Source: Trichaptum fuscoviolaceum
Taxonomy: Eukaryota; Basidiomycota; Agaricomycetes; Hymenochaetales; Trichaptaceae
Direction of reading: 5' to 3'
Assembly: GCA_910574455.1 (NCBI GenBank)
Contig: CAJSYZ010000008.1
Coordinates: 1,676,707-1,740,706 of the forward strand
DNA: 64,000 bases
Positions 1 to 64,000 of this stretch are shown here, in pieces (position 1 is the stretch's first letter; the number at the start of each line of letters is the position of its first letter). The position numbers and the translations under genes were made by a program. The notes under the pieces are model-generated. The model saw only the letters and a list, made by a program, of their open reading frames with translations, was not told the DNA's origin and did no database searches.

Positions 1-1
1 G

Positions 2-998
2 CAACGTGCAAAAAAGTGTTACGACGAATCTCATGAGACCAAAATAACTGCTTTCCGGTTCTTTCTACCATATTTCCAGCTCCATTACAACGCACTTTAC
101 GATTTCATCGTAGAAATTGACAAACTCCTCCAACAATGGGCAGCTCTTCAACATAATTTCAAGCCCAATGCAGAGGGAAAGGCTCTACTTAATGACGGTG
201 GACAACCCAGGAACTTTCGTAACGCCTGCGGTCGAACTGTTTGGGGGATTGCCTCAGGCACGCCCTCAGCCTGACGTTCACAAGCATCTAGTCTTTAAAG
301 ACTCGGAGATTGGACGGAGACTGGCGCTCACACTTTGGGACAAGGTCGTCGCACTCCATAACGGTGAAGAAGTGCCGGACCTTGTCAAGTCCGACAACGA
401 TCACATCAAATTTGTTGAATACATGAAAAGGACCTTGGGGGCCTTGGGGGCCTTGGGGCCTAATCCCTCTTCTCACGCTGATTTTTCGAACAACATCGAC
501 TCAAGTCATGTCCGTCGCTTGGATAAGCTTCAGCGGAACTTGCTACATGGTTTTAAAATCGTCAAGAGGTGGTTGCAAATAGTCCTCAACGAGGATCTTT
601 TCAACGCAGTCATGGGTAACTCGCTATTCCATTCAATCCGCCGCGTAATGAACGATATCATACATGCTCGGGAGGAGAGGACTGACGCAGTCCTTGACTC
701 TATTGAGAAGTTCCCGGCTTACGTGATAAATACCCGCATTACCCGCTATGATGAATTTCAAGACCAACTGATGGCAACGGTGCGCGAGTTACATGACGAT
801 ATACCACCCGGAGCGAGGGTTACGGCCGGGGCTTCGACTGCCAGGACGAGTTTATCACCGGAAGAGATCTACAACTCACAGTATCGCGATTATCTAAGCG
901 AAGTGATAAACCGAAAGCCTGAGGATATTGTCACATCGATGTATCTTCCTAATGGCAAGCAGGAAGAAAGGTCTCCTTCTAGAAACAGTTACTACTAA
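2..998 (+). CDS. hypothetical protein, 5'-partial
   Basis: I do not recognise this gene. Two overlapping open frames are protein-like. One is open from base 2 to a stop near 274 and contains KITAFRFFLPYFQ and EIDKLLQQW. The other runs to the stop at 996-998 and contains EIGRRLALTLWDKV and RRLDKLQRNLLHGFKIVKRW. The second frame has no convincing upstream start: its earliest ATG is at 168 and the codon at 117 is TTG. The simplest reading is one gene entering from the left and joined by an intron or a frameshift between about 170 and 274. A 9-base unit repeated three times near 432-460 encodes LGALGALG. The protein appears soluble, mostly helical, with no signal peptide or membrane segment. Function unknown. 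Confidence 0.45.
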
Positions 999-1445
999 TA
1001 GCTGTTGCGGGCTGGACTCGGAGGTGAAGCTGAAGCTATGACTTGGAGTTCCCATGTAATCTTTGCGCTATGCTAGTGTCTACAGTTTTTCCTTGTGTCA
1101 CTTTTTGATTTGCTGATAATAACATTACCTTGACCAACCTGAATGAAATACTACTGCCATGATATCATTGCCAGTGTACCACTAGTAGTATACTGTACAA
1201 CTTGAAAGCAAGCCAAGAACACCATAACTTGAAGTTGAAGTTAAAACAGTGTCATGGTACTAGTCTTTAAGAGCCGATGCTGCAATGCCAGTGTAGTACT
1301 ACGTTAAATAGCGTAGTACTAAGGTCTGTTTCGTCTAGTACATCCTTTTGTTTCATTGCCATATCCGAGTCCTCACTCGTAAGTTTCAATATAGTACATT
1401 CAAGGTTGTGTATGCTAATTGAAAAGCTTTACTTCAAGTTAGTAA
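999..1445. other. AT-rich spacer, probable transposon flank
   Basis: No gene is visible. The stretch carries several short related words (TGCCAGTGTA near 1170 and 1284, GTAGTACTAC near 1292). GTAGTACTAC recurs beyond the other side of the Plavaka gene near 5480. These may be remains of the element's subterminal repeats, but I could not define a clean terminal inverted repeat. Confidence 0.3.
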
Positions 1446-4400
1446 TCATTGTCTAGTTTCGTAAAATGTTTCGTGCATGTGCATGTCAGCAAATCTGTTA
1501 ACGTAGAATCTATCGTAAAAGTCCAGGGATTCCTCAGGTGTCAATGACTTCGGAGGAGATTCGTCACCCTTCGGGACCCCAAGGAGGTGAGCTAAACGAA
1601 AGATGTCCCCTATATCTATCACAGACAGCTTCGGAGCCTTGCAGTGACGGTGATAGTGATGTCTGCCACTGCCATTCACTCCGGGACAGCGTCCGACACA
1701 GGCGGTAGAGCTCTCCAACTCATATGCTGGTTCAACTATCCACATTCTTGTTTTCGGGTCGGGCGATTCTCCAACACGCTTGAAAAACTGGACGAGAGCG
1801 CATTCCTGACGTTCCACTTTAACGGTGAATGAGAAAAGAAGTATAACCCTGGCAACTCTCATTCCTGCGAACCCCTGTTTGCGGGAACCACCTCGGACAA
1901 GAACTGCATCTCGTCGAGGTTTTCCGCGCCAAGAGGGACTGGACCTGATCACCTCCCTCATTGCTTGTTCTATAGGGATCGATTCACCACGATACGCAAA
2001 GAACGCGGTGGCTGAATGGAAAATTGAAAAGTCATTGCTAATATCCAGTTTATAGTGTTCAAATCCGTTGTAGTTTAATTTGGCTTGCCTGCTACTACTA
2101 GTAGTAGCAGAACACTTTGAGTTGGTGTTACAACTTTCGTACTTGTTGAATAAGTGTTTCTTGATGAGTTGTCGGAGTTGTCGAAGTTCTGGATAGCCTT
2201 CTATTGCCGCGAGAGCATCGAGCTGTTTAGGGTACACTTTACTGGACTCTGCAAGGATAACAATAAACAAGTTGGATTTGCAGCACCAAAAGGATGTTTC
2301 ACTAACGTTTTTTCGAAGCCATTAACGTAAAGCTCAAAGGGTCATTCCCGCCACCCAAGCGGAGCTGGCGTTCAGCATTTCCTACGCCATGAACCGCACC
2401 ACGCTGTGGCTCATCTATTAAACTTTCGAAATCGTCCAAATCTGCAATTTCGTTGAGCTCTTGAATACCCACAATGGCATCGAAGAAGTCATCTGTATCA
2501 TCAGCTACACCTACTACTAATACGTCACGTTGTTGCATCTGCTCTCCCCCACTGGCATCAGGGTCCCTCTCAGCGTCATCCGACTCTGACTCTGACGACA
2601 TATTCTTGCGCAAAACATCTCGCAAAGCTCTCCACGAAGCCTCGGCTAACGTATCATCCAGCATTCCACGCCTTTTGAAGTCTGCCCTCGATGCAATAAG
2701 TTTACTGAGTCGTTGGTTTGCTGTGATCATCTGACCCAAGGGATCATTTTTGTTTGAGCGTCGCCATGTTTCCTTGACCGCGTAAATGTGCTTATTCTCT
2801 GTGATTGATGAACATAGTCCACTCGGTGCAGCGAACAGAGGAATCATTGTAGGATAGTGGACCATGGCATGCTGTCGTGGTAGTGAGAAGTTATCCCGGA
2901 TACCCATAGCTATGAATATTTGCCGATATTGATGAAAGCAATCCAGAGAGGCTTTGATCTGATCAAGTGTTGAGGCTGTAATCGTGTACCGACGCACAAG
3001 ATAACAGAAGTCGAGAAATGCACTCAATGCATGAATTATATCATCCTGCACAATGCCCACAATAGCCGGAAGATACACCTAAGCGGTTTACATCGACTAC
3101 TATCAGCAAACGACCGCCTCGAACAAGAAGGAAAAACCACATACTTTCATAAGTGCCTTTGAATCATTGCCTGTCCATTGCTTGAAGCCTCGGCCTTCGG
3201 GGAATCTACGTAGTCCAGGAAAAGGAGCAGCGACTCTGATTCTACGCGGAGGTCAGCGATAGTATTCATATTATACAAATTGTTTGAGAATGGCACCTTT
3301 TATCCACAATATCCAGCTCTGTTGTGGTCAAGCTCTGGCATATCCACTCGACAAGATGATCCTTGAAAACACCTTTGATGATTTGGTGCAATAGGTCCGG
3401 AGAAATGAGATCGCATATATCTGCGCGCGGAAAGTCATTGGTGAAGGGCTACGGGAAAACATAGTTCTTAGAAGCGCATCCAATGGAGAATTTGGAGCAC
3501 ATACCACGATATCTTGGTGGAACCCATACTCTTTGCGAATTGTTGCTCTGGTTAAGTTGTTGTCATTTACCTGCTCTATCAATCGTTCGTGTAGCTCTTT
3601 TGTTCGAGGATTTGATGCAAACTCCGGATTATCTAGGTCCTTGTGGGGAGCTGTGCATCTATATAGCCACCGTAAGCCATTTCCTCAGACTCCTATGCGA
3701 TTTTGGAAAGGATGGTACTTACTTGCAGCACCATCCAGTGCATATTGCGCATAGACTCACCTGTTCCGGATAATCGGCTATATACGAGCCGAGTCCGAGA
3801 ACCGACCTACGCAAGTGACCATCAGGGCACCGGAGAATGGTCTGTTCATTGTTTATGGACATGGCGGTCTTCAGTGAACTCAAGATTCTCGATATAGATG
3901 AATGAAAAATTTGATGTCTAAAGCGACGGAAGTCATCTGACTTTTCGTACTGTCGCTCAGCTGCAAAAAAGCGTCAAAACACAATTGAATGGCTCAGTTT
4001 TTGACACACACTCTTTGGTATTGCTAAAAATGCTACAAGCTGGACTGTATTCAACTTTTGGGACCGCCGGGCCTTGTTTGATACATTTCCTATTGAGAGA
4101 TATAACGGATAATATTCGTTGTTGCCAGTTCCAACGGAAACTGTTGTCTTGTCGCTCCCCAAGATCACCGGAACGAACATGGACCCATGGACTGCTTTAT
4201 CTTCGGCTGAGATTTTGTTCTAAGTCAAGGATAATCAGTACACTTCCTCCAACTTTGAATGCTGCATTATTCATGACTTACAGCCTGTTCCCAAGCGAAA
4301 TTTCCGGACATGTAATTTCTGAACACTCGTTCTTTGTCATTGATGTCATCAGATTCCTCCTTTGGCTGATATTCACGAAATGGGACATAGTCGAATTCGC

Positions 4401-5458
4401 CTTCTAAAGCCGTATTATCCACCAAATTTCGGATCACTTCCAAGGGATCCCGATACCATACATCATATTCTTTCCTCTTCCATGACTCGGTGTTCTCGTC
4501 TGTCGCTTTTTGGCCATTGTTGTCCGTGTAGAAGTTACTAAAGGATTTCCAAGGCACATCACCAACTCTCGTAGCGTCAATGACATTGTACAACTTTTGT
4601 GCGTCTCCATCGAGTAGCGTACTAGTGGGATCCAGATCTGAGTCATCGTCGGGCTCAGTTACGTCCAACTCAGAATATCCGCCAGATTTCGCGTTCTTCA
4701 CAGACTGAATTCGCTGGTAAGCCTTCATGATTCCGAGAAGCTTTGTTATATTACCAGCAGACATTTGCTCATCGCGATAAAGAAAGTCTGCGAGCTCAAA
4801 ATCTGCTCGGCACGAATAGGGAGACCAGTCATTTGGTGCAGGTTCATTTCGCGGAACAGGTGGTTCTTCGTTTTCTAAGTTGTTTCCTTCCGCATCACAC
4901 GGGGTGGCTGCACGATGTTTTTCATCAGAGTGTTATCAAACCGAGGACAATATACTTGGTGCGCACCATTCATATATCTGTGGTACACCTTTAGGTTACC
5001 ATCACTCTCCTCATGATCTCCAACGTCGAAGTCGAAATCTTCAGAGGATGCACTACGGCCACTGTCACTTCCGGTGCCAGAATGGGACAGAGAATCAGGT
5101 CTGTCTAGGTCTTGAAGCAGCTCGTCTCGGCCTATACTGAGCATCGAGATATCCTGTGTAAGCATGGAAATATCGTAATCGTAGGAGTCAGACCGCTCTC
5201 AAAATGACCCTCTGTTGGAAGTTCGGACGACCTCGGTAGAGGTTGAGGAGTTGGAGCTCGTGTGGGTCGAATAGGTGAAGAATCATAGTCGTGACCACAG
5301 ACAGTAGATCTTGCCACGGATGACATCGGATGAGCTGAATATTCATGTCTTGCTCTTCCAGATTGACTCTTGAATGTCCTACTACAGCTGGGCAAGGTGC
5401 ATCGAATAGTTGGTGGAAAATGAAAGGGATCGTGCTTTTTCCGTGTCGCTGGCATCAA
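1446..5458 (-). mobile_element. Plavaka-type (CMC superfamily) transposase gene
   Basis: The minus strand encodes a Plavaka-like transposase in several exons. The N-terminus (5458 downwards) has a C2H2 finger of the form CTLPSCSRTFKSQSGRARHEYSAH. Later blocks are typical of the family: DEQMSAGNITKLL (about 4760), WYRDPLEVIRNLVDN (about 4450), MFVPVILGSDKTTVSVGTG with EYYPLYLSIGNVSN (4180-4050), a block around DICDLISPDLLHQIIKG (about 3400), and YLPAIVGIVQDD with SAFLDFCYLVRR (3078-2990). The C-terminal part is an acidic, variable region ending at 1446. These elements move by cut-and-paste in basidiomycete genomes. Whether the copy is intact is unclear: blocks lie in different frames, some joins have good GT-AG introns, but the join near 5190 does not. 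Identity is firm; activity is not shown. Confidence 0.85.
2089..2110. repeat. 22-bp perfect palindrome
   Basis: Bases 2089-2110 form a perfect palindrome of CTGCTACTACT followed by its reverse complement. It lies inside the last Plavaka coding block, where the minus strand reads a Thr/Ser run. Confidence 0.7.
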
Positions 5459-5681
5459 CTTGAATGTAGCCTCAATAGTAGTACTACACGTCGACGACAG
5501 TGCCAGTGGCAGCCTGAGTGAGCCTGAGCCTGAGTGAACCTGAGTTAAAATTAGTCATAGCAGTAGTAGTGGGCGTAAATTTTCAACTTGTCTACTAAGA
5601 TAGACGCCCCCACCTCCCTGATCTTGAACTTGCACCTTCGATCCATCTTATCCTCATACAAGACTCAAAACACTGCACAAA

Positions 5682-8600
5682 ATGTCAACTCGAAGACAGA
5701 CAAGGGCCAAGAACAGCGAACAGCACCCCGGAGCAGTCGTTGACCAACTCAGAACAAGACGAACACAGGAGGAGATATTGCGGGAGAAGGAAGAAAAAGA
5801 CAAAAGGAAAGTACAGCAGGCAGCGAGGCGGGATGAGGCATTGAAGGAGAAGGAGGAGAAGGAAAAACAGAAGGAAGAACGGGCAGCTTTCCGCAGAGCT
5901 GCGGCCCAGCAAGTCGCGGTTGCGAAAGAGAGGAAAAAACTCGCTGCGGAGCAGAAACGGGCAGCAAAAGAACAAGAGGCAGCTGACAAGGTACGAAAGA
6001 AGGTGACTGCAGCAGAAAACCAAGAAGCAGCGATGCTAGAGACCGTAGAAATTGAAAACAATTTGTCGAAGGCTCTTGAGACACGCACCCAGATGGGCTC
6101 AACAGTGCCTAAACTCGCTGGAAAACGTGGACGTAGGAAGCCGAAGGGCGAAGCTAGTAGTAAGTCTTCAACCTCAGATCAGTAATTACATAGCTTTGAA
6201 CTGGCGTAAGCAGGCTCGAAGAACGATGTTAAAGACGTGTCGGGTTGTGAAGTTGAATACAACGAAGACTTAGACATTGGTGAGTTATACTGCCTATACA
6301 TTTTCAGATGTTTTCGAAGCTTGGAGGTTGACTACTTTGACTCACAATATGAAGCGGCGAGTACGGATGCGTCAAACAGAAAGCCTGCAAAAAAGGCTAG
6401 GAAAGAAGATCCCAAAGGTGAACTTCCATTTCGCACCCGTGTGCAGACCGCAAAGACGTCGAGATCTGCCGCCACTCCAAGCAACATTTTCTTTCACGCA
6501 CCTGCCGGACAGAACGAGAGCCTTTCTGGTGAAGAAACGGATATAATAGACTCGCCCGCTACGTCAAAGCGGGACGACAAGACAAAGCGACCTGCCAGGG
6601 CGCTTCGCAACACAGATGAATCCACTTTCATTGGTGAAGAGGATGGAGGACTTGAGGTGGCAGGGATAGACTCGAGAGGGATCAATTTGTGAGTTTAAAT
6701 TTGAAATCTTGCAATGCGTACGGGATCAATTTCTGGAATGCACGATGTAATGGTAAGTGTGAAGCTTGATTTAGACTCAGCTAAAGCTCATAGTATGATC
6801 CAACTAGATTACTAATGTTCATGCTGAGGAAGCGGATCATGACGCTCCGACAACGGGATCAAATTTCCTTCTACCTACATCGATGACACTCTCGTCTTTG
6901 TTACCATATTATGAGCTTCGCTGACGCCAAGCTACACTAGACACAGCATCTCATTGCAAGACAATGAAAACTTAAGTCCTTGGGAGGATGAAGGAGAAAC
7001 AATAACCCTCGCAAGCTATCATGGTGTAAAGAATAGCTCAATCAGCGTGCAAAAGACAGCACATTTTGTCGATTCGGACACAAATATTGTGAGTTGACGG
7101 AACATTAGAATGGCAGATGCAGTCTGAATACCTTGCTTGTAGGGCGAAAGCGATCCGAGGAGACTGACAAGGCCGGCTCAAGCTAGTGTGAGTGCGACTT
7201 ATTACTGTTCGATTCACGTCAGTTACCCCATGACCGTTTGATCATATCCCTTCGTTATTATTTTTCTGCCAACTGTCGTGTAATGAACAGGATGGAGGTA
7301 GCAGCAACTTGAACTCAAAGAAAAGGAAGTTGCTGCGCGACACTCTCTCCGGGTCGCAGGTTTCAACAGTAAGCGACGTCATATCATTCCTACCTTTTCC
7401 AATCTACTAACCAATCCCTTTCCGTACTTGAGGATAAGAACAACGAGACAAAACCAGGTGGACAGGTGAGTGCCAGACAGTGAAGCACAGTGATCTTCAT
7501 GCTACATCCTTCCTTCCTTGCTTGCTGAATTGATCTTTGGACAGGATGCAAACAAGAGAACTGCCAATTCGCAGGCACCGGTAAGTCCCATCTTAATCCA
7601 GTTTCTCTCGTTTCCCCCTGATTTATGGTTGTAAGGTGCATTCACTAGCCTTGGAACCCCGTATACAGGTATGTGTGGGCGTCGATGCACCGTAGGCTCA
7701 CTTCCGCTGTAGCAACTGTTCGTTCCCTTCCTCACATCGGGTCGATCACTAATTTGTGCCTATAAATAGGACATCATAGTCACAAAAAACAGAAAGAGAA
7801 AGTCGCCACCGGACATCGACTCCCAGGTTGATGTGGTAATTCTTCCACCTTCACGTGTAATGGATTCCTTCATGTTTATGTTTACTTACTTTACACTATC
7901 TCAATAGGCTAGTAAGAGTGTCAAGGTCAAGATGTCATTGTTGACTGGCATGGACACACAGGTCGGTGCCACAGTAAGTGTCAATTCTTTGGTAGCCGGC
8001 ATTTTAAGTTCGTTTCTGACCAGGCGGAAAGGACTTGAGTAAGAAGGGGAAACCCTCTGACATTCCTTATCGGCCTGAGGCCGACACGACGGTAATTGCT
8101 TCCTTTCGAGCTGCTCACTTGCCATGGATAACAGCTTTCTGACGTGTTGCAGTCTGAGATTGGATCCGCTACCTCTCATCGCAAGAGGCAGTCGCTGGTG
8201 GCTGATAATGAAGCAAGTGTGGGTCGATTGATACACTCTAAATATGAGCATTCACTCACTATTCTTATTAGACCGGTGGTCGAAAGATGCCGTTAGCACC
8301 TCGAACACAGTCGCTTGCAATGACGAGAGTATCCTGCACTCCCGGACCCGAAGTGTTAGTGACTGGGGCTTATCCTGGTCATCACAAAGTCTCTCGGACT
8401 ACTAGCTCAGTGTGTCGAATCAAATTCATTTCTATGACATATTTTTGCTGATTCACTTATATGCAGACATCAGTGGGGCTGGAGGACAAGGGTCGAAATG
8501 AAGGAAAGGAAGGATCTCGCGTGCCAGGCAGAAAAAGGGCGACGAACCAGTGTCTCCCTCCCGGTACTCAGGCCGGTTGGACTCATATTTTATTACCTTC

Positions 8601-9887
8601 ACTATTTCGCGCAGTGGGAAAGTCCATCACGCCATGGCAAAACCCGGACAATGAGCTCATCAGCACACTGTGGGGGAAAGTGTTTGATTCTGTGGAACTA
8701 AGTTACGAAACACAGTTCGCCGACATCTGTTCTCTAGTTGAGTCATTCTTAGTTATCTTCAAGTTACCTTTACCAGATTGAGATGCAATCCTTGTATTTC
8801 AGGCGGCCCAGAGATGCTCTGATAGCTGGCGCAAGAAACTGTTTGAGAAAGCTGAGCATTCAGTTGCGAGTTTTATCAGCGGCGAACAATCAAAGTCAAT
8901 GCAAAACGAAGCAATTGTGAAGACGTTGCAGATGCTAGTTGATAAGAAGAAAGCCGAACCGTTTCTATGGGAAAGCTGGTATAGTATGGAAAGGGTAAGT
9001 AAAATAGTACTTGTGGCATTTTGTGTCCATGCATTGACCCTGAATGTACAGAAGCAAGGACTGTTCTGCTCTGACCTCGTGGTCTCAGTGTTGTCCGTAC
9101 ACATCGTCTTAGCCATGGGTCGGCATAAAGTACTGGACAAAAACACCATAGGAAAGCCTATCGGTGCCCTCGCCCTTGCGGCAACAGCGGTATCTATTTT
9201 TTCAGAACTTATAGTGGCTTTATTCGCTGATCTCCTCATGGATAGGTCAAGGTTGCCATTGATAAACAGGTGGCTCGGTTGCAAAATATCAAAGAAGAGC
9301 TTGGTGGCGCTGAGTGGTATTTCACTAGCGCTCTGTGGCAGCCTCATACGGACGACTACGTTAACTTGTTGTCGAATCCCTCTTTCTTCACTGAATCAAA
9401 CTGGGAAAAGGTTCGATCCCACCTCCTAGCTTACGATGCCAGTAACGATATCGATGCTGGAAAGAACACCGAACTTGTTGGATCGGGTATCACTGGCAGG
9501 GACTTTTCCTTATATTTTGATGTTGCAGGTCCGGATTCGACCTGCGAGAAAGCGTATGACGAAGGCGCTGGTAATTGGGAAGACGGGAGCGATGATAAGG
9601 GCGACGAGCGTGAAGGAGCTGAGCATAGAAGCGATGTTGAAGGTGATGCAGAGGACGAGGATGCCGATGCTAAAGGAGATGACGACCTGAGTGAGAGCGG
9701 GTACGAGGGCGCTGACAAGATTGAGGACGAGGGCGCGGACGAGGACGAGGACGAGGGCGCGGACGAGGACGAGGACGAGGGCGCGGACAAGGACGAGGGC
9801 GAGGAGAAGGATCCAGGCGGAGATGGCGATAATGAGGAGGACGACGCTTCAAAATGGGATTCGGCCACGGACTGCGTAGACTTCTAA
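5682..9887 (+). CDS. unrecognised multi-exon protein: coiled coil, mini-exon ladder, acidic repeat tail
   Basis: The first exon (ATG 5682 to about 6159) encodes MSTRRQTRA followed by a long charged Lys/Glu/Ala coiled coil. An intron (GTAAGT at 6160, AG at 6213) leads to an acidic exon ending near 6282. Between about 6950 and 8570 there is a series of exons of roughly 30-130 nt, nearly all phase 0. They begin after a clear CAG or TAG and encode short basic, disordered pieces such as NSKKRKLLRDTL and TKNRKRKSPPDID, which look like nuclear localisation signals. The C-terminal part is folded: ITPWQNPDNELISTLWGKVFD, a helical block with GLFCSDLVVSVLSVH, KPIGALALAATAV, and WYFTSALWQP. The last exon ends in tandem DEGADEDE repeats. 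I recall similar coiled-coil plus W-rich proteins as large Agaricomycete-specific families of unknown role, but I cannot name a domain. Probably nuclear. Confidence 0.6.
9712..9802 (+). repeat. 24-bp tandem repeat encoding DEGADEDE
   Basis: A 24-base unit beginning GACGAGGGCGCGGACGAG is repeated almost three times in frame near the end of the preceding gene. It gives a highly acidic tail. The repeat is likely to vary in copy number between strains. Confidence 0.8.
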
Positions 9888-10943
9888 GGGCAAATCGTTC
9901 ACTGGTGAGCCTCTTCGTTTTGTCTCTGTCCGTGCGCTCAATAACTTATTACCATCGACTCGCAGAGCAGCCTTCGTTTCTACTGGCACGCCAAAGAACA
10001 TGCAGAATTGAAGGCACGGTAGCGAAATGGGCCTGCCACTGCCCGTGGCAGTGGTTCAGAATCGTGTCGTGGCGGGTTCCATGATAGTGACTGCTATGCT
10101 TAGTCTTGTGTAAATGACTGATGGACTTGAACGCTGAGGCACTGATAGCTACTTACCGTTGTCTTATATTACTTCTGATGCAATGAAATACTTGGATCGT
10201 TCTTATGCACTTGAACTCTTGAGCACTGCAGTTTGTCTTACAACACTTGTCTCCTGCTGTAATTAAAGGATGAAGCACTGAAGCACTGGAGCACTGGGGT
10301 GCAGATTGCCTGAAACACTTAGAGCACTGATTCAGCCAACTCGTCCTTATTTCAGCCAACTGGTCCTGAATAATGGGAGGACATGCATGAATAAGTGCGG
10401 TTTGCCTTATTCAGACTTCAAGTCACTCAGGACGTTTAAGTAACGCTTAAGTCACTTTCAGCAGAAAGTAGTTTCCCTGATGTAAGTAGAACTGAGTTAC
10501 ACAATTAGACGGCAGGAATTTGATAATATCTAATCTTTTTCACAGTAAATATGCAGTGATTTCCGAAGCTCCACATTTAGTGATAGAGCTTGCATTGATA
10601 TTGTAATAATTTGATAGGAGCTTTAGCTATGTTATAAAACTGGTATAATACATTAGATGAGTATTGTAAAGATTCATAATGTCTATGAACATTATAATGT
10701 TATGGTAATCAATGATAATGCCAACGGTGCCGTTGGCCGGAAAAGGACTTGTGCAAAAAAAAAGCAAACTACTTACATAATGGTTCCAATTTAGGAAACT
10801 GTCACTGCAGCGTTGACTTCATCACCTTTCTTCACTCCACTAGTCGTTCTCCCTCCTCTCACGTCTTCGCTACTTACCCTCTGTCCAAACTTGTGGACGG
10901 GTTTTCCATATTGTGAAGTGGTGAGCCTTTATGCATTATTACC
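9888..10943. repeat. non-coding, repeat-rich stretch
   Basis: No gene is supported. It contains three head-to-tail AGCACTG words at 8 bp spacing (10274, 10282, 10290) with further copies at 10222 and 10323. A direct repeat of TTCAGCCAACT-x-GTCC lies at 10331-10346 and 10351-10366, and the stretch becomes strongly AT-rich after 10500. The AT-rich part (about 10660-10730) resembles 13720-13790 on the far side of the gene mosaic. Likely decayed transposon sequence. Confidence 0.45.
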
Positions 10944-11375
10944 ATGCTCGAAATACAGTGGCTTAATGCTACTATCTTAGCTGACGACGATGTCGTCTTT
11001 GAAGATCCTCGACTTCGAGGTCTCCGACTAGATTTGCCCGCAGCACGCAAATTACTTGGTGCTGCAATGGGTATGTGTCCTAAGGAAAAGCTCTTCAAAG
11101 GCTATTCAACTCGGGCCCGACGTAACTACCATTGGTCTTGTTCTTTGCATTGTTAGCTGACTTTATCTCTGGTTCCGAACATGTACGAAAAGTACATCGA
11201 ATACGACCCAACAAACTCCTCAACCTGGATCCAATTCTCCCCGTTCAAGGCGGTGCGCGTGGACTATTCTCGAGCACGAGCTATGTTCGAACTCGCCACA
11301 CCTCAGTAGCCACTCTTGTACCCAGAGAACCTCTGGAAGGCGTACATTGACTTTGCGTTTGAGCAAGGCAAATGA
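10944..11375 (+). pseudogene. CLF1 (crooked-neck) HAT-repeat fragment
   Basis: The plus strand contains LRLDLPAARKLLGAAMGMCPKEKLFKGY and, after an interruption, MYEKYIEYDPTNSSTW, YSRARAMFELA and LWKAYIDF. These are consecutive HAT repeats of the pre-mRNA splicing factor CLF1/crooked neck. Only about 130 residues of a protein that is normally near 700 residues are present. An in-frame TAG falls after FELATPQ and a stop follows the FAFEQGK segment. There is no start region and no downstream HAT repeats. This is a displaced fragment, not a gene. Confidence 0.75.
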
Positions 11376-11377
11376 CA

Positions 11378-11936
11378 TCATACGAGAGCTTGTATAGCCC
11401 GTCGCCTTCTGCAAGGCGATCAAGCAATACAAAATCACCAATGGCTCATCGTTCCTCCCATACTCGTCGTCCTTGTTCGGCGCCCCGTTGCAGCGCAATT
11501 CGACCTCACCTCACTCAAAGTCCTCGTCTCCGGCGCGGCGCCACTTGGTGCGCCCCTCGTGAAGGCGGTCATGGACCCCTTGCGCTCTCAGGGCAATTCC
11601 GGGCTTGCTATCACGCAGGGCTATGGCTTGTTGGAGACATCGCCGACGTGTCATCTTGTGCCCACGGCAGATGCAGAGAAGAAGGTCGGGTTCATTGGTA
11701 TCTCACTTCCCAAACCTGGAGGCGAGACCTATGGTCAGGAGGGTGAAGCAGGCGAACTATGGTTTAGAGGCCCGTCGGTCATGAAAAGTTACCTGGCACG
11801 GTTTTTTCGTCAACTTACACGAACAAAGGTATTCACCTGCTTTTGATAGAACAACCCCTCTGCAACGAAGAACTCGATCACGGAAGACAGGTGGTTTAAG
11901 ACGGGTGATGTCGCTATCATCGACAGAGGCGGGAAG
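11378..11936 (+). pseudogene. 4-coumarate-CoA ligase-like (AMP-binding) fragment
   Basis: Directly after the CLF1 fragment the sequence switches to the middle of an adenylate-forming enzyme of the 4CL/long-chain acyl-CoA ligase type. Visible parts are LIVPPILVVLVRRP, DLTSLKVLVSGAAPLGAPL, ITQGYGLLETSP, GELWFRGPSVMKSYL, and, after a short intron-like gap, NNPSATKNSITEDRWFKTGDVAIIDR. The N-terminal half with the phosphate-binding loop and the C-terminal lid domain are missing. The usual GYGLTE motif has a Leu for the Thr. The sequence ends abruptly at IIDRGG and runs into a different family. Confidence 0.75.
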
Positions 11937-12255
11937 CGTATGGAGGGCAAAGTCGAGCGTGTCGTTGGCACGATCATCGGCAGCGAGAGTCTACAGGCGA
12001 AAGGTCTTGCTAAGGAACAGTGAGTGTACAACATCCTTTTTGCTTAGCGCTATTCTGACTATCCGTTTAATGCACCTACAGGGAAGCCGCTGAACTCAGT
12101 GAAGCCGAACGCCTTGAGCAGGGCGCGCTAGCACGTTGCGAGCACGCAGTGGCTCATGGAGCACATCCAGACAACCTTCACTTAGGCGATCGCAACCCCG
12201 GGGCCGGTGCATCAAGCGTGAATGATATGGGCAATGGGGCGGGAATTGGCATAAT
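11937..12255 (+). pseudogene. CsbD-like small stress-protein fragment
   Basis: Fused in frame to the ligase fragment is KRMEGKVERVVGTIIGSESLQAKG and, after an intron (donor near 12019, acceptor near 12081), a Glu/Ala-rich segment containing LGDRNPGAGASS. The pattern of GK-x-x-x-x-x-GT-x-x-x-x-x-LQAKG is that of fungal CsbD-like proteins. No own start is seen. It is a piece of a third captured gene; the family assignment rests on a short motif. Confidence 0.5.
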
Positions 12256-13420
12256 GGTGGGTTTTAGCTCCTCAACGACACTCGATGCCTTCGTGAGTTC
12301 TTTTACAGCCTTCTTGTTCTCGATCTGAAATTACAATTGGAATAGACCAGCTCGAACGGAGCAAATTGGGTATGTTTTCTTTCCTTTCGTCAGAATACAA
12401 TCAATTGACTTATTGTCTATTTTAGCCTGAGTTCCTCACAGGCTGTTTCGGTGGTCTACCTTCGCGATGTGCCCCGCAACAGCTATGGGACTTTGTGTTC
12501 GCCGGAGCCGACATCGACGGAGACCTGTACGTCCCCCTTACTCCTTTCATTCGAGTGAATCGCTGTTCCTATCTTAACGAAAACCACAGTCTTCCACTCC
12601 ACCACCCATTCACCGTCCCACTCGTGGATCAAGTCCAGCAATGGGCGAAGTATGCGTCGAAGTACATCCCGAAACCGGCCGTGCACACGCTAACCGCGTG
12701 GTTCATTGGCATCAACGACACGGGAGACGCAACGAGTAACACGACTGTACGTAGTGTGCAAGACAGTTCAACCGAACGTGATATCAAGGCACTAACCATG
12801 TGGTTCTCGCGACGCAAATGCAGATAACTGACTTCGCCGCGTTTTGGGAGAAGGAGATGAAGTCCATGTTTTCTGCTGTGGTGCGTAGCTGCTGCCACGC
12901 GGCCGCAGAGACGCGGAACGTGCTATGAACTATGAACGACACACTTCTGACAAACTACTTCTCCACGACAGGAGAACGCATATGAAAACGGCTTGACTGG
13001 AGCGCACATCTTCCTTACCGTCACGCCAAAAGATCGTGAACCTTCGGCCCTCACCTCCCCGCACCAAGCCGCTGTTGGGAAGAACGCCGTCGACTTCAAC
13101 ACCGCCCTGTAAAGACCTTTGCGAAAACCCACCCAGACACGACTGTCCTGCTCTTCGACACGCATAGGTGGTTCAGCCACGTGCTGGACAACGGACCAGC
13201 CTACGGGTTCACGAACACGACTGGGTGAGTGGTGTTTGCATGTGCCTTTGCAAACGTCCTTCGTGGCTTCCATCTCTCTTTCCGCCTTTATCACTGTTGG
13301 TCTTCGGTCATGATACTCTCTGTACCCACTTCAAGTACTCACGACAAACCAACAGCATAGCCAGAAGATATCCGAAGCATCGTCGAGCTCTGCTGACAAG
13401 GCAGACACAATCAATGAACT
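12256..13420 (+). pseudogene. GDSL (SGNH, CE16-type) esterase, degenerate
   Basis: Exon-like blocks give SSTTLDAF, SNGANW, then PEFLTGCFGGLPSRCAP and FVFAGADID. These are followed by VPLVDQVQQWAKYASKYIP, LTAWFIGINDTGD, AHIFLTVTPKDREPSA, and TVLLFDTHRWFSHVLDN with YGFTNTTG. This is the order of blocks in secreted fungal GDSL acetylesterases (CE16). The catalytic block I should read G-D-S; here the matching place reads G-F-S-S-S, so the nucleophile motif is damaged. A stop (TAA at about 13111) precedes the last block, and no signal peptide is attached. I read it as an inactive remnant joined behind the other fragments. Confidence 0.65.
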
Positions 13421-13429
13421 AAGCCAAAG

Positions 13430-13904
13430 AGTAGTCTCTCAAGTGAGCAAGCTTTCTTACTCGGATGTCCATCTGGCCACGTAGTATACAGTTCAATATG
13501 TATTTAGCTTCGAGTGCTTTTAAAATGAGAATAAATCATAAACTTTCCAAGCCTTTTAAACTATTATTGTGTGCATGCAATACACCGTAATATAAGAGAA
13601 TGACTTAAGGTCCTTGTGGCAGATTATAATACATATAAAGCTTGTAATTACACACCATAAAAGCAAATATCAAAATCCTTCATAGTTCCGGAGGGAATGA
13701 TAATGAGTCGTAAGGAAGAATAATACTGTAATGCTCCATAATGTCCGCAAACATTTATAATAAGTCGTGAGACCACAATGCCATTTTAAATAAAGCTTAA
13801 TTCACACGAAACTGTTGTGGCCAGTTAGACAATTATCACAAACCCGGTCGTCAACCGATAATTCACGGTATGCTATATGCCTCATTTTCGTTAATTATTT
13901 GAGA
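13430..13904. repeat. AT-rich repeat remnant
   Basis: No coding potential. About two thirds A+T by eye. The segment around 13720-13790 (CATAATGTC, then AACATT-TATAAT, then AATGCCA) aligns by eye with 10665-10729. The pair may be diverged copies of one repeat family flanking the fragment mosaic. I see no intact LTR or terminal inverted repeat. Confidence 0.4.
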
Positions 13905-15822
13905 TTTACATTAATTAGGCCACATGGTGGCCGAGAATAGCCTAGGGATAATATGTGGCCGGATTCTGTGATGTACGAATGGAAATATAGCGCTTCCGCT
14001 TTGTCCAACGCTAGAAATCAAAGTCATGGCCGAGGTATGCATCCTGCGTGGTAACAGCATCGAAGCTGTATGAATAGCAGCCGTGTAAAAGGTTGAGATC
14101 ACAAATCCGACCAAGGCCGTAGCGATGGCCGTCTAAAGTAAGCATGAACAATTATGTTGTGGAGATGGAGTCTTAGCACTTACGGCAGCAAAGCTCTTTG
14201 CAGCCCATGAAGCACCCTGCAGTCCGCATGCGACAAGAATGTACATGAACACAATGCGACGTTCACCAACGACGATGTTCAATAGCGGTAGCGCGAGTCG
14301 GCCCACGGCTATACCAAGGTAGAATCCAGATGCAACCCAGGCTGCTCCTCCGGCACTTCCATGCCGGACCTTCAGCATGAAAGATACGATCCAGCCGCCA
14401 CTGACCGGAAGCTTTTAAGATCACACAGTAATATCACGGGTCTCTGCACTCACATTGACTCTTCGGCACTATTAAGTGGTTCAGTACACTTATTTGATAG
14501 TACGCTGAGTTTTGAGCACTCACCCGGTGTAAAAAAGAAGAAAGGCGGATAATGTCCAGACTTCCACACTAGTAAGCACTTCTTTAATGGACCCGTGGTT
14601 TTGCCCGTGCTCTCCAGTGGATATAACCTGCTCCTCCGGGATACGGTCATATCTGGCGGTGCCGTACACAAAGGTGAAGTAGAAGCATAGGACCGACAAC
14701 ATGCACAATCCAAGACATGTAAAGTAAAAGAAGTTGATCTTACTCGGTGGTGCCAAATCAGACTGTCTAAGGTTGCAATGATTTAAATGGATTCTTACCC
14801 TGATATGGCGGGAGATGAAGATTGAAGCAATAATCGGGCTACTGAACGCGCCGAAACCTACATATGTTTTATTTTCAATTCCAGATAAATGTGAAATGTA
14901 GTGAATCGGCATACCATAGATGCTGTGCAGAAATCCCATGCGTACCAGTGGTCGAGGTAAAGTTGCAAAGTAGGAGTTGCACATGCCAAGCTACGAGTTG
15001 TAAATAACCTTCGCTTTTACTCGAGAAGAAAGACGATACCTGTGTAGAGTATCCCATACCAATGAGAAAGAACGCAAAACACATCAGGGGAAACGATACA
15101 AGCTGTGAGCAGTTGATAATTATCTGGTCGACCCAGATAAGACTCCGTCCTCATAAGATATGGCAAAGACGAACTCCCAGCATCATTATCAAGCCACTTC
15201 CGACTAGTACTCTTCCAAATCCCCACCTGTGTTGAAATAAATCGAGTAAATGACAGTGGACATAAGATATGTATAAAAATAGATTCAAACCTCTTCTGCA
15301 CTCGTCCCATTCCAATGGCAGAAGCGAAATAACCAATGCAATATGCAACGCTTTTGTTTGGAGGATAAGTCAATGCAGTACTCAAATTCATGAGTTTGGG
15401 CTGGGTTTGTTTACGAACAAGAGCACCGAGACAGAAGAATAACTGAGGTGGTAGACGCTTTCGATCGTTGGGACTAATGATCCCGTCACGCCACCGCTAA
15501 TTTGAGAATAGGAAAGGTCTTAGGATCAACAAGACGATGGAATAATAAATGTTACTCACTTATACCCAGCAAGGAAAAAGGAAAGATGGCAAGCAAACTC
15601 GCGCATCGTCTGCAGCCTTGGAGTTACCGTAGCTTGGTCATTCTCTTCAACGGTAAGTTCTTCTCTAGCATTCGCAGCTTCCCCAGTGCAATTCTGAGGT
15701 CCTAGTATGACTGGTACGTGTACAAAAGATCCGGAATCGCTTTCAAGCGGAATGCTGTCCATTGTCTTATGAGTAACAGCACTACCGGGCTTAGTATTAT
15801 CGTCTGCAGCAATAAAGGCCAT
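13905..15822 (-). pseudogene. MFS transporter of the FucP/BSC6-like type, 3'-truncated
   Basis: The start is ATG at 15822 (MAFIAADDN), followed by a charged N-tail. Spliced blocks then give FLAGYNGGVTGSLVP, GYFASAIGMGR, WGFGRVLVGSG, CFAFFLIGMGYSTQ, NSYFATLPRPLVRMGFLHSIYGFGAFSSPIIAS, a central loop, GGWIVSFMLKVRHGS, GFYLGIAVGRLALP, GERRIVFMYILVACG and GQSGSAIFPF. This is the fungal fucose-permease-like MFS branch, probably at the plasma membrane with about 12 helices; the substrate is unknown. Most joins are clean GT-AG introns, but one around 15150-15215 is doubtful. After SAIFPF a donor (GTACAT) is present but no further exon can be found before the AT-rich repeat, so the last helices appear lost. 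It could still be expressed as a shortened protein. Confidence 0.65.
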
Positions 15823-17321
15823 ATTCGAGTCGAGACTTGAGCGGGGAGGTGGAAGTTCTGGAACGAGGGACGTTGGGCATCCGCGTCCGAGTCATGCCTA
15901 TCATATGTCGGCTAAAACGTAGCTCGATAAGCCTTACTAAGGCTCGCAGTTACCAACCTGAGAGGCTGCCACTACTAGTAGCAGGCCACATTACTTTACT
16001 CTCCTCAATCGACGGAAGTAAACGTAAAAAGACCAGCTGCTTATCGAGCCTATGCGCCCCTGCTCAAACAATCGTCCTTGACGATTGTATTGCTGTGCAC
16101 AGTGCACAGGATGATCTGGAGGCGAAGTTAAAGCAGGTTAAAGCTAATGGATAAGCATATGTGGCCCTTACAAATCTTACTAAGATTGTTTCGAGACACC
16201 ATTTCTATTACATAGTAAGCATCAGTTTGGAGCTCAGAATTACCGGAGCCCTGTGATGCAAAATGGAAATGGTCCGACTGGTCAGACTACGGAGGTACTA
16301 TTAGATAGAGTATTGTCTTACGCTCACTGACACTGTGCGGTAAGGTATGAAACTCGAATATTCTTGTTCAATAGATTCCTGTCAAAATATCGAAACTTGA
16401 GTATCTCAGCTAATCGAAACACAAGATGCTCACTGGATGGAGATGAGACATGAGGCAACGAATTGGCTATGAATAGGATCATTGAGAAGCACAGAAAGCA
16501 TCGGATGCTTTCTATAGTTCTGCATGGGTGACCAACGAGAAAGGGGTACGGCAAATAGCAGCGATCCAAAATGTCGACGGCTGCGCCTTTTGAACGAAGT
16601 GGGACGGAGAGGCTTCCGGAAGAAAACAAAGTACAGTTGACAATCCATAAATTTTAATGGAAGACGTCCAAAGACCACGGTATCAGTATTTCACGAGGAT
16701 CTACTGCTTGAGCGTCCTCGGACTGTAGATGCCTGAAGGATGAGTATGCGCGCAGTCAGAATAAAGTTAATGCCAAAGAATGTTGTTCGAGACAAAGCAG
16801 TCGGGCAGAATAATTTAAGTCGTGCAGGAATGGAACGTGGTGGGAGAAAGTCTCCAACATGTACCAGTGACTGTGTTCACTGGAGCAAGCTATTGTTCGT
16901 AAGGCTGCTGCGCATCCGAGAGATTAATGGAAAGACCGCCGAGGTATTCGTAAATGCCCACAAGAGTCAAGCTCACTGGTGGTGCCATCTACATCCTTCG
17001 ATTTGTCGGTCTACCCTGCCAAAGCTTAATTATGGGGTGCACACAATTAGTCCCGCTATTTCGGTCGTCGTGGGTCCCACAGATGGGAGTCTTCCGATTC
17101 CTCTGCAGCATGCCCATGAGTAAATCGACCGCGCCCGAAGAGCATCTCTCTGTCACTGGCTGTGTATGAGAAAGTTCCCAGCAGCACAAGATAGAATCGA
17201 GCTCCTTATGGGTGCAGGCAGGTCTTGTCAGTTCTTCGAAGCGAGAGTACTCGCACATTTTCGATATGCAGAAACGCTAGCATCTTCATGTGTAACAAAA
17301 GATGCGATGGGACAAAGTTGA
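15823..17321. other. 1.5 kb without a supported gene
   Basis: Short open frames occur on both strands but none shows recognisable motifs, good starts or splice structure. A perfect inverted repeat of CTGTGCAC and GTGCACAG with one central base lies at 16093-16109. The right end should hold the upstream control region of the peptide gene at 17402. Confidence 0.5.
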
Positions 17322-17350
17322 GGGTGCTTTTTTCTATATAAAAAGCACCC
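17322..17350 (+). promoter_or_regulatory. TATA box inside a perfect 11-bp hairpin
   Basis: GGGTGCTTTTT (17322-17332) and its exact reverse complement AAAAAGCACCC (17340-17350) are separated by seven bases. The centre reads TATATAAAAA, a strong TATA box about 65 bp upstream of the ATG at 17402. Spacing suits a short 5' leader. The inverted repeat could be an operator for a dimeric factor or simply a symmetric core promoter. Confidence 0.65.
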
Positions 17351-17401
17351 CAACACCAACGATGATGCCCGTCCACCCATCTCCAAGCACTCAGCACCAG
17401 C

Positions 17402-18397
17402 ATGTACGTCCTTCGCCTCCTCGCCTTGACATTCGTTGCCACCGCCTTCGCGGCTCCCAGTAAGTCTCAAAAGCCTTCTTCACTATGAGACATGTATCCT
17501 GACCCTGCCTTCAGTGCTTATAACGCGAGACAGTAAGTCTTACATATTTTCCTTGTTTACGTGTTCCAGATATCTTACAGATCGACAGGGGAGGCGTTGG
17601 CGCTCCGAGTTCGGGACGGAGGTAACGTCAAATTCGGCGCCTTCATTAAGGGGTCGCTAAAAATAAACAAGCTTCTACAGAAGATGGTGCACCTTTAGGA
17701 GAGACTTTCCGCCAACGCGACAGTAAGTAACGAGATATACGCCAAAATATCAGACTTACGCGGCACAGCGGTGGTGGACGGACCTCCGTTGGGCGAGACC
17801 TTCAAGAAACGCGACAGTAAGTGCAAAATTGACTTGATGAAGGAATGTAGCTGAACATGATATCACCGAAAGCCATTGATGGGCCTCCTCTCGGAGAAAC
17901 CTTCCGCGCGAGAGACGGTAGGACTTGATAAGTCTCGCTTCACGACCGTAACCAATGATGCGTCTTGTATTTCAGAGATCGATGGTCCACCTCTCGGAGA
18001 GACTTTCAAGGACAGGGAGGGTGAGTAAAAAAGATGACGCATGGGCCCTCATTGTCGTGTTAATAGGTGAACTATGCATAGTTGGTCCCCCCCTCGGAGA
18101 GACGTTCCGAACTCGTGAAGGTAAGAATAACAAGCATCAGTGATTTCTTCATTCCGATAGAAGTCTAACATCTTAGAAGCCGATGGAGTGCCTTTGGGAG
18201 AGACATTCCGTAAGCGCCAATGTGGGTTCATTCAAAGAATAGGCCATAGACGTGAAGATTCTAAGAATTACCGATTTTTTTCCGTAGCCACTGACGGAGC
18301 GCCGTTGGGTGAAACGTTCCGCAAGAGAGAGAGCGTAGATGGTGCACCTCTAGGAGAAACGTTCCGTGAGAGGGACGTCATTGATAACTTGCTATAG
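17402..18397 (+). CDS. secreted repeat-peptide precursor with eight G[P/A/V]PLGETF units
   Basis: ATG 17402 opens a signal peptide (MYVLRLLALTFVATAFAAP). Nine exons can be read: 17402-17459, 17515-17532, 17681-17722, 17769-17816, 17873-17917, 17976-18020, 18082-18120, 18177-18221 and 18288-18397. They total 450 nt, about 149 residues. Each exon from the third on carries the unit DG[P/A/V]PLGETF-[R/K]-x-R-[D/E/Q]; the last carries two, making eight units. The fifth unit has VG instead of DG. A 15-nt longer form of its exon is possible (acceptor at 18066). Units end in RQR, KKR, RAR, KDR, RTR, RKR, RKR and RER. This fits release of 10-14-residue peptides by a Kex2-like protease, some sites being dibasic and others R-x-R. 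The design matches kexin-processed or dikaritin-type precursors; I know no family with this core. No modifying enzyme (e.g. DUF3328) lies nearby. Confidence 0.8.
17681..18394 (+). repeat. array of phase-1 symmetric repeat exons
   Basis: Six exons of 39-48 nt each code for one peptide unit and split the codon after base 1 at both ends, so any exon can be duplicated or lost without changing frame. The introns between them are 46-66 nt. Core codons differ between units (for example CCTTTAGGAGAG, CCGTTGGGCGAG and CCTCTCGGAGAA) while the peptide stays the same. This indicates selection on the protein rather than recent copying. Confidence 0.75.
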
Positions 18398-18873
18398 GAC
18401 GAGACGTACTGCCAAAGAAACGGTGAGTAATAATGCACAGAGTCGTCTAAACATTCAATGACCGGTCAGATATTCTAGACAGTGCTCCTTCGGGGAAAGC
18501 GTTCAGAACGGCAACATACCGACTTTTCTTCCATGACATCACGAGAACTTGCAGTACGAGAACTTGGGTTCATACATGCAAATTTTTCTGGTCAAATGAC
18601 CTGGGATGCTTTGGCAATTCTTTTCCGGAGGCTTCATGAAACTTTATGATTTGCGGTTGTTCGGAATTCGATCACGGAACATTGAAACTTCACACTGCGA
18701 TGTTTGTATCATCTTGATAGATTTAGACTGAATGATACGTGGATTCGTACTTATATCTGAACAGGCGGCAAGTAAGTCAGATCCACGCAGCACGGACACA
18801 ACGGCACAATGGTGGATAAGCAAAATGAGGCTCACGGTGTAACTATAATGCAGTGAGCAATGTAGGCGAACTT
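18398..18873. other. downstream region with a decayed peptide unit
   Basis: Just after the stop, bases 18480-18510 can be read as DSAPSGKAFRTA behind an AG. This resembles a worn-down GAPLGETFR unit and is preceded by a donor-like GTGAGT at 18423. It suggests the array was once longer. The rest shows nothing recognisable. Confidence 0.4.
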
Positions 18874-20010
18874 CTATTCATCAACATCTATACCCATGAG
18901 TAGGATGGATTCGAAAGTGTCGTCGCTTTTGGAAGTCAGGGTCCCTCGAGCACCCACACCAGACAAGAGTTCCTCGTCACTTCTTGGAATAGTCCATCCA
19001 TATGATTCTGGAAGTCGGAATGCACTGAAGAGAAAACTTGCATCTCCTTCAATCCCAAGCGTGTGCCAGTTTCCCCACTGCGAATCGGACTCATCGCTTC
19101 CCTCGGAATCGGAGGAAGAGTGGGAGTGGAGAGTCTTTCTCCTTACAAACACAGGCTTGAACGAAAACCACAGCCCGAATGATGACCAGAAAGGTGTCTC
19201 TTTCGCTAAACTGCGTACTTTATAAGAAATTAAAACCTCCGGAGGTTGCTCGCGGCGTACGAAAGGTGGTGCTGTCACTTGCAAAAGAGACCGTAGTAAG
19301 GGCGCCAGTAGATGAGGGAAATATACCTGCGGGAAATGTGAGAGGACGCCTCACTATTGCAGATTGTGTTACTCACCAGATCACTACAAACAATATGTGT
19401 GAGCACTGGAGACTCCGAGCTTCTCGTCGGATCCCGGGAGTAAGTGCTCAACAGAGACAATAGCCCAGTAGCATCATCTGACACACCCCATGCCAAAGGG
19501 TGCGATAACACATTTGGAGTGCCCGACCCCACATCCCGAGAGATCCCCGCATTTCGCAGTTCAAGAGAGATGTTTTCTTCAAGTAGTGGGCACACGTCAG
19601 GTAAGTCCGTCAACACGAGTGTGTCCACTGTCCTTCCGCTTTCAAAAGTTGCTTAGCAAGATGAGCTCCGACATAACCATTCCCTGATCCCAACTCTAAG
19701 ATGGTGCACGGCGATTCACAGAAAATTGAGCAAAGTGGGTCAAAGTCGATATTCGAGGAAGGTTGCCTGAGATATTGAACCATGATATGCGCGGCTTCCC
19801 TGATGAGAGATCACACACAACCTATATGAGTTGTACTTCATTAACGATTGTCCGATGATGTAGGATTAATCACCAGACACGACCTGCTATGCCATATTTC
19901 TGTATGGCTCTTTCCTGTTGCACCGACTCGAATACGGAGTTCTCTCCTTCACGATCAGATACCAGAGGGTGTATATCAAGCTCAGTAGGAAAATTCGGAT
20001 GATTTGACAT
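18874..20010 (-). CDS. METTL21/EFM-type protein lysine methyltransferase
   Basis: ATG at 20010 (MSNHPNFPTELDIHPLVS). Exons are 20010-19874, 19799-19377 and 19326-18874, with clean GT-AG introns. Domain order: RVWEAAHIMVQYL, the SAM-binding loop ILELGSGNGYVGAHLAKQL, VLTDLPDVCPLLEENI, then HIVCSDLVYFPHLLAPLL and VLISYKVRSLAKETPFW. A Ser/Asp-rich loop and a C-terminal domain ending at 18874 follow. This is the class I, METTL21/YNL024C-like group that methylates lysines on chaperones or elongation factors in the cytosol. One base is out of register near 19640: GAHLAKQLLKAEG and VDTLVLTDLP are in different frames with no possible intron. That is either a sequence error or a recent inactivating indel. 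It diverges from ANT1 over 249 bp. Confidence 0.75.
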
Positions 20011-20259
20011 CTCTCTCGTAGAGTGCCAGTTGAAGAAGAGTTGTGCAACTTATGCTATCAGTGTTTGGCAGTGTTGGAAAATGAAGGTTATGTGGAGGAT
20101 GGCGGCAGGGTCGCAACTTGAATTGCGGGGATTCACATGCCTGAGTCCGGTCCTGGCATTCGGGCACCGTCTTGTGCCGACCCTACTCCGTCCATCTTGT
20201 CCTGTGTCCACAGCGTATAAGGCTTTTGGGGCCCACTCTCTCTTACGACTACCACGACG
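20011..20259. promoter_or_regulatory. shared promoter of METTL21-like gene and ANT1
   Basis: Only 249 bp separate the two divergent start codons (20010 minus, 20260 plus), so upstream control elements must be shared or interleaved. I identify no specific motif. Confidence 0.5.
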
Positions 20260-21618
20260 ATGAGCTCAACAAAGCCACAAGAGCTTACGCCTCTGGGAAA
20301 CGCATTGGCGGGTGCACTCGGCGGTGTCTTCAGTAATGCGTATGTAGTGCTTGCGTCTGAGGTTGAGATAGACTGGCTGACAGCTCTCTAAGTGTCGTTT
20401 ATCCCTTAGACACGTATGTTTCCTGAATTTCGAAGATTGTTCCGACTCTAATGTTCGCGCTGTAGTGCGAAGACACGCATTCAGGCCTCCGCGTCGGAAC
20501 ATGGGCGCAAGCAGTCTGTCATTTCCGTGCTTGTACGGATATTAAAGGAGGAGGGTATAACTGGGTTCTACAATGGCTTCGGAGCGAGCATGCTAAATAC
20601 GTTCTCAACTCGTGAGTATGTGATACCGGCGGACGATCAAACGTATCTAATCTCTTCCTAGAATATGCATACTTTTTCTTCTACTCCTTCGTCCGAGGTT
20701 CATACCTTAAGAGAATAGCGAGCAAGCTACCCAAAGGCGCGAAGCCTCCACCCATCTCTACTGCGATGGAGCTGTTGCTTGGTGCAGTCGCGGGTGCTCT
20801 CGCACAGATCTTCACTATCCCGGTCTCTGTCATCGCCACCAGACAGCAGGTTGGTAAGTCCAAGGCACAGGATAAACATTCTGCCCCGAGTTCGCCTTCG
20901 GAAGTTGGACCCTCAAAGCCATCGTACAGCGAAGTCGCTGACCCGAGAAAAGAAACTGCGGCCATTGTAGAGGCAGTTGAGGATGATTCGTTCTTAGGTG
21001 TTGGCCGGCAAATCATCCGGGAGGAGGGCATCACTGGACTTTGGCTGGGGCTGAAGCCATCGCTAGTCTTAACTGTTAACCCGGCTATTACGTACGGCGC
21101 CTTTGAGAGGGTAAAGAGCTTAGTCTTGATTGCGAAGGAGAAATCTGGAGGGGGGACCAAGCTAACTCCTTGGCAAGCGTTCTTCATTGGATCTTTGAGC
21201 AAGTCACTTGCGACAGTGGTAAGCCTACTCCTCATCTACGGAAGTTTATCGATTCTTACGTGTGTCTCCAATCAAGGTAACATATCCGTATATAATGGCG
21301 AAAGTCCGGATACAAGCGGGTACTGCAGACGCTGTTTTACCTGCTCCGGGATCCAGTTCGGGAAAGCCCAAACAGGAGGGTGCGGTTACACTTCTTGCTA
21401 ATATCCTCAAGACTCAAGGTTTCCTTGGGTGGTATAAGGTTTGTCTTCGTTCCTGTTTACTCAAGTCTTGACAGCTTACCTGCGGTTTTCAGGGCATGGG
21501 TGCTCAGATCACGAAGGCCGTCCTGTCACAAGCGCTACTCTTCGTATCAAAAGACCAGTTTGAGCAATATGCGCTATTGATTATGGCTTTTTACGCCAAA
21601 CTGGTTAATTCATTATAG
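20260..21618 (+). CDS. ANT1: peroxisomal adenine nucleotide carrier (ANT1/PMP47 type)
   Basis: Exons 20260-20339, 20393-20413 (only 21 nt), 20466-20611, 20662-21218, 21277-21438 and 21493-21618 give 363 residues. The protein has three mitochondrial-carrier repeats. Carrier signatures are YPLDTAKTRIQ in repeat 1, a diverged IPVSVIATRQQ in repeat 2, and YPYIMAKVRIQ in repeat 3. The matching GFYNGF, GLWLGL and GFLGWYKG motifs close each repeat. The start LTPLGNALAGALGG is typical of the PMP47/ANT1 branch, which imports ATP into peroxisomes for activation of medium-chain fatty acids. A Ser/Glu-rich insertion follows repeat 2's first helix. Reading frame is intact throughout. Confidence 0.88.
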
Positions 21619-22152
21619 ACCGCCCCCAACAACCCGCACGCATAGAAAGCACATGTGTATCGCTACTCACGCCCGTAGACGTAAATTAGTCGACTCTTTC
21701 CGTCATATTCCCTAGCTATGCAGGATGGGGACATTACACTCTACTATTGAATGGGCTTTAGATATACAGCCGTGGGAAAGTTGATATACTATTAAATAGA
21801 TGTTGCATGAGGTCGCCGTCCGAGTTTGCTCCTTCGCTCCCACTGGCATGTATCTGCGGTTCAATCAACCCCGTCGACCCCCGCCTTCAATGACAGCGCT
21901 TCATGCGTACCTGAACTCGACTGCGCACAGGCTCAGAAATGAAGGACTCTTCTTCTTCAAGCTGCTATACTTCTTCATGCAACTTGTGTTTGCTAGTGAC
22001 TATTTTGGCTCCGGAGTCCGCAGTGTTCGCATCGTTCAAAGGTCTTATATACACTCTTCACGCCGATAAGAAACTCTGATTGTCGCTCGTAGCTTTACAT
22101 ATATAAGCTGTGATCCTCATTGAGTGCCTATGCCCCGCATCCACAAACCTGA
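21619..22152. other. intergenic, no gene seen
   Basis: 3' region of ANT1 and promoter of the first arrestin gene. An open frame at 21800-22069 shows no motif or splice support and is not called. TATATAAG at about 22099-22106 lies roughly 50 bp before the ATG at 22153. Confidence 0.5.
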
Positions 22153-23884
22153 ATGATGTCTGTACTCCCACCCTCTCTACCATCTCAGCCGCCATCTTTC
22201 ACTGTGCACGGCGACAACGACTCTCAAGGTCTTTTAAGCGCAGACTTCTCCCAATCTTCCGCTGAACTTCCGGCCTACTCGTCTCCTGAAGTATCTAGAT
22301 CTAGCGCTACTCGTCAACAAACGGAACACGTTATTTCGCTCTTTGTGAGCGAGAAGAATACACATCAGTGGTTGAAGTTGATAGTGAAGAGTTGGGCGCC
22401 GTCTGCCAAACATCTCCCTACATTCGTAGAGGGCACTCCGATCACGGGCATCGTTGAACTCGATTTGCCGAAGCCTGAAAGTATCAAGGCTATTGTAGTG
22501 TCTGTGAGTGAACTTCCTGAGCCTCTGCGTGTACATACAGTTGTTTAAAGAACTGTCATCAACTTTATAGGTCAACGGGAAAGTCGTTTCTTCAGGAATT
22601 GATGAGCGCCAATTCCTTGAATTATCCGAGGTATTATGGGATAGTTCAATGGGTGACCCCAGATCTCCAGGACAAGGACAAGGGCAGTTCACAGATAAGC
22701 TGTCTGGCCGATACTCCTTCACCTTCACGATGTCTCTACCCAAAAAGGTCAATTTTAACAATAAACAGCACATGAAGGATCTACGACTATCGGGTGACGA
22801 GGACCTTCCGCCAAGCCTCTCGGGACGCAGCTTAGGCGCGTCGATTAACTATGAGCTAGTCGTCGATGTAAAGAGACGTGGGATTCTTAACGTCGGGAGC
22901 GCGTACGTAGTCCAGTCTATATTACTTTCCGCAGGAACCTGGTTTTATTTCATTTCCGTATTGATGTCAGGCTTAAGACGATATTCGCCTACACTCCCGT
23001 GTCACGACCGGAACCCCAATCTCGGCTTATGCAAGACGCATACAGAGACCAGGCCCCTCTATTAGGACCCGACATCGATATCCATGGATGGGAAGTTTTC
23101 CCGAGCTTCGAAGTGGAGGGAACTGTATTCAACACACGTAAAGCTACTATCAAATGCGAGGTTCGTCTTTATATGTTCGTGGTTTGATGTCCACCTTACT
23201 TACTGGATATTCCTCAGCTGGCGATGGCAAAGCCAGTGAGTCTCAGAGAAGAGTTCTATCAATCTGTCTGTCACAATATCCTCATCAATTACTCAGCTCA
23301 GTTACACCAGAGGGAGCTTTATCCCGTGCTTTCTCTCTGTCAGCTGTGACGACGATCAAGCTTTGGACCTTGCATCTAAACCAGAGGCACCAGTCTTACA
23401 GATGAGACGTAAGATAAAGACTCGACTAGGTGTAGACGAATCGGGAGGAGGAATGGTGCTTCCGGGCAATGAAGAGAACAATTATTTGAGTAAGGCCTCG
23501 TGGATGTCGGTCGGGGATAGTGGTTCGCGAAAGCGAACACTGTATGGAGAGTTGGCACTACCTTCAAATCTGATACCTACCTTCCAATTTGGCAAAATAG
23601 ACGTTAAGGTGAGTGTTTCCACTCCGTAAAAGTGTCTATCATAACCTTCGAATCGTTTTGTACGCATTTCGCAGTATGTCGTCGACTTGTTTCCCTTCGA
23701 CATCGCCGGCTTTGTTTCTGGAAACCCGAATGCAAAGCTGCACCGCTCGGAAGTGATGATCACATCTGCGTATGCTCCAGGTATTCGTCCGAAACCCATC
23801 CACCCTCCTAGTTACAACCCACCATCGCCCGGTCCTGGCGTGCTTGCAACTCGGCGAGCATTCAATATGGATTCATTTCTCTAA
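22153..23884 (+). CDS. arrestin-like protein, paralogue 1
   Basis: Exons 22153-22503, 22571-22902, 22971-23160, 23218-23235, 23297-23608 and 23675-23884 sum to 1413 nt, 470 residues. After a Ser/Pro-rich tail comes an arrestin-type beta-sandwich: WLKLIVKSWAPSAKHLPTFVEGTPITGIVELDL, GRYSFTFTMSLP, SINYELVVDVKRRG, then YRDQAPLLGPDIDIHGW and LSYTRGSFIPCFLSV. A VVDLFPFDIAGF block lies near the end. This is the form common in Agaricomycetes, related to alpha-arrestins that act as adaptors for ubiquitin ligases at membrane transporters; the cargo is unknown. No PPxY motif stands out. The fourth exon is only 18 nt (LAMAKP), a feature kept in both paralogues in this window. Confidence 0.8.
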
Positions 23885-24768
23885 AGGTCTACGAACACAA
23901 TCGACAATAGTAGTTCTGATGTATAATGGTGTTTCTAACCTGCTATGTTTCGTGACAATAATATGGAAGACAAAGTCTCAAGACGTCCGTGGTCGGTCTT
24001 CTCCGAGTGGCAGTGGCGGTGCCATAGTACTACATAGACAGTTGTGTTGCCAGCGCCACAATTGCACCTTTCTCACTCTTGCCGCGACCACGACTTACTT
24101 TGACCTTTGGAACATATTGTCCGAAACACTACCTCGCCTATCTCTGCTCTACGAATGAACGCAGTGCCGAAGCTTTTGCACGTCGATCAGCACTGGGTTG
24201 ACGCCGACGGCTTAAAACATTGATGATGGTCGTCAAAAGTTATTGGCCCCATCACCATCTCTTGACCTTTAGCTGGCCTGGCCCTTCCACGTCTACCCTA
24301 CACTTTGGTACGGGAGGAATGGGGATCTCTTTCCCGACCTTATGAAGCGATAAGTCAAGGTACGGCGAGTAAAGAGTTCTATGATGGTTACGAAGAGACG
24401 ACCAACACCTTGCATTCTTATCGGCGTACACGAATAGTGAACGTGAGGCCCCCTTCTGTTGACCCCATTGGTCTCGCTTGCATCGTTGCTCTCATGCGAC
24501 TTCCGGTTTGGCTACTATTATAATGAATCGCAGTCTTGGAACCATTAATCTTACGCTTATTATTAACCATATCTTGAGAACTGTCGGTGTAAGGCCTCAC
24601 CGACTTCTCCCTTATTAATAGCCCAATGGATCTTTGTTACTCGATGTACTGGCAAAGCAACGCATCGGACTTTGTCTCTAGGGCATTCATCCGGCATACT
24701 TATAGGGCTTTCTCGCGGTCTTGTACTACTTCCTACCTATCCACCCCCACTTTATAGAACATGCCACC
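23885..24768. other. intergenic between tandem arrestin genes
   Basis: Nearly 900 bp with no convincing gene. Short open frames at 23772-24158 and 24305-24523 overlap the neighbouring gene's end or lack motifs. This stretch should contain the 3' UTR of paralogue 1 and the promoter of paralogue 2. Confidence 0.5.
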
Positions 24769-26467
24769 ATGCCCATGCCACTGAACCCTCTGGGTCTCCC
24801 TTCTTCGCCCGCACAACACATCAAGCGCTCGAGAAGCTTGGCAAATCCAGCCAAACCTACTCTCGAAAAGCAATGGCCGATCTCGCCTCCGCCTCTTGCA
24901 AGGAACCCAAAGAAAACGAGAACGCTGCCTCCCTTTCCTTGCATCCCAAACCAACCTACCCGCTACTCAGTGACCTTGCAAGATCGAAGTAGTCAAGCAG
25001 CAATCACGCTAAACATCTACAATACCAAGAAAGCCGCCATTTATCCTATGTATATGGAGGGAGAGAAGATATCGGGGAGTGTGGAGTTAACGATCGGTCG
25101 GTCTATGGAAATTCAAGAAGTCTTGGTCTCTGTAGGCGACGATTTCTTCTTGCTCTCGAGGAATCATAATCTTGACTCCAGGATGTATGGCGTACAGGCA
25201 AGGGGCCGAATGTGTAGTCATGGGAATAACAGCAGGCCGTTCGTGCAAGTGATTGACAATTTGTGGGCAGCGGGTATTCTGGACGACGAAGCTTCTTCAA
25301 AACACCGTAGCGGTGTGTCAAGAGCAAAGCTTACCGGTTCCTTTCACTGGTCTTTCTCATTAATCCTTCCTGCGACCATCCTTACGCATTCCGGCTCGCA
25401 AGGCAAGGAGACACATCACCAACTTCCCCCCTCATATACGAGCAATGATCTTCGCTCGAGTATACAATACGATATTGTGGTGATCATCAAAGGACGCAAG
25501 GAGATAAGGCGGGTGACTTACAAGTGCTTACAACTGATAGTAAATGATCATAACCACCGGTTTACAGCCTGTCTTCGCCTTTCATATATGTGCCTCTCAC
25601 TCGGCCTCCCCCTTTGTCTCCCCTTCGAGCACTTGCGTACGAAGAAGGCACACCTTTGCTCGGACCGCAAGTAGACATTGATGGATGGGAAATCTGCCCA
25701 TCTTTTGTTATACGTGGCATAGCCTTCGCCGCGTATACCGTTGATGTCCGATGTACAGTGAGCGATTTTTCGTTTCATATCAAGAACTCATGGACTCACG
25801 TCTTGGCAGCTTGCTTTCCCGAAACCTGTGAGCTAAAAGAGGGACTGCTAGGTATAGTTATACTGATGCAAATTCGTAGCTTTCCTATACGCGTGGATCC
25901 GTCATCCCTTGTCTTCTCACTCTCGAAGGCTCAGACCTACAAATTCTGCAGCTCCTATATAATCCAAGCGCCCCAAGGCTGAGGCTCTGCCGTTGTGTCG
26001 AGTCATCGACCGGAATCGAGAAGATTGCGCGCATAATGGACGCCATCAAACATCCCTGCAGGGTCGTCAGCAAAGCTGGATGGACACTGATGGATGATAG
26101 CCATTCTCATGAGGATTGCGCCGTCCAACCAACGACTGCATTGCATTCCCGGACCCTAAGTGGAGAGATATCCCTGCCGGAAAACATAACGCCATCTTTC
26201 TCGTTTGGGAAGATGTCGTTGAAGGTGAGGAGACCATTGTTTGTGAAACATATATGGAAATTTGACGCTTGGCATGGTGATCACCCCATCGCTTATACCT
26301 TGCAGTATTCTGTCCAATTGCTCCCATTCGATGTCGCTGGTTTCTCACCGGAAGACGGTGAGAACGCTATAATCTTCCAGCGGACTGTCGACATCACATC
26401 AGATTATGCAGGAGGTACACATCCGAAGGCAAGCCTCCCACACACTAATCTCTATCTTCAACATTGA
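24769..26467 (+). CDS. arrestin-like protein, paralogue 2
   Basis: Exons 24769-25131, 25198-25523, 25568-25757, 25810-25827, 25880-26224 and 26306-26467 sum to 1404 nt, 467 residues. The exon plan is that of the gene at 22153, including the 18-nt fourth exon (LAFPKP). Shared blocks are YVPLTRPPPLSPLRALAYEEGTPLLGPQVDIDGWE, LSYTRGSVIPCLLTL, GEISLPENITPSFSFGKM and LLPFDVAGF. The Pro/Ser-rich N-tail differs completely from paralogue 1 and the central loop is longer. Same strand, about 880 bp downstream of paralogue 1, so probably a local duplication now well diverged. The ATG at 24769 is chosen because upstream in-frame codons include no other ATG. Confidence 0.78.
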
Positions 26468-27521
26468 ACACTCATACGGTGTTGGTAATGATTGATCTCA
26501 ACGAGTTTAGTCAACGTTGAAGTTTATCTGTACTTTTTTTTTCGCTCAAACTATACATTCTCTTAATTGCTTGTTTAGTTTATTATCTTACAGACATTGT
26601 AGTATCATTATTATTTTTACTATAAGGTTCTTAGCCTAGTGTAGTTAGTGAGGGGACTAACTGACTACTTTAAAGTGGAATACTTATATGATAGTATGAT
26701 AGATCCTCAGGAAAAACTTGATCGCAACCTGAGCTGCTAATACAATCACGAAATTGCAGTCCAGGAAACATCAAAGAGTGTGATGAAAAAGACATGAATT
26801 GACATAGCACACTGGCAGGTACAGAATAAAATTGCAGCAAGAGCAATAGATTATAATGGGAGGAGGGTGTTGCTACGGATTGTACACTATTTGAGATACA
26901 TTAATGTGGAGGGGGAGACGAGAATCATGTGTGCTAGGTATCCCGAATCCATCACTGTAATTTGAAAGCATTAGTGATATGAGATAGGACAAAAGCTAGA
27001 CGAACAAGGATCCAAAACAAAAAGAAAGCTGTCTACTTAGTGTTTCTGTACAATAACTTTGCGGCGATGCGAAATGATCTGACGTAACAAAACGGGAACC
27101 ATGGCCATAAGATAGCGAGCAATAAATGAAATGTGTGTAATCAAGCTAGAACCCCACTGAATTGACTGATGAAGATGAGATGATCGTGATCATTGGGGAC
27201 ATCGGAACTATATCGAGATTCGAGGAGGCTTTCGTGCATTGTGCTACGGCCATCAAGTTAGGGGCGATCCGGGTTCGTACGGCGTGATGCGAAACGATGC
27301 AGAAGGGCGGACGAGGCCATAGAATGCGCAGCGAAGGCTGGAAAAGACGCCATATCACTCTCACATCTGAGACAACCGGAAAGAGTTTAGTGCGAAAGAT
27401 AGATTGCGGTGATAGAAGAGGAGGTTTGATGGCGTTATTAGCGTGTTTTGAGGTGGTGCGGGAAAAATAGGGAAGAAGCGTGAGGTGAGGCATTTGAGGT
27501 ACTCCAATCTTGAGGGAGCAA
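26468..27521. other. convergent intergenic region
   Basis: AT-rich DNA between the 3' ends of arrestin paralogue 2 and the G-alpha gene. A poly-T run lies at 26534-26542. No gene or structured repeat is evident. Confidence 0.5.
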
Positions 27522-30500
27522 TCATACCAGGGAAGCCTCCTGAAGGTATCCACGGAATATGGAATCGCGCACTAAAGACGATCAAACAACGTCAGCATCG
27601 AGTGTAATGATTGAATGGAAGGATGAGATGTGGAGAAGATTATGAAAGCAGCGCCGTCATATATGATTGATATAATATCAAACCCGCCGCAAGAGCGTCG
27701 AGAAGGCAGAAATAGCGCGCAGCAAAGTGATCACGAGGTGATTGGATCAATGTGAAGAGATGGAAGAGAGATATGAGGCAAATCACAGGTAAAGCAGAGC
27801 CTGCTGCTTAGTCGTTTGATGAGGAGAAGCAATGGGGACAAAATGACGACTACCAGCAAAGCTATGCCGTGGCAAATCATCCATAAAATAGGAATAGTGC
27901 TCGCTCACCATTTCGAATAATACCCTGAGTGGCTTTTGTATCAACGACACTCGTCAAATGCGTATACAGCACCCGGTGTTCTTCATTATTCTTCCTATGC
28001 ACCTGCGCGAAGTGTGTCTTGAAGTAATCAACAACATGCTCGTAGTCATTCGGACGATCGTTGTATGACGGGATGCTATTGGATCAAACACATAATGCAA
28101 AAAAATCATCAGTCATTACCAATGATCAACAGAAGGGAAGAAAGCTGGGCAACGCACTATCGTTTTACCCGAATACCCTTGTCAAGCTTCTCCTTCAGGA
28201 TGTCGGTCTTGTCTATTAACGCGGTGTTGTAGTTGCATCGTTTTGATGGCAAGGGGTTAAAGAAGACGTGAATTCAAAAATAGATTAGTCAGGTATTGCA
28301 TAATAAGCTCGAGATGAATGTAAGCAGTAAATTTTGAGTACGCACTGAGGAAAAGTACCAAGTGCACGCGCTTAAGCAGCTCATTCGAGCAAATCTTGGT
28401 GAACAGCTGAAGTGAGTCATTGATGCGGTTCATCTTCGGGTCCTCTTCGAGATACTGCGATCAAACGCATCATCAGTTAGTAATAGCCCCCAAGCAACTG
28501 AGAAGTGGATATGAAAGAGATGAAACCGCTTCAGCCATCAGCGGAATCTATGGTAGTCCGCAGGATTCGGACAAGTTGCAGCCGCCCCCGGAACCCAAAT
28601 ATTAGTCACAGAAGGTAATGATAAGGTTGGCATTCTGATCTCGGAATTGAGGTCATAATTCCGAATCCAAACAGGCGTCGGATGTGAAGACGAAACTGCG
28701 TCGCTCCTCCACTGAGTTACCGGGTACCCGCGTTAGTCTTCGTATGCGAGGCACCTGGCAACGACCACTGCAAAGAGCGCCGTGCTCCAAAAGGAACGTG
28801 ATAACCAACGCAACGCATGCGCGGAGATCTCGGATCGCAGTTCAGATTTTTGACAGGAGATCCCGAACAATGCGATGGGCCGAATCCGTACGCTCGTAGG
28901 CGATGTGCCCTGCCTGACAAAGTCGCGGGACATATGGAAGACCGGACACTGCCTGCAGTGATAGCTCCAAACCCAGGAACCGGTCCGGATTAATGAAGTG
29001 CTCAAACATGGCACCACACTTGCCCTCCCCAAAGAATGATGAAGTGAAAGCAACAATGCAGTAAAAGATGGACTCACTTGATCAAATGCGCTCACGGGCG
29101 CAAGGAAGATGATAGCGTTTGCGTCGTCAAAGTAAGGAACCCATGTATGCCGCTGGCCGCGAGCGCCACCAACGTCGTAGAGATTCCATAGAATACTCTT
29201 ACCAGAGACTTGGACTGTGAAAGTATACGTAGCCACACCCATCGTTTGCAGTCTACACCGGAGGATATCATCTGTAGAGGGTGTATAAGAGGACGCCGTG
29301 ACCCGCTCAATGCTATTTAGGAAGCTAACAAAATCTCAAGTGTTAGTTTTGTCGATAAAGCATAGAATAGATGACGCACAATTCTGCACTCTCTTGTAAC
29401 CGTAATTTCCGCTTTTCAATAAGCACTTTCACGACGGGATGACGCCAGAGCTCCTTCACATCATCCTTGCAAGCAGACAGCATCGACGCAATTCGATCCA
29501 GCTCCTCCTCCAGCGGATCTCTCCGACTCTTCTGCTCTGCAGCACTCTCTGCGTTCCTGCTGTCTTCGGCGCTCTCGCCATCGGCCCTTCGCTTCCGGCC
29601 TGCGAATCGGGCCGTACTTTGCCAGCCTGAACGGACGTAGACACCACCTCCGCGCCGCTTGGCGAGCTCAGAGACTTGCACTCCACCTGAGAGACGTTCT
29701 GCAAGGCCGGCCTCGGCTGCGGCAATAGGCGAGAGCCGGAGCTTGAGTGTTGCAAGTTCAGTCTTCGCTGCGTTGCTTAACGCAACGGCGTATTCGTGGT
29801 CAGCATTGGCATCTGTGGCAGCAGCCATATTCATTGACGATGTCCCGGCTGCAGCGGAGGATGAACTGGGACCGGCACCTGCAGCCGAGGACGAACCACC
29901 CGCACGGCGATTAAACGCATGAGATGGCGGGCTTCCAGGAGTGAGTGGTAAGCCAGCCTCCGCTGCATCTGCGGCGATTTCCAATTCAGCGGTCGTGGGG
30001 CGTAGGGATGGAGAACTGAGGGCACCCGCGTTGCCAAGGTCGAGGGCGTCGATTGCCTGTAAGATGCGCTTGATGTTGCGCACGACATTAAAGTAGACAA
30101 CCGCACGCCATGAGTCTCGTTCCTCTTCGAGCCTCGCGGGGTCGTAAAGAAGTTGGAACTGCTTCTGAAGGGTCGACTTGCCTGACTCGGCTTGCCCAAG
30201 GAGTAGGAGCTAGAAGAAGCCAATCGGTCAGATGATTACCGGAAGAGAGCAAAGCCAGTATCCAATAGATAAGAAAGTCGAAATGAGAGAGATGATGGGG
30301 TAGGGGGGTCAGAAGGAAAGAAGATAAAGAGATGAATGATAGAAGCCGACACGACAACGACGGTGAGAGAAGGTCACACTACGATGGTTGCCTCCTCATA
30401 TGGAATGCTGCGAGTCGGAGCTCGCCTGGGGAACGCTGCGCTGCAAATAGTTAGAGCATCGCAGGCGAGCGAATGGCGAGGACAGCATGTGAGACTCGGA

Positions 30501-30900
30501 TTGTGCGAGGAGTGAATGTCCCGGACTGACGCGGGCTAAATTCCACGGCTCATCTTGGTCTCGACACTCATTCAACGTTCGACGTGGGCAGGGTTGCATC
30601 GTACTCAACAAGCAGTGCGTCGCCGCTTATTCCAGAGATCGACCACGGCGAGAAAGCAAAAATGTAATTTGTTACCAAACATGAAATACACACCTTGACC
30701 TGCATGTTCTGCTTCTTCTTTGTTTCTCGTTCCAGACGGAGCTCCTCATCGATGCGGTCACTAACGAGCTTTGCCTCGAGCTCCTTCGCTATGCGCTGCT
30801 GACGCTCGATATCGCTCTCGGAAGGCGGTGGTTTGATCGCAAGGGCGAGTGGGTCGTCCGCCGAGTAAATGCTCGACGTGCGTGTCTGAGTGCGTATCAT
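27522..30900 (-). CDS. atypical G-protein alpha subunit with long helical-domain insertion
   Basis: ATG 30900 (MIRTQTRTSS). After KKKQNMQVK an intron of about 480 bp leads to LLLGQAESGKSTLQKQF, the P-loop. An insertion of about 190 residues rich in Ala, Ser and Gly with a KRR-type basic patch (about 30030-29480) interrupts the helical domain. Then follow the switch II region YDVGGARGQRHTWVPYFDD, FLAPVSAFDQ, LHLVLFLNKTD-like (reads VHLVLFLNKTDIL), YIPSYNDRPND, HLTSVVDTKATQGIIRN and the last exon 27571-27522 (VRDSIFRGYLQEASLV). No N-terminal MGxxxS myristoylation motif is present. The usual TCAT guanine contact is TSVV and switch II is GARGQ instead of GQRSE. It belongs to the large, divergent G-alpha group expanded in basidiomycetes; likely membrane-associated signalling. 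Introns are unusually long for this window. Confidence 0.82.
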
Positions 30901-31890
30901 TGTGCTTGCTTGTGCGCTGTCAGGAGTGAGGTCGACGTGGAGAGCAGAAAGATAGGTCGACAGAGAAAGATGGCGAAGGAGATGTTGCGGATAGTTGGAC
31001 GTGTGAGATCAAAGATGGTATATAAGGGCAGGGTCCGAATCTGAGTTCGGGCTCGGATGATATGACAATGCAGGTTGGCGGCGGTGCCACGTTCTGTTGT
31101 TCCTCCAACTAGCGTAAGTAGATATGATCAGCAGCGCCGCACCCAGGTCGTCGCTGATGGCAAAAGTCGAGCGATATGGATGGTGGGGGCAAGAGCAGAA
31201 AGTGGGCTCGCAACGTCGGCGAGCCATGCATATATGTACGCTGCCTTATTTCCGACTGTGGCTCTTTCCGACCCTGCGCGTCTAACTGTCCAAAACAGGC
31301 TTCCGAAAATGAATAGAGATAAAAGATTCAAAAATGTATCTGAGAAATCAAGATAAAGAAAAGGGGAGTGAATTTGAAACTCGATTGCGCGCAGTTGAAA
31401 CAGAGCGATCAGGGCTGTCGTCCGATTTGATGGGGATGCATAGGAGTTCTAGTAGCCCTGATAACGACCGAGCCTGTTCATTGGGATTGCGTGTGTTTGC
31501 CGGGCCTTACCTACTCTAAAGACTATCAGTGCATACAACACTCCCCGACGAGCTGCTCGGCTTCCTCGATACTTCAAGTTAGCCCCAAAAGTCAAGTATT
31601 TCATTTGATGTTGCAAATGTTGCACTGCATCTTTGCAAGACGGTACCAGAGATTGACTCACTTACCCACTGGCAGGCTGCAGTCACAGGCAGTGTAATCG
31701 TGTGCTCTAACTTCCATAAATGAGATACTACTGTACTCCTAATATGTAATATGACATAATGTATTGCTACTAGTAGTGATTGTGATCACGTGCGGCTTAG
31801 TAGTACGCGCTGAGATCGAACAAAGATGCAAGCTCATCTCGAGTAGGCTCGTACATTCATCATAGAAAGCTGTAGCTGTGGGCCTTCAAG
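30901..31890. promoter_or_regulatory. divergent region between G-alpha and cyclophilin genes
   Basis: 990 bp with no supported gene; open frames at 31075-31356 and 31449-31697 lack motifs. The right half (31720-31830) is AT-rich with CTAGTAGT words and a GTGATTGTGATCAC dyad at about 31777-31790. Confidence 0.45.
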
Positions 31891-33417
31891 ATGGTGCGTG
31901 TTGTTGTCGTCGTTGATGCGCCGACAGAACTGCTTGCCTCAGTGAGCCAAATTGCTAACGCTCTTCAGTCAGTTACGCTTCACACATCCCATGGCGACCT
32001 CAAGGTAAGCATATCTTCAACTCCAACAACAAAACCTTCCTAACTCTACTTTCCTTTTCCTGTTATTTCTGCTTGGGAACTTAAATGACCGGCGAACGAT
32101 GATGCATACGTGCATAGATTGAGGTCTTTTGTGAGGCCGCCCCCAAAGCGGCAGAGAACTTCCTAGCCCTGTGTGCGGCGGGTTACTACGATGGCTGCAA
32201 GTTCCATCGCAACATCAAAGGGTTCATGGTTCAGACGGGTGATCCGACTGGCTCCGGTAAAGGTGGCCAATCCTTATGGGGCGCGCCGTTCGCAGACGAG
32301 ATTCGGTCTACTCTCAAGGTACGCTTTACACGTCTTTCCGGCTTTTTATTACTTCCATACCCCTTCGATGCCCGGGCTCGTTGTTTGTTTGTCTCCTTTT
32401 TCACCGATTTCTACACCCGGAGCTTCCCTGGTCACTGTCACCAGACGTCATAGGTATATTCGAATAATTGCGGCGGTCAGGCTGTCGCCGTCCCTTACCG
32501 CCTTATTTCGGTACCGAACACGAGACTGTACACATTGCTCCCGGATTTTTGTCGTATCTGGAATTTACACCATCGGACCATACACAACCGATTGGCGTTC
32601 CGGCCAGCAACATGGCGGTAGGATTGAGTCTCGTGCCGAATTATGTTTTTACGCTCTTGCTGAGTGAGCTTGGTATCCATGAGGACGCACACATTTGACA
32701 TAGCGCTAGCTCGGCATCTTCGCAAACATGAAGGAATCACTTTTCTGGCGTTTTCCCCCTTATTTTTCTTGGATGTCACTTGCTCACTTGTATTAACCCC
32801 GATACACTGCTTTGTAGTTCAATGCACGGGGAGTTGTCGCTATGGCTAATTCGGGCCCCGACACCAACAAATCGCAGTTCTTCATCACCTATGCGAAGCA
32901 AGCGCACCTCGACGGCAAATACACTGTCTTCGGCAAGTGCGTTACGTTTCTTTCCCCACATCTGGACCCTCCACCTTTTCCATACGATACTGCAGGACTT
33001 TTTCTTTTTCTCGCTCGTCAGCCCTTTATGTGGAATTCAAGCGTTTTGCATTGTCTCCGATGCATCGCCCATTGCCAATTACATAAATCCCACTCATTTC
33101 TAACTCCATTTCGCAAGCCGTATCTTCTGTCCTCATGCAACTTTCTTTCCGGCCTTGTCGTTTCAACTTTTCAATACTCCAACATTGACTCAACTGACAA
33201 AACATATGCTCATATAGGGTAATTGATGGGGCAGACTCGACGCTCGATGCTATTGAACGGGTACCGGTGAACGAGAAGAACCGGCCACTCAACGAAATCA
33301 TCCTCGAACACGTACGTCATTTCTGCCCTTTTCTGCCCGTACCCTTAGCATCGAAATCGGTCTATATAGGTCACTATACACGCGAATCCGATCGCCGACG
33401 CGACTTTACTAAAGTAA
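31891..33417 (+). CDS. peptidyl-prolyl isomerase, PPIL3/Cyp10-type cyclophilin
   Basis: Exons 31891-31893, 31969-32004, 32118-32318, 32818-32936, 33218-33311 and 33370-33417 give 501 nt, 166 residues. The first exon is only the ATG, followed at once by a GTGCGT donor. The spliced start [19 protein letters not shown] is the normal N-terminus of PPIL3/Cyp10 proteins, which supports this model. The whole cyclophilin domain is present: [73 protein letters not shown] and [14 protein letters not shown]. Active-site Arg, Phe, Met and Gln (FHR, FMVQTGD, QFFIT) are kept; the Trp that binds cyclosporin is Leu here ([10 protein letters not shown]). Members of this group associate with the spliceosome. 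Confidence 0.9.
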
Positions 33418-33916
33418 GCTTGCAGTGCATAAAAGCGAGAAAAAGGGGAGGACGGGGGCGCAATTCAGATCGATATTGTATGTACATAGGCGACGCGCAC
33501 GAGTTGCCCTAATTAATTATCGCGATGGTGGCACTGGACAACATTGGACAGCGCGTGGAATATCCCGAGATATAAAGCAGGTTCGCAGAGCATGCATGCC
33601 GGCGGAATTACGAGTTCTAAGGGATTTACGATTGTGATTGCTTAGCGCATAGCGTAGTGTTTTCAGATTGATGGTAAATACCGCGTGTATAATTCTATAT
33701 TGCAACGGACCGGAGTACATGGAATTGGATTTTGTAGTCTATTGAGATCTTATAGACATTCACCTCATCAAGATTGAATATTCCGTACGTGCTTGCGTAC
33801 CTTTGAACTGTGAAAATCCATTTAATGATAAATCGACACAACATATATTCCACTGCGTCGTCAGTCCTATTAAACAATCATACCAGTCACATGCCTTACA
33901 TGCGGCCGTGGGTCCA
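33418..33916. other. convergent intergenic region
   Basis: About 500 bp between the 3' ends of the cyclophilin and CAP2 genes; AT-rich in the right half, no gene seen. Confidence 0.5.
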
Positions 33917-35154
33917 TTACTTTCGCATCAGCCCTACGAGTTCCTTCTGCAGTTCGCGCTGCCGCTTCACCTTTTCTAGGCTCTCGATAGCGCGAAGATC
34001 GTGCACCACGTCCCGCGTTTTGCCGAAGTACACGTCTTGTAACAGGTTCCGCATTTTGAGCTCCTGATCCTCGACCATTCGCCCTGTATTGGATACGTGC
34101 GAAGAAGAGTCCGCCAGAGGCAGATCTTGTTCGATCTGCGGCACAAATAGGTTATCAAGATTAATTAAACGATAGAGAAAAAGGTGAATGAATTGATGGG
34201 GGAAAGAGAGGAGATGGGGAAGTACGAACCTGCCGTGTCATACTTCCACTCAGATTGATCTCGCCTGACCCATCCTTGCCAAGCTCTTTCTCCTTGTCCT
34301 TATTCTGGATATGCGTCTTGGTTTTAAGGTGTAACATGATAGTGCTCGTGAGCTTGTAATGAGCTGTGCGCCCGCGCTCGGCAGCTTCGAATACGTGAAT
34401 AGAATCCCAAGCACCGGAGGGCGCATCAGATGTATTCGCCGTTAGAACTGTTTCAGGTTGAGTCGTAGAATCATCAAATCTGATAGAATGGACATACTCT
34501 TTTTAAGTACCACAACGCCTGCGAAACCACCATCTTCAAGATCCCATAGATAGACTGATGACGCTCCACCCTCGAAGTACCTGTGCATATAGCGTCCACA
34601 CCGCATAAGTAAATGTATCGCGCATATGATAGATCCCTTTTTAGCTGAAAGCTACACGAAAACTGACATTTCTCGGTAGGTATCGAAAGCCTCATTCGCT
34701 GCAATCTCGAGTTTGCGCAGCTTAGGTGTAGGTATTGTTCCATCATCTAAGGGTGGATCGTATTCGTTCGACCATGGCGATCTAAGTTAATTGACCCCGC
34801 GCAGATTCAGAGCAAGATGGCGAGTAGGATTGATTTCAAGCATTGCGAAGACATCACATAAAGAGAGAGGGTTTGCGTTGGAAATACTTATAGAATCAGC
34901 TTCCGTTCCGCTTGTGGATTAGGGTATTGGTTCAATGCTCACCGATAGCTCTCCCCATCGCGGTTGTAGTCACACGCAAGGTACTCTCTTCCAGTGGCAC
35001 GGTCAACCAGCACTTTGAGAGGCTGGTCGACACTGGATAATAAATCGTCCGCGTAATCTGGGCAAATCGCCGCCAACGCCGCCACGTTCTCCTCGACTTG
35101 CGTAGGCGGCAGCCGCCGCATTAAATCCAGCATCGAATCGAGAAGATCAGCCAT
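33917..35154 (-). CDS. CAP2: F-actin capping protein beta subunit
   Basis: ATG 35154. Reads [46 protein letters not shown], then [99 protein letters not shown] and a C-terminal helix ending LVGLMRK. Introns lie after GESYR, within REM (donor GTCAGT), after VVLKK and after MTRQ. It forms a heterodimer with CAP1 that caps barbed ends of actin filaments, at actin patches. All diagnostic CAPZB blocks are present and the frame is intact. The Lys/Glu-rich insertion before LGKDGSGE is a little longer than in yeast. Confidence 0.93.
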
Positions 35155-35541
35155 TGTGAGAATGAGTACTTCAAATCAGATTGCAGAGAGACCAGGGGAT
35201 TATGTCTGAAGAGAAACAGATGAGCACAGGCAGGAGGACAATGGTAGTGAATGCGGGGCACTGCCAGTGGTTATACTGTGGTATGGTTCCTTCTTGGAAT
35301 CGTCTATTTTGGGATACTACTACAGTGCTAAATTAAGAATACATCCTCAAAGTCAAGCGAAACGACGAGTTCTAGTAGAGATTAGATATTGTTTACATAT
35401 ATATAATAGCTTGGTATATAATTTTGCTAATACTATATCCGTGCTTAACACCCTATCCAAAAAAATTCATCAAAAACACTATAATCAGCGGATGAAAGTC
35501 CAGAGTTTCTCGGGTTTCGGAGACGTGACAGTCATCGACCA
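35155..35541. other. AT-rich intergenic region
   Basis: CAP2 promoter and 3' flank of the third arrestin gene. A CACTGCCAGTGG dyad lies near 35259; nothing else is recognisable. Confidence 0.4.
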
Positions 35542-37246
35542 TCATCTCCTCCTTGCTGCTCCTCCACGATGTAAATTATAGCTTGGGGGAAGATAGGCCC
35601 TTGGAGCAGGCCCAGGCTGGAACCCAGTTACGATCTGTACTTCCGAACGCGAAAGCCGCGACGTCTGTTCAGGAACAAATCCAGCAACAGAGAATGGCAG
35701 CAGATCCACCATGTACTACGCAATTCCCAGGTAGCAAATTAGGAGCACTGCAGGTACTGTTACAGAGTATATCTCATGACTCACTTTAACCTCAAATTCA
35801 CCGAAATTGAACGAGGGAGTAAGATTTCCGGGAAGCCCAATTTCGCCGTACATCGTTCGGATCTGAGATCCGTCGTCTTGAGTGATAGTTTGTGCAGGCG
35901 CCCATACCGCTTTTCTTAAGGCGACTAAGTTACTCTCCCTGCTATGCTCGAACGATCCGCGCATATTTTGTACCCCTATATGTGACTTAACTTTCCGACG
36001 AATTTGTAAAATAGGTGCCGAAGGAGTCGACAAGAGGTCCAAGGCCTGGGTGTCAAAAGATTTGAGTGTCAGAAAACAGGGAATAACAGAGCTGCGGGTG
36101 TACGAAAGCTAATTGTCTTTAGTGATTAGTGACATTTATGCACGAGATGAACTATCGGTCCCTCCGCTTACCGGAGTGGCTAAAGCGAGCTGCATATACA
36201 CCGTTTGTATGTATCACAGATCAATCCTGTGTTTCAGAATCTCATTGCCGGTTACACTTACCGAACACGCAACAGAAATGTTTCGAGACTTGAAAATAGT
36301 TCCTCTGAGTTCAACGTCAGGAAAGATTTTCCAGCCCTCTGGATCTTGTTCAGGCCCGAGTATTGGCTCTCCCTCGGCATATGCTTGTTGGCGGAGAGTA
36401 GACGGCTCTCCGGGGATGGTTACTGGGACGTATGTTAGGAGAGCATCTAAACTATATTCCGTTCTGCATATCAACAGGCAGGACACATTGAGAGATGAAG
36501 TTGTGTACACACATGCTTTCTTCAGAAAAGAAACCACCCCGTTTGACACTGACGCCCAAATAGTACTCAATCTCGGATTGGGATCCTTTTCCCCCGACGT
36601 TCGGTGGAAGCGATTCGTCTCCACTGATATTCAACTGTTTCACAATCTCCGGAGGTGGGTTGATCTGCCGTTCTATCGGTAGAGAAAATGTCCATGTGTA
36701 TTTTCCTTTAAGCTTTCGAGATCCGGGTGTATCATTTGCATCGAAAACAACCTTTGTGAACCTAGTGAAGACCTTTGAATCGAAGATGGAACTTATGACG
36801 TGCCCCTTGAACTTTCGGTTCAAATTTAAGGATAATTTAGACCAGACTTTTGGCGAATGACACACACAGAGAAATTACAAACGCACATAAACGGCGACCT
36901 GTTTCACGTTCTCCGTTTTCTCCAGGTTCATCTCCACCAGTCCATTGATGGTCTCGCCTTCAATAAATACCGGTAGATGCTTCTCTGATGGCGCCCAACT
37001 CAGTACACGTAGAGTTAACCACGGTTTGTCAGCACCGTTCAACAAATGATAAACATGTTCGCTTCGCTCTCTGGGCCGAGCTCTTTGACCGGGCCCTGGC
37101 GTGTAAGTCGGAAGCTCTGGGAGCGAAACATTCGGGAACTCGGTACTATAGTTCGGTAAACTGAGGAGGCTATAGCTTGCTAGCGCTGATCTCGTCGCAG
37201 GCACCGCGGGTGTACTTGAAGACGATGAACTGGGGTCGGATGGCAT
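35542..37246 (-). CDS. arrestin-like protein, paralogue 3
   Basis: ATG 37246 (MPSDPSSSS), stop at 35542. Blocks in order: WLTLRVLSWAPSEKHLPVFIEGETINGLVEMNL, GKYTWTFSLPIER, EIEYYLGVSVKRGG, YVPVTIPGEPSTLRQQAYAEGEPILGPEQDPEGWK, LSYTRSSVIPCFLTL, GEIGLPGNLTPSFNFGEF, and MVDLLPFSVAGFVPE followed by a basic C-terminus. Introns match those of the paralogues at 22153 and 24769, including an 18-nt exon at 36189-36172 (LALATP). It lies about 9 kb from them on the opposite strand, with G-alpha, cyclophilin and CAP2 between. Function as for paralogue 1: probable trafficking adaptor, inferred only. Confidence 0.78.
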
Positions 37247-38170
37247 GATGGCGGTCAAAGAGACGTGGCAAAGATATCTAGATAGGTTCCGCACCATACA
37301 TATACGCGATAGATGGTGCTAATTCGATTCCGTAGTCTTCGGGTAGGCTTTGATGCACAGTGACATGTTTGATAGTCCGCAGGCAACAATTGGCAGCAGC
37401 ACGATAAGATATCAAACATCCATGTCCCTTCAAAAACATAATGAGCTGGAATGGGTAAAAGTTGATGTTTCAGAGATCGAATGGGTGATACACACATGTA
37501 CATCATTTCTGTTATATCTCACCGTCGACACCGTGACACAGTCAGTAAAATGTTTCTGATAGACGCTTGAATAATCACTGAGAATCTTGGCTTCTTCGAC
37601 TACATCATGACACCAATGTGCCATATGCCGCTATATAATCAAATTAATCATTAAGTAGGACATAGAGAAGATCGATTGAATTTCCAAAGGCTACTTCTTC
37701 CCAGGTACTGACTTCTTAAAGCACGTCCGATGTGGCATCATGATATGGTCAGGAAGAGAGAGGGGCACGTGCATCTGATTCCATTTTTCCATTCTAAGAC
37801 ATAAGAATGATCGACACAGCACAGCCACCGACACTCAAGGAATTCTTGCTGGAACCCCGCAGATCACCAATGACGAAGACTGACTTACGAACGATACTTG
37901 GAAACTTAGTGAGTCAAAACATAATAATCGGTATGTGAAAGATCGCATAGTTTAGTGAGGGCAACGGCGGACTCAACATGGCGCCTGATAGGTATAAGTT
38001 TGAATATATATGACCGACTGGAGCATCGAAGGTGTGGATGGAATAAGATACAATGATACAATCTATATTCGTACATGTCTATGGCGATCAAAGAAAATGG
38101 GAGTGTTCTTCCGACCGAAGGTATAGATACGAAGATCGAGGGAACTGAGATAGTTGAACAAGAAGATCGG
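37247..38170. other. intergenic region
   Basis: Promoter of arrestin paralogue 3 plus the 3' flank of GTR2. Short open frames at 37350-37624 have no motifs. Confidence 0.45.
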
Positions 38171-39864
38171 TCACTTCCGCGCAACAGCAGCAGGTCTCTT
38201 CCGTCTTCTCGCCTCTTGTTCAACTTCGTATATCTCCTGAACACCTTCACGGAAGAAAACCACATTGTACTCTACCAGCCCCCGCTTGGTCTCCCACACG
38301 GCGGTAGAGATGAGCGCAACAAGCGCAAAGCGGTCCGTTATCTGGTGGTAGACGAGCGTCGTATTCGGCATCAGCGTTGCGGATGATGACTGGCTGAAGA
38401 GCGGTTTCGCGCGCTTCGGGGGCCCCTCAACCTTGTCGCTGGTGTCACCGGGAAGTGCAACAACCGTAGGTTGCGACGACGAACTTAGACTAGGCATACC
38501 AGACGAATTAGAGCGAGACGAACCGACGGTTGTCGACGGAGAAGGATACTCGGAGGTGTGGGTGGGTGTAGGCGCTCGAGAGGTTGCGGCTGAGCGTGAT
38601 TGTGGACTTTGTAACATTGATTTTTTCGTAGCGGGGCTAGAGGGGATTGAGCCCGAAGGAACAGATGGTGTAGATGGTGAAACGCCTGTGCGACGCGGAT
38701 GTTTGGAAGGTGGAGAAATGACAGATCTTGAGATTTCATTTGAGTATGAACAGATGAGATTTTGACGCAGTGCTCACTTATACAGCCCACTGAATTCATT
38801 CAACATGTGTACATAATCACAGCAAAGGCCGTGAGTATTCGGATCCACCGGCGATTGGTCTGTTGCAATGAAGAACTTGGCCTGAATGTCAAACAGAAAC
38901 GCCTTGACAGAATGCGAGGACGTGACAAATGCGTCAAGCATGTTTTCAACGTGGTCGAGGCAGCTCCGCTGGAGGATTCGACCAAAGACGCGCGAAACTG
39001 AGTCTTGGAGAGAATGATCATAAACAGAGGTTAGATATAGCGTTATGGGCAGATCAACAGGCTCTTGTTGTAAAGGAAGTCCCTCTGAAGGCGTCAGTGA
39101 TGGAGGTAAAGGATCTGGCCAGATGAATGGCGGCATGTCGGAAAGGTCCTCTGAAAGTTGTTTGTTGAAATGCTTGAAGCTTTCTATATTCGATTCGCAA
39201 TGAGTCACACGAGCAACGGCACCCAAAAGACACGCAAGCACACCTATACGGTAGTCCTCAGACATCGCCTCAGCTTTATGCACAAATACTTCCAAGTTGA
39301 TGCCAGGGTCAAGCTGGTAAGCACTGCAGAAAACATCGATACAGCGCGCGATGGGTTGTGTATAGGAGTCTTGAATGTCAACGACGAATATGATTGTTGC
39401 AAAAGTGGACAACGGGACGCCCAGCTGTTCGAGGGTAATAGTTCCAGGACAGTCCCATATCTCGAGTGGAATGAACGTGCTACCGGAATTTGTATGCTGT
39501 CAAAACTTGCGCACACGATCTGGCGTTCTGCATAACGTACTCGATTTTATATTTGGTGAGCCTGGTTGTCGGCTCGGTAAAGAATGCCTGCTTCGGATTA
39601 AGGCCTTCAAACAGCACCTTCAAGATACTCGTTTTCCCGCTCCTGAAAGTATTCGCAATTGAAATGAACAACGTGATCCACACATGAAGAGGCTCCGCAT
39701 ATGAACTCAACGGATGGGACGCACCTTCTCTGGCCCATGACCAAGATCTTCGTTCGGACGAATTCCTCGTCGTCGTCGCTGTCGTGCATCTCCAGAGTCG
39801 GCCGTCTCGACGGTGTTGTCCTGGGCGCCGGGGACGTGCTGTGGGCAGCTGAGGCACGACGCAT
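38171..39864 (-). CDS. GTR2: Rag-type GTPase, GTR2/RagC-D family
   Basis: ATG 39864 (MRRASAAHSTSP), a Ser/Pro-rich head, then KILVMGQRR split by an intron from SGKTSILKVLFEGL. Together they give the P-loop G-x4-GKT. Next are TKYKIE, FIPLEIWDCPGTITLEQLG (the WDxPG switch II of Rag GTPases), TIIFVVDIQDSYTQPIARC, INLEVFVHKAEAMSEDYRI (HKxE guanine motif), PITLYLTSVYDHSLQDSVSRV, and the roadblock-like C-terminal part with DHVENMLDAFV, AKFFIATDQSPVD and LCCDYVHMLNEFSGLY. A long Ser/Thr/Pro linker precedes FALVALISTAVWETKRGLVEYNVVFFREGVQEI. Partner of GTR1 in the vacuolar EGO complex that signals amino acids to TORC1. The C-terminal linker (about 38700-38420) is longer than in yeast. Confidence 0.88.
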
Positions 39865-40207
39865 GCTCGGATAGCTATACCGAAAGAAGAGAAAGGAGAA
39901 CAAACTATAACTCGAGAAGAGGGAGTGCCAGTGACGTGACGGCGGACGGAACAAACGGGACAAACCCACGTGGAAATTACGTACTGCCGCGGATACAGAA
40001 TGGCTGGTTGCCGGATACGGAAAGTGAAAGCCTGAGTGAGATGCACGTTCGTCCGCTCACTGGCTCGTCAACCACTGGCCTCTTTTTATACTCCTCTGTG
40101 GCGACCATTTCCTCATTATTTTATTCGATCTATAGGGCTTGGGAGCATTCATAGGACATTTCCTGGGACTATCATCTATCTCTATCTCTCCCTTACATTA
40201 CCAACAC
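39865..40207. promoter_or_regulatory. bidirectional promoter GTR2 / VTC4
   Basis: 343 bp between the divergent ATGs at 39864 (minus) and 40208 (plus). TATA-like TTTTTATACTCC is near 40082 for the right gene. No phosphate-response CACGTG is present; the closest is CCCACGTGG at 39966-39974, which contains CACGTG itself, the core bound by Pho4-type factors, so phosphate control is possible. Confidence 0.45.
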
Positions 40208-43200
40208 ATGAAGTTCGGTCGGAAGATTAACGTATGTGTCAACCACCTTACATCGTGAACAAACGCATTGACCGACAGCGCAGAACGACCTTTACAATGA
40301 ATGGCGAGAGTACTACCTTGACTACAATAAGCTGAAGAGGGAGCTCAAGGTATGTTCATCATTTTTGCTGTGCGTTGATCCCCTGTCCAGAACCATCTTC
40401 GAGGTTCTCGGGAGCGTGCTTTTGGCTGCTATTCGGACGTGTCGGAAACACGTTCTTGTGCAAGTCGGGGTGTCGGTCATCATTCACTACTACACAATTG
40501 GCACCTTGTACCGTCTCCAATCTTATCGACTTGTGTCTTCATATCGTCATTGTTTTCATGCTCATCATATCTGTTTCGCGTAGGTCCGCACTACGTCACA
40601 TGCATGGAATGGCGAAGACGAGCGAGAGTTCATTCTGATGCTCGAGACCGAGCTCGACAAGATCCATGAGTTTCAGAAGGGCAAGTCCTCCGAGCTGGCA
40701 CGGCGTATCACTGCCGCGGAAGAGAACGTACAGCGGCTTGTAAAGGAGGAGGAAGCGTACCACTCTGCACTTGCCGACGTCGGTTCCTCACGAGCCCAAG
40801 CTTGGCAGCACGCTCGCGGGTCGTCCGGTCCATCCACAAATGGGATCGGCGGTACTGGCAATGCGAACGGTAACGGCGTCGGAAGGCGTAATTATGGTGC
40901 TTTGGCAGATATGGAGGACCAACGGCGCCACGCACAACTGCACGACGGCGGGTCTGAGGATGACCTGGATGATGACGACTCGGACGACGACGCTCTTGGT
41001 GATGAGCTGAGTGGTAAGAGTGCAGACACCTTCGAGGAACAGTTCCGTTGGCTTGAAGAGGAGGTGGCCATCCTTGTTGCGGATGTTCATGACCTTGCAC
41101 TGTATTCGAAGCTTAACCTCACTGGTTTCATGAAGATCCTCAAGGTATGCAGCATGAATTAGATCTTCCCCTTATACCGACCTAAGCTAATTTACTTCAT
41201 TTGACCGTGTAACAGAAACATGATGTGAGTCCTTCAACGTGATCTCAAGATAATGTAAAGCTTAAATCACGATTAGAAACAAACGGGCTGGAACATGAAA
41301 GAGGATTTTATTCACTCCTATCTCGATAGACGACCATTCTACAAGTACAACTGGGATGGATTAATAGTCAAGCTATCCAAGCTCTACGACCTCGTACGGA
41401 CACGCGGACATCCCGTCCAGGGCGATTCCAGCGCTGGTGGCAATCAGAGTGCCTTTGTCCGTCAGACCACAAAATACTGGGTACGTAGCTATTTGATCCT
41501 AGCCTAGCCCCTTTCTTCGAAGGGTCGTGTTCCTCTGCCGCATTGTATTCTTCCGTGAACACAACTCCTCTATTTGTGTCTGCAGAAATCGGCAAACTGT
41601 TCGGCAGAAGAGGAAGAGCGTCTCATTCTTCGTTCGCTTCTTCCGCTTCTTGGTCACACGACACCTCCTGTTAGCTATCGTTGACTGGAATAGCTGACTT
41701 GTTGTATACCCACAGGTACATCCTGATAACCTCGTACACCTCAAACTTGCTATTCTTCGACATCTTCCTGTCCTTGGTGAGTGTGTACAGCGGTCTATAA
41801 ATTCACTGGTATTCATCAACACGTTTCCCGTTCTTCCGACTGAACTACCTTTAGTTTTCAATCCAAAGAAAGAATTTGAGGCCAAAGACTCCGGTATACA
41901 TTTGTTCGGATCCATTTCTGCGAGTGTGAATACTGAGTCATGAAATAGCTATCACCTCCATTTATTTCGACAACGAAGATCTCGAGCTGTATCTCGGCCG
42001 GTTAGAGAAGACTGAAGGAGCCGAAGCTATTCGCCTGCGTTGGTATGGAGATACAGATGTCAAACAAGTAAGGAAGATCATCATAAGCGTGAAAGTTCTT
42101 TATACTCATTTTCACGATTTCTAGATTTTCGTTGAACGGAAAACACACCGTGAAGATTGGACTGGCGAGAAGTCCGTCAAAGCGCGTTTCCCTATCAAAG
42201 AGGAAAATGTGAATGCGTTCCTGCGCGGGGAGTATACCATGGATGAGGAATTTCGACAACTTGTGAAAAAAGGAAAGAAAACGGAGCAAGATGTGGAATC
42301 TATGATTCAACTAGCGACTGAGGTACAATACGCTATCCTTACGAGAGAGTTAAAACCAGGTAAGCCAGACTTGTGATGGGTCAAGATACTGATTCTGAGT
42401 GCCACAATTAGTCATGCGCACATTTTACAATCGAACTGCATTCCAGCTTCCTGGAGATGCACGGGTCCGTATCTCACTTGATACCGAACTCACTATGGTT
42501 CGAGAGGATAATTGGGATGGTCGGATTCGATCTGGAGATAATTGGCGCCGCACAGACATCGGTATAGACTACCCATTTCCACAACTTCCGGAAGAGGACA
42601 AGGAATTGTTCAAGTACGGAGTTCTGGAAGTAAAGCTCCAGACACAGTACGGACAAGAGCCGCCCCAGTGGGTTACGGAGTTGGTCCAGTCCCACCTCGT
42701 CGAGGCTGTACCAAAGTTCAGGTGTGTAGTTACTTCAGTGTGCTTTTCGCAATGCGCTAACAAAAATTGCAGTAAATTCATCCATGGATGTGCAACACTT
42801 GTCCCACATCGAGTTGATTTGGTGCCGTTCTGGTTACCTCAAAGTACGTTGTCAAGCCTACTTTCTAATTACTTGGGATTTTGAACTTGCCTGCAGTGGA
42901 TATCGATATCCTCAAACCTGACACGGGAAAAATGCACATCGAACGGCCTACGCACAGTGCAACGCCGTCTGCGGTCGAGAGCCCCGAGATCACAACACCC
43001 GAACCAGAGCGTCGTCATTATACCGAGCCCATTTCCGAAGGCGAAGATGACGACGAATACGCTGTTGCGCCAGCAAACGACGAGCTCAAAGCGACTGGAT
43101 TGAGTGGCGAGGCAGTTGCTGAGGCTATCGCGTCGCGGAAACGGATGCTCGAGGAACAGCGAACTACAGGACAGAAAGAGCGCATGGAGCATTCGGTGAA

Positions 43201-43964
43201 GAGCACTGGGAGTACCGATGAAGCCGAGGGTGATGGAGACGACTATGCCGCAGATGACGAGCACGTCCCGCTTATGCGAGGGCGGCGCACATCGCAACTT
43301 GCTGTTTCGCAGACAAACAAGCCGCGGCTACCCCGTGCGTTGTCAATCGACCCGCTTGCACCCTCGCAGGCGTTCGATGAGACGTTTAAGAGCCGTCTGA
43401 GGACGGTAGCGGCGACGTCTTCGGAGCAGGAGCAGGAAGAGAGCGCGATTGATGATGGCGTGGATAGTGATACGCGCGTACTCCCGCCGGGTACGCGGAT
43501 GCGGGGAGATGATCGAGAGTTGGTGAGGTATTGGACGGCAGCACCGGGTCAACTCATCGCAGTGCCCGTGCGAGTTGAGCCGAAGGTGTACTTCGCTTCT
43601 GAGCGGACCTTCTTGGTGCGTATACGCCCTCATTTGGCATATTCGTGCGTCAGAGCCAAGTACTCAACTACATACCTTGCAGAAATGGCTCCAATTCGCC
43701 GTGCTCATAGGCACGATCTCCACCACTCTCCTTAACTTCGTCCCTCCGGATGACCAGGCAGGGCTGATCGCAGCGGCACTATTCACAATTGCAGCACTCC
43801 TTGCTATTGCTTACTCGTGTGCGATCTTCGTATACCGGTCGTATAATCTCAGGAAACGTCATGCCGAGGGTTTGTACTACGACAAATGGGGCCCAACCAT
43901 TCTATGTTTCGTCTTGGGCGCAGCTATAATAACTAATATTGGACTCAGAATAAGTGAAATGTAG
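40208..43964 (+). CDS. VTC4: vacuolar transporter chaperone, polyphosphate polymerase subunit
   Basis: Start MKFGRKIN (40208-40231), then 40284-40349 ([22 protein letters not shown]), 40584-41144, a 9-nt exon 41216-41224 (KHD), 41277-41480, and further exons to 43964. The N-terminal SPX domain ends in [26 protein letters not shown], the inositol-polyphosphate-binding Lys cluster. The triphosphate-tunnel domain follows: [83 protein letters not shown] ([13 protein letters not shown]). Then an acidic linker and three membrane helices with [21 protein letters not shown] and a C-terminal RISEM. It makes polyphosphate from ATP at the vacuole membrane. Conserved basic residues of the tunnel support the catalytic VTC4 type over VTC2/3. 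Confidence 0.92.
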
Positions 43965-45252
43965 ATGTATCTACTGCACCCATGTCTTTCTAGGTGGATG
44001 AATCCTCATTCTACTCTATATTTTTTAATGATGAATATACCATTATGTAGTAAGCACAAGTTTAAACCACCTTCAAATCATCCTAGTTCGCCTTCAACAA
44101 CAGTCTCCTACCCAGACCCTCTTTACCTGGACCCTGAGGCTTCGGCCTCTTCCGCTGAACCGTGCCAGTGGGCCCGGGAGGGTCTGGTTAGGAGGCTGCT
44201 TCAACAACTGAACGTCTCCCAAAAGTATGACTTTTCGACATTATGATATACTGATATCTCATGAATTCTATAGTCGACAGCAATGAAGCCATATCAAGTT
44301 TTGGATGGTCTGAAATAGTACAATTTCCTTCTGCTTTATGCCAATCAGTCTTTTAGGTCACCTTCACCATTCGGTGGGATGAGTGGATAAAAAATGCGTT
44401 CGCGCTCGTTCTTTTCCTGTTATTTGGATTTACCAAGGAAGCCCGGGCTAGCTATCGTCGGGTTTTCCAGTCGGTTGCTGGATAATTTAGCGTTTCAGCT
44501 TCTACCCGACCTACCGCAACTGCTGAAAGCCATGTGTCCGATATGGTCTTACACTCTGCTGTCATCAAAGCTCCATCGACCAGAAATCCCGACACATTAG
44601 AGATTTCCCAAAACTGAATCCATTTGCTAAGCAAAATTGCAGTACTTCGGTGTCTTCCGAGGAGTGCGTATCCGAGGAGCAATGATTTGAGTCTATTTGA
44701 TTCATCGAAGTCAACAATAGACATCGAGATGGGTTCGAACAACGGTAGTCTATGAACCTGAACACAAAGTTGAAGAGTAATTTATGATGAACAAAATTAT
44801 CAAATCATAATACTTCAGGCCCGTACATGGACGATAGAGATTAACTCCATCGTCATGAACACGATGTACACATGGATCTATTACGCCGTTTTGTGAGGCA
44901 GATTTGGAAGGAAAATACATGCGATTGAGGGTATCAGAATGCGTGTGCAGGGGGAGCAAGTTGCTAACACGGTGAAAAGTGTGAAACTTTGTTCAGCACG
45001 GGAGATTATCCGGTTATGTTATATAGCTGCGTGATGGAAGCAAAGAATTGAACTAGACGACTACGTGAGAAATGCGACAGCAACGAAGACAGAATAAAAA
45101 AGTCTGTCGAGGGGAAAGGAAATCAAAACCATAAATTATAAGCAATACGAAGTGGATAAATTGGTGTCAATCCCGATGACCTACCTGCGCTTGGAACAAC
45201 ATTTCCACTACCGCAGCCTTCTCTGCACAATCACTCCTGCAATCGATTACAA
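43965..45252. other. convergent intergenic region, 1.3 kb
   Basis: Lies between the 3' ends of VTC4 and the surface-protein gene. Apart from the short transposon-like element at 44092-44207, I see no supported gene; the open frame at 44452-44742 (minus) has no motif or splice context. Confidence 0.5.
44092..44207. mobile_element. 98-bp MITE-like element with 9-bp target-site duplication
   Basis: CTTCAACAA occurs at 44092-44100 and again at 44199-44207. Between the copies, 44101-44121 (starting CAGTCTCCTACC) and the reverse complement of 44178-44198 (starting CAGCCTCCTAAC) match at 19 of 21 positions, both ending CAGACCCTC. A 9-bp duplication with terminal inverted repeats is the signature of Mutator-type elements. 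There is no room for a transposase, so it would be a non-autonomous copy. Confidence 0.65.
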
Positions 45253-46624
45253 CTAGAAACCTCCACCGTAGGCGGCATTAGGTCCAGGGCTTTGCCGCCC
45301 GGCGTAGGCAGCTCCTGGTCCCGGACTTTGTCGTCCAGAAAGAGCGACTCCTGGCCCGGGGCTCTGTCGGCCACCATACGCCATATTCGGACCTGGAGAT
45401 TGCCTACCCGTCTGTGTCGCGACGTAAGCCGAAGGATCATACACCACACCAGGGCCCGGTGATCGCCTGCCTGCTGCGCCTGCGCCTACAGCCAGGTTAC
45501 TCATCGGTATAGACTCTGTCCCATACGCCCCATGGCCGTGTGAGTCCACAGATGCTGCATCATTGAAGGTGTGTGGCACAGGTCCGCGGTAAGGATCATA
45601 GTATCCCGCCCCATAGGCGGTAGGATCGTCACGGTAAGGCTGATTTGGATTCAAATTCGGAAGAGGGGGGACTGCGTAAGGGTCGCTACCTGGCGCGTAC
45701 AAATCGGCTGTGGAATCCGCAGCTGAAGGTTGCGAATACTGCGAATGCGAATAGGCAGCTCCAGACGCGTTCCGAGATAAATTCACTTCAGACGATGAGT
45801 CTAGCCCAGCGCCCGCACCACTTGTAGTACCTGGGCTTGTGTTTGCTGCACGGTTTGCTGGTAGTGCATAATTCAAGTTTTCTCCGTGCATATTCAACTC
45901 CGGCCATTTGATGGGATCTGAAATAGGAAAGTCACGTTGATGGCTCAGCACAGCAAATTGACATCTTCTGTATCACGGAAAACATACCATCATCGAAGTC
46001 ACTGTACCGTTTCCTAGTGAATTTCCAGATAACAAATCCTACGACACCCAGAAGTGCCACACCACCAGCAACGCTCAGGCCTATGATAGTGCTAGTTTTA
46101 ATTCCCCCATCGTCTTTTGCAACTTCAGTTGACGATGGAGTCGCAGACGAAGCTGTTGCGTCTGCTACTGAAGGTGTAATGAGCTGCGTCACAGTGACCT
46201 GTGATCCATCCAGACCAGTGGATGTCGATAGCTGCTCCGACACCTGTGGAGGGGGAGTTGTGACAGGTGGATCTGTTGATGTGGACGAACTCGACGTCGT
46301 CGGGGGCGGAGTTGAGGAGGTTGTAGAAGATGTCGTGGAGGATGTGGTAGAGGTAGAGGTAGGCGTCGTCGATGTTGATGTTGGGGTGGAGCTCGTAGTA
46401 CTTGTTGAAGTACTTGTTGACGTAGGCGTGGTAGCGCCAGTAGATGCGCCAGCTCCTGTCCCCGTCGCCGTCCCCGTCCCCGTTCCCGTCCCAGTGTCTG
46501 GAGGATCAAGAAGACCTCGCACGACTAGCTCATTGCTCAATCCAGCATTCGCGGAGGCCGTCGCAGCGAAGGCAAGCCATAAGAGCAGCAAAAGTGACCG
46601 AGCACGCGCTGAGTGGGCTCTCAT
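45253..46624 (-). CDS. Ser/Thr-rich single-pass cell-surface protein (stress-sensor-like)
   Basis: ATG 46624 gives a signal peptide (MRAHSARARSLLLLLWLAFAATASANA). A mucin-like stretch of Gly-Thr, Thr-Ser and Pro repeats, likely heavily O-mannosylated, follows. Then comes one membrane helix, IIGLSVAGGVALLGVVGFVIWKF, with the basic stop-transfer TRKRYSDFDD. One intron (donor near 45990, acceptor near 45919) precedes a cytoplasmic tail with DPIKWPELN, Tyr/Pro-rich segments and at least four GRQSPGP repeats ending at 45253. The layout resembles Mid2/Wsc-type wall sensors and other fungal proteins of signal peptide, STS-rich, TM and tail; no WSC or Kre9 domain is seen, so ligand and role are unknown. 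An upstream in-frame TTG is not a credible start. Confidence 0.75.
45260..45450 (-). repeat. imperfect tandem repeats encoding GRQSPGP
   Basis: Units of about 27-36 bp encode GRQSPGP followed by a short Ala/Tyr/Gly spacer, with an earlier GRRSPGPG copy near 45460. In-frame, in the cytoplasmic tail. Likely a disordered, phosphorylatable scaffold (SP sites). Confidence 0.7.
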
Positions 46625-47077
46625 GTTGTGGGCCAAATCGGATCCGCGTCAGGTCGTGACAAAGGTCGAACAAAAGAAAGAAGAAGGAAGGTGAGGCCTC
46701 TTATATCGTGCGTCGTAGACTGCGACGACGGCCACAGCGTTTTGTCGTCGCTAACGGACAACGAGAATGGTGAGGCGATGGTGAAAGAAGGGAAGACTGG
46801 TAGTAGGCTGTGCAGTGCTCGCATGCTGTGCGGCTGTCCACACGCTATCCCACGGTCAGACCCTCACGACCGTCGAACCCGTTTACTCGGCATCACGGTA
46901 ATATTGTCTTTCCTTTCGACCTTATAATGACGTGCAGAAAATGTTGGGGATCAAGTATACTATGATACAAAGCTGTATATTCTCCTAAGATGTGTAGTGC
47001 TCTAAGCTAAATGGGTTTAATGCGGTACTAGTACGCATCGAAAACACTTGAAGGCAAGAAGAAAAAAGTCATTGGCT
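46625..47077. other. promoter of the surface-protein gene
   Basis: Between the surface-protein gene start and the 3' end of the paladin-like gene. No gene is evident. Confidence 0.45.
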
Positions 47078-50000
47078 TCAAGAAAGGGTCGCCCGTCCTA
47101 AAATGGTTGTGATCTCCCGATGCTCCTTGAACCACGCAGGGAAAGATGGAAGCGAATCGGAACGCTGTTGGATAACCAATATCCTTCGTTCAATCAAGTA
47201 ATTAGCGAATACGATGAGAGTGCCATATCTAAAAGGAGGTCAGAATGAGGGCGAGTGACCAGCACAGGCGATCTTACCGATACCTGTACAGAACGAAGCA
47301 GTACTTAGCTACGGGAACACATATGGTGCGCAGTTAATCGGAACTCACAGATAGTTTATGGCCATGGTCATTAGTTTCTTGTATTTTTCAGTACCCTTGG
47401 TCAGCGACTCCACCTTCAATTTATAGCTATACTGAAAATTAACCGACGCGTGTCGATGTACCTTTGAGATAACTTACTCGTAGATCGCCTTTCGTAGATT
47501 TTGCACATCTTGCATAAGATCGATCGCTCTGTCGGTCAGTATCTTCGCAGCTTTCCCATGTGACAATACGCCGACGAGCTGAAGAATAATCTTATAGTCG
47601 CCTTGCAAGTACGCTTCTTCTTCACCCGGTCCATCAAGCGAGTCTCCATATAGAACATCATCGTCTGCTGTCAGATTCAATGGCTCTTTACCATCCCATG
47701 TCTGGATGCTGGCGACCAAGCAAGCAGACACCATGCCCGTTGTCGTCCTACCTCTGCCCATCTGACAGTTGAAGATGAAATCTCCAGCATCGCCCGTCTC
47801 CAATCCAGATGCCACTCGTTCGAATAGTTGGAAGAGAGCGTCTGGTATCGGCGCCTGTTCATCCGTCTGTGGAACGCTCAAGATTAGAATACGTTCCCGG
47901 AATAGCGTATGAATGTCTATGGTAACTCACAATTGCGACTCGGTCATAATTGACCTATCCAGTTGAGATTGATAAGTTAGTGACCCAGGTGAGCAATGTA
48001 CGGGCGTACCTTGTAGCCCTCTTTTGTCATCAACTCGAATACATCTCGGGGAGTGAGAATATCATCTTCGCTGACTGTCTCCCATTGCGGAATTATAGAG
48101 AAGACACCGGGTTGCTCCTCTACCTCGTCGTGAAGAAGAAGCTGCCCTTCGTTTCCTAAGAGCTCTTTGATCACGTCACGCTTCAGGCTAATCTCCATAG
48201 TTTCAACTGTCTGAGTGGTGACTCCAGTAGCTCTGCGTGTCTGTCAACATTCTATTCAGTATATTAAAAGTTGAAATCGTACTCGACATTTTCTAGCGGT
48301 CGATCCACCAGACGTAGGACATGAGGCCTGCCCGCAACATAGAGCACAGGTTCCTAGGAAATCAACGATATTAGTTGGTGGTTATTTATTTCTCAGTAAA
48401 TCACCATACTTCTCGCAAGGAGGTCCAGAAGACTTTGTTCTTGCCTTCGGGGTCCGCCCCCACTCTCGCAAGAGCTCTCCTAAGGCTATATACGAGGTCA
48501 AAATCTCCTAGCGCATAACAAAGTGATCATCATTACCCTTGAACAGTCGGCATACCGCTTTGTTTCGAAGATTAAGTGAGTCATAAGAAAAGGAACTTCC
48601 TCGTTGAACTAATCTTACCTCCCGCAAACCATTTTCCCGTCGTTAAGGGTAAAGTACTCCTTAGCGTCGGGAGTCCGACTGGTATTCAATCGTAGCGTCA
48701 ATGGAACGCGCCTGAAGTTCGGTGAGCCATCGATACGCCTAATTATCCATGTTAATCAACAACACAACAGCGTTATGACAAGTGCCACGTACTCTGGAAG
48801 GGACATTTTCTGCAAGTTCGAGAAGAAGTCGCTCTTCAGAATGGTTGATGCCGAAAGAATTGATCCTTTTCTGTTTGCTACGACTTGCCGTTCTTCGTCA
48901 GGAAGCGCTACCCCTTCTGTCAAGTCAACACGCTCCAGAGGCTTTAGTGCAGAGAGACCCTCTGCAAGGAGGTCCTTCTCGAAAGTCTTGATTACTGAAA
49001 TTATCGGTAGTTCAATCTTTCATGCTTATTCCAAGATGGTACACATTGACGTACCAGGATGTCTGCTTACAAAACTTCCGAAAGGTTCCACGTTGCGGAT
49101 AATATCAGGTTGTATCGTAGAGAGGTACCATTGGAAGATGATAAGCTCGAAGTAACGCCTGAGGTTGTGGATACCTCTCTGTGCATATTTCTTCCTCTGC
49201 TGGTCGGTCGTTGCCTGTTCAGCGTTTATACGTGCCTTTTCAATTGTCTCCCGGAGATTGAAAACCTCTGAGCATTGATCGATAGCAGCATCTACACTAT
49301 CCTTCACATAAAGTCCATTCTTGATCACGCGCAATAGATCTAAAAATCATATATCATGAGAATGAGATGCAAAAATGGTAACCCCTTGCTTACTGTTGAT
49401 GACTTGGTACGAATGACGGTTCTTGTCGCTCTGGCCGAAGGCTTTATCGAAAACACTCTTTGTCCTGCGAAGCACGCCTGGAGACCCCGGCGCACGGGAC
49501 CGGCTCCGATGCTGTCCAAGCTGGAGCCACTGTTGGATCAGAAGGACGATGGTCTTTCGCGAATAAGATGAATTAATTTCTCTCTTTGTAACTAACAAGT
49601 TATCATGGAAGCACTCACTGCAGTCATCGTACTCCTCCCGCGCCCCAATTGACAGTTAAGCACAATCGGTGTATTAGAGGAATACGTCTGTATGACCACC
49701 TCCATCAATTCACTAAAGTCTTCAAAATCCGGTGGCTTCTCTGCAGTAATCGGAATTCGCCTGTAGTACAATCGGATGTTGTTCCCCAGGTCCTCGCGCT
49801 GCTGCATGATATCACGAATAACTTCAACCTCTTCTGAGCGCACTTCCTCCCACACAGGCACAACAGTACCGTCGGTCGTCTCCGTATGCAAGAGAAGCTT
49901 GCCGCCAAACTTGCTGAGCTCGGCAATGACATCGTCTTTGAGACGCTCTTCGAGTACTTCGAGGCGCTTAGCGGAAATACCACCGTAATCTACCATCGCT

Positions 50001-52929
50001 ACACTCAGAAGTTGGACTGGGCAATGCTATTAGAAGAGACGTGCCTTTCATGTTTCTTAGAGAGAAGCCAGCCCGTCTCAAACAGAATGGTGACCCATTG
50101 ATGTACACAACAGGCTCTTCACGCAGAGTTATCCATGCAATATGATCGGCGTCTGGGTGTTCACGTCGGACAATACTCACGACCTCATCTATAGCGCCTA
50201 TACTTGGCTGACCCAACGCATAGATTGACGAGCCCGGGATGTTGCGGAAGTTTATCGCACCGCGCACGTCTTGACCGGAGACTTCTTGCGATTCGGTGTG
50301 CCATTGGTCGGATTTTAGGAGCGTGCTAGGAGACTACGTCAGTTGCCTATTCATACAAACAAAAGATAGACTCTCGTACCCTTCGCGTAGAATGATACCG
50401 CTGCGCGTCTAATGAGATACAATAAGATGCGATAAAACCGACAGAGTAAACGTAAGGTATCATACCTCAATAACATGGTCTGTATATTCATCTCCCAAGA
50501 TCTGTTCACCGGCGACTTCAAGGTCATTCTTTACACCCGCCGTCAAGGTGAGTGCTTCAGATCCGCTCTTCGAAATTGCCGTGAGATCTTGTATAGGTGC
50601 GAATACATTCAAACGTGAACCATTGGATTTCCGCAGATATGAGACTTGGCTAGAATTTGTTTTTTAAACGCTCAGTTCCCGTGAGACGAATGCCAAATAA
50701 TAACTCACTTCCAAATTTCCGTCCTGGCCTATCATGAGATATCAACATAATCCGCCAAGAGATTCGGAAATTTGACTACTCACTGTCATCCATTGCAAGA
50801 AAGACTCACTGAAGTTCGATGAACTACTCTCCTCGACATAACTTGCGAAAGCTATCACGAAGAAGCTAAGCAAGACGAACTCAGGCATTAGCAGAGTAAC
50901 TTGACCAAAGATATTACGCACGTACTATTTCTCTAAAGCTCTAGCAGCACTGTCCAAATAGCTCTCTCTCCTATGGTCCATGTTCGTGAGTGCATACTGG
51001 ACCCGATGCTTGAAGATGTCTTCTCGTAGATTGACGACGTGGTCACCTATTAATAATTCAATCATTCAACCTCTCAATTCATTGATATCTCCCCTCACAT
51101 GGAGAGTTCAAGGGTTACAGACAAGGAATTCTCACAGCTATCGATGACTCGGTCGACAAGCTTCTTTGTAGCGACACCATGGTCAAGGCAACCAAGCAAA
51201 CTGAGGATAACGCTATAGTTTCCCATGAGCGACTTGCGTAAGCTCTCCATTAAAACGGGCTGTGACAGGAGAAGCTCAACAGCGGACATGGAACCTTGAA
51301 ATTGAATACCTGTACATTAAAAGCATGTTTAGTCAAGTGTTACAAATAAGTACGACAAACGCTTACTCTGCTGCAAGACCACTGCAAGTCGTAAGAGTGA
51401 TTTACTTAACTCCCTCTGGTCGTTGGCTTGCTCAAGGGATAATTGAACTTGGGGATTGGTCGGCTAAAAAATCCAAATCGTTCATTTAGAATGCTTTGAT
51501 GAGATTGAAAGCATAGGTGAATTTCATACTGTGCTGAAGCCTGAAGGCGTATTTGCACCTTTCACCATGAAAGGGTCTTTATAACCTAGTGCCATAATCT
51601 GTTTACGACGAACTAAAAGCGCAGCAACCATCGCGTAAGTGGTCCGCACAGCACCCATACCGCAAGAAAAGACCAGCGAAGTCTTCGTAGGATCCGTTTC
51701 TTTGATCACCCTAACATAAGCGTCGAGGTAATTGTCCTGAAATGATATGGTTAAAGCTTTATTTGCCCTGTATATGAGATAGTTTACCTCTATGGGTCGC
51801 TCTGGTGAGATAGGAATTCTGTACTGAAGAATTAGACCCAAGCATCAAATGTTTTGAATTCTTACCGATAATACTAGAAACTCTTAGTACAGAAACTAAA
51901 ATGAGAATATATAGCAACACTCACATCAACTTGCCATCCATCCTTCTTCATAGATTCCCATAATTCCCGGGATGTCTTCACATTGTTTGAGTCAACCGCC
52001 GTCCACGTCGGGGCTATAGGTCCTTCACTGTGTTCGGCTGTCCCCCGAACATGAATATCGGAAAACCGGCCCGGTGTATTTTACACTCACTGGCAACTTC
52101 GTTATGAGTTAAAATCAAGCCCCCAAACCTATTAGCATATTCAGCAACGAAGGGGTGTGATGAGAAAACATCTGCGCACTTTGCAGCCTCCTGCAGGATG
52201 TCCTCCTTTAACCGCCGCTCGATATCTTCCAGGTTTTCAGCCCTGTCCGACATGAAAAGTGTCTTTCGAGGTTCTGATGCATCTCGTAGGACAAACGAGC
52301 GCCCGGAAATATATACTGGTGAACTTGATTTAAGAATCCGAGCTCATACTGTAAGTATGCTTTAATACACACCTATAGGCTCCTCTCGGGTAGAGAACCA
52401 GACGCAATGGCAAGGGTCCACCATACCCGGGCGACATTTCAGAATAGAGAGAATCGCTCGCAAGCCTTGAGTGCGCGGTTGCGCCACGCCGAAAACGTTG
52501 AGGTTTCCAAGCTTCGGAGCTCGGAAATTAGGCGCCCCATGTACGTTGAGCTCAAGGTCTAGAGCACGGCCTATCGAGCAATGAGGCGCAGTTGTTGACA
52601 AGCAGATGTATGAGCGTACCAGATGGATAGTGATCTGTCTTCAATATGAAACCCCGAGACAAGACACTACCGGATCTACTCTTTACAGTGGACAGCACCG
52701 ACCTCTGCAGTTGTGGACTCAGATCTAGTGGTGCAGGTCCTTCCCCACTCTGGACATTCGATGACGAGCCATTCTCTTTTTTCAGAGCAGCGAGCCGTGA
52801 TGCAAGAGGCGGGCTGGCCGATAACGGCGTGTTCGTCAACACCGGTGCAGTCATCGACAGAGGGCTAGAAGTCCTTCGCTCGTGATGTTTCACGTTGTTC
52901 GCGAGTTTCGCTTGCAATGGCGAGCTCAT
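47078..52929 (-). CDS. paladin-like phosphatase-domain protein with three CX5R domains
   Basis: ATG 52929 (MSSPLQAKLANNVKHHERRTSSP), stop at 47078 after WFKEHREITTILGRATLS; more than 15 short introns, about 1400 residues. Three similar modules follow one another. Each opens with an NFR-x-P-type strand and a line like CVWFSTREEPIGVY, IAWITLREEPVVYINGSPFCLR or VFWTSLREEPVLYVAGRPHVLR. Each carries a CX5R signature loop: CGMGAVRT (about 51660), CQLGRGRST (about 49650) and CQMGRGRTT (about 47750). The order and the WxSLREEP motif match paladin (PALD1) and fungal inositol-hexakisphosphatase-like proteins. Vertebrate paladin has two such loops and acts on phosphoinositides; substrate here is unknown. 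The first loop lacks the second Gly-Arg seen in the other two, so it may be inactive. Cytosolic; no signal peptide. Confidence 0.82.
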
Positions 52930-53308
52930 TCTATTCCTCGCAGTTCGATGGTGAGTAGAGAAGAAATCAGTGTTCGAAACAAGATGATGGTGGTTAGATA
53001 TGAAGAACACGTTACAGCCAGCTGCCTGCAGAGATCCCGAGCTGAGGACAGACTAATTAGACGGAAGAAGGCCTCGCGCCTCGCGCACTCTTGAAGGCTA
53101 AATCCACGCGCGCCTCTTCAAGTTCAAGTTAATAGTACTGACGTGACGCCACACCTTCCTAATCTGGTACGCTTACCACCGGCATTACGTATACTCCTAG
53201 TAATGGCTGGTAATTAACTGGATTCTAGAGGAGTCTGAGTCGCCGAGTCAGTCGAGCCAGCTGCCAGGATAAAGTGGGTTGTCCTGACAGCTGCCCTTCC
53301 ATCTCACC
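52930..53308. promoter_or_regulatory. shared promoter of paladin-like and GT-like genes
   Basis: 379 bp between divergent starts at 52929 and 53309. The middle holds GAGTCTGAGTCGCCGAGTC words but no motif I can assign. Confidence 0.4.
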
Positions 53309-55465
53309 ATGGCACCTCTTTCTTTAGCATACTACTGCTCAGGACATGGCATGTTTTAATCGCTTTTTATTAAATTTTATACTTACCATCTTACCAGGTT
53401 ATGGACATGCAACTCGAGTGTCCGCCTTTGCCACCCATCTTCTTGGTCTGGACGTAGCACCAATCGTCTACATTATATCTTCAGCCCCAAAGCATGTCTT
53501 CTCGCAGGCGATAGATCACGGTGCTTACTATCGCAACGCTAACATAGACCCCGTGATTGTACAGCCTCTGGCGTAGGCACTCTCGATTGTCTAAATGCTG
53601 GGCGAAAACTTAACGAATTTCTGCAGATATCATGTTGACCGTAGAAAGAGCGTCAACGTTCTGAAAGACTTTCTGTCGAAAGAAGTCCAGAAAATAGAGC
53701 AGGAAGTTGCATGGTTGAGGGCAAACAAGATAGATTGTGTTTTGAGCGATGCGGCGTATCTTGCTTGGTGAGTATAATTTTTTTATTTTTTATTATACAA
53801 TCTCTGATAATGACCTCCAGTAAAGCCGCGAATATAGCCTGCATACCCTCTGTCCTTATCACGAACTTCACCTTCGACTCTGTGTACAGTTACCTATCGA
53901 TTCAATTCTCCAAGGCGTCGCCGTATAGCCCACTCTTACCATTCGCGGCTGGGCATCGCCACGAAACAGGCCATGGTCATGATCAAACCGATAATGTTTC
54001 ATTACATGACGAAATAATCTCACCGGAAGAACTTAGGCTACTTGTTGATGAACTACACATGGGTTACCGTTGCGCTGAACTCTTAATCCGATTGCCTGGC
54101 AACATACCCATACCATCTTTCAGTACGGATCCTACGCTCCCGTCTCATCATTGGACAGATGCAGAACGCAACGCATTCCGTCCATGTGTCATGGACGCTC
54201 TATCTCGAGACATCTCATCCGAGTCTTTACATCCGTCAATTCCGTTTCCCGTGACAGCCGGTCATAAGATGAAGGTCCTCCCGCGCAAGGTCTTGCAAGG
54301 TCCGCTCATTGTCCGACATCCATCGCCAGATGCCTATAACGCGAAAGGGAGGAAACGCCTGTTGGGCTACGTTGGAGTGCCTGAGAGGTTACAAGGTCAG
54401 AATACGAAAATATTAATCGTCTCTTTTGGAGGGCAGGTTTTCCGGAAACCTGCTAGCCGGACTCCATCGCGCAGTCATAGTCCAACCTCGAGAAGTGGGC
54501 GACACTCTCCGATACGCGTTACTCATACACTGTCAGCTGAGTCTAATAGTTCGAGCGGTAGTTCCGACTTGCAATCAGACGATGGTCACCTCTTAGTCGG
54601 TAGTAGTGGGTACGTGCACGTTCGCCAGACTATCGCGACTCCTTCGCACCTATGGATACCAGGAGCGCCACCAGCGAGCAAACCTCGCACCACGCCTGCC
54701 ATCCCATCGGATTCAACCATTCCCGCCATTTCCGACCTACCAAACGTGAACCCGCGCATAGAGCTCATTCGAACTCAAAGCTCCTCCGACACAGATACAG
54801 ATTCCTCTTGTGAAGACCCTATTACCGAAGACCAACCACACTCGGATGCTGAGACAGATGAAACGGAACCGGATCCGCCGATGCTCCCAGACTCATCTTG
54901 GATTGCTATAGTATGCGGAGCAACACCAGCGCCAAAGGGGCCTAATGGCGAAACAGAGGACGATGAGATGCCTGAGAATTTCTTCGTTGCGCCCCGGGAT
55001 GTGTACATGCCGGACTTAACTGCTATCGCTGATGTCCTATTGGGCAAGCTGGTGCGTTCATTTTGCATCTCGCGCATTGTTTTGAGATTGAAACTGTAAT
55101 TACTTTAGGGATATGGCACTGTCTCCGAGTGTGTGGACGCCTGCACTCCTTTTGTATACGTCCCGCGGCCATTGTTCATAGAAGAGCACGGTCTTCGGCG
55201 CCTCCTGAACAGCGAAGGCGTTGGTGTCGAGCTCTCGCGTGAAAAATATGAAGACGGGGACTGGGCGGAGAGCGTACAAGAAGCTTGGGAGCGTGGAAAG
55301 GAGAAGAAAGCGTGGAAGAGGCGTGTGGGCGAGAACGGGGAGAGGAGGAGAGAAGGAGAGGGCATCGCAAAGGAGCTGGTTGGGTGGGTGCAAGAGTGGA
55401 AGCGAAGGGACGCGGAGACGGAGATCGGGCAAGCGCGAGCACCGCTGGAAAATCTGAGTGCTTGA
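53309..55465 (+). CDS. glycosyltransferase-like (GT-B) protein related to the N-half of plant arabinokinase
   Basis: Exons 53309-53348, 53398-53572, 53627-53767, 53821-55051 and 55109-55465 sum to 1944 nt, 647 residues. Begins MAPLSLAYYCSGHGYGHATRVSAFATHLL. It continues with YHVDRRKSVNVLKDFL, WLRANKIDCVLSDAAYLACKAANIACIPSVLITNFTFDSVYSYL, LLIRLPGNIPIPSF, KGRKRLLGYVGVPE, ILIVSFGGQ, WIAIVCGA, FFVAPRDVYMPDL, GKLGYGTVSECVDACTPFVYVPRPLFIEEHGLRRLL. These blocks match the MurG/UGT-like domain found at the N-terminus of plant L-arabinokinase; no GHMP kinase domain follows. A Ser/Asp/Glu-rich insertion of about 170 residues sits between FGGQ and WIAIVCG. The first intron starts with GC, not GT. Probably cytosolic; substrate unknown. 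Confidence 0.75.
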
Positions 55466-55805
55466 ACTCTACTTGATGATTGCCAACCTATATCGCCTCG
55501 CCGATAACATACCCCAAGGACCATTTCAAATTATACCATATCACGAACGGACCCTTTCATTTACAGTGTACAATCCGAATATCACTCACATGTACTCTGG
55601 ATCACATACTCTGGACTTCATACATCCCACTCATTCCTTCATTTTGTTCCCTTCGCATCTATCAACCGGATATTTTCAGCATTTTTGTACTTACATTGAC
55701 ATCCCAAAGTACAGCCCTTCGTCACAGTAGAGAATGCAAGGCATCTATAATACATACCATTATCTTGTTTTCGAATAAGGACCATGAGTTATCCTGCTTC
55801 TTACT
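55466..55805. other. convergent intergenic region
   Basis: 3' flanks of the GT-like and TAN1 genes; no gene seen. Confidence 0.45.
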
Positions 55806-57020
55806 CTACATCTCCTTTCTCCGCCATCTGGCTTGCCTGTGATAGCTCCACGACATTGAACTTCTTAAATCGATAATAGTCACGGACGACGCTTATGCCG
55901 CAAACGCTCTAATGAAAGTAGAGTATCGTATGTCAGCCACATCCATCAATCGCAGAGCAGAGCTACTAGCAACTATATGCTTACTTTGAATAATTCTACT
56001 AAAATAAACAACTCCGGATTGGACAAGTCCACTTTGTGACCCCCCGGAATGCATTCAGCGATAGTTTTGATCGCATCGTCTCGTGAAACGGTGTTGTGAT
56101 TGCGGAGACGGATTTCGATCTTATACTTTGGAGCGTCCGTCAGCCATAAACATAACAATAGGACGTATCTATCATAAGTGACTGACCCGAAATGATTTCC
56201 CTTCCGAGTTTTCGAATGCCGGAAGGACCACTCTTTTCGATAGATTCATTATCTCGGGAAGATTGGCATCACACGATCTTGATACAGGAATTAGGCGTAG
56301 AACATTCCTATGATGAGGATTAGTTCGACACTTTGGGAGGCGCATAAGGAAGGGCACATACCGAGTATGCGTTACGCCTGTCCTCTCGACATTCTTCATG
56401 TGCAGGTCTACCAGCTGCACCGGGTCTACCGGTGGTTTGCATGATATGAAGATCACTATAACAGATCTCGTCAGAGACAATCATCCTGACGAAGAAAGAA
56501 AGAGATGTTCACCACAGGGTGTGTCGGTTGTGCAATTCGCTGCCGCATACAATGGAATGAGAATATAGCATCTGAAAGACAATAATGACTCACCGAATCG
56601 CTGCTCCTTCCGAGGTCTTTTGATCTTCTGCACCTCTTTCGCGATTGCTTTCTCTATATCTTCTTCTTCCTCTGCATCGCTCACGTCATTGCCCACATCA
56701 TCGCCTTTTAATTCCGTGTTTTGAGGCCAGAGCTCTTCCGCTAGCTGACCGGGTTCACTCTCAGCTCTTTCCTCGAGCTTCAACAAGAAAGTACTACACT
56801 CACGGATTCAAACAGATCGTACAGTTCTCCAATTGACTGCTTCTCCTTTCCCTTGACGCACATCACCCATACACCGGGCCCGCTGATCACTCGACTGCTC
56901 CAGATCGATGTCCCATCCTACTGGCCGACCCGATATTTTGAGCTCATCTTGCATACAGCCCAGATTTGGATTACTCACAGACCTGAAGCGTTTCTTCTTT
57001 GGGGGCCCTTTGTTAGACAT
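55806..57020 (-). CDS. TAN1: THUMP-domain tRNA cytidine acetylation adaptor
   Basis: ATG 57020 (MSNKGPPKKKRFRS). A GTGAGT intron follows, then DGTSIWSSRVISGPGVWVMCVKGKEKQSIGELYDLFES, LAEELWPQ, an acidic segment, DIEKAIAKEVQKIKRPRKEQRF, NCTTDTPCVIFISCKPPVDPVQLVDLHMKNVERTGVTHTR, RLIPVSRSCDANLPEI, RVVLPAFENSEGKSFRYKIEIRLRNHNTVSRDDAIKTIAECIPGGHKVDLSNPELFILVELFK and SVCGISVVRDYYRFKKFNV. The stop is at 55806. The THUMP core and the closing YRFKKFN block are diagnostic of TAN1/THUMPD1, which presents tRNA to the acetyltransferase Kre33/NAT10 for ac4C12 formation. All joins are ordinary GT-AG introns. Confidence 0.88.
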
Positions 57021-57962
57021 CGTTTCAAAAGGCAGCAAAAACTAGAGAAAAATGTGAGTGAGCCTGTGCTGAGCGATGAAGCAAGGGTTCGGCTTGTGCC
57101 GAAAGCATTGAACTTGCAAGTGGACGAATGAACCATGACTATGAACTTTCCGTACATCCACCCACGACGACAATTTATCCCAATCGACCACTAAAAAATC
57201 CCTACATTCTTCTACTTTCTCAAATAAGCTATCAGGCGTGTGGTACATTAATAAATTATGGGCCCTGCCGTTCACTGAAAAGCAGTCAATCCGCACACGA
57301 ACATTCAACGAAACCCAGCTCGAACGGAACGCAGTGTCTTTCAATGCCAGAGACTATCACCGAATTTCGAAAATAGATACTCTCACTCGCTGGTTAAACA
57401 AAATTCATGAAATGTTCATCCCGAAGACCAGGAGCATGAGAATGGTACCTTCTATGGGCCCTGGACCCCCACGAATCAGTTGTTGAACAAAGATAGATTC
57501 ACGGACGGTATTGAAACTTCAGGCACCTGATATTTTGATCGTCTACAGAGAGGTTAAGATTCATTGCCATGAGGCGATTGGTTATTTCACTTGGTATTTT
57601 GCTCTCAAAAATTTGAACTTCTCAGCAAATAACTAGCACACTGTCAGTTCTTGACGATAATTTCTGCTTCACTTCGACTGTTGATTAGCAAGTCGAGAGT
57701 TTCTCAACGTGTCTCTGCCAATACTAGATATCTCTATTTTGGTCAAACATGGGCGTCTGACTCGAGTCCTCCACACTGTCTGCTTCCATCCCGCATGCCG
57801 TTGGGTGTGAATTCTGCAGGAGCGGTACGTATAAACGATGGCTTCCATGCTTCTGGCGCTGGGTGGACTATCGTTTATCAGTGGCCTCCTCGTTGATTGT
57901 CTCTTCCATCGCACCCTGGCAAGCAGATCTCTCACATACACTACTTTTCGCGGTCTGCTTCA
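57021..57962. other. divergent region between TAN1 and MFS genes
   Basis: About 940 bp without a supported gene; open frames at 57042-57486 and 57651-57941 lack motifs. Holds both promoters. Confidence 0.45.
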
Positions 57963-60428
57963 ATGTCACTCATCGATGGCGAAGAGAAAGGGTCGATCGA
58001 GAAGGGTAATATAGAGGCAGAAACGTCCAGTAACGAGGTCACAGCTTTCGTTATAGACCCTGTTAGGGACAAGAAGCTTTGGAGGAAACTTGATCGTAAC
58101 TTGATGCCGGTGGTCTCTGTGCTCTTCTTGCTGTCATTTTTGTGAGTGATAGTTGAATACAACACCTATTCTGCGCAACTTACCATCAAACTCCAGAGAC
58201 CGAGCAAACATCGGCAATGCGTTCGCTGCGGGATTGATTAAAGACCTGCATCTCGTCGGGCTACAGTCAAACATCGCTTCCATGGTCTTCTACCTAACGT
58301 ACAGCACGTTTGAAGTCCCGGCGAATATGTTGATGAAACTCATTCGCCCCCGTTTTTGGAGTAAGCAGGATGCTTGTCTCCGCTTGTCTTCAATTGCTTA
58401 ATCCCGATAATTTTTAAGTTCCATCAACAATGCTGGCATGGGGATTTGTATGAAATCCTGCTTGCAATAAAGAAGTTATGCAATGCTTATAACATTGCTT
58501 AGGTCTTGACCATGTTCTGCCTGATCAAAAACTACCATCAGCTTATAGTGTAGGCTGTGCCCTCTTTTTCCGAAGAAATCATCATCGAGTAATATGTCTA
58601 GTGCTCGCCTCTTCCTCGGGATAGCAGAGACAGGCATCTTTCCAGGTAAGGCACACATCCCATTTCTTTCTGAGCACTAAGTTTTATCTTTAAACACTTT
58701 CAGGGGCCTTGTACTATATATCTCTGTGGTATCCACGAAATGAGCAAGCGTACCGTGTCGGAATTTTCTTCTCGATTGCCGTAACTGGTGGTAAGTTTTC
58801 TGTGTTGGTGGTATACGCTACAGAACTGAGATAAACCACGTCACTGTATATGCGCACTTTAGTCGCTTTCGGAGGTGATGTCAACCAATGTAGCATCCAG
58901 AGAGACATTGCGTAATATTCATCTAGGTATTTTGGCCTTCGGGATCTCGCACATGGAGGGGTACGTTCGCTTTGCTTACCCGCACATATCCTGCTCAATC
59001 ACACACAGTGTTGGCGGTCTCCATGGATGGGCGTGGATTGTGAGCAGCTCTTCCTATTCCAATACAGTAAACACACCTATCGATCTTTTCGACAGTTTGG
59101 CCTCGAGGGAATAGGTAAGCATATATTGTAGTTTATTCCCCCGGATAGAAGTGCCTAAATCAAATGAATAGCTACTGTTCTTTTCTCCATCGTTGCATTC
59201 TGCACTATTCATGATGTATGTCAATCATCACTGTATCATCTGTTTTCCCTCTGATGCAGCACATCTGTCTGTCAGTACCCCGAAACGGCATCTTTCTTAA
59301 ATGAAGACGAACGGCAATACCTCATCGAGCGTCTTCGGTATGACAGATCACATCTCTCGACACATTTCGACATGCGATTTATCTGGCAAGCATTCAAGGA
59401 CTGGAAAATATACGCGCAAATTGGTGTTTACATCGGGTCAGTAGATAAAATTGTCGTTCTCAGTCGATCTCACTGGCAACACTTACAGTTTCTTGATTCC
59501 CGTATATGCACTTGCATTGTTCCTACCAACGATTATCACCGAGCTGGGGTTTACCGCAGCTCAAGCGCAACTGCTAACTGTTCCACCGTATATCATAGCA
59601 ATGCCATTGACTATGTACACGTCCATTATTTCAGACCGGAAAGCTTTACGTGGTCCCTTCCTTCTCTTTTGGACTGCCGTAGGAATAGCTGGATTCGCCA
59701 TACTATTGTCTACAGCACATCCATGGGTAGCCTATGTCGGCTCTGTGATAGGTGCAATAGGAGCAGTCAGTCCTGTTCCTGCCAGTCTGGCATGGGTAGG
59801 GAATAATTGTGCTGGAGACTTAAAGCGAGGTGAGTACATAGCAGTGTCTTAGAAGCCGCTATACTTATAATACAAAGCCATCGGTCTCGCTATTGTTCTT
59901 GGTGGAGCAAATGTGTTCGGGTGAGCGTAGCGCATTAATAGATTAATTCTGTTAGCTCATGACTATTCCTGAAGAATTATTGCTTCCTTTACATACCGGT
60001 GAAGATACATATCCCTTATCTGCGAGATCGATGTGCTAATAACATGGAAACTAGTGTTTCAGAAGCTCCTAGATATCGCACCGGCCACGCAAGTAGGTTC
60101 ATTAGTTGTTTCTTCGGTTCTTCGATCTAACCAACACGCTGAAGTCGTGATAGGATTTATGTCTCTCTCGTAAGTGGGTAATCATTGTTAGGACTATACG
60201 ATCTTATCTCTGCAATAGATTTCTGCTCTCTTGCTTTATGATGTTCGTCTACAGTCGCATCAATAAGCAAAGAGACGAGCAGTGCCGAAGAGAGAAGATC
60301 GATGAAAGTAGGAGAGAAGAGTTCAAGAACATGGGCGATGATAGCCCCCTTTTCAGGTGAGAATACTTGAAAGGGCTTCTAGTCCACTTAGACGTCGTCA
60401 CTAATGTTTCGACAGATACACTCTATGA
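57963..60428 (+). CDS. MFS transporter, anion:cation symporter (Dal5/allantoate permease) family
   Basis: ATG 57963 (MSLIDGEEKGSIEKG). Spliced blocks: KKLWRKLDRNLMPVVSVLFLLSFLDRANIGNAFAAGL, SMVFYLTYSTFEVPANMLMKLIRPRFW, IPSTMLAWGF, NYHQLIVARLFLGIAETGIFPGALYYISLWYPRNEQAYRVGIFFS, MEGVGGLHGWAWI-type block, TIHDYPETASFLNEDERQYLIERLR, YIGFLIPVYALALFLPTII, PPYIIAMPLTMYTSIISDR, SPVPASLAWVGNNCAGDLKRAIGLAIVLGGANVFG and a final GDDSPLFRYTL at 60428. At least twelve exons. The DRANIGNA motif and the FRYTL end are typical of this family, which imports organic anions such as allantoate, nicotinate or pantothenate at the plasma membrane. The substrate cannot be read from sequence. Frame appears intact. Confidence 0.85.
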
Positions 60429-61085
60429 GAGATACTGTACTATTTATGTTCGTATGTTGGACGAAACTGGGGCATATGCATGATGGTTCGATAGGCCTAA
60501 GGAAACCCTGTAGCCCTTACTATACAAATAACAATATATCTTGTACGTTTCAGTGAACTAGCGAATTGGATATTCACAGTTCAGACTTGAGTTCAACGTC
60601 AACTTGAAAGGTGCACCGGCTGTCGATCCGGAAGTTCCCATCGACGCGTCCGCGTCACGATACTATGTTACATAATACGCGTCCACGCCAAACTAGGGGT
60701 CCACCTGGACTCTGCAAGCGCGTCGACGAGTTGTTGCATGGTCACGGTTGCAATGCGCATTGCATGCATTCGTCAGTCCACGTATCCCCAAGCTTACCCC
60801 TCTTCAAGGCATACTTGCTTTCTCTCCGAGTCCTCATCTAATCTCGAGAGCAGCACGACGATCTCATATCGCAAACCAAAGTATCTTTGCAAGAGTACCT
60901 GTGCTTGGACAGACGGAAGTTGCACATCGAGTCTAAAGTGCCTTGCATTTGACTCCTGAAGGCCATTTACGTCAAGAAAGAGGGTTTAGCGGAGAAAGCA
61001 GTGTGGTTCCCGAATCCCAATAATCTCAATGTGTGTTTCAGCCTTGCACTACGTCAAACTAGCTAAAACTCAATTACCCGAGCAG
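60429..61085. other. intergenic region
   Basis: No supported gene; small overlapping open frames at 60611-60959 lack motifs. Contains the promoter of the next gene. Confidence 0.45.
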
Positions 61086-62756
61086 ATGCCCTCTGCTTCT
61101 AGCTCAAGCGAAGGATGGGTGTGTGCCAGACAGGACGCGTCTTCTGAATCGTACGTTGTTTGCTTCCAATGTTATATTACAACGGTAGTCCTAACTTTCG
61201 TCTGCAGCGGGCCCTCAACATCTATCGACACCCTTCGCAAACGGCGGGAGCTACGCTACTCCAGAGAAGAGGAAGCTCTTTCGAAGCGGCTGGACGGTTG
61301 CTCGGATGGAGCCCCTATCCAAGACCTCCAGATTCGTATGTTAGAACAAGCTGGATCACTTCTTAAGTCAAGAATAAGCGAAATACAGCAGCGACTGGCA
61401 GATGTTCGGAAGCGGCTGACAGAAGGTACAGCGGAAGACGAAGCACACGAAGAGCTCCTACGTCAGAGATGGTTGGAGGAGCAAAAGCTGTCAGTGGCAC
61501 TGGATGAAGAACGAAAGTTATTCGAGGAGGTTGCTGAGCTGCAAGTCGCTCGAAGGACGCGAGCACTTCAGACAATCGCTGAGAGCTCGACGGCAGGCCC
61601 TTCTCAGGCCACCAGAAAAGGCACAAATTTGAATGCGTTTATGCATAGCACAACCTCTGTTCACCCCTTCCAATCTTTTGCACCCCATTCAAATGGAGGG
61701 AAAGCGTCTATGAATCGTCATGGGAGGATTGCTCTGCGCAACTCTACCTCGGTTACCTACCGATCTTCGCCATACTTGGTTCATTCGCGGTCAAAGTCAT
61801 TGGGAGAGAATGCCCCTTTGGGTAGACTCCACCACGTGGATGTTGGCACTGTTCGGCATACAAAGCCATATAATCTCCCCAAGGACAGAGTGGAAGACTC
61901 GTCTTCGCGCCCTGGCTCATCGACCCACGACGATACCGCAGATCTTGTTGTCGCCGCTGTTGACGAATTCAATAACTCATTCTCTTCCAGAGTCATGCCT
62001 CCACCTCGATTCCGCCCTAGGCGACAGTCCTCGATCCGTAGTCTTCAAATAACGAATCAACAGAAGGGTATAATTAGACCTGCGAAGATGACCTTACCAA
62101 AGAAAGGCGAAGGCGAGTTTGGGAATGTCGCTATATTTTCAGCGCCCACACCTCAGTCGAATGCGTCTGACCTTCGTCAGAACCTTTCAGACGTTCAGCT
62201 CCCTGGCTATGTCCAGAGCTTGATGGACGAATTGTCGCAAGAAACTGCTCCTCCACTTGACTTTAGGTTAGGAGAAAGCGAAGTCCTGACTTTCACGGAG
62301 TCCGTACCACTGTCATCCATCCTCGAATCCCCTTCAACACCTTCAACTCCCAAGAAGGTCAGTTCGCAACTTCCGCCATTACCATCGACACCTACGGGAC
62401 AAGGGAGAAAAAAGCGGTCGATATTTACTTTGCACCTTCCGATGCGTGCTGTACCCGGCTCCCCGTCGCGCAGCACGCTGGCAGCATCGTCCTCGTCAGT
62501 CTCAGAAGCAGGAGATAACGGATCGCAGATCAAGCAAACGCGCAGCTCTCCCTTCAAATTGCGGAAGAAGGGACTTCCTTCCACCCAACTCAGAGACTTG
62601 GCGCTCATGGGAGCAGCACCCGACGACATTCTAGACATGTCATCTGGAAGGGAAACACCAAAGCCAGCCCCTACGAGCCCTAGGAAAGGCAAAGTATCTG
62701 GGCCTGTATCTGCTCTTCGGGAGGTACGAAGCAAATTATCGTTCTTTGGTCGGTGA
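61086..62756 (+). CDS. coiled-coil, Ser/Pro-rich hypothetical protein
   Basis: ATG 61086 (MPSASSSSEGWVCARQDASSE). A short intron (donor GTACGT about 61151, AG at about 61207) leads to a single long exon. Residues about 25-140 form a charged helical segment (KRRELRYSREEEALSKRL, LLKSRISEIQQRLADVRKRL, EERKLFEEVAELQVARR) with coiled-coil spacing. The rest is low complexity and basic, with many SP/TP sites (SPSTPSTPKK, SPSRSTLAASSS, PAPTSPRKGK) and ends VRSKLSFFGR. No catalytic domain, signal peptide or membrane helix. It could be a cytoskeletal or septation-associated phosphoprotein, but that is a guess from composition. The ATG at 61029 is possible but would add an unlikely leader. Confidence 0.65.
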   Translation: MPSASSSSEGWVCARQDASSESYVVCFQCYITTVVLTFVCSGPSTSIDTLRKRRELRYSREEEALSKRLDGCSDGAPIQDLQIRMLEQAGSLLKSRISEIQQRLADVRKRLTEGTAEDEAHEELLRQRWLEEQKLSVALDEERKLFEEVAELQVARRTRALQTIAESSTAGPSQATRKGTNLNAFMHSTTSVHPFQSFAPHSNGGKASMNRHGRIALRNSTSVTYRSSPYLVHSRSKSLGENAPLGRLHHVDVGTVRHTKPYNLPKDRVEDSSSRPGSSTHDDTADLVVAAVDEFNNSFSSRVMPPPRFRPRRQSSIRSLQITNQQKGIIRPAKMTLPKKGEGEFGNVAIFSAPTPQSNASDLRQNLSDVQLPGYVQSLMDELSQETAPPLDFRLGESEVLTFTESVPLSSILESPSTPSTPKKVSSQLPPLPSTPTGQGRKKRSIFTLHLPMRAVPGSPSRSTLAASSSSVSEAGDNGSQIKQTRSSPFKLRKKGLPSTQLRDLALMGAAPDDILDMSSGRETPKPAPTSPRKGKVSGPVSALREVRSKLSFFGR

Positions 62757-64000
62757 TGTCCTCCTGTTTGTATTCTTTGTTCGCCATGAAGTCGTCTTTG
62801 CTTTCTGTATGTTTACAACTGTGCTACCTCCTTCATGCATCTTCATTTCTATCAGCATGTCATCTTGGGACTATCATCTTTAGACACTTCTTATTTTGCA
62901 TTTGCATTTGAATCCAAGCGCACGAACATATTTAATCGGTAGATCTTGTACCCATATACCGAGAGTTGTGACGAACAGAAGTGAGGCGATCCTTGAATTA
63001 TGATCCTTATCATGGCCTACAGTAATCTTGTCGACTGTCGACTTATTCCCTTTGAGACCCAAACCATTTGGAGCTCTTCTTGACCTCAACGAGTACTTCA
63101 AAAGCCGAGAACAGGCAGAGAACATTTATCCAGGAAGCAACGAGAGAAGGACAGAAATTTGCTTCCATCCGGGTTCTGATGATTAACATTGGCTCTCGAG
63201 TTAGGATTGACGTCTATAACTGAAGCTACTGTCGGAAGTGAGTTTAGTGGTCTCGAGTCTCCGAGTCTGCCAGTGGGTCATTTACCAGTGGTTGTCCTAC
63301 CTAAAGGATGAAACAACGTATCCAATCACTCCGTTGATGAATCAACGCGAAAAAAAGGGGTAACCTCGAGGACGGACTTTGAAATGCACAGGACAAGGAC
63401 AAGTACATCCTTTCGGACAGATGTAAACAAGGTAAAAACAGGACAGCACGGAACATCAAATGCAGCAGCCCAAGAGCGGTTTAACACGCCGCTTTCAGTC
63501 GCATTTCAGAGTGGGCGCTCAATCGATAACATCGATTTCTTTGAGAACAAGAGCACGGAGGCAATACGGTGCGAGTGGTGCGAGTCAAAGATTCAAAGAG
63601 GTCCTAGGAATGAGGGTCGCTTAAAGACTTTCTGATGGCGAGCCTCAGGGTGCGTACACTGCATAGTAGATAGGTGGCGAGAGGATAGGTGGCGTATTGT
63701 GGTTACTCATTCCGGTCTCAACCACGACGAGAACAAGTCGAGACACATGCAACGTGACCTGCTGCCCAGCCACCTCTCGAAAGGCATAAAAGGACGATCC
63801 CAGCACGACTCCACTCCAGCTCATCTTGACCAGCATCCACCACCACCGACACTCGACACAGTCGCCCGCCATGTCGCAGCGACTCTTCCTCTGGGCTTCT
63901 ACTATGGATGGCTAGCAGTCCACAGTCCACGACGTCAATGACCCTCTTGCCCTCGCAGCTCTTAGGGATGGTATGGTGCCACCGCGCTTTCCTCTCTGAG
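62757..64000. other. right-hand intergenic region
   Basis: No gene is supported. A TATA-like CATAAAAGG at about 63785 lies some 85 bp before an ATG at 63870 that opens MSQRLFLWAS. This could be the 5' end of a gene leaving the window, but the frame stops after 14 codons and no donor is clear. Confidence 0.35.

Follow-up and report, generated by a model that had tools for sequence, protein, structure and literature searches.

The gene at 17402-18397 (+) of the Trichaptum fuscoviolaceum DNA studied here is probably a precursor of the secretory pathway of the KEP (KEX2-processed repeat) type, which carries eight copies of one small peptide and releases linear peptides with a PLGETF core. The analysed stretch, called the window below, comprises 64,000 nt (GCA_910574455.1, CAJSYZ010000008.1, 1,676,707-1,740,706, + strand) and is part of contig C8; the genome that we searched has 59.1 Mb in 12 contigs. 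The spliced open reading frame is predicted to run from the ATG at 17402 to the TAG at 18397 and to encode 160 residues. Its likely product, judging from the translation, is a set of linear peptides that have [D/V]G[P/A/V]PLGETF in common. Fungi commonly have precursors of repeated peptides, few of which have a known function. Support for a precursor comes from the layout of the gene, the conservation of the core and the splicing, all of which were read from the sequence alone.

The eight PLGETF-coding stretches (starting at 17692, 17786, 17887, 17990, 18090, 18191, 18302 and 18347, all on the + strand) are distributed over three reading frames, and therefore can be joined by splicing only. 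In a model of ten exons, the nine introns are 46-66 nt long, all of the form GT...AG and all in phase 1, and the internal exons measure 18, 33, 42, 48, 45, 45, 39 and 45 nt, each a multiple of three. These eight internal exons (18-48 nt, all phase 1-1), of which two are uncertain in what is a predicted model, account for 315 of the 483 coding nucleotides, stop included. As in a micro-exon gene, most of the predicted coding sequence thus lies in very small symmetric exons.

A TATA-box-like TATATAAAAAG at 17335-17345 (+), found by inspection 57 nt 5' of the ATG, is a candidate core promoter. Exon 1 (17402-17459, +) encodes a signal-like N-terminus, MYVLRLLALTFVATAFAAP, whose small residues (A-F-A / F-A-A) lie close to the probable site of cleavage; judged by hydropathy and inspection only, the 12 residues LLALTFVATAFA have a mean hydropathy of 2.25 and small residues follow at the end. 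Exon 2 (17515-17532, +; MLITRD, 18 nt) and exon 3 (17589-17621, +; REALALRVRDG, 33 nt) are uncertain, the latter taking this form in one of five possible 5' paths. Units 1 to 6 occupy one exon each of the spliced model, all on the + strand: DGAPLGETF-RQR-D in exon 4 (17681-17722), DGPPLGETF-KKR-D in exon 5 (17769-17816), DGPPLGETF-RAR-D in exon 6 (17873-17917), DGPPLGETF-KDR-E in exon 7 (17976-18020), VGPPLGETF-RTR-E in exon 8 (18082-18120; an alternative acceptor 15 nt upstream adds GELCI and keeps the frame) and DGVPLGETF-RKR-Q in exon 9 (18177-18221). Exon 10 (18288-18397, +) holds units 7 (DGAPLGETF-RKR-E) and 8 (DGAPLGETF-RER-D), which run on with no intron between them; VIDNLL and the TAG stop follow. 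An earlier sequence-only reading of this DNA had described a spliced gene with a signal-like N-terminus and eight near-identical units, and we likewise read a hydrophobic N-terminus and eight units of the form DG[P/A/V]PLGETF-[R/K]xR-[D/E/Q]. Its statement that every unit starts with DG has to be corrected for unit 5, which carries V instead of D.

The splicing model is also supported from within the sequence. The GT donor of units 1-6 keeps a constant position, one base past the [D/E/Q] codon. At the intronless junction of units 7 and 8, which reads R-ESV-DG, the spacer is three residues long, and the same spacing results at four of the six predicted spliced joins between units (DTI, DEI, EEA and QST), the remaining two being DTVV-DG and EV-G. 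That splicing and direct continuation arrive at equal spacing argues for the predicted joins. The 5' end is where the models diverge. Five splice paths pass a simple filter and give 8, 9 or 10 exons, because exons 2 and 3 are uncertain; the 9-exon path has the top crude splice score but requires a 148-nt intron, and in the 10-exon path the corresponding 5' introns stay at 55-59 nt. The multi-exon layout described previously is upheld, and its count of nine exons becomes one of 8, 9 or 10.

Since the internal unit exons are symmetric (phase 1-1), any one of them could be skipped without loss of the frame. Duplication or loss of exons can thus alter the number of copies, and alternative splicing may do so too. 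The idea may be carried further, to a fungal precursor resembling those of peptide hormones: a cassette of symmetric mini-exons, each carrying a single copy of the peptide. Alternative splicing would set the copy number and the mix, and an endoprotease would cut at basic-x-Arg instead of dibasic sites. We consider this extended proposal unlikely.

Near-identical repeats of at least 8 residues, three or more in number, are clearly present, as all eight units share 6/6 identical core residues. The invariance of PLGETF that had been noted before holds up even though synonymous sites are near saturation: the eight cores are identical as protein (8/8) and all different as DNA (8/8), with a pS of 0.73 per site between units and no amino-acid difference. 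The counted pN of the core, 0.032, can arise only from multi-step changes of Leu codons, and the RxRD stretch beside the core has a pN of 0.40. The introns have a mean identity of 0.721, compared with 0.705 after shuffling (sd 0.073), and thus show no excess likeness. With intron likeness at the shuffled level and cores alike as protein, the copies are old and were not recently homogenised. Judged by its codons, the PLGETF core has been held fixed by selection.

The end of the gene offers a further view of this constraint. DVIDNLL*, previously taken for a short tail, forms the beginning of a decayed ninth unit (DNLL*DETYCQRN, 18383-18421, +), which is in register and contains the stop of the gene. 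GTGAGT stands one base past the end of unit 9, at the customary donor position, and an alignment with four joined units as query takes in units 7 and 8 and continues through the TAG to the end of unit 9. After a CTAG acceptor follows a decayed unit 10, (G)DSAPSGKAFRTAT, at 18479-18516 (+). Core identity is 2/6 in unit 9 and 3/6 in unit 10, compared with 6/6 in all eight units upstream of the stop. When a profile was run over both strands, 36 of 127,922 positions scored at least as high as unit 9 (including the eight units and both decayed units), and 10 of 127,922 at least as high as unit 10 (besides unit 10, these are the eight units and one more). Each is unusual at the place where it is expected, yet both were recognised after the fact. 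From these sequences it seems that constraint ends at the stop, and that the units lost it once they were no longer translated, as would be expected if the encoded peptide matters. The gene would thus contain its own natural control, with units decaying past the stop and staying perfect ahead of it.

One could also argue that the stop in unit 9 marks the onset of loss, that the gene is decaying or unexpressed, and that the eight cores are a remnant. The decay of units 9 and 10, with the stop inside unit 9, would fit such a history, as would the single gene, for which the searches of the genome found no paralogue. Against it stand the eight perfect cores at near-saturated synonymous sites, an open frame, splice sites and TATA-like box that are all in place, and the position of the decay seen, which lies past the stop. 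A decaying or unexpressed gene is, in our opinion, very improbable.

How the precursor could be processed is suggested by its unit boundaries, which read, in order, RQR, KKR, RAR, KDR, RTR, RKR, RKR and RER. The outer basic residues are kept in 8/8 and the middle residue is free (Q, K, A, D, T, K, K, E), so that every unit ends in basic-x-Arg followed by D, E or Q (8/8). Two further basic-x-Arg motifs, RDR-E and RVR-D, are found in the leader of the 10-exon model. A dibasic pair occurs in only 3/8 boundaries, and when the protein is cut in silico at dibasic pairs, units 1-2 stay together, as do units 3-6. The sequence-only reading was right to see basic P1 and P3 residues at every boundary; the link of these boundaries to Kex2 is not supported in that form. 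The criterion of Umemura asks for at least three repeats between KR, KK, RK or RR sites (PMC7329392), and the gene, with a dibasic pair at three of eight boundaries, falls outside it, so that Kex2 is a candidate for the cutting enzyme. As described in PMC9769878, dibasic sites are required in the first method of Vogt, and the second uses repeats and visual inspection. In the same account, some KEP products of Coprinopsis made in Pichia were apparently cut after a single Arg, and Agaricomycete precursors of the KEP kind yield linear secreted peptides (PMC9769878).

We propose that the N-terminal region sends the protein to the secretory pathway, where a Golgi endoprotease would cut past the Arg of each [K/R]-x-R-|[D/E/Q] boundary and leave units with D, E or Q in first place. 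This enzyme would most likely be of the Kex2 type and accept a site that is not dibasic; another Arg-specific protease is possible. Two matches to the Kex2 P-domain were found in the genome, in frames crossed by stops, which are probably introns. Trimming of C-terminal basic residues by a Kex1-like enzyme may then produce GETF ends at the RKR and KKR boundaries (three units) and GETF-[R/K]-x ends at the others. In silico cutting at basic-x-Arg gives, beginning with unit 1, fragments whose first residues are DG, DT, DT, DE, EV, EE, QS, ES and DV. The STE13 signature (XA/XP after the cut site) is absent at the unit starts, and the only fragment that starts with EA is EALALRVR, from the leader of the 10-exon model. 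The calculated MH+ values of the predicted peptides are 932.436 (DGPPLGETF), 906.420 (DGAPLGETF) and 934.452 (DGVPLGETF), and those of predicted longer peptides 1261.595 (DTIDGPPLGETF) and 1488.733 (DTIDGPPLGETFRA). The linear peptides may act outside the cell, as signals or in encounters with other organisms.

Conservation of R/K and R beside the core would equally fit a binding motif of a repeat protein that is never processed. The gene could then encode an intact, disordered, secreted protein, in which uncut DGxPLGETF-BxR serves eight times as a multivalent ligand or as a wall- or matrix-binding motif. That five of the eight boundaries have no dibasic pair, and that the flanking R/K-x-R is kept along with the core as in one motif, would agree with an intact protein. 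However, the units adjoin with spacers of 2-4 residues, no other Pfam domain is found in the protein, and the free middle residue of the boundary and the free spacer would be more in keeping with a cut site than with a folded repeat. We think an intact protein rather unlikely and favour the processed precursor.

It was also claimed that the core has no Tyr, Cys or Trp, which we confirm (Phe is present in 8/8), and that the missing Tyr sets it apart from cyclised peptides, which is too strict. Victorin is described as cyclised from its C-terminal Phe to an internal Leu and not through Tyr (PMC9233826), so that the absence of Tyr alone is no bar to a cyclic product. Since PLGETF contains Leu and ends in Phe, it is conceivable that the gene encodes a RiPP precursor, whose released core would be closed through Phe, as in victorin, by an unlinked enzyme of the UstYa type. 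A search of the genome gave at least nine UstYa matches, none of the nine listed in the window; the nearest among them lies ∼613 kb from the gene on the same contig, C8, which argues against a dikaritin cluster. Scanning 105 of the 140 open reading frames of at least 98 aa in the window, unspliced, against Pfam at E 1e-4 (the 35 omitted were mostly overlapping) gave no UstYa, tyrosinase, S41 peptidase or P450 match. Moreover, 103 of 1,680 Basidiomycota KEP genes are reported to have a DUF3328 (UstYa) gene among their 15 closest genes (PMC7329392). A cyclised product is in our view quite improbable, and linear peptides from a processed precursor remain the preferred reading.

The nine UstYa matches listed include groups at C2:4.23-4.26 Mb (4), C5:0.31-0.36 Mb (2) and C8:2.308-2.310 Mb (2), which are candidate dikaritin-type clusters elsewhere in the genome. 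Families recognised among the 105 scanned frames are G-alpha, Arf, mitochondrial carrier, AMP-binding, Plavaka transposase, PTP-like phytase, cyclophilin, capping protein beta, VTC, SPX, DUF202, Gtr1/RagA and a DSP-PTPase-like match. The AMP-binding enzyme piece (11376-11843, +, Pfam E 1.4e-15), ∼6 kb upstream of the repeat gene, could be part of a biosynthetic enzyme; nothing ties it to the gene. Tail to tail with the repeat gene lies a Methyltransf_16 gene (protein lysine methyltransferase-like; 18877-20020, -), which was set aside as a tailoring enzyme as the core has no Lys. Lysine methyltransferases of this type are cytosolic, which was also counted against a tailoring role. Divergent to the repeat gene is a multi-exon gene at 13950-15900 (-), membrane-transporter-like by eye, with two open reading frames that have no Pfam match. 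Further away are a Plavaka transposase piece (4270-4932, -, Pfam E 2e-23) and, at 32000-64000, PTPlike_phytase matches in 5 of the 53 frames scanned there, together with VTC, SPX, DUF202 and Gtr1/RagA. The Plavaka piece, the short introns and the P-domain and UstYa matches by themselves indicate a fungus, probably a mushroom-forming basidiomycete.

The repeat gene appears to be alone in its genome. An exact DNA pattern for PLGETF has 8 sites in the whole 59.1 Mb, all in the repeat gene (reversed-pattern control, 4); this is more than chance would give, and no paralogue outside the gene was found. With four joined units as a protein query and an E limit of 10, the genome showed 6 matches, all within the gene. 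When up to 3 mismatches were allowed, a 29-base pattern was found at 123 places (reversed control, 2), and among the 100 listed, 8 are in the repeat gene, 87 in one high-copy repeat and 5 isolated. The isolated places were rejected as paralogues, each being one weak match with no second unit. The high-copy repeat, which carries GACGAATTGCCTTTAGTCGAAACATTTCG or a close variant, is interspersed over many contigs; the copies inspected read DELPLVETF or nearly so in one frame with stops around, and the resemblance was taken as chance likeness.

No relatives were found among PDB sequences, and a Pfam search with the repeat protein at E 1e-3 gave no match. The 20 and 192 pattern stretches found in viral and prokaryote contigs yielded no confirmed case, and these collections, being non-fungal, are silent on fungal homologues. 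The string PLGETF was not found in the open-access papers searched, a search which leaves supplementary tables aside, where a relative may be listed; it is also absent from the main texts of the KEP papers, as are shorter core strings from two of them. The view that no family with a PLGETF core has been described is consistent with both the Pfam and the literature search. A narrow search of the literature on exon-per-unit Kex2 precursors gave nothing to the point, none of the papers listed on fungal microexons concerned repeat precursors, and the texts examined describe neither the exon-per-unit layout nor the basic-x-Arg boundary. The single-copy gene, known from one genome, would belong to a known kind, the repeat precursor; it is the layout of one exon per copy, together with the basic-x-Arg boundary, that is unusual. 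Published KEP screens, in the criteria examined, take predicted proteins as their input and for the most part require dibasic sites. With exons of ∼45 nt and basic-x-Arg boundaries, a gene of this kind could escape twice, as gene callers may not join the exons and dibasic filters would reject the protein. Provided that the peptide exists, peptidomics would have a simple target in DG[P/A/V]PLGETF.

Among known systems, dikaritins and epichloecyclins (ustiloxin, phomopsin, asperipin, victorin, GigA) also have multi-core secretory precursors, but the core described here has no Tyr and no UstYa or tailoring gene was found nearby. Rep1/Hum3 of Ustilago maydis and MiSSP8 of Laccaria bicolor are repetitive secreted precursors with Kex2 sites, likened here by their description in PMC7329392 only. 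SP7 effectors of Rhizophagus were considered as a parallel for one exon per repeat and set aside, as they are described with one conserved intron ahead of the first repeat. By analogy of architecture, the schistosome micro-exon gene (MEG) is the closest parallel to this gene that we found. We know of no MEG exons that are copies of one processed peptide. MEGs are alike at the gene level, with a signal-bearing product and mostly very small symmetric exons, and the product is described as secreted or membrane-bound (PMC4350168). They are flatworm genes, and the likeness is one of architecture, with no kinship implied.

In its product the gene is most like the KEPs, especially those of Agaricomycetes (PMC9769878, PMC7329392, PMC6339444), with which it shares a short protein, near-identical tandem units between basic residues, a peptide without Tyr or Cys, no nearby UstYa gene and, plausibly, a signal at the N-terminus. 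A private core would be ordinary for this class, in which no homologue was assigned to 2,560 of 7,878 members (PMC7329392). It differs from them in having basic-x-Arg boundaries, of which only 3/8 are dibasic, from the basidiomycete alpha-factor-like KEPs in lacking the XA/XP signature of STE13 at the unit starts, and further in giving almost each unit a phase-1 exon to itself. The main texts of PMC9769878, PMC7329392 and PMC6339444 do not use the word 'exon' at all. The gene probably works like a KEP, yet by the published dibasic rule it stands outside the class.
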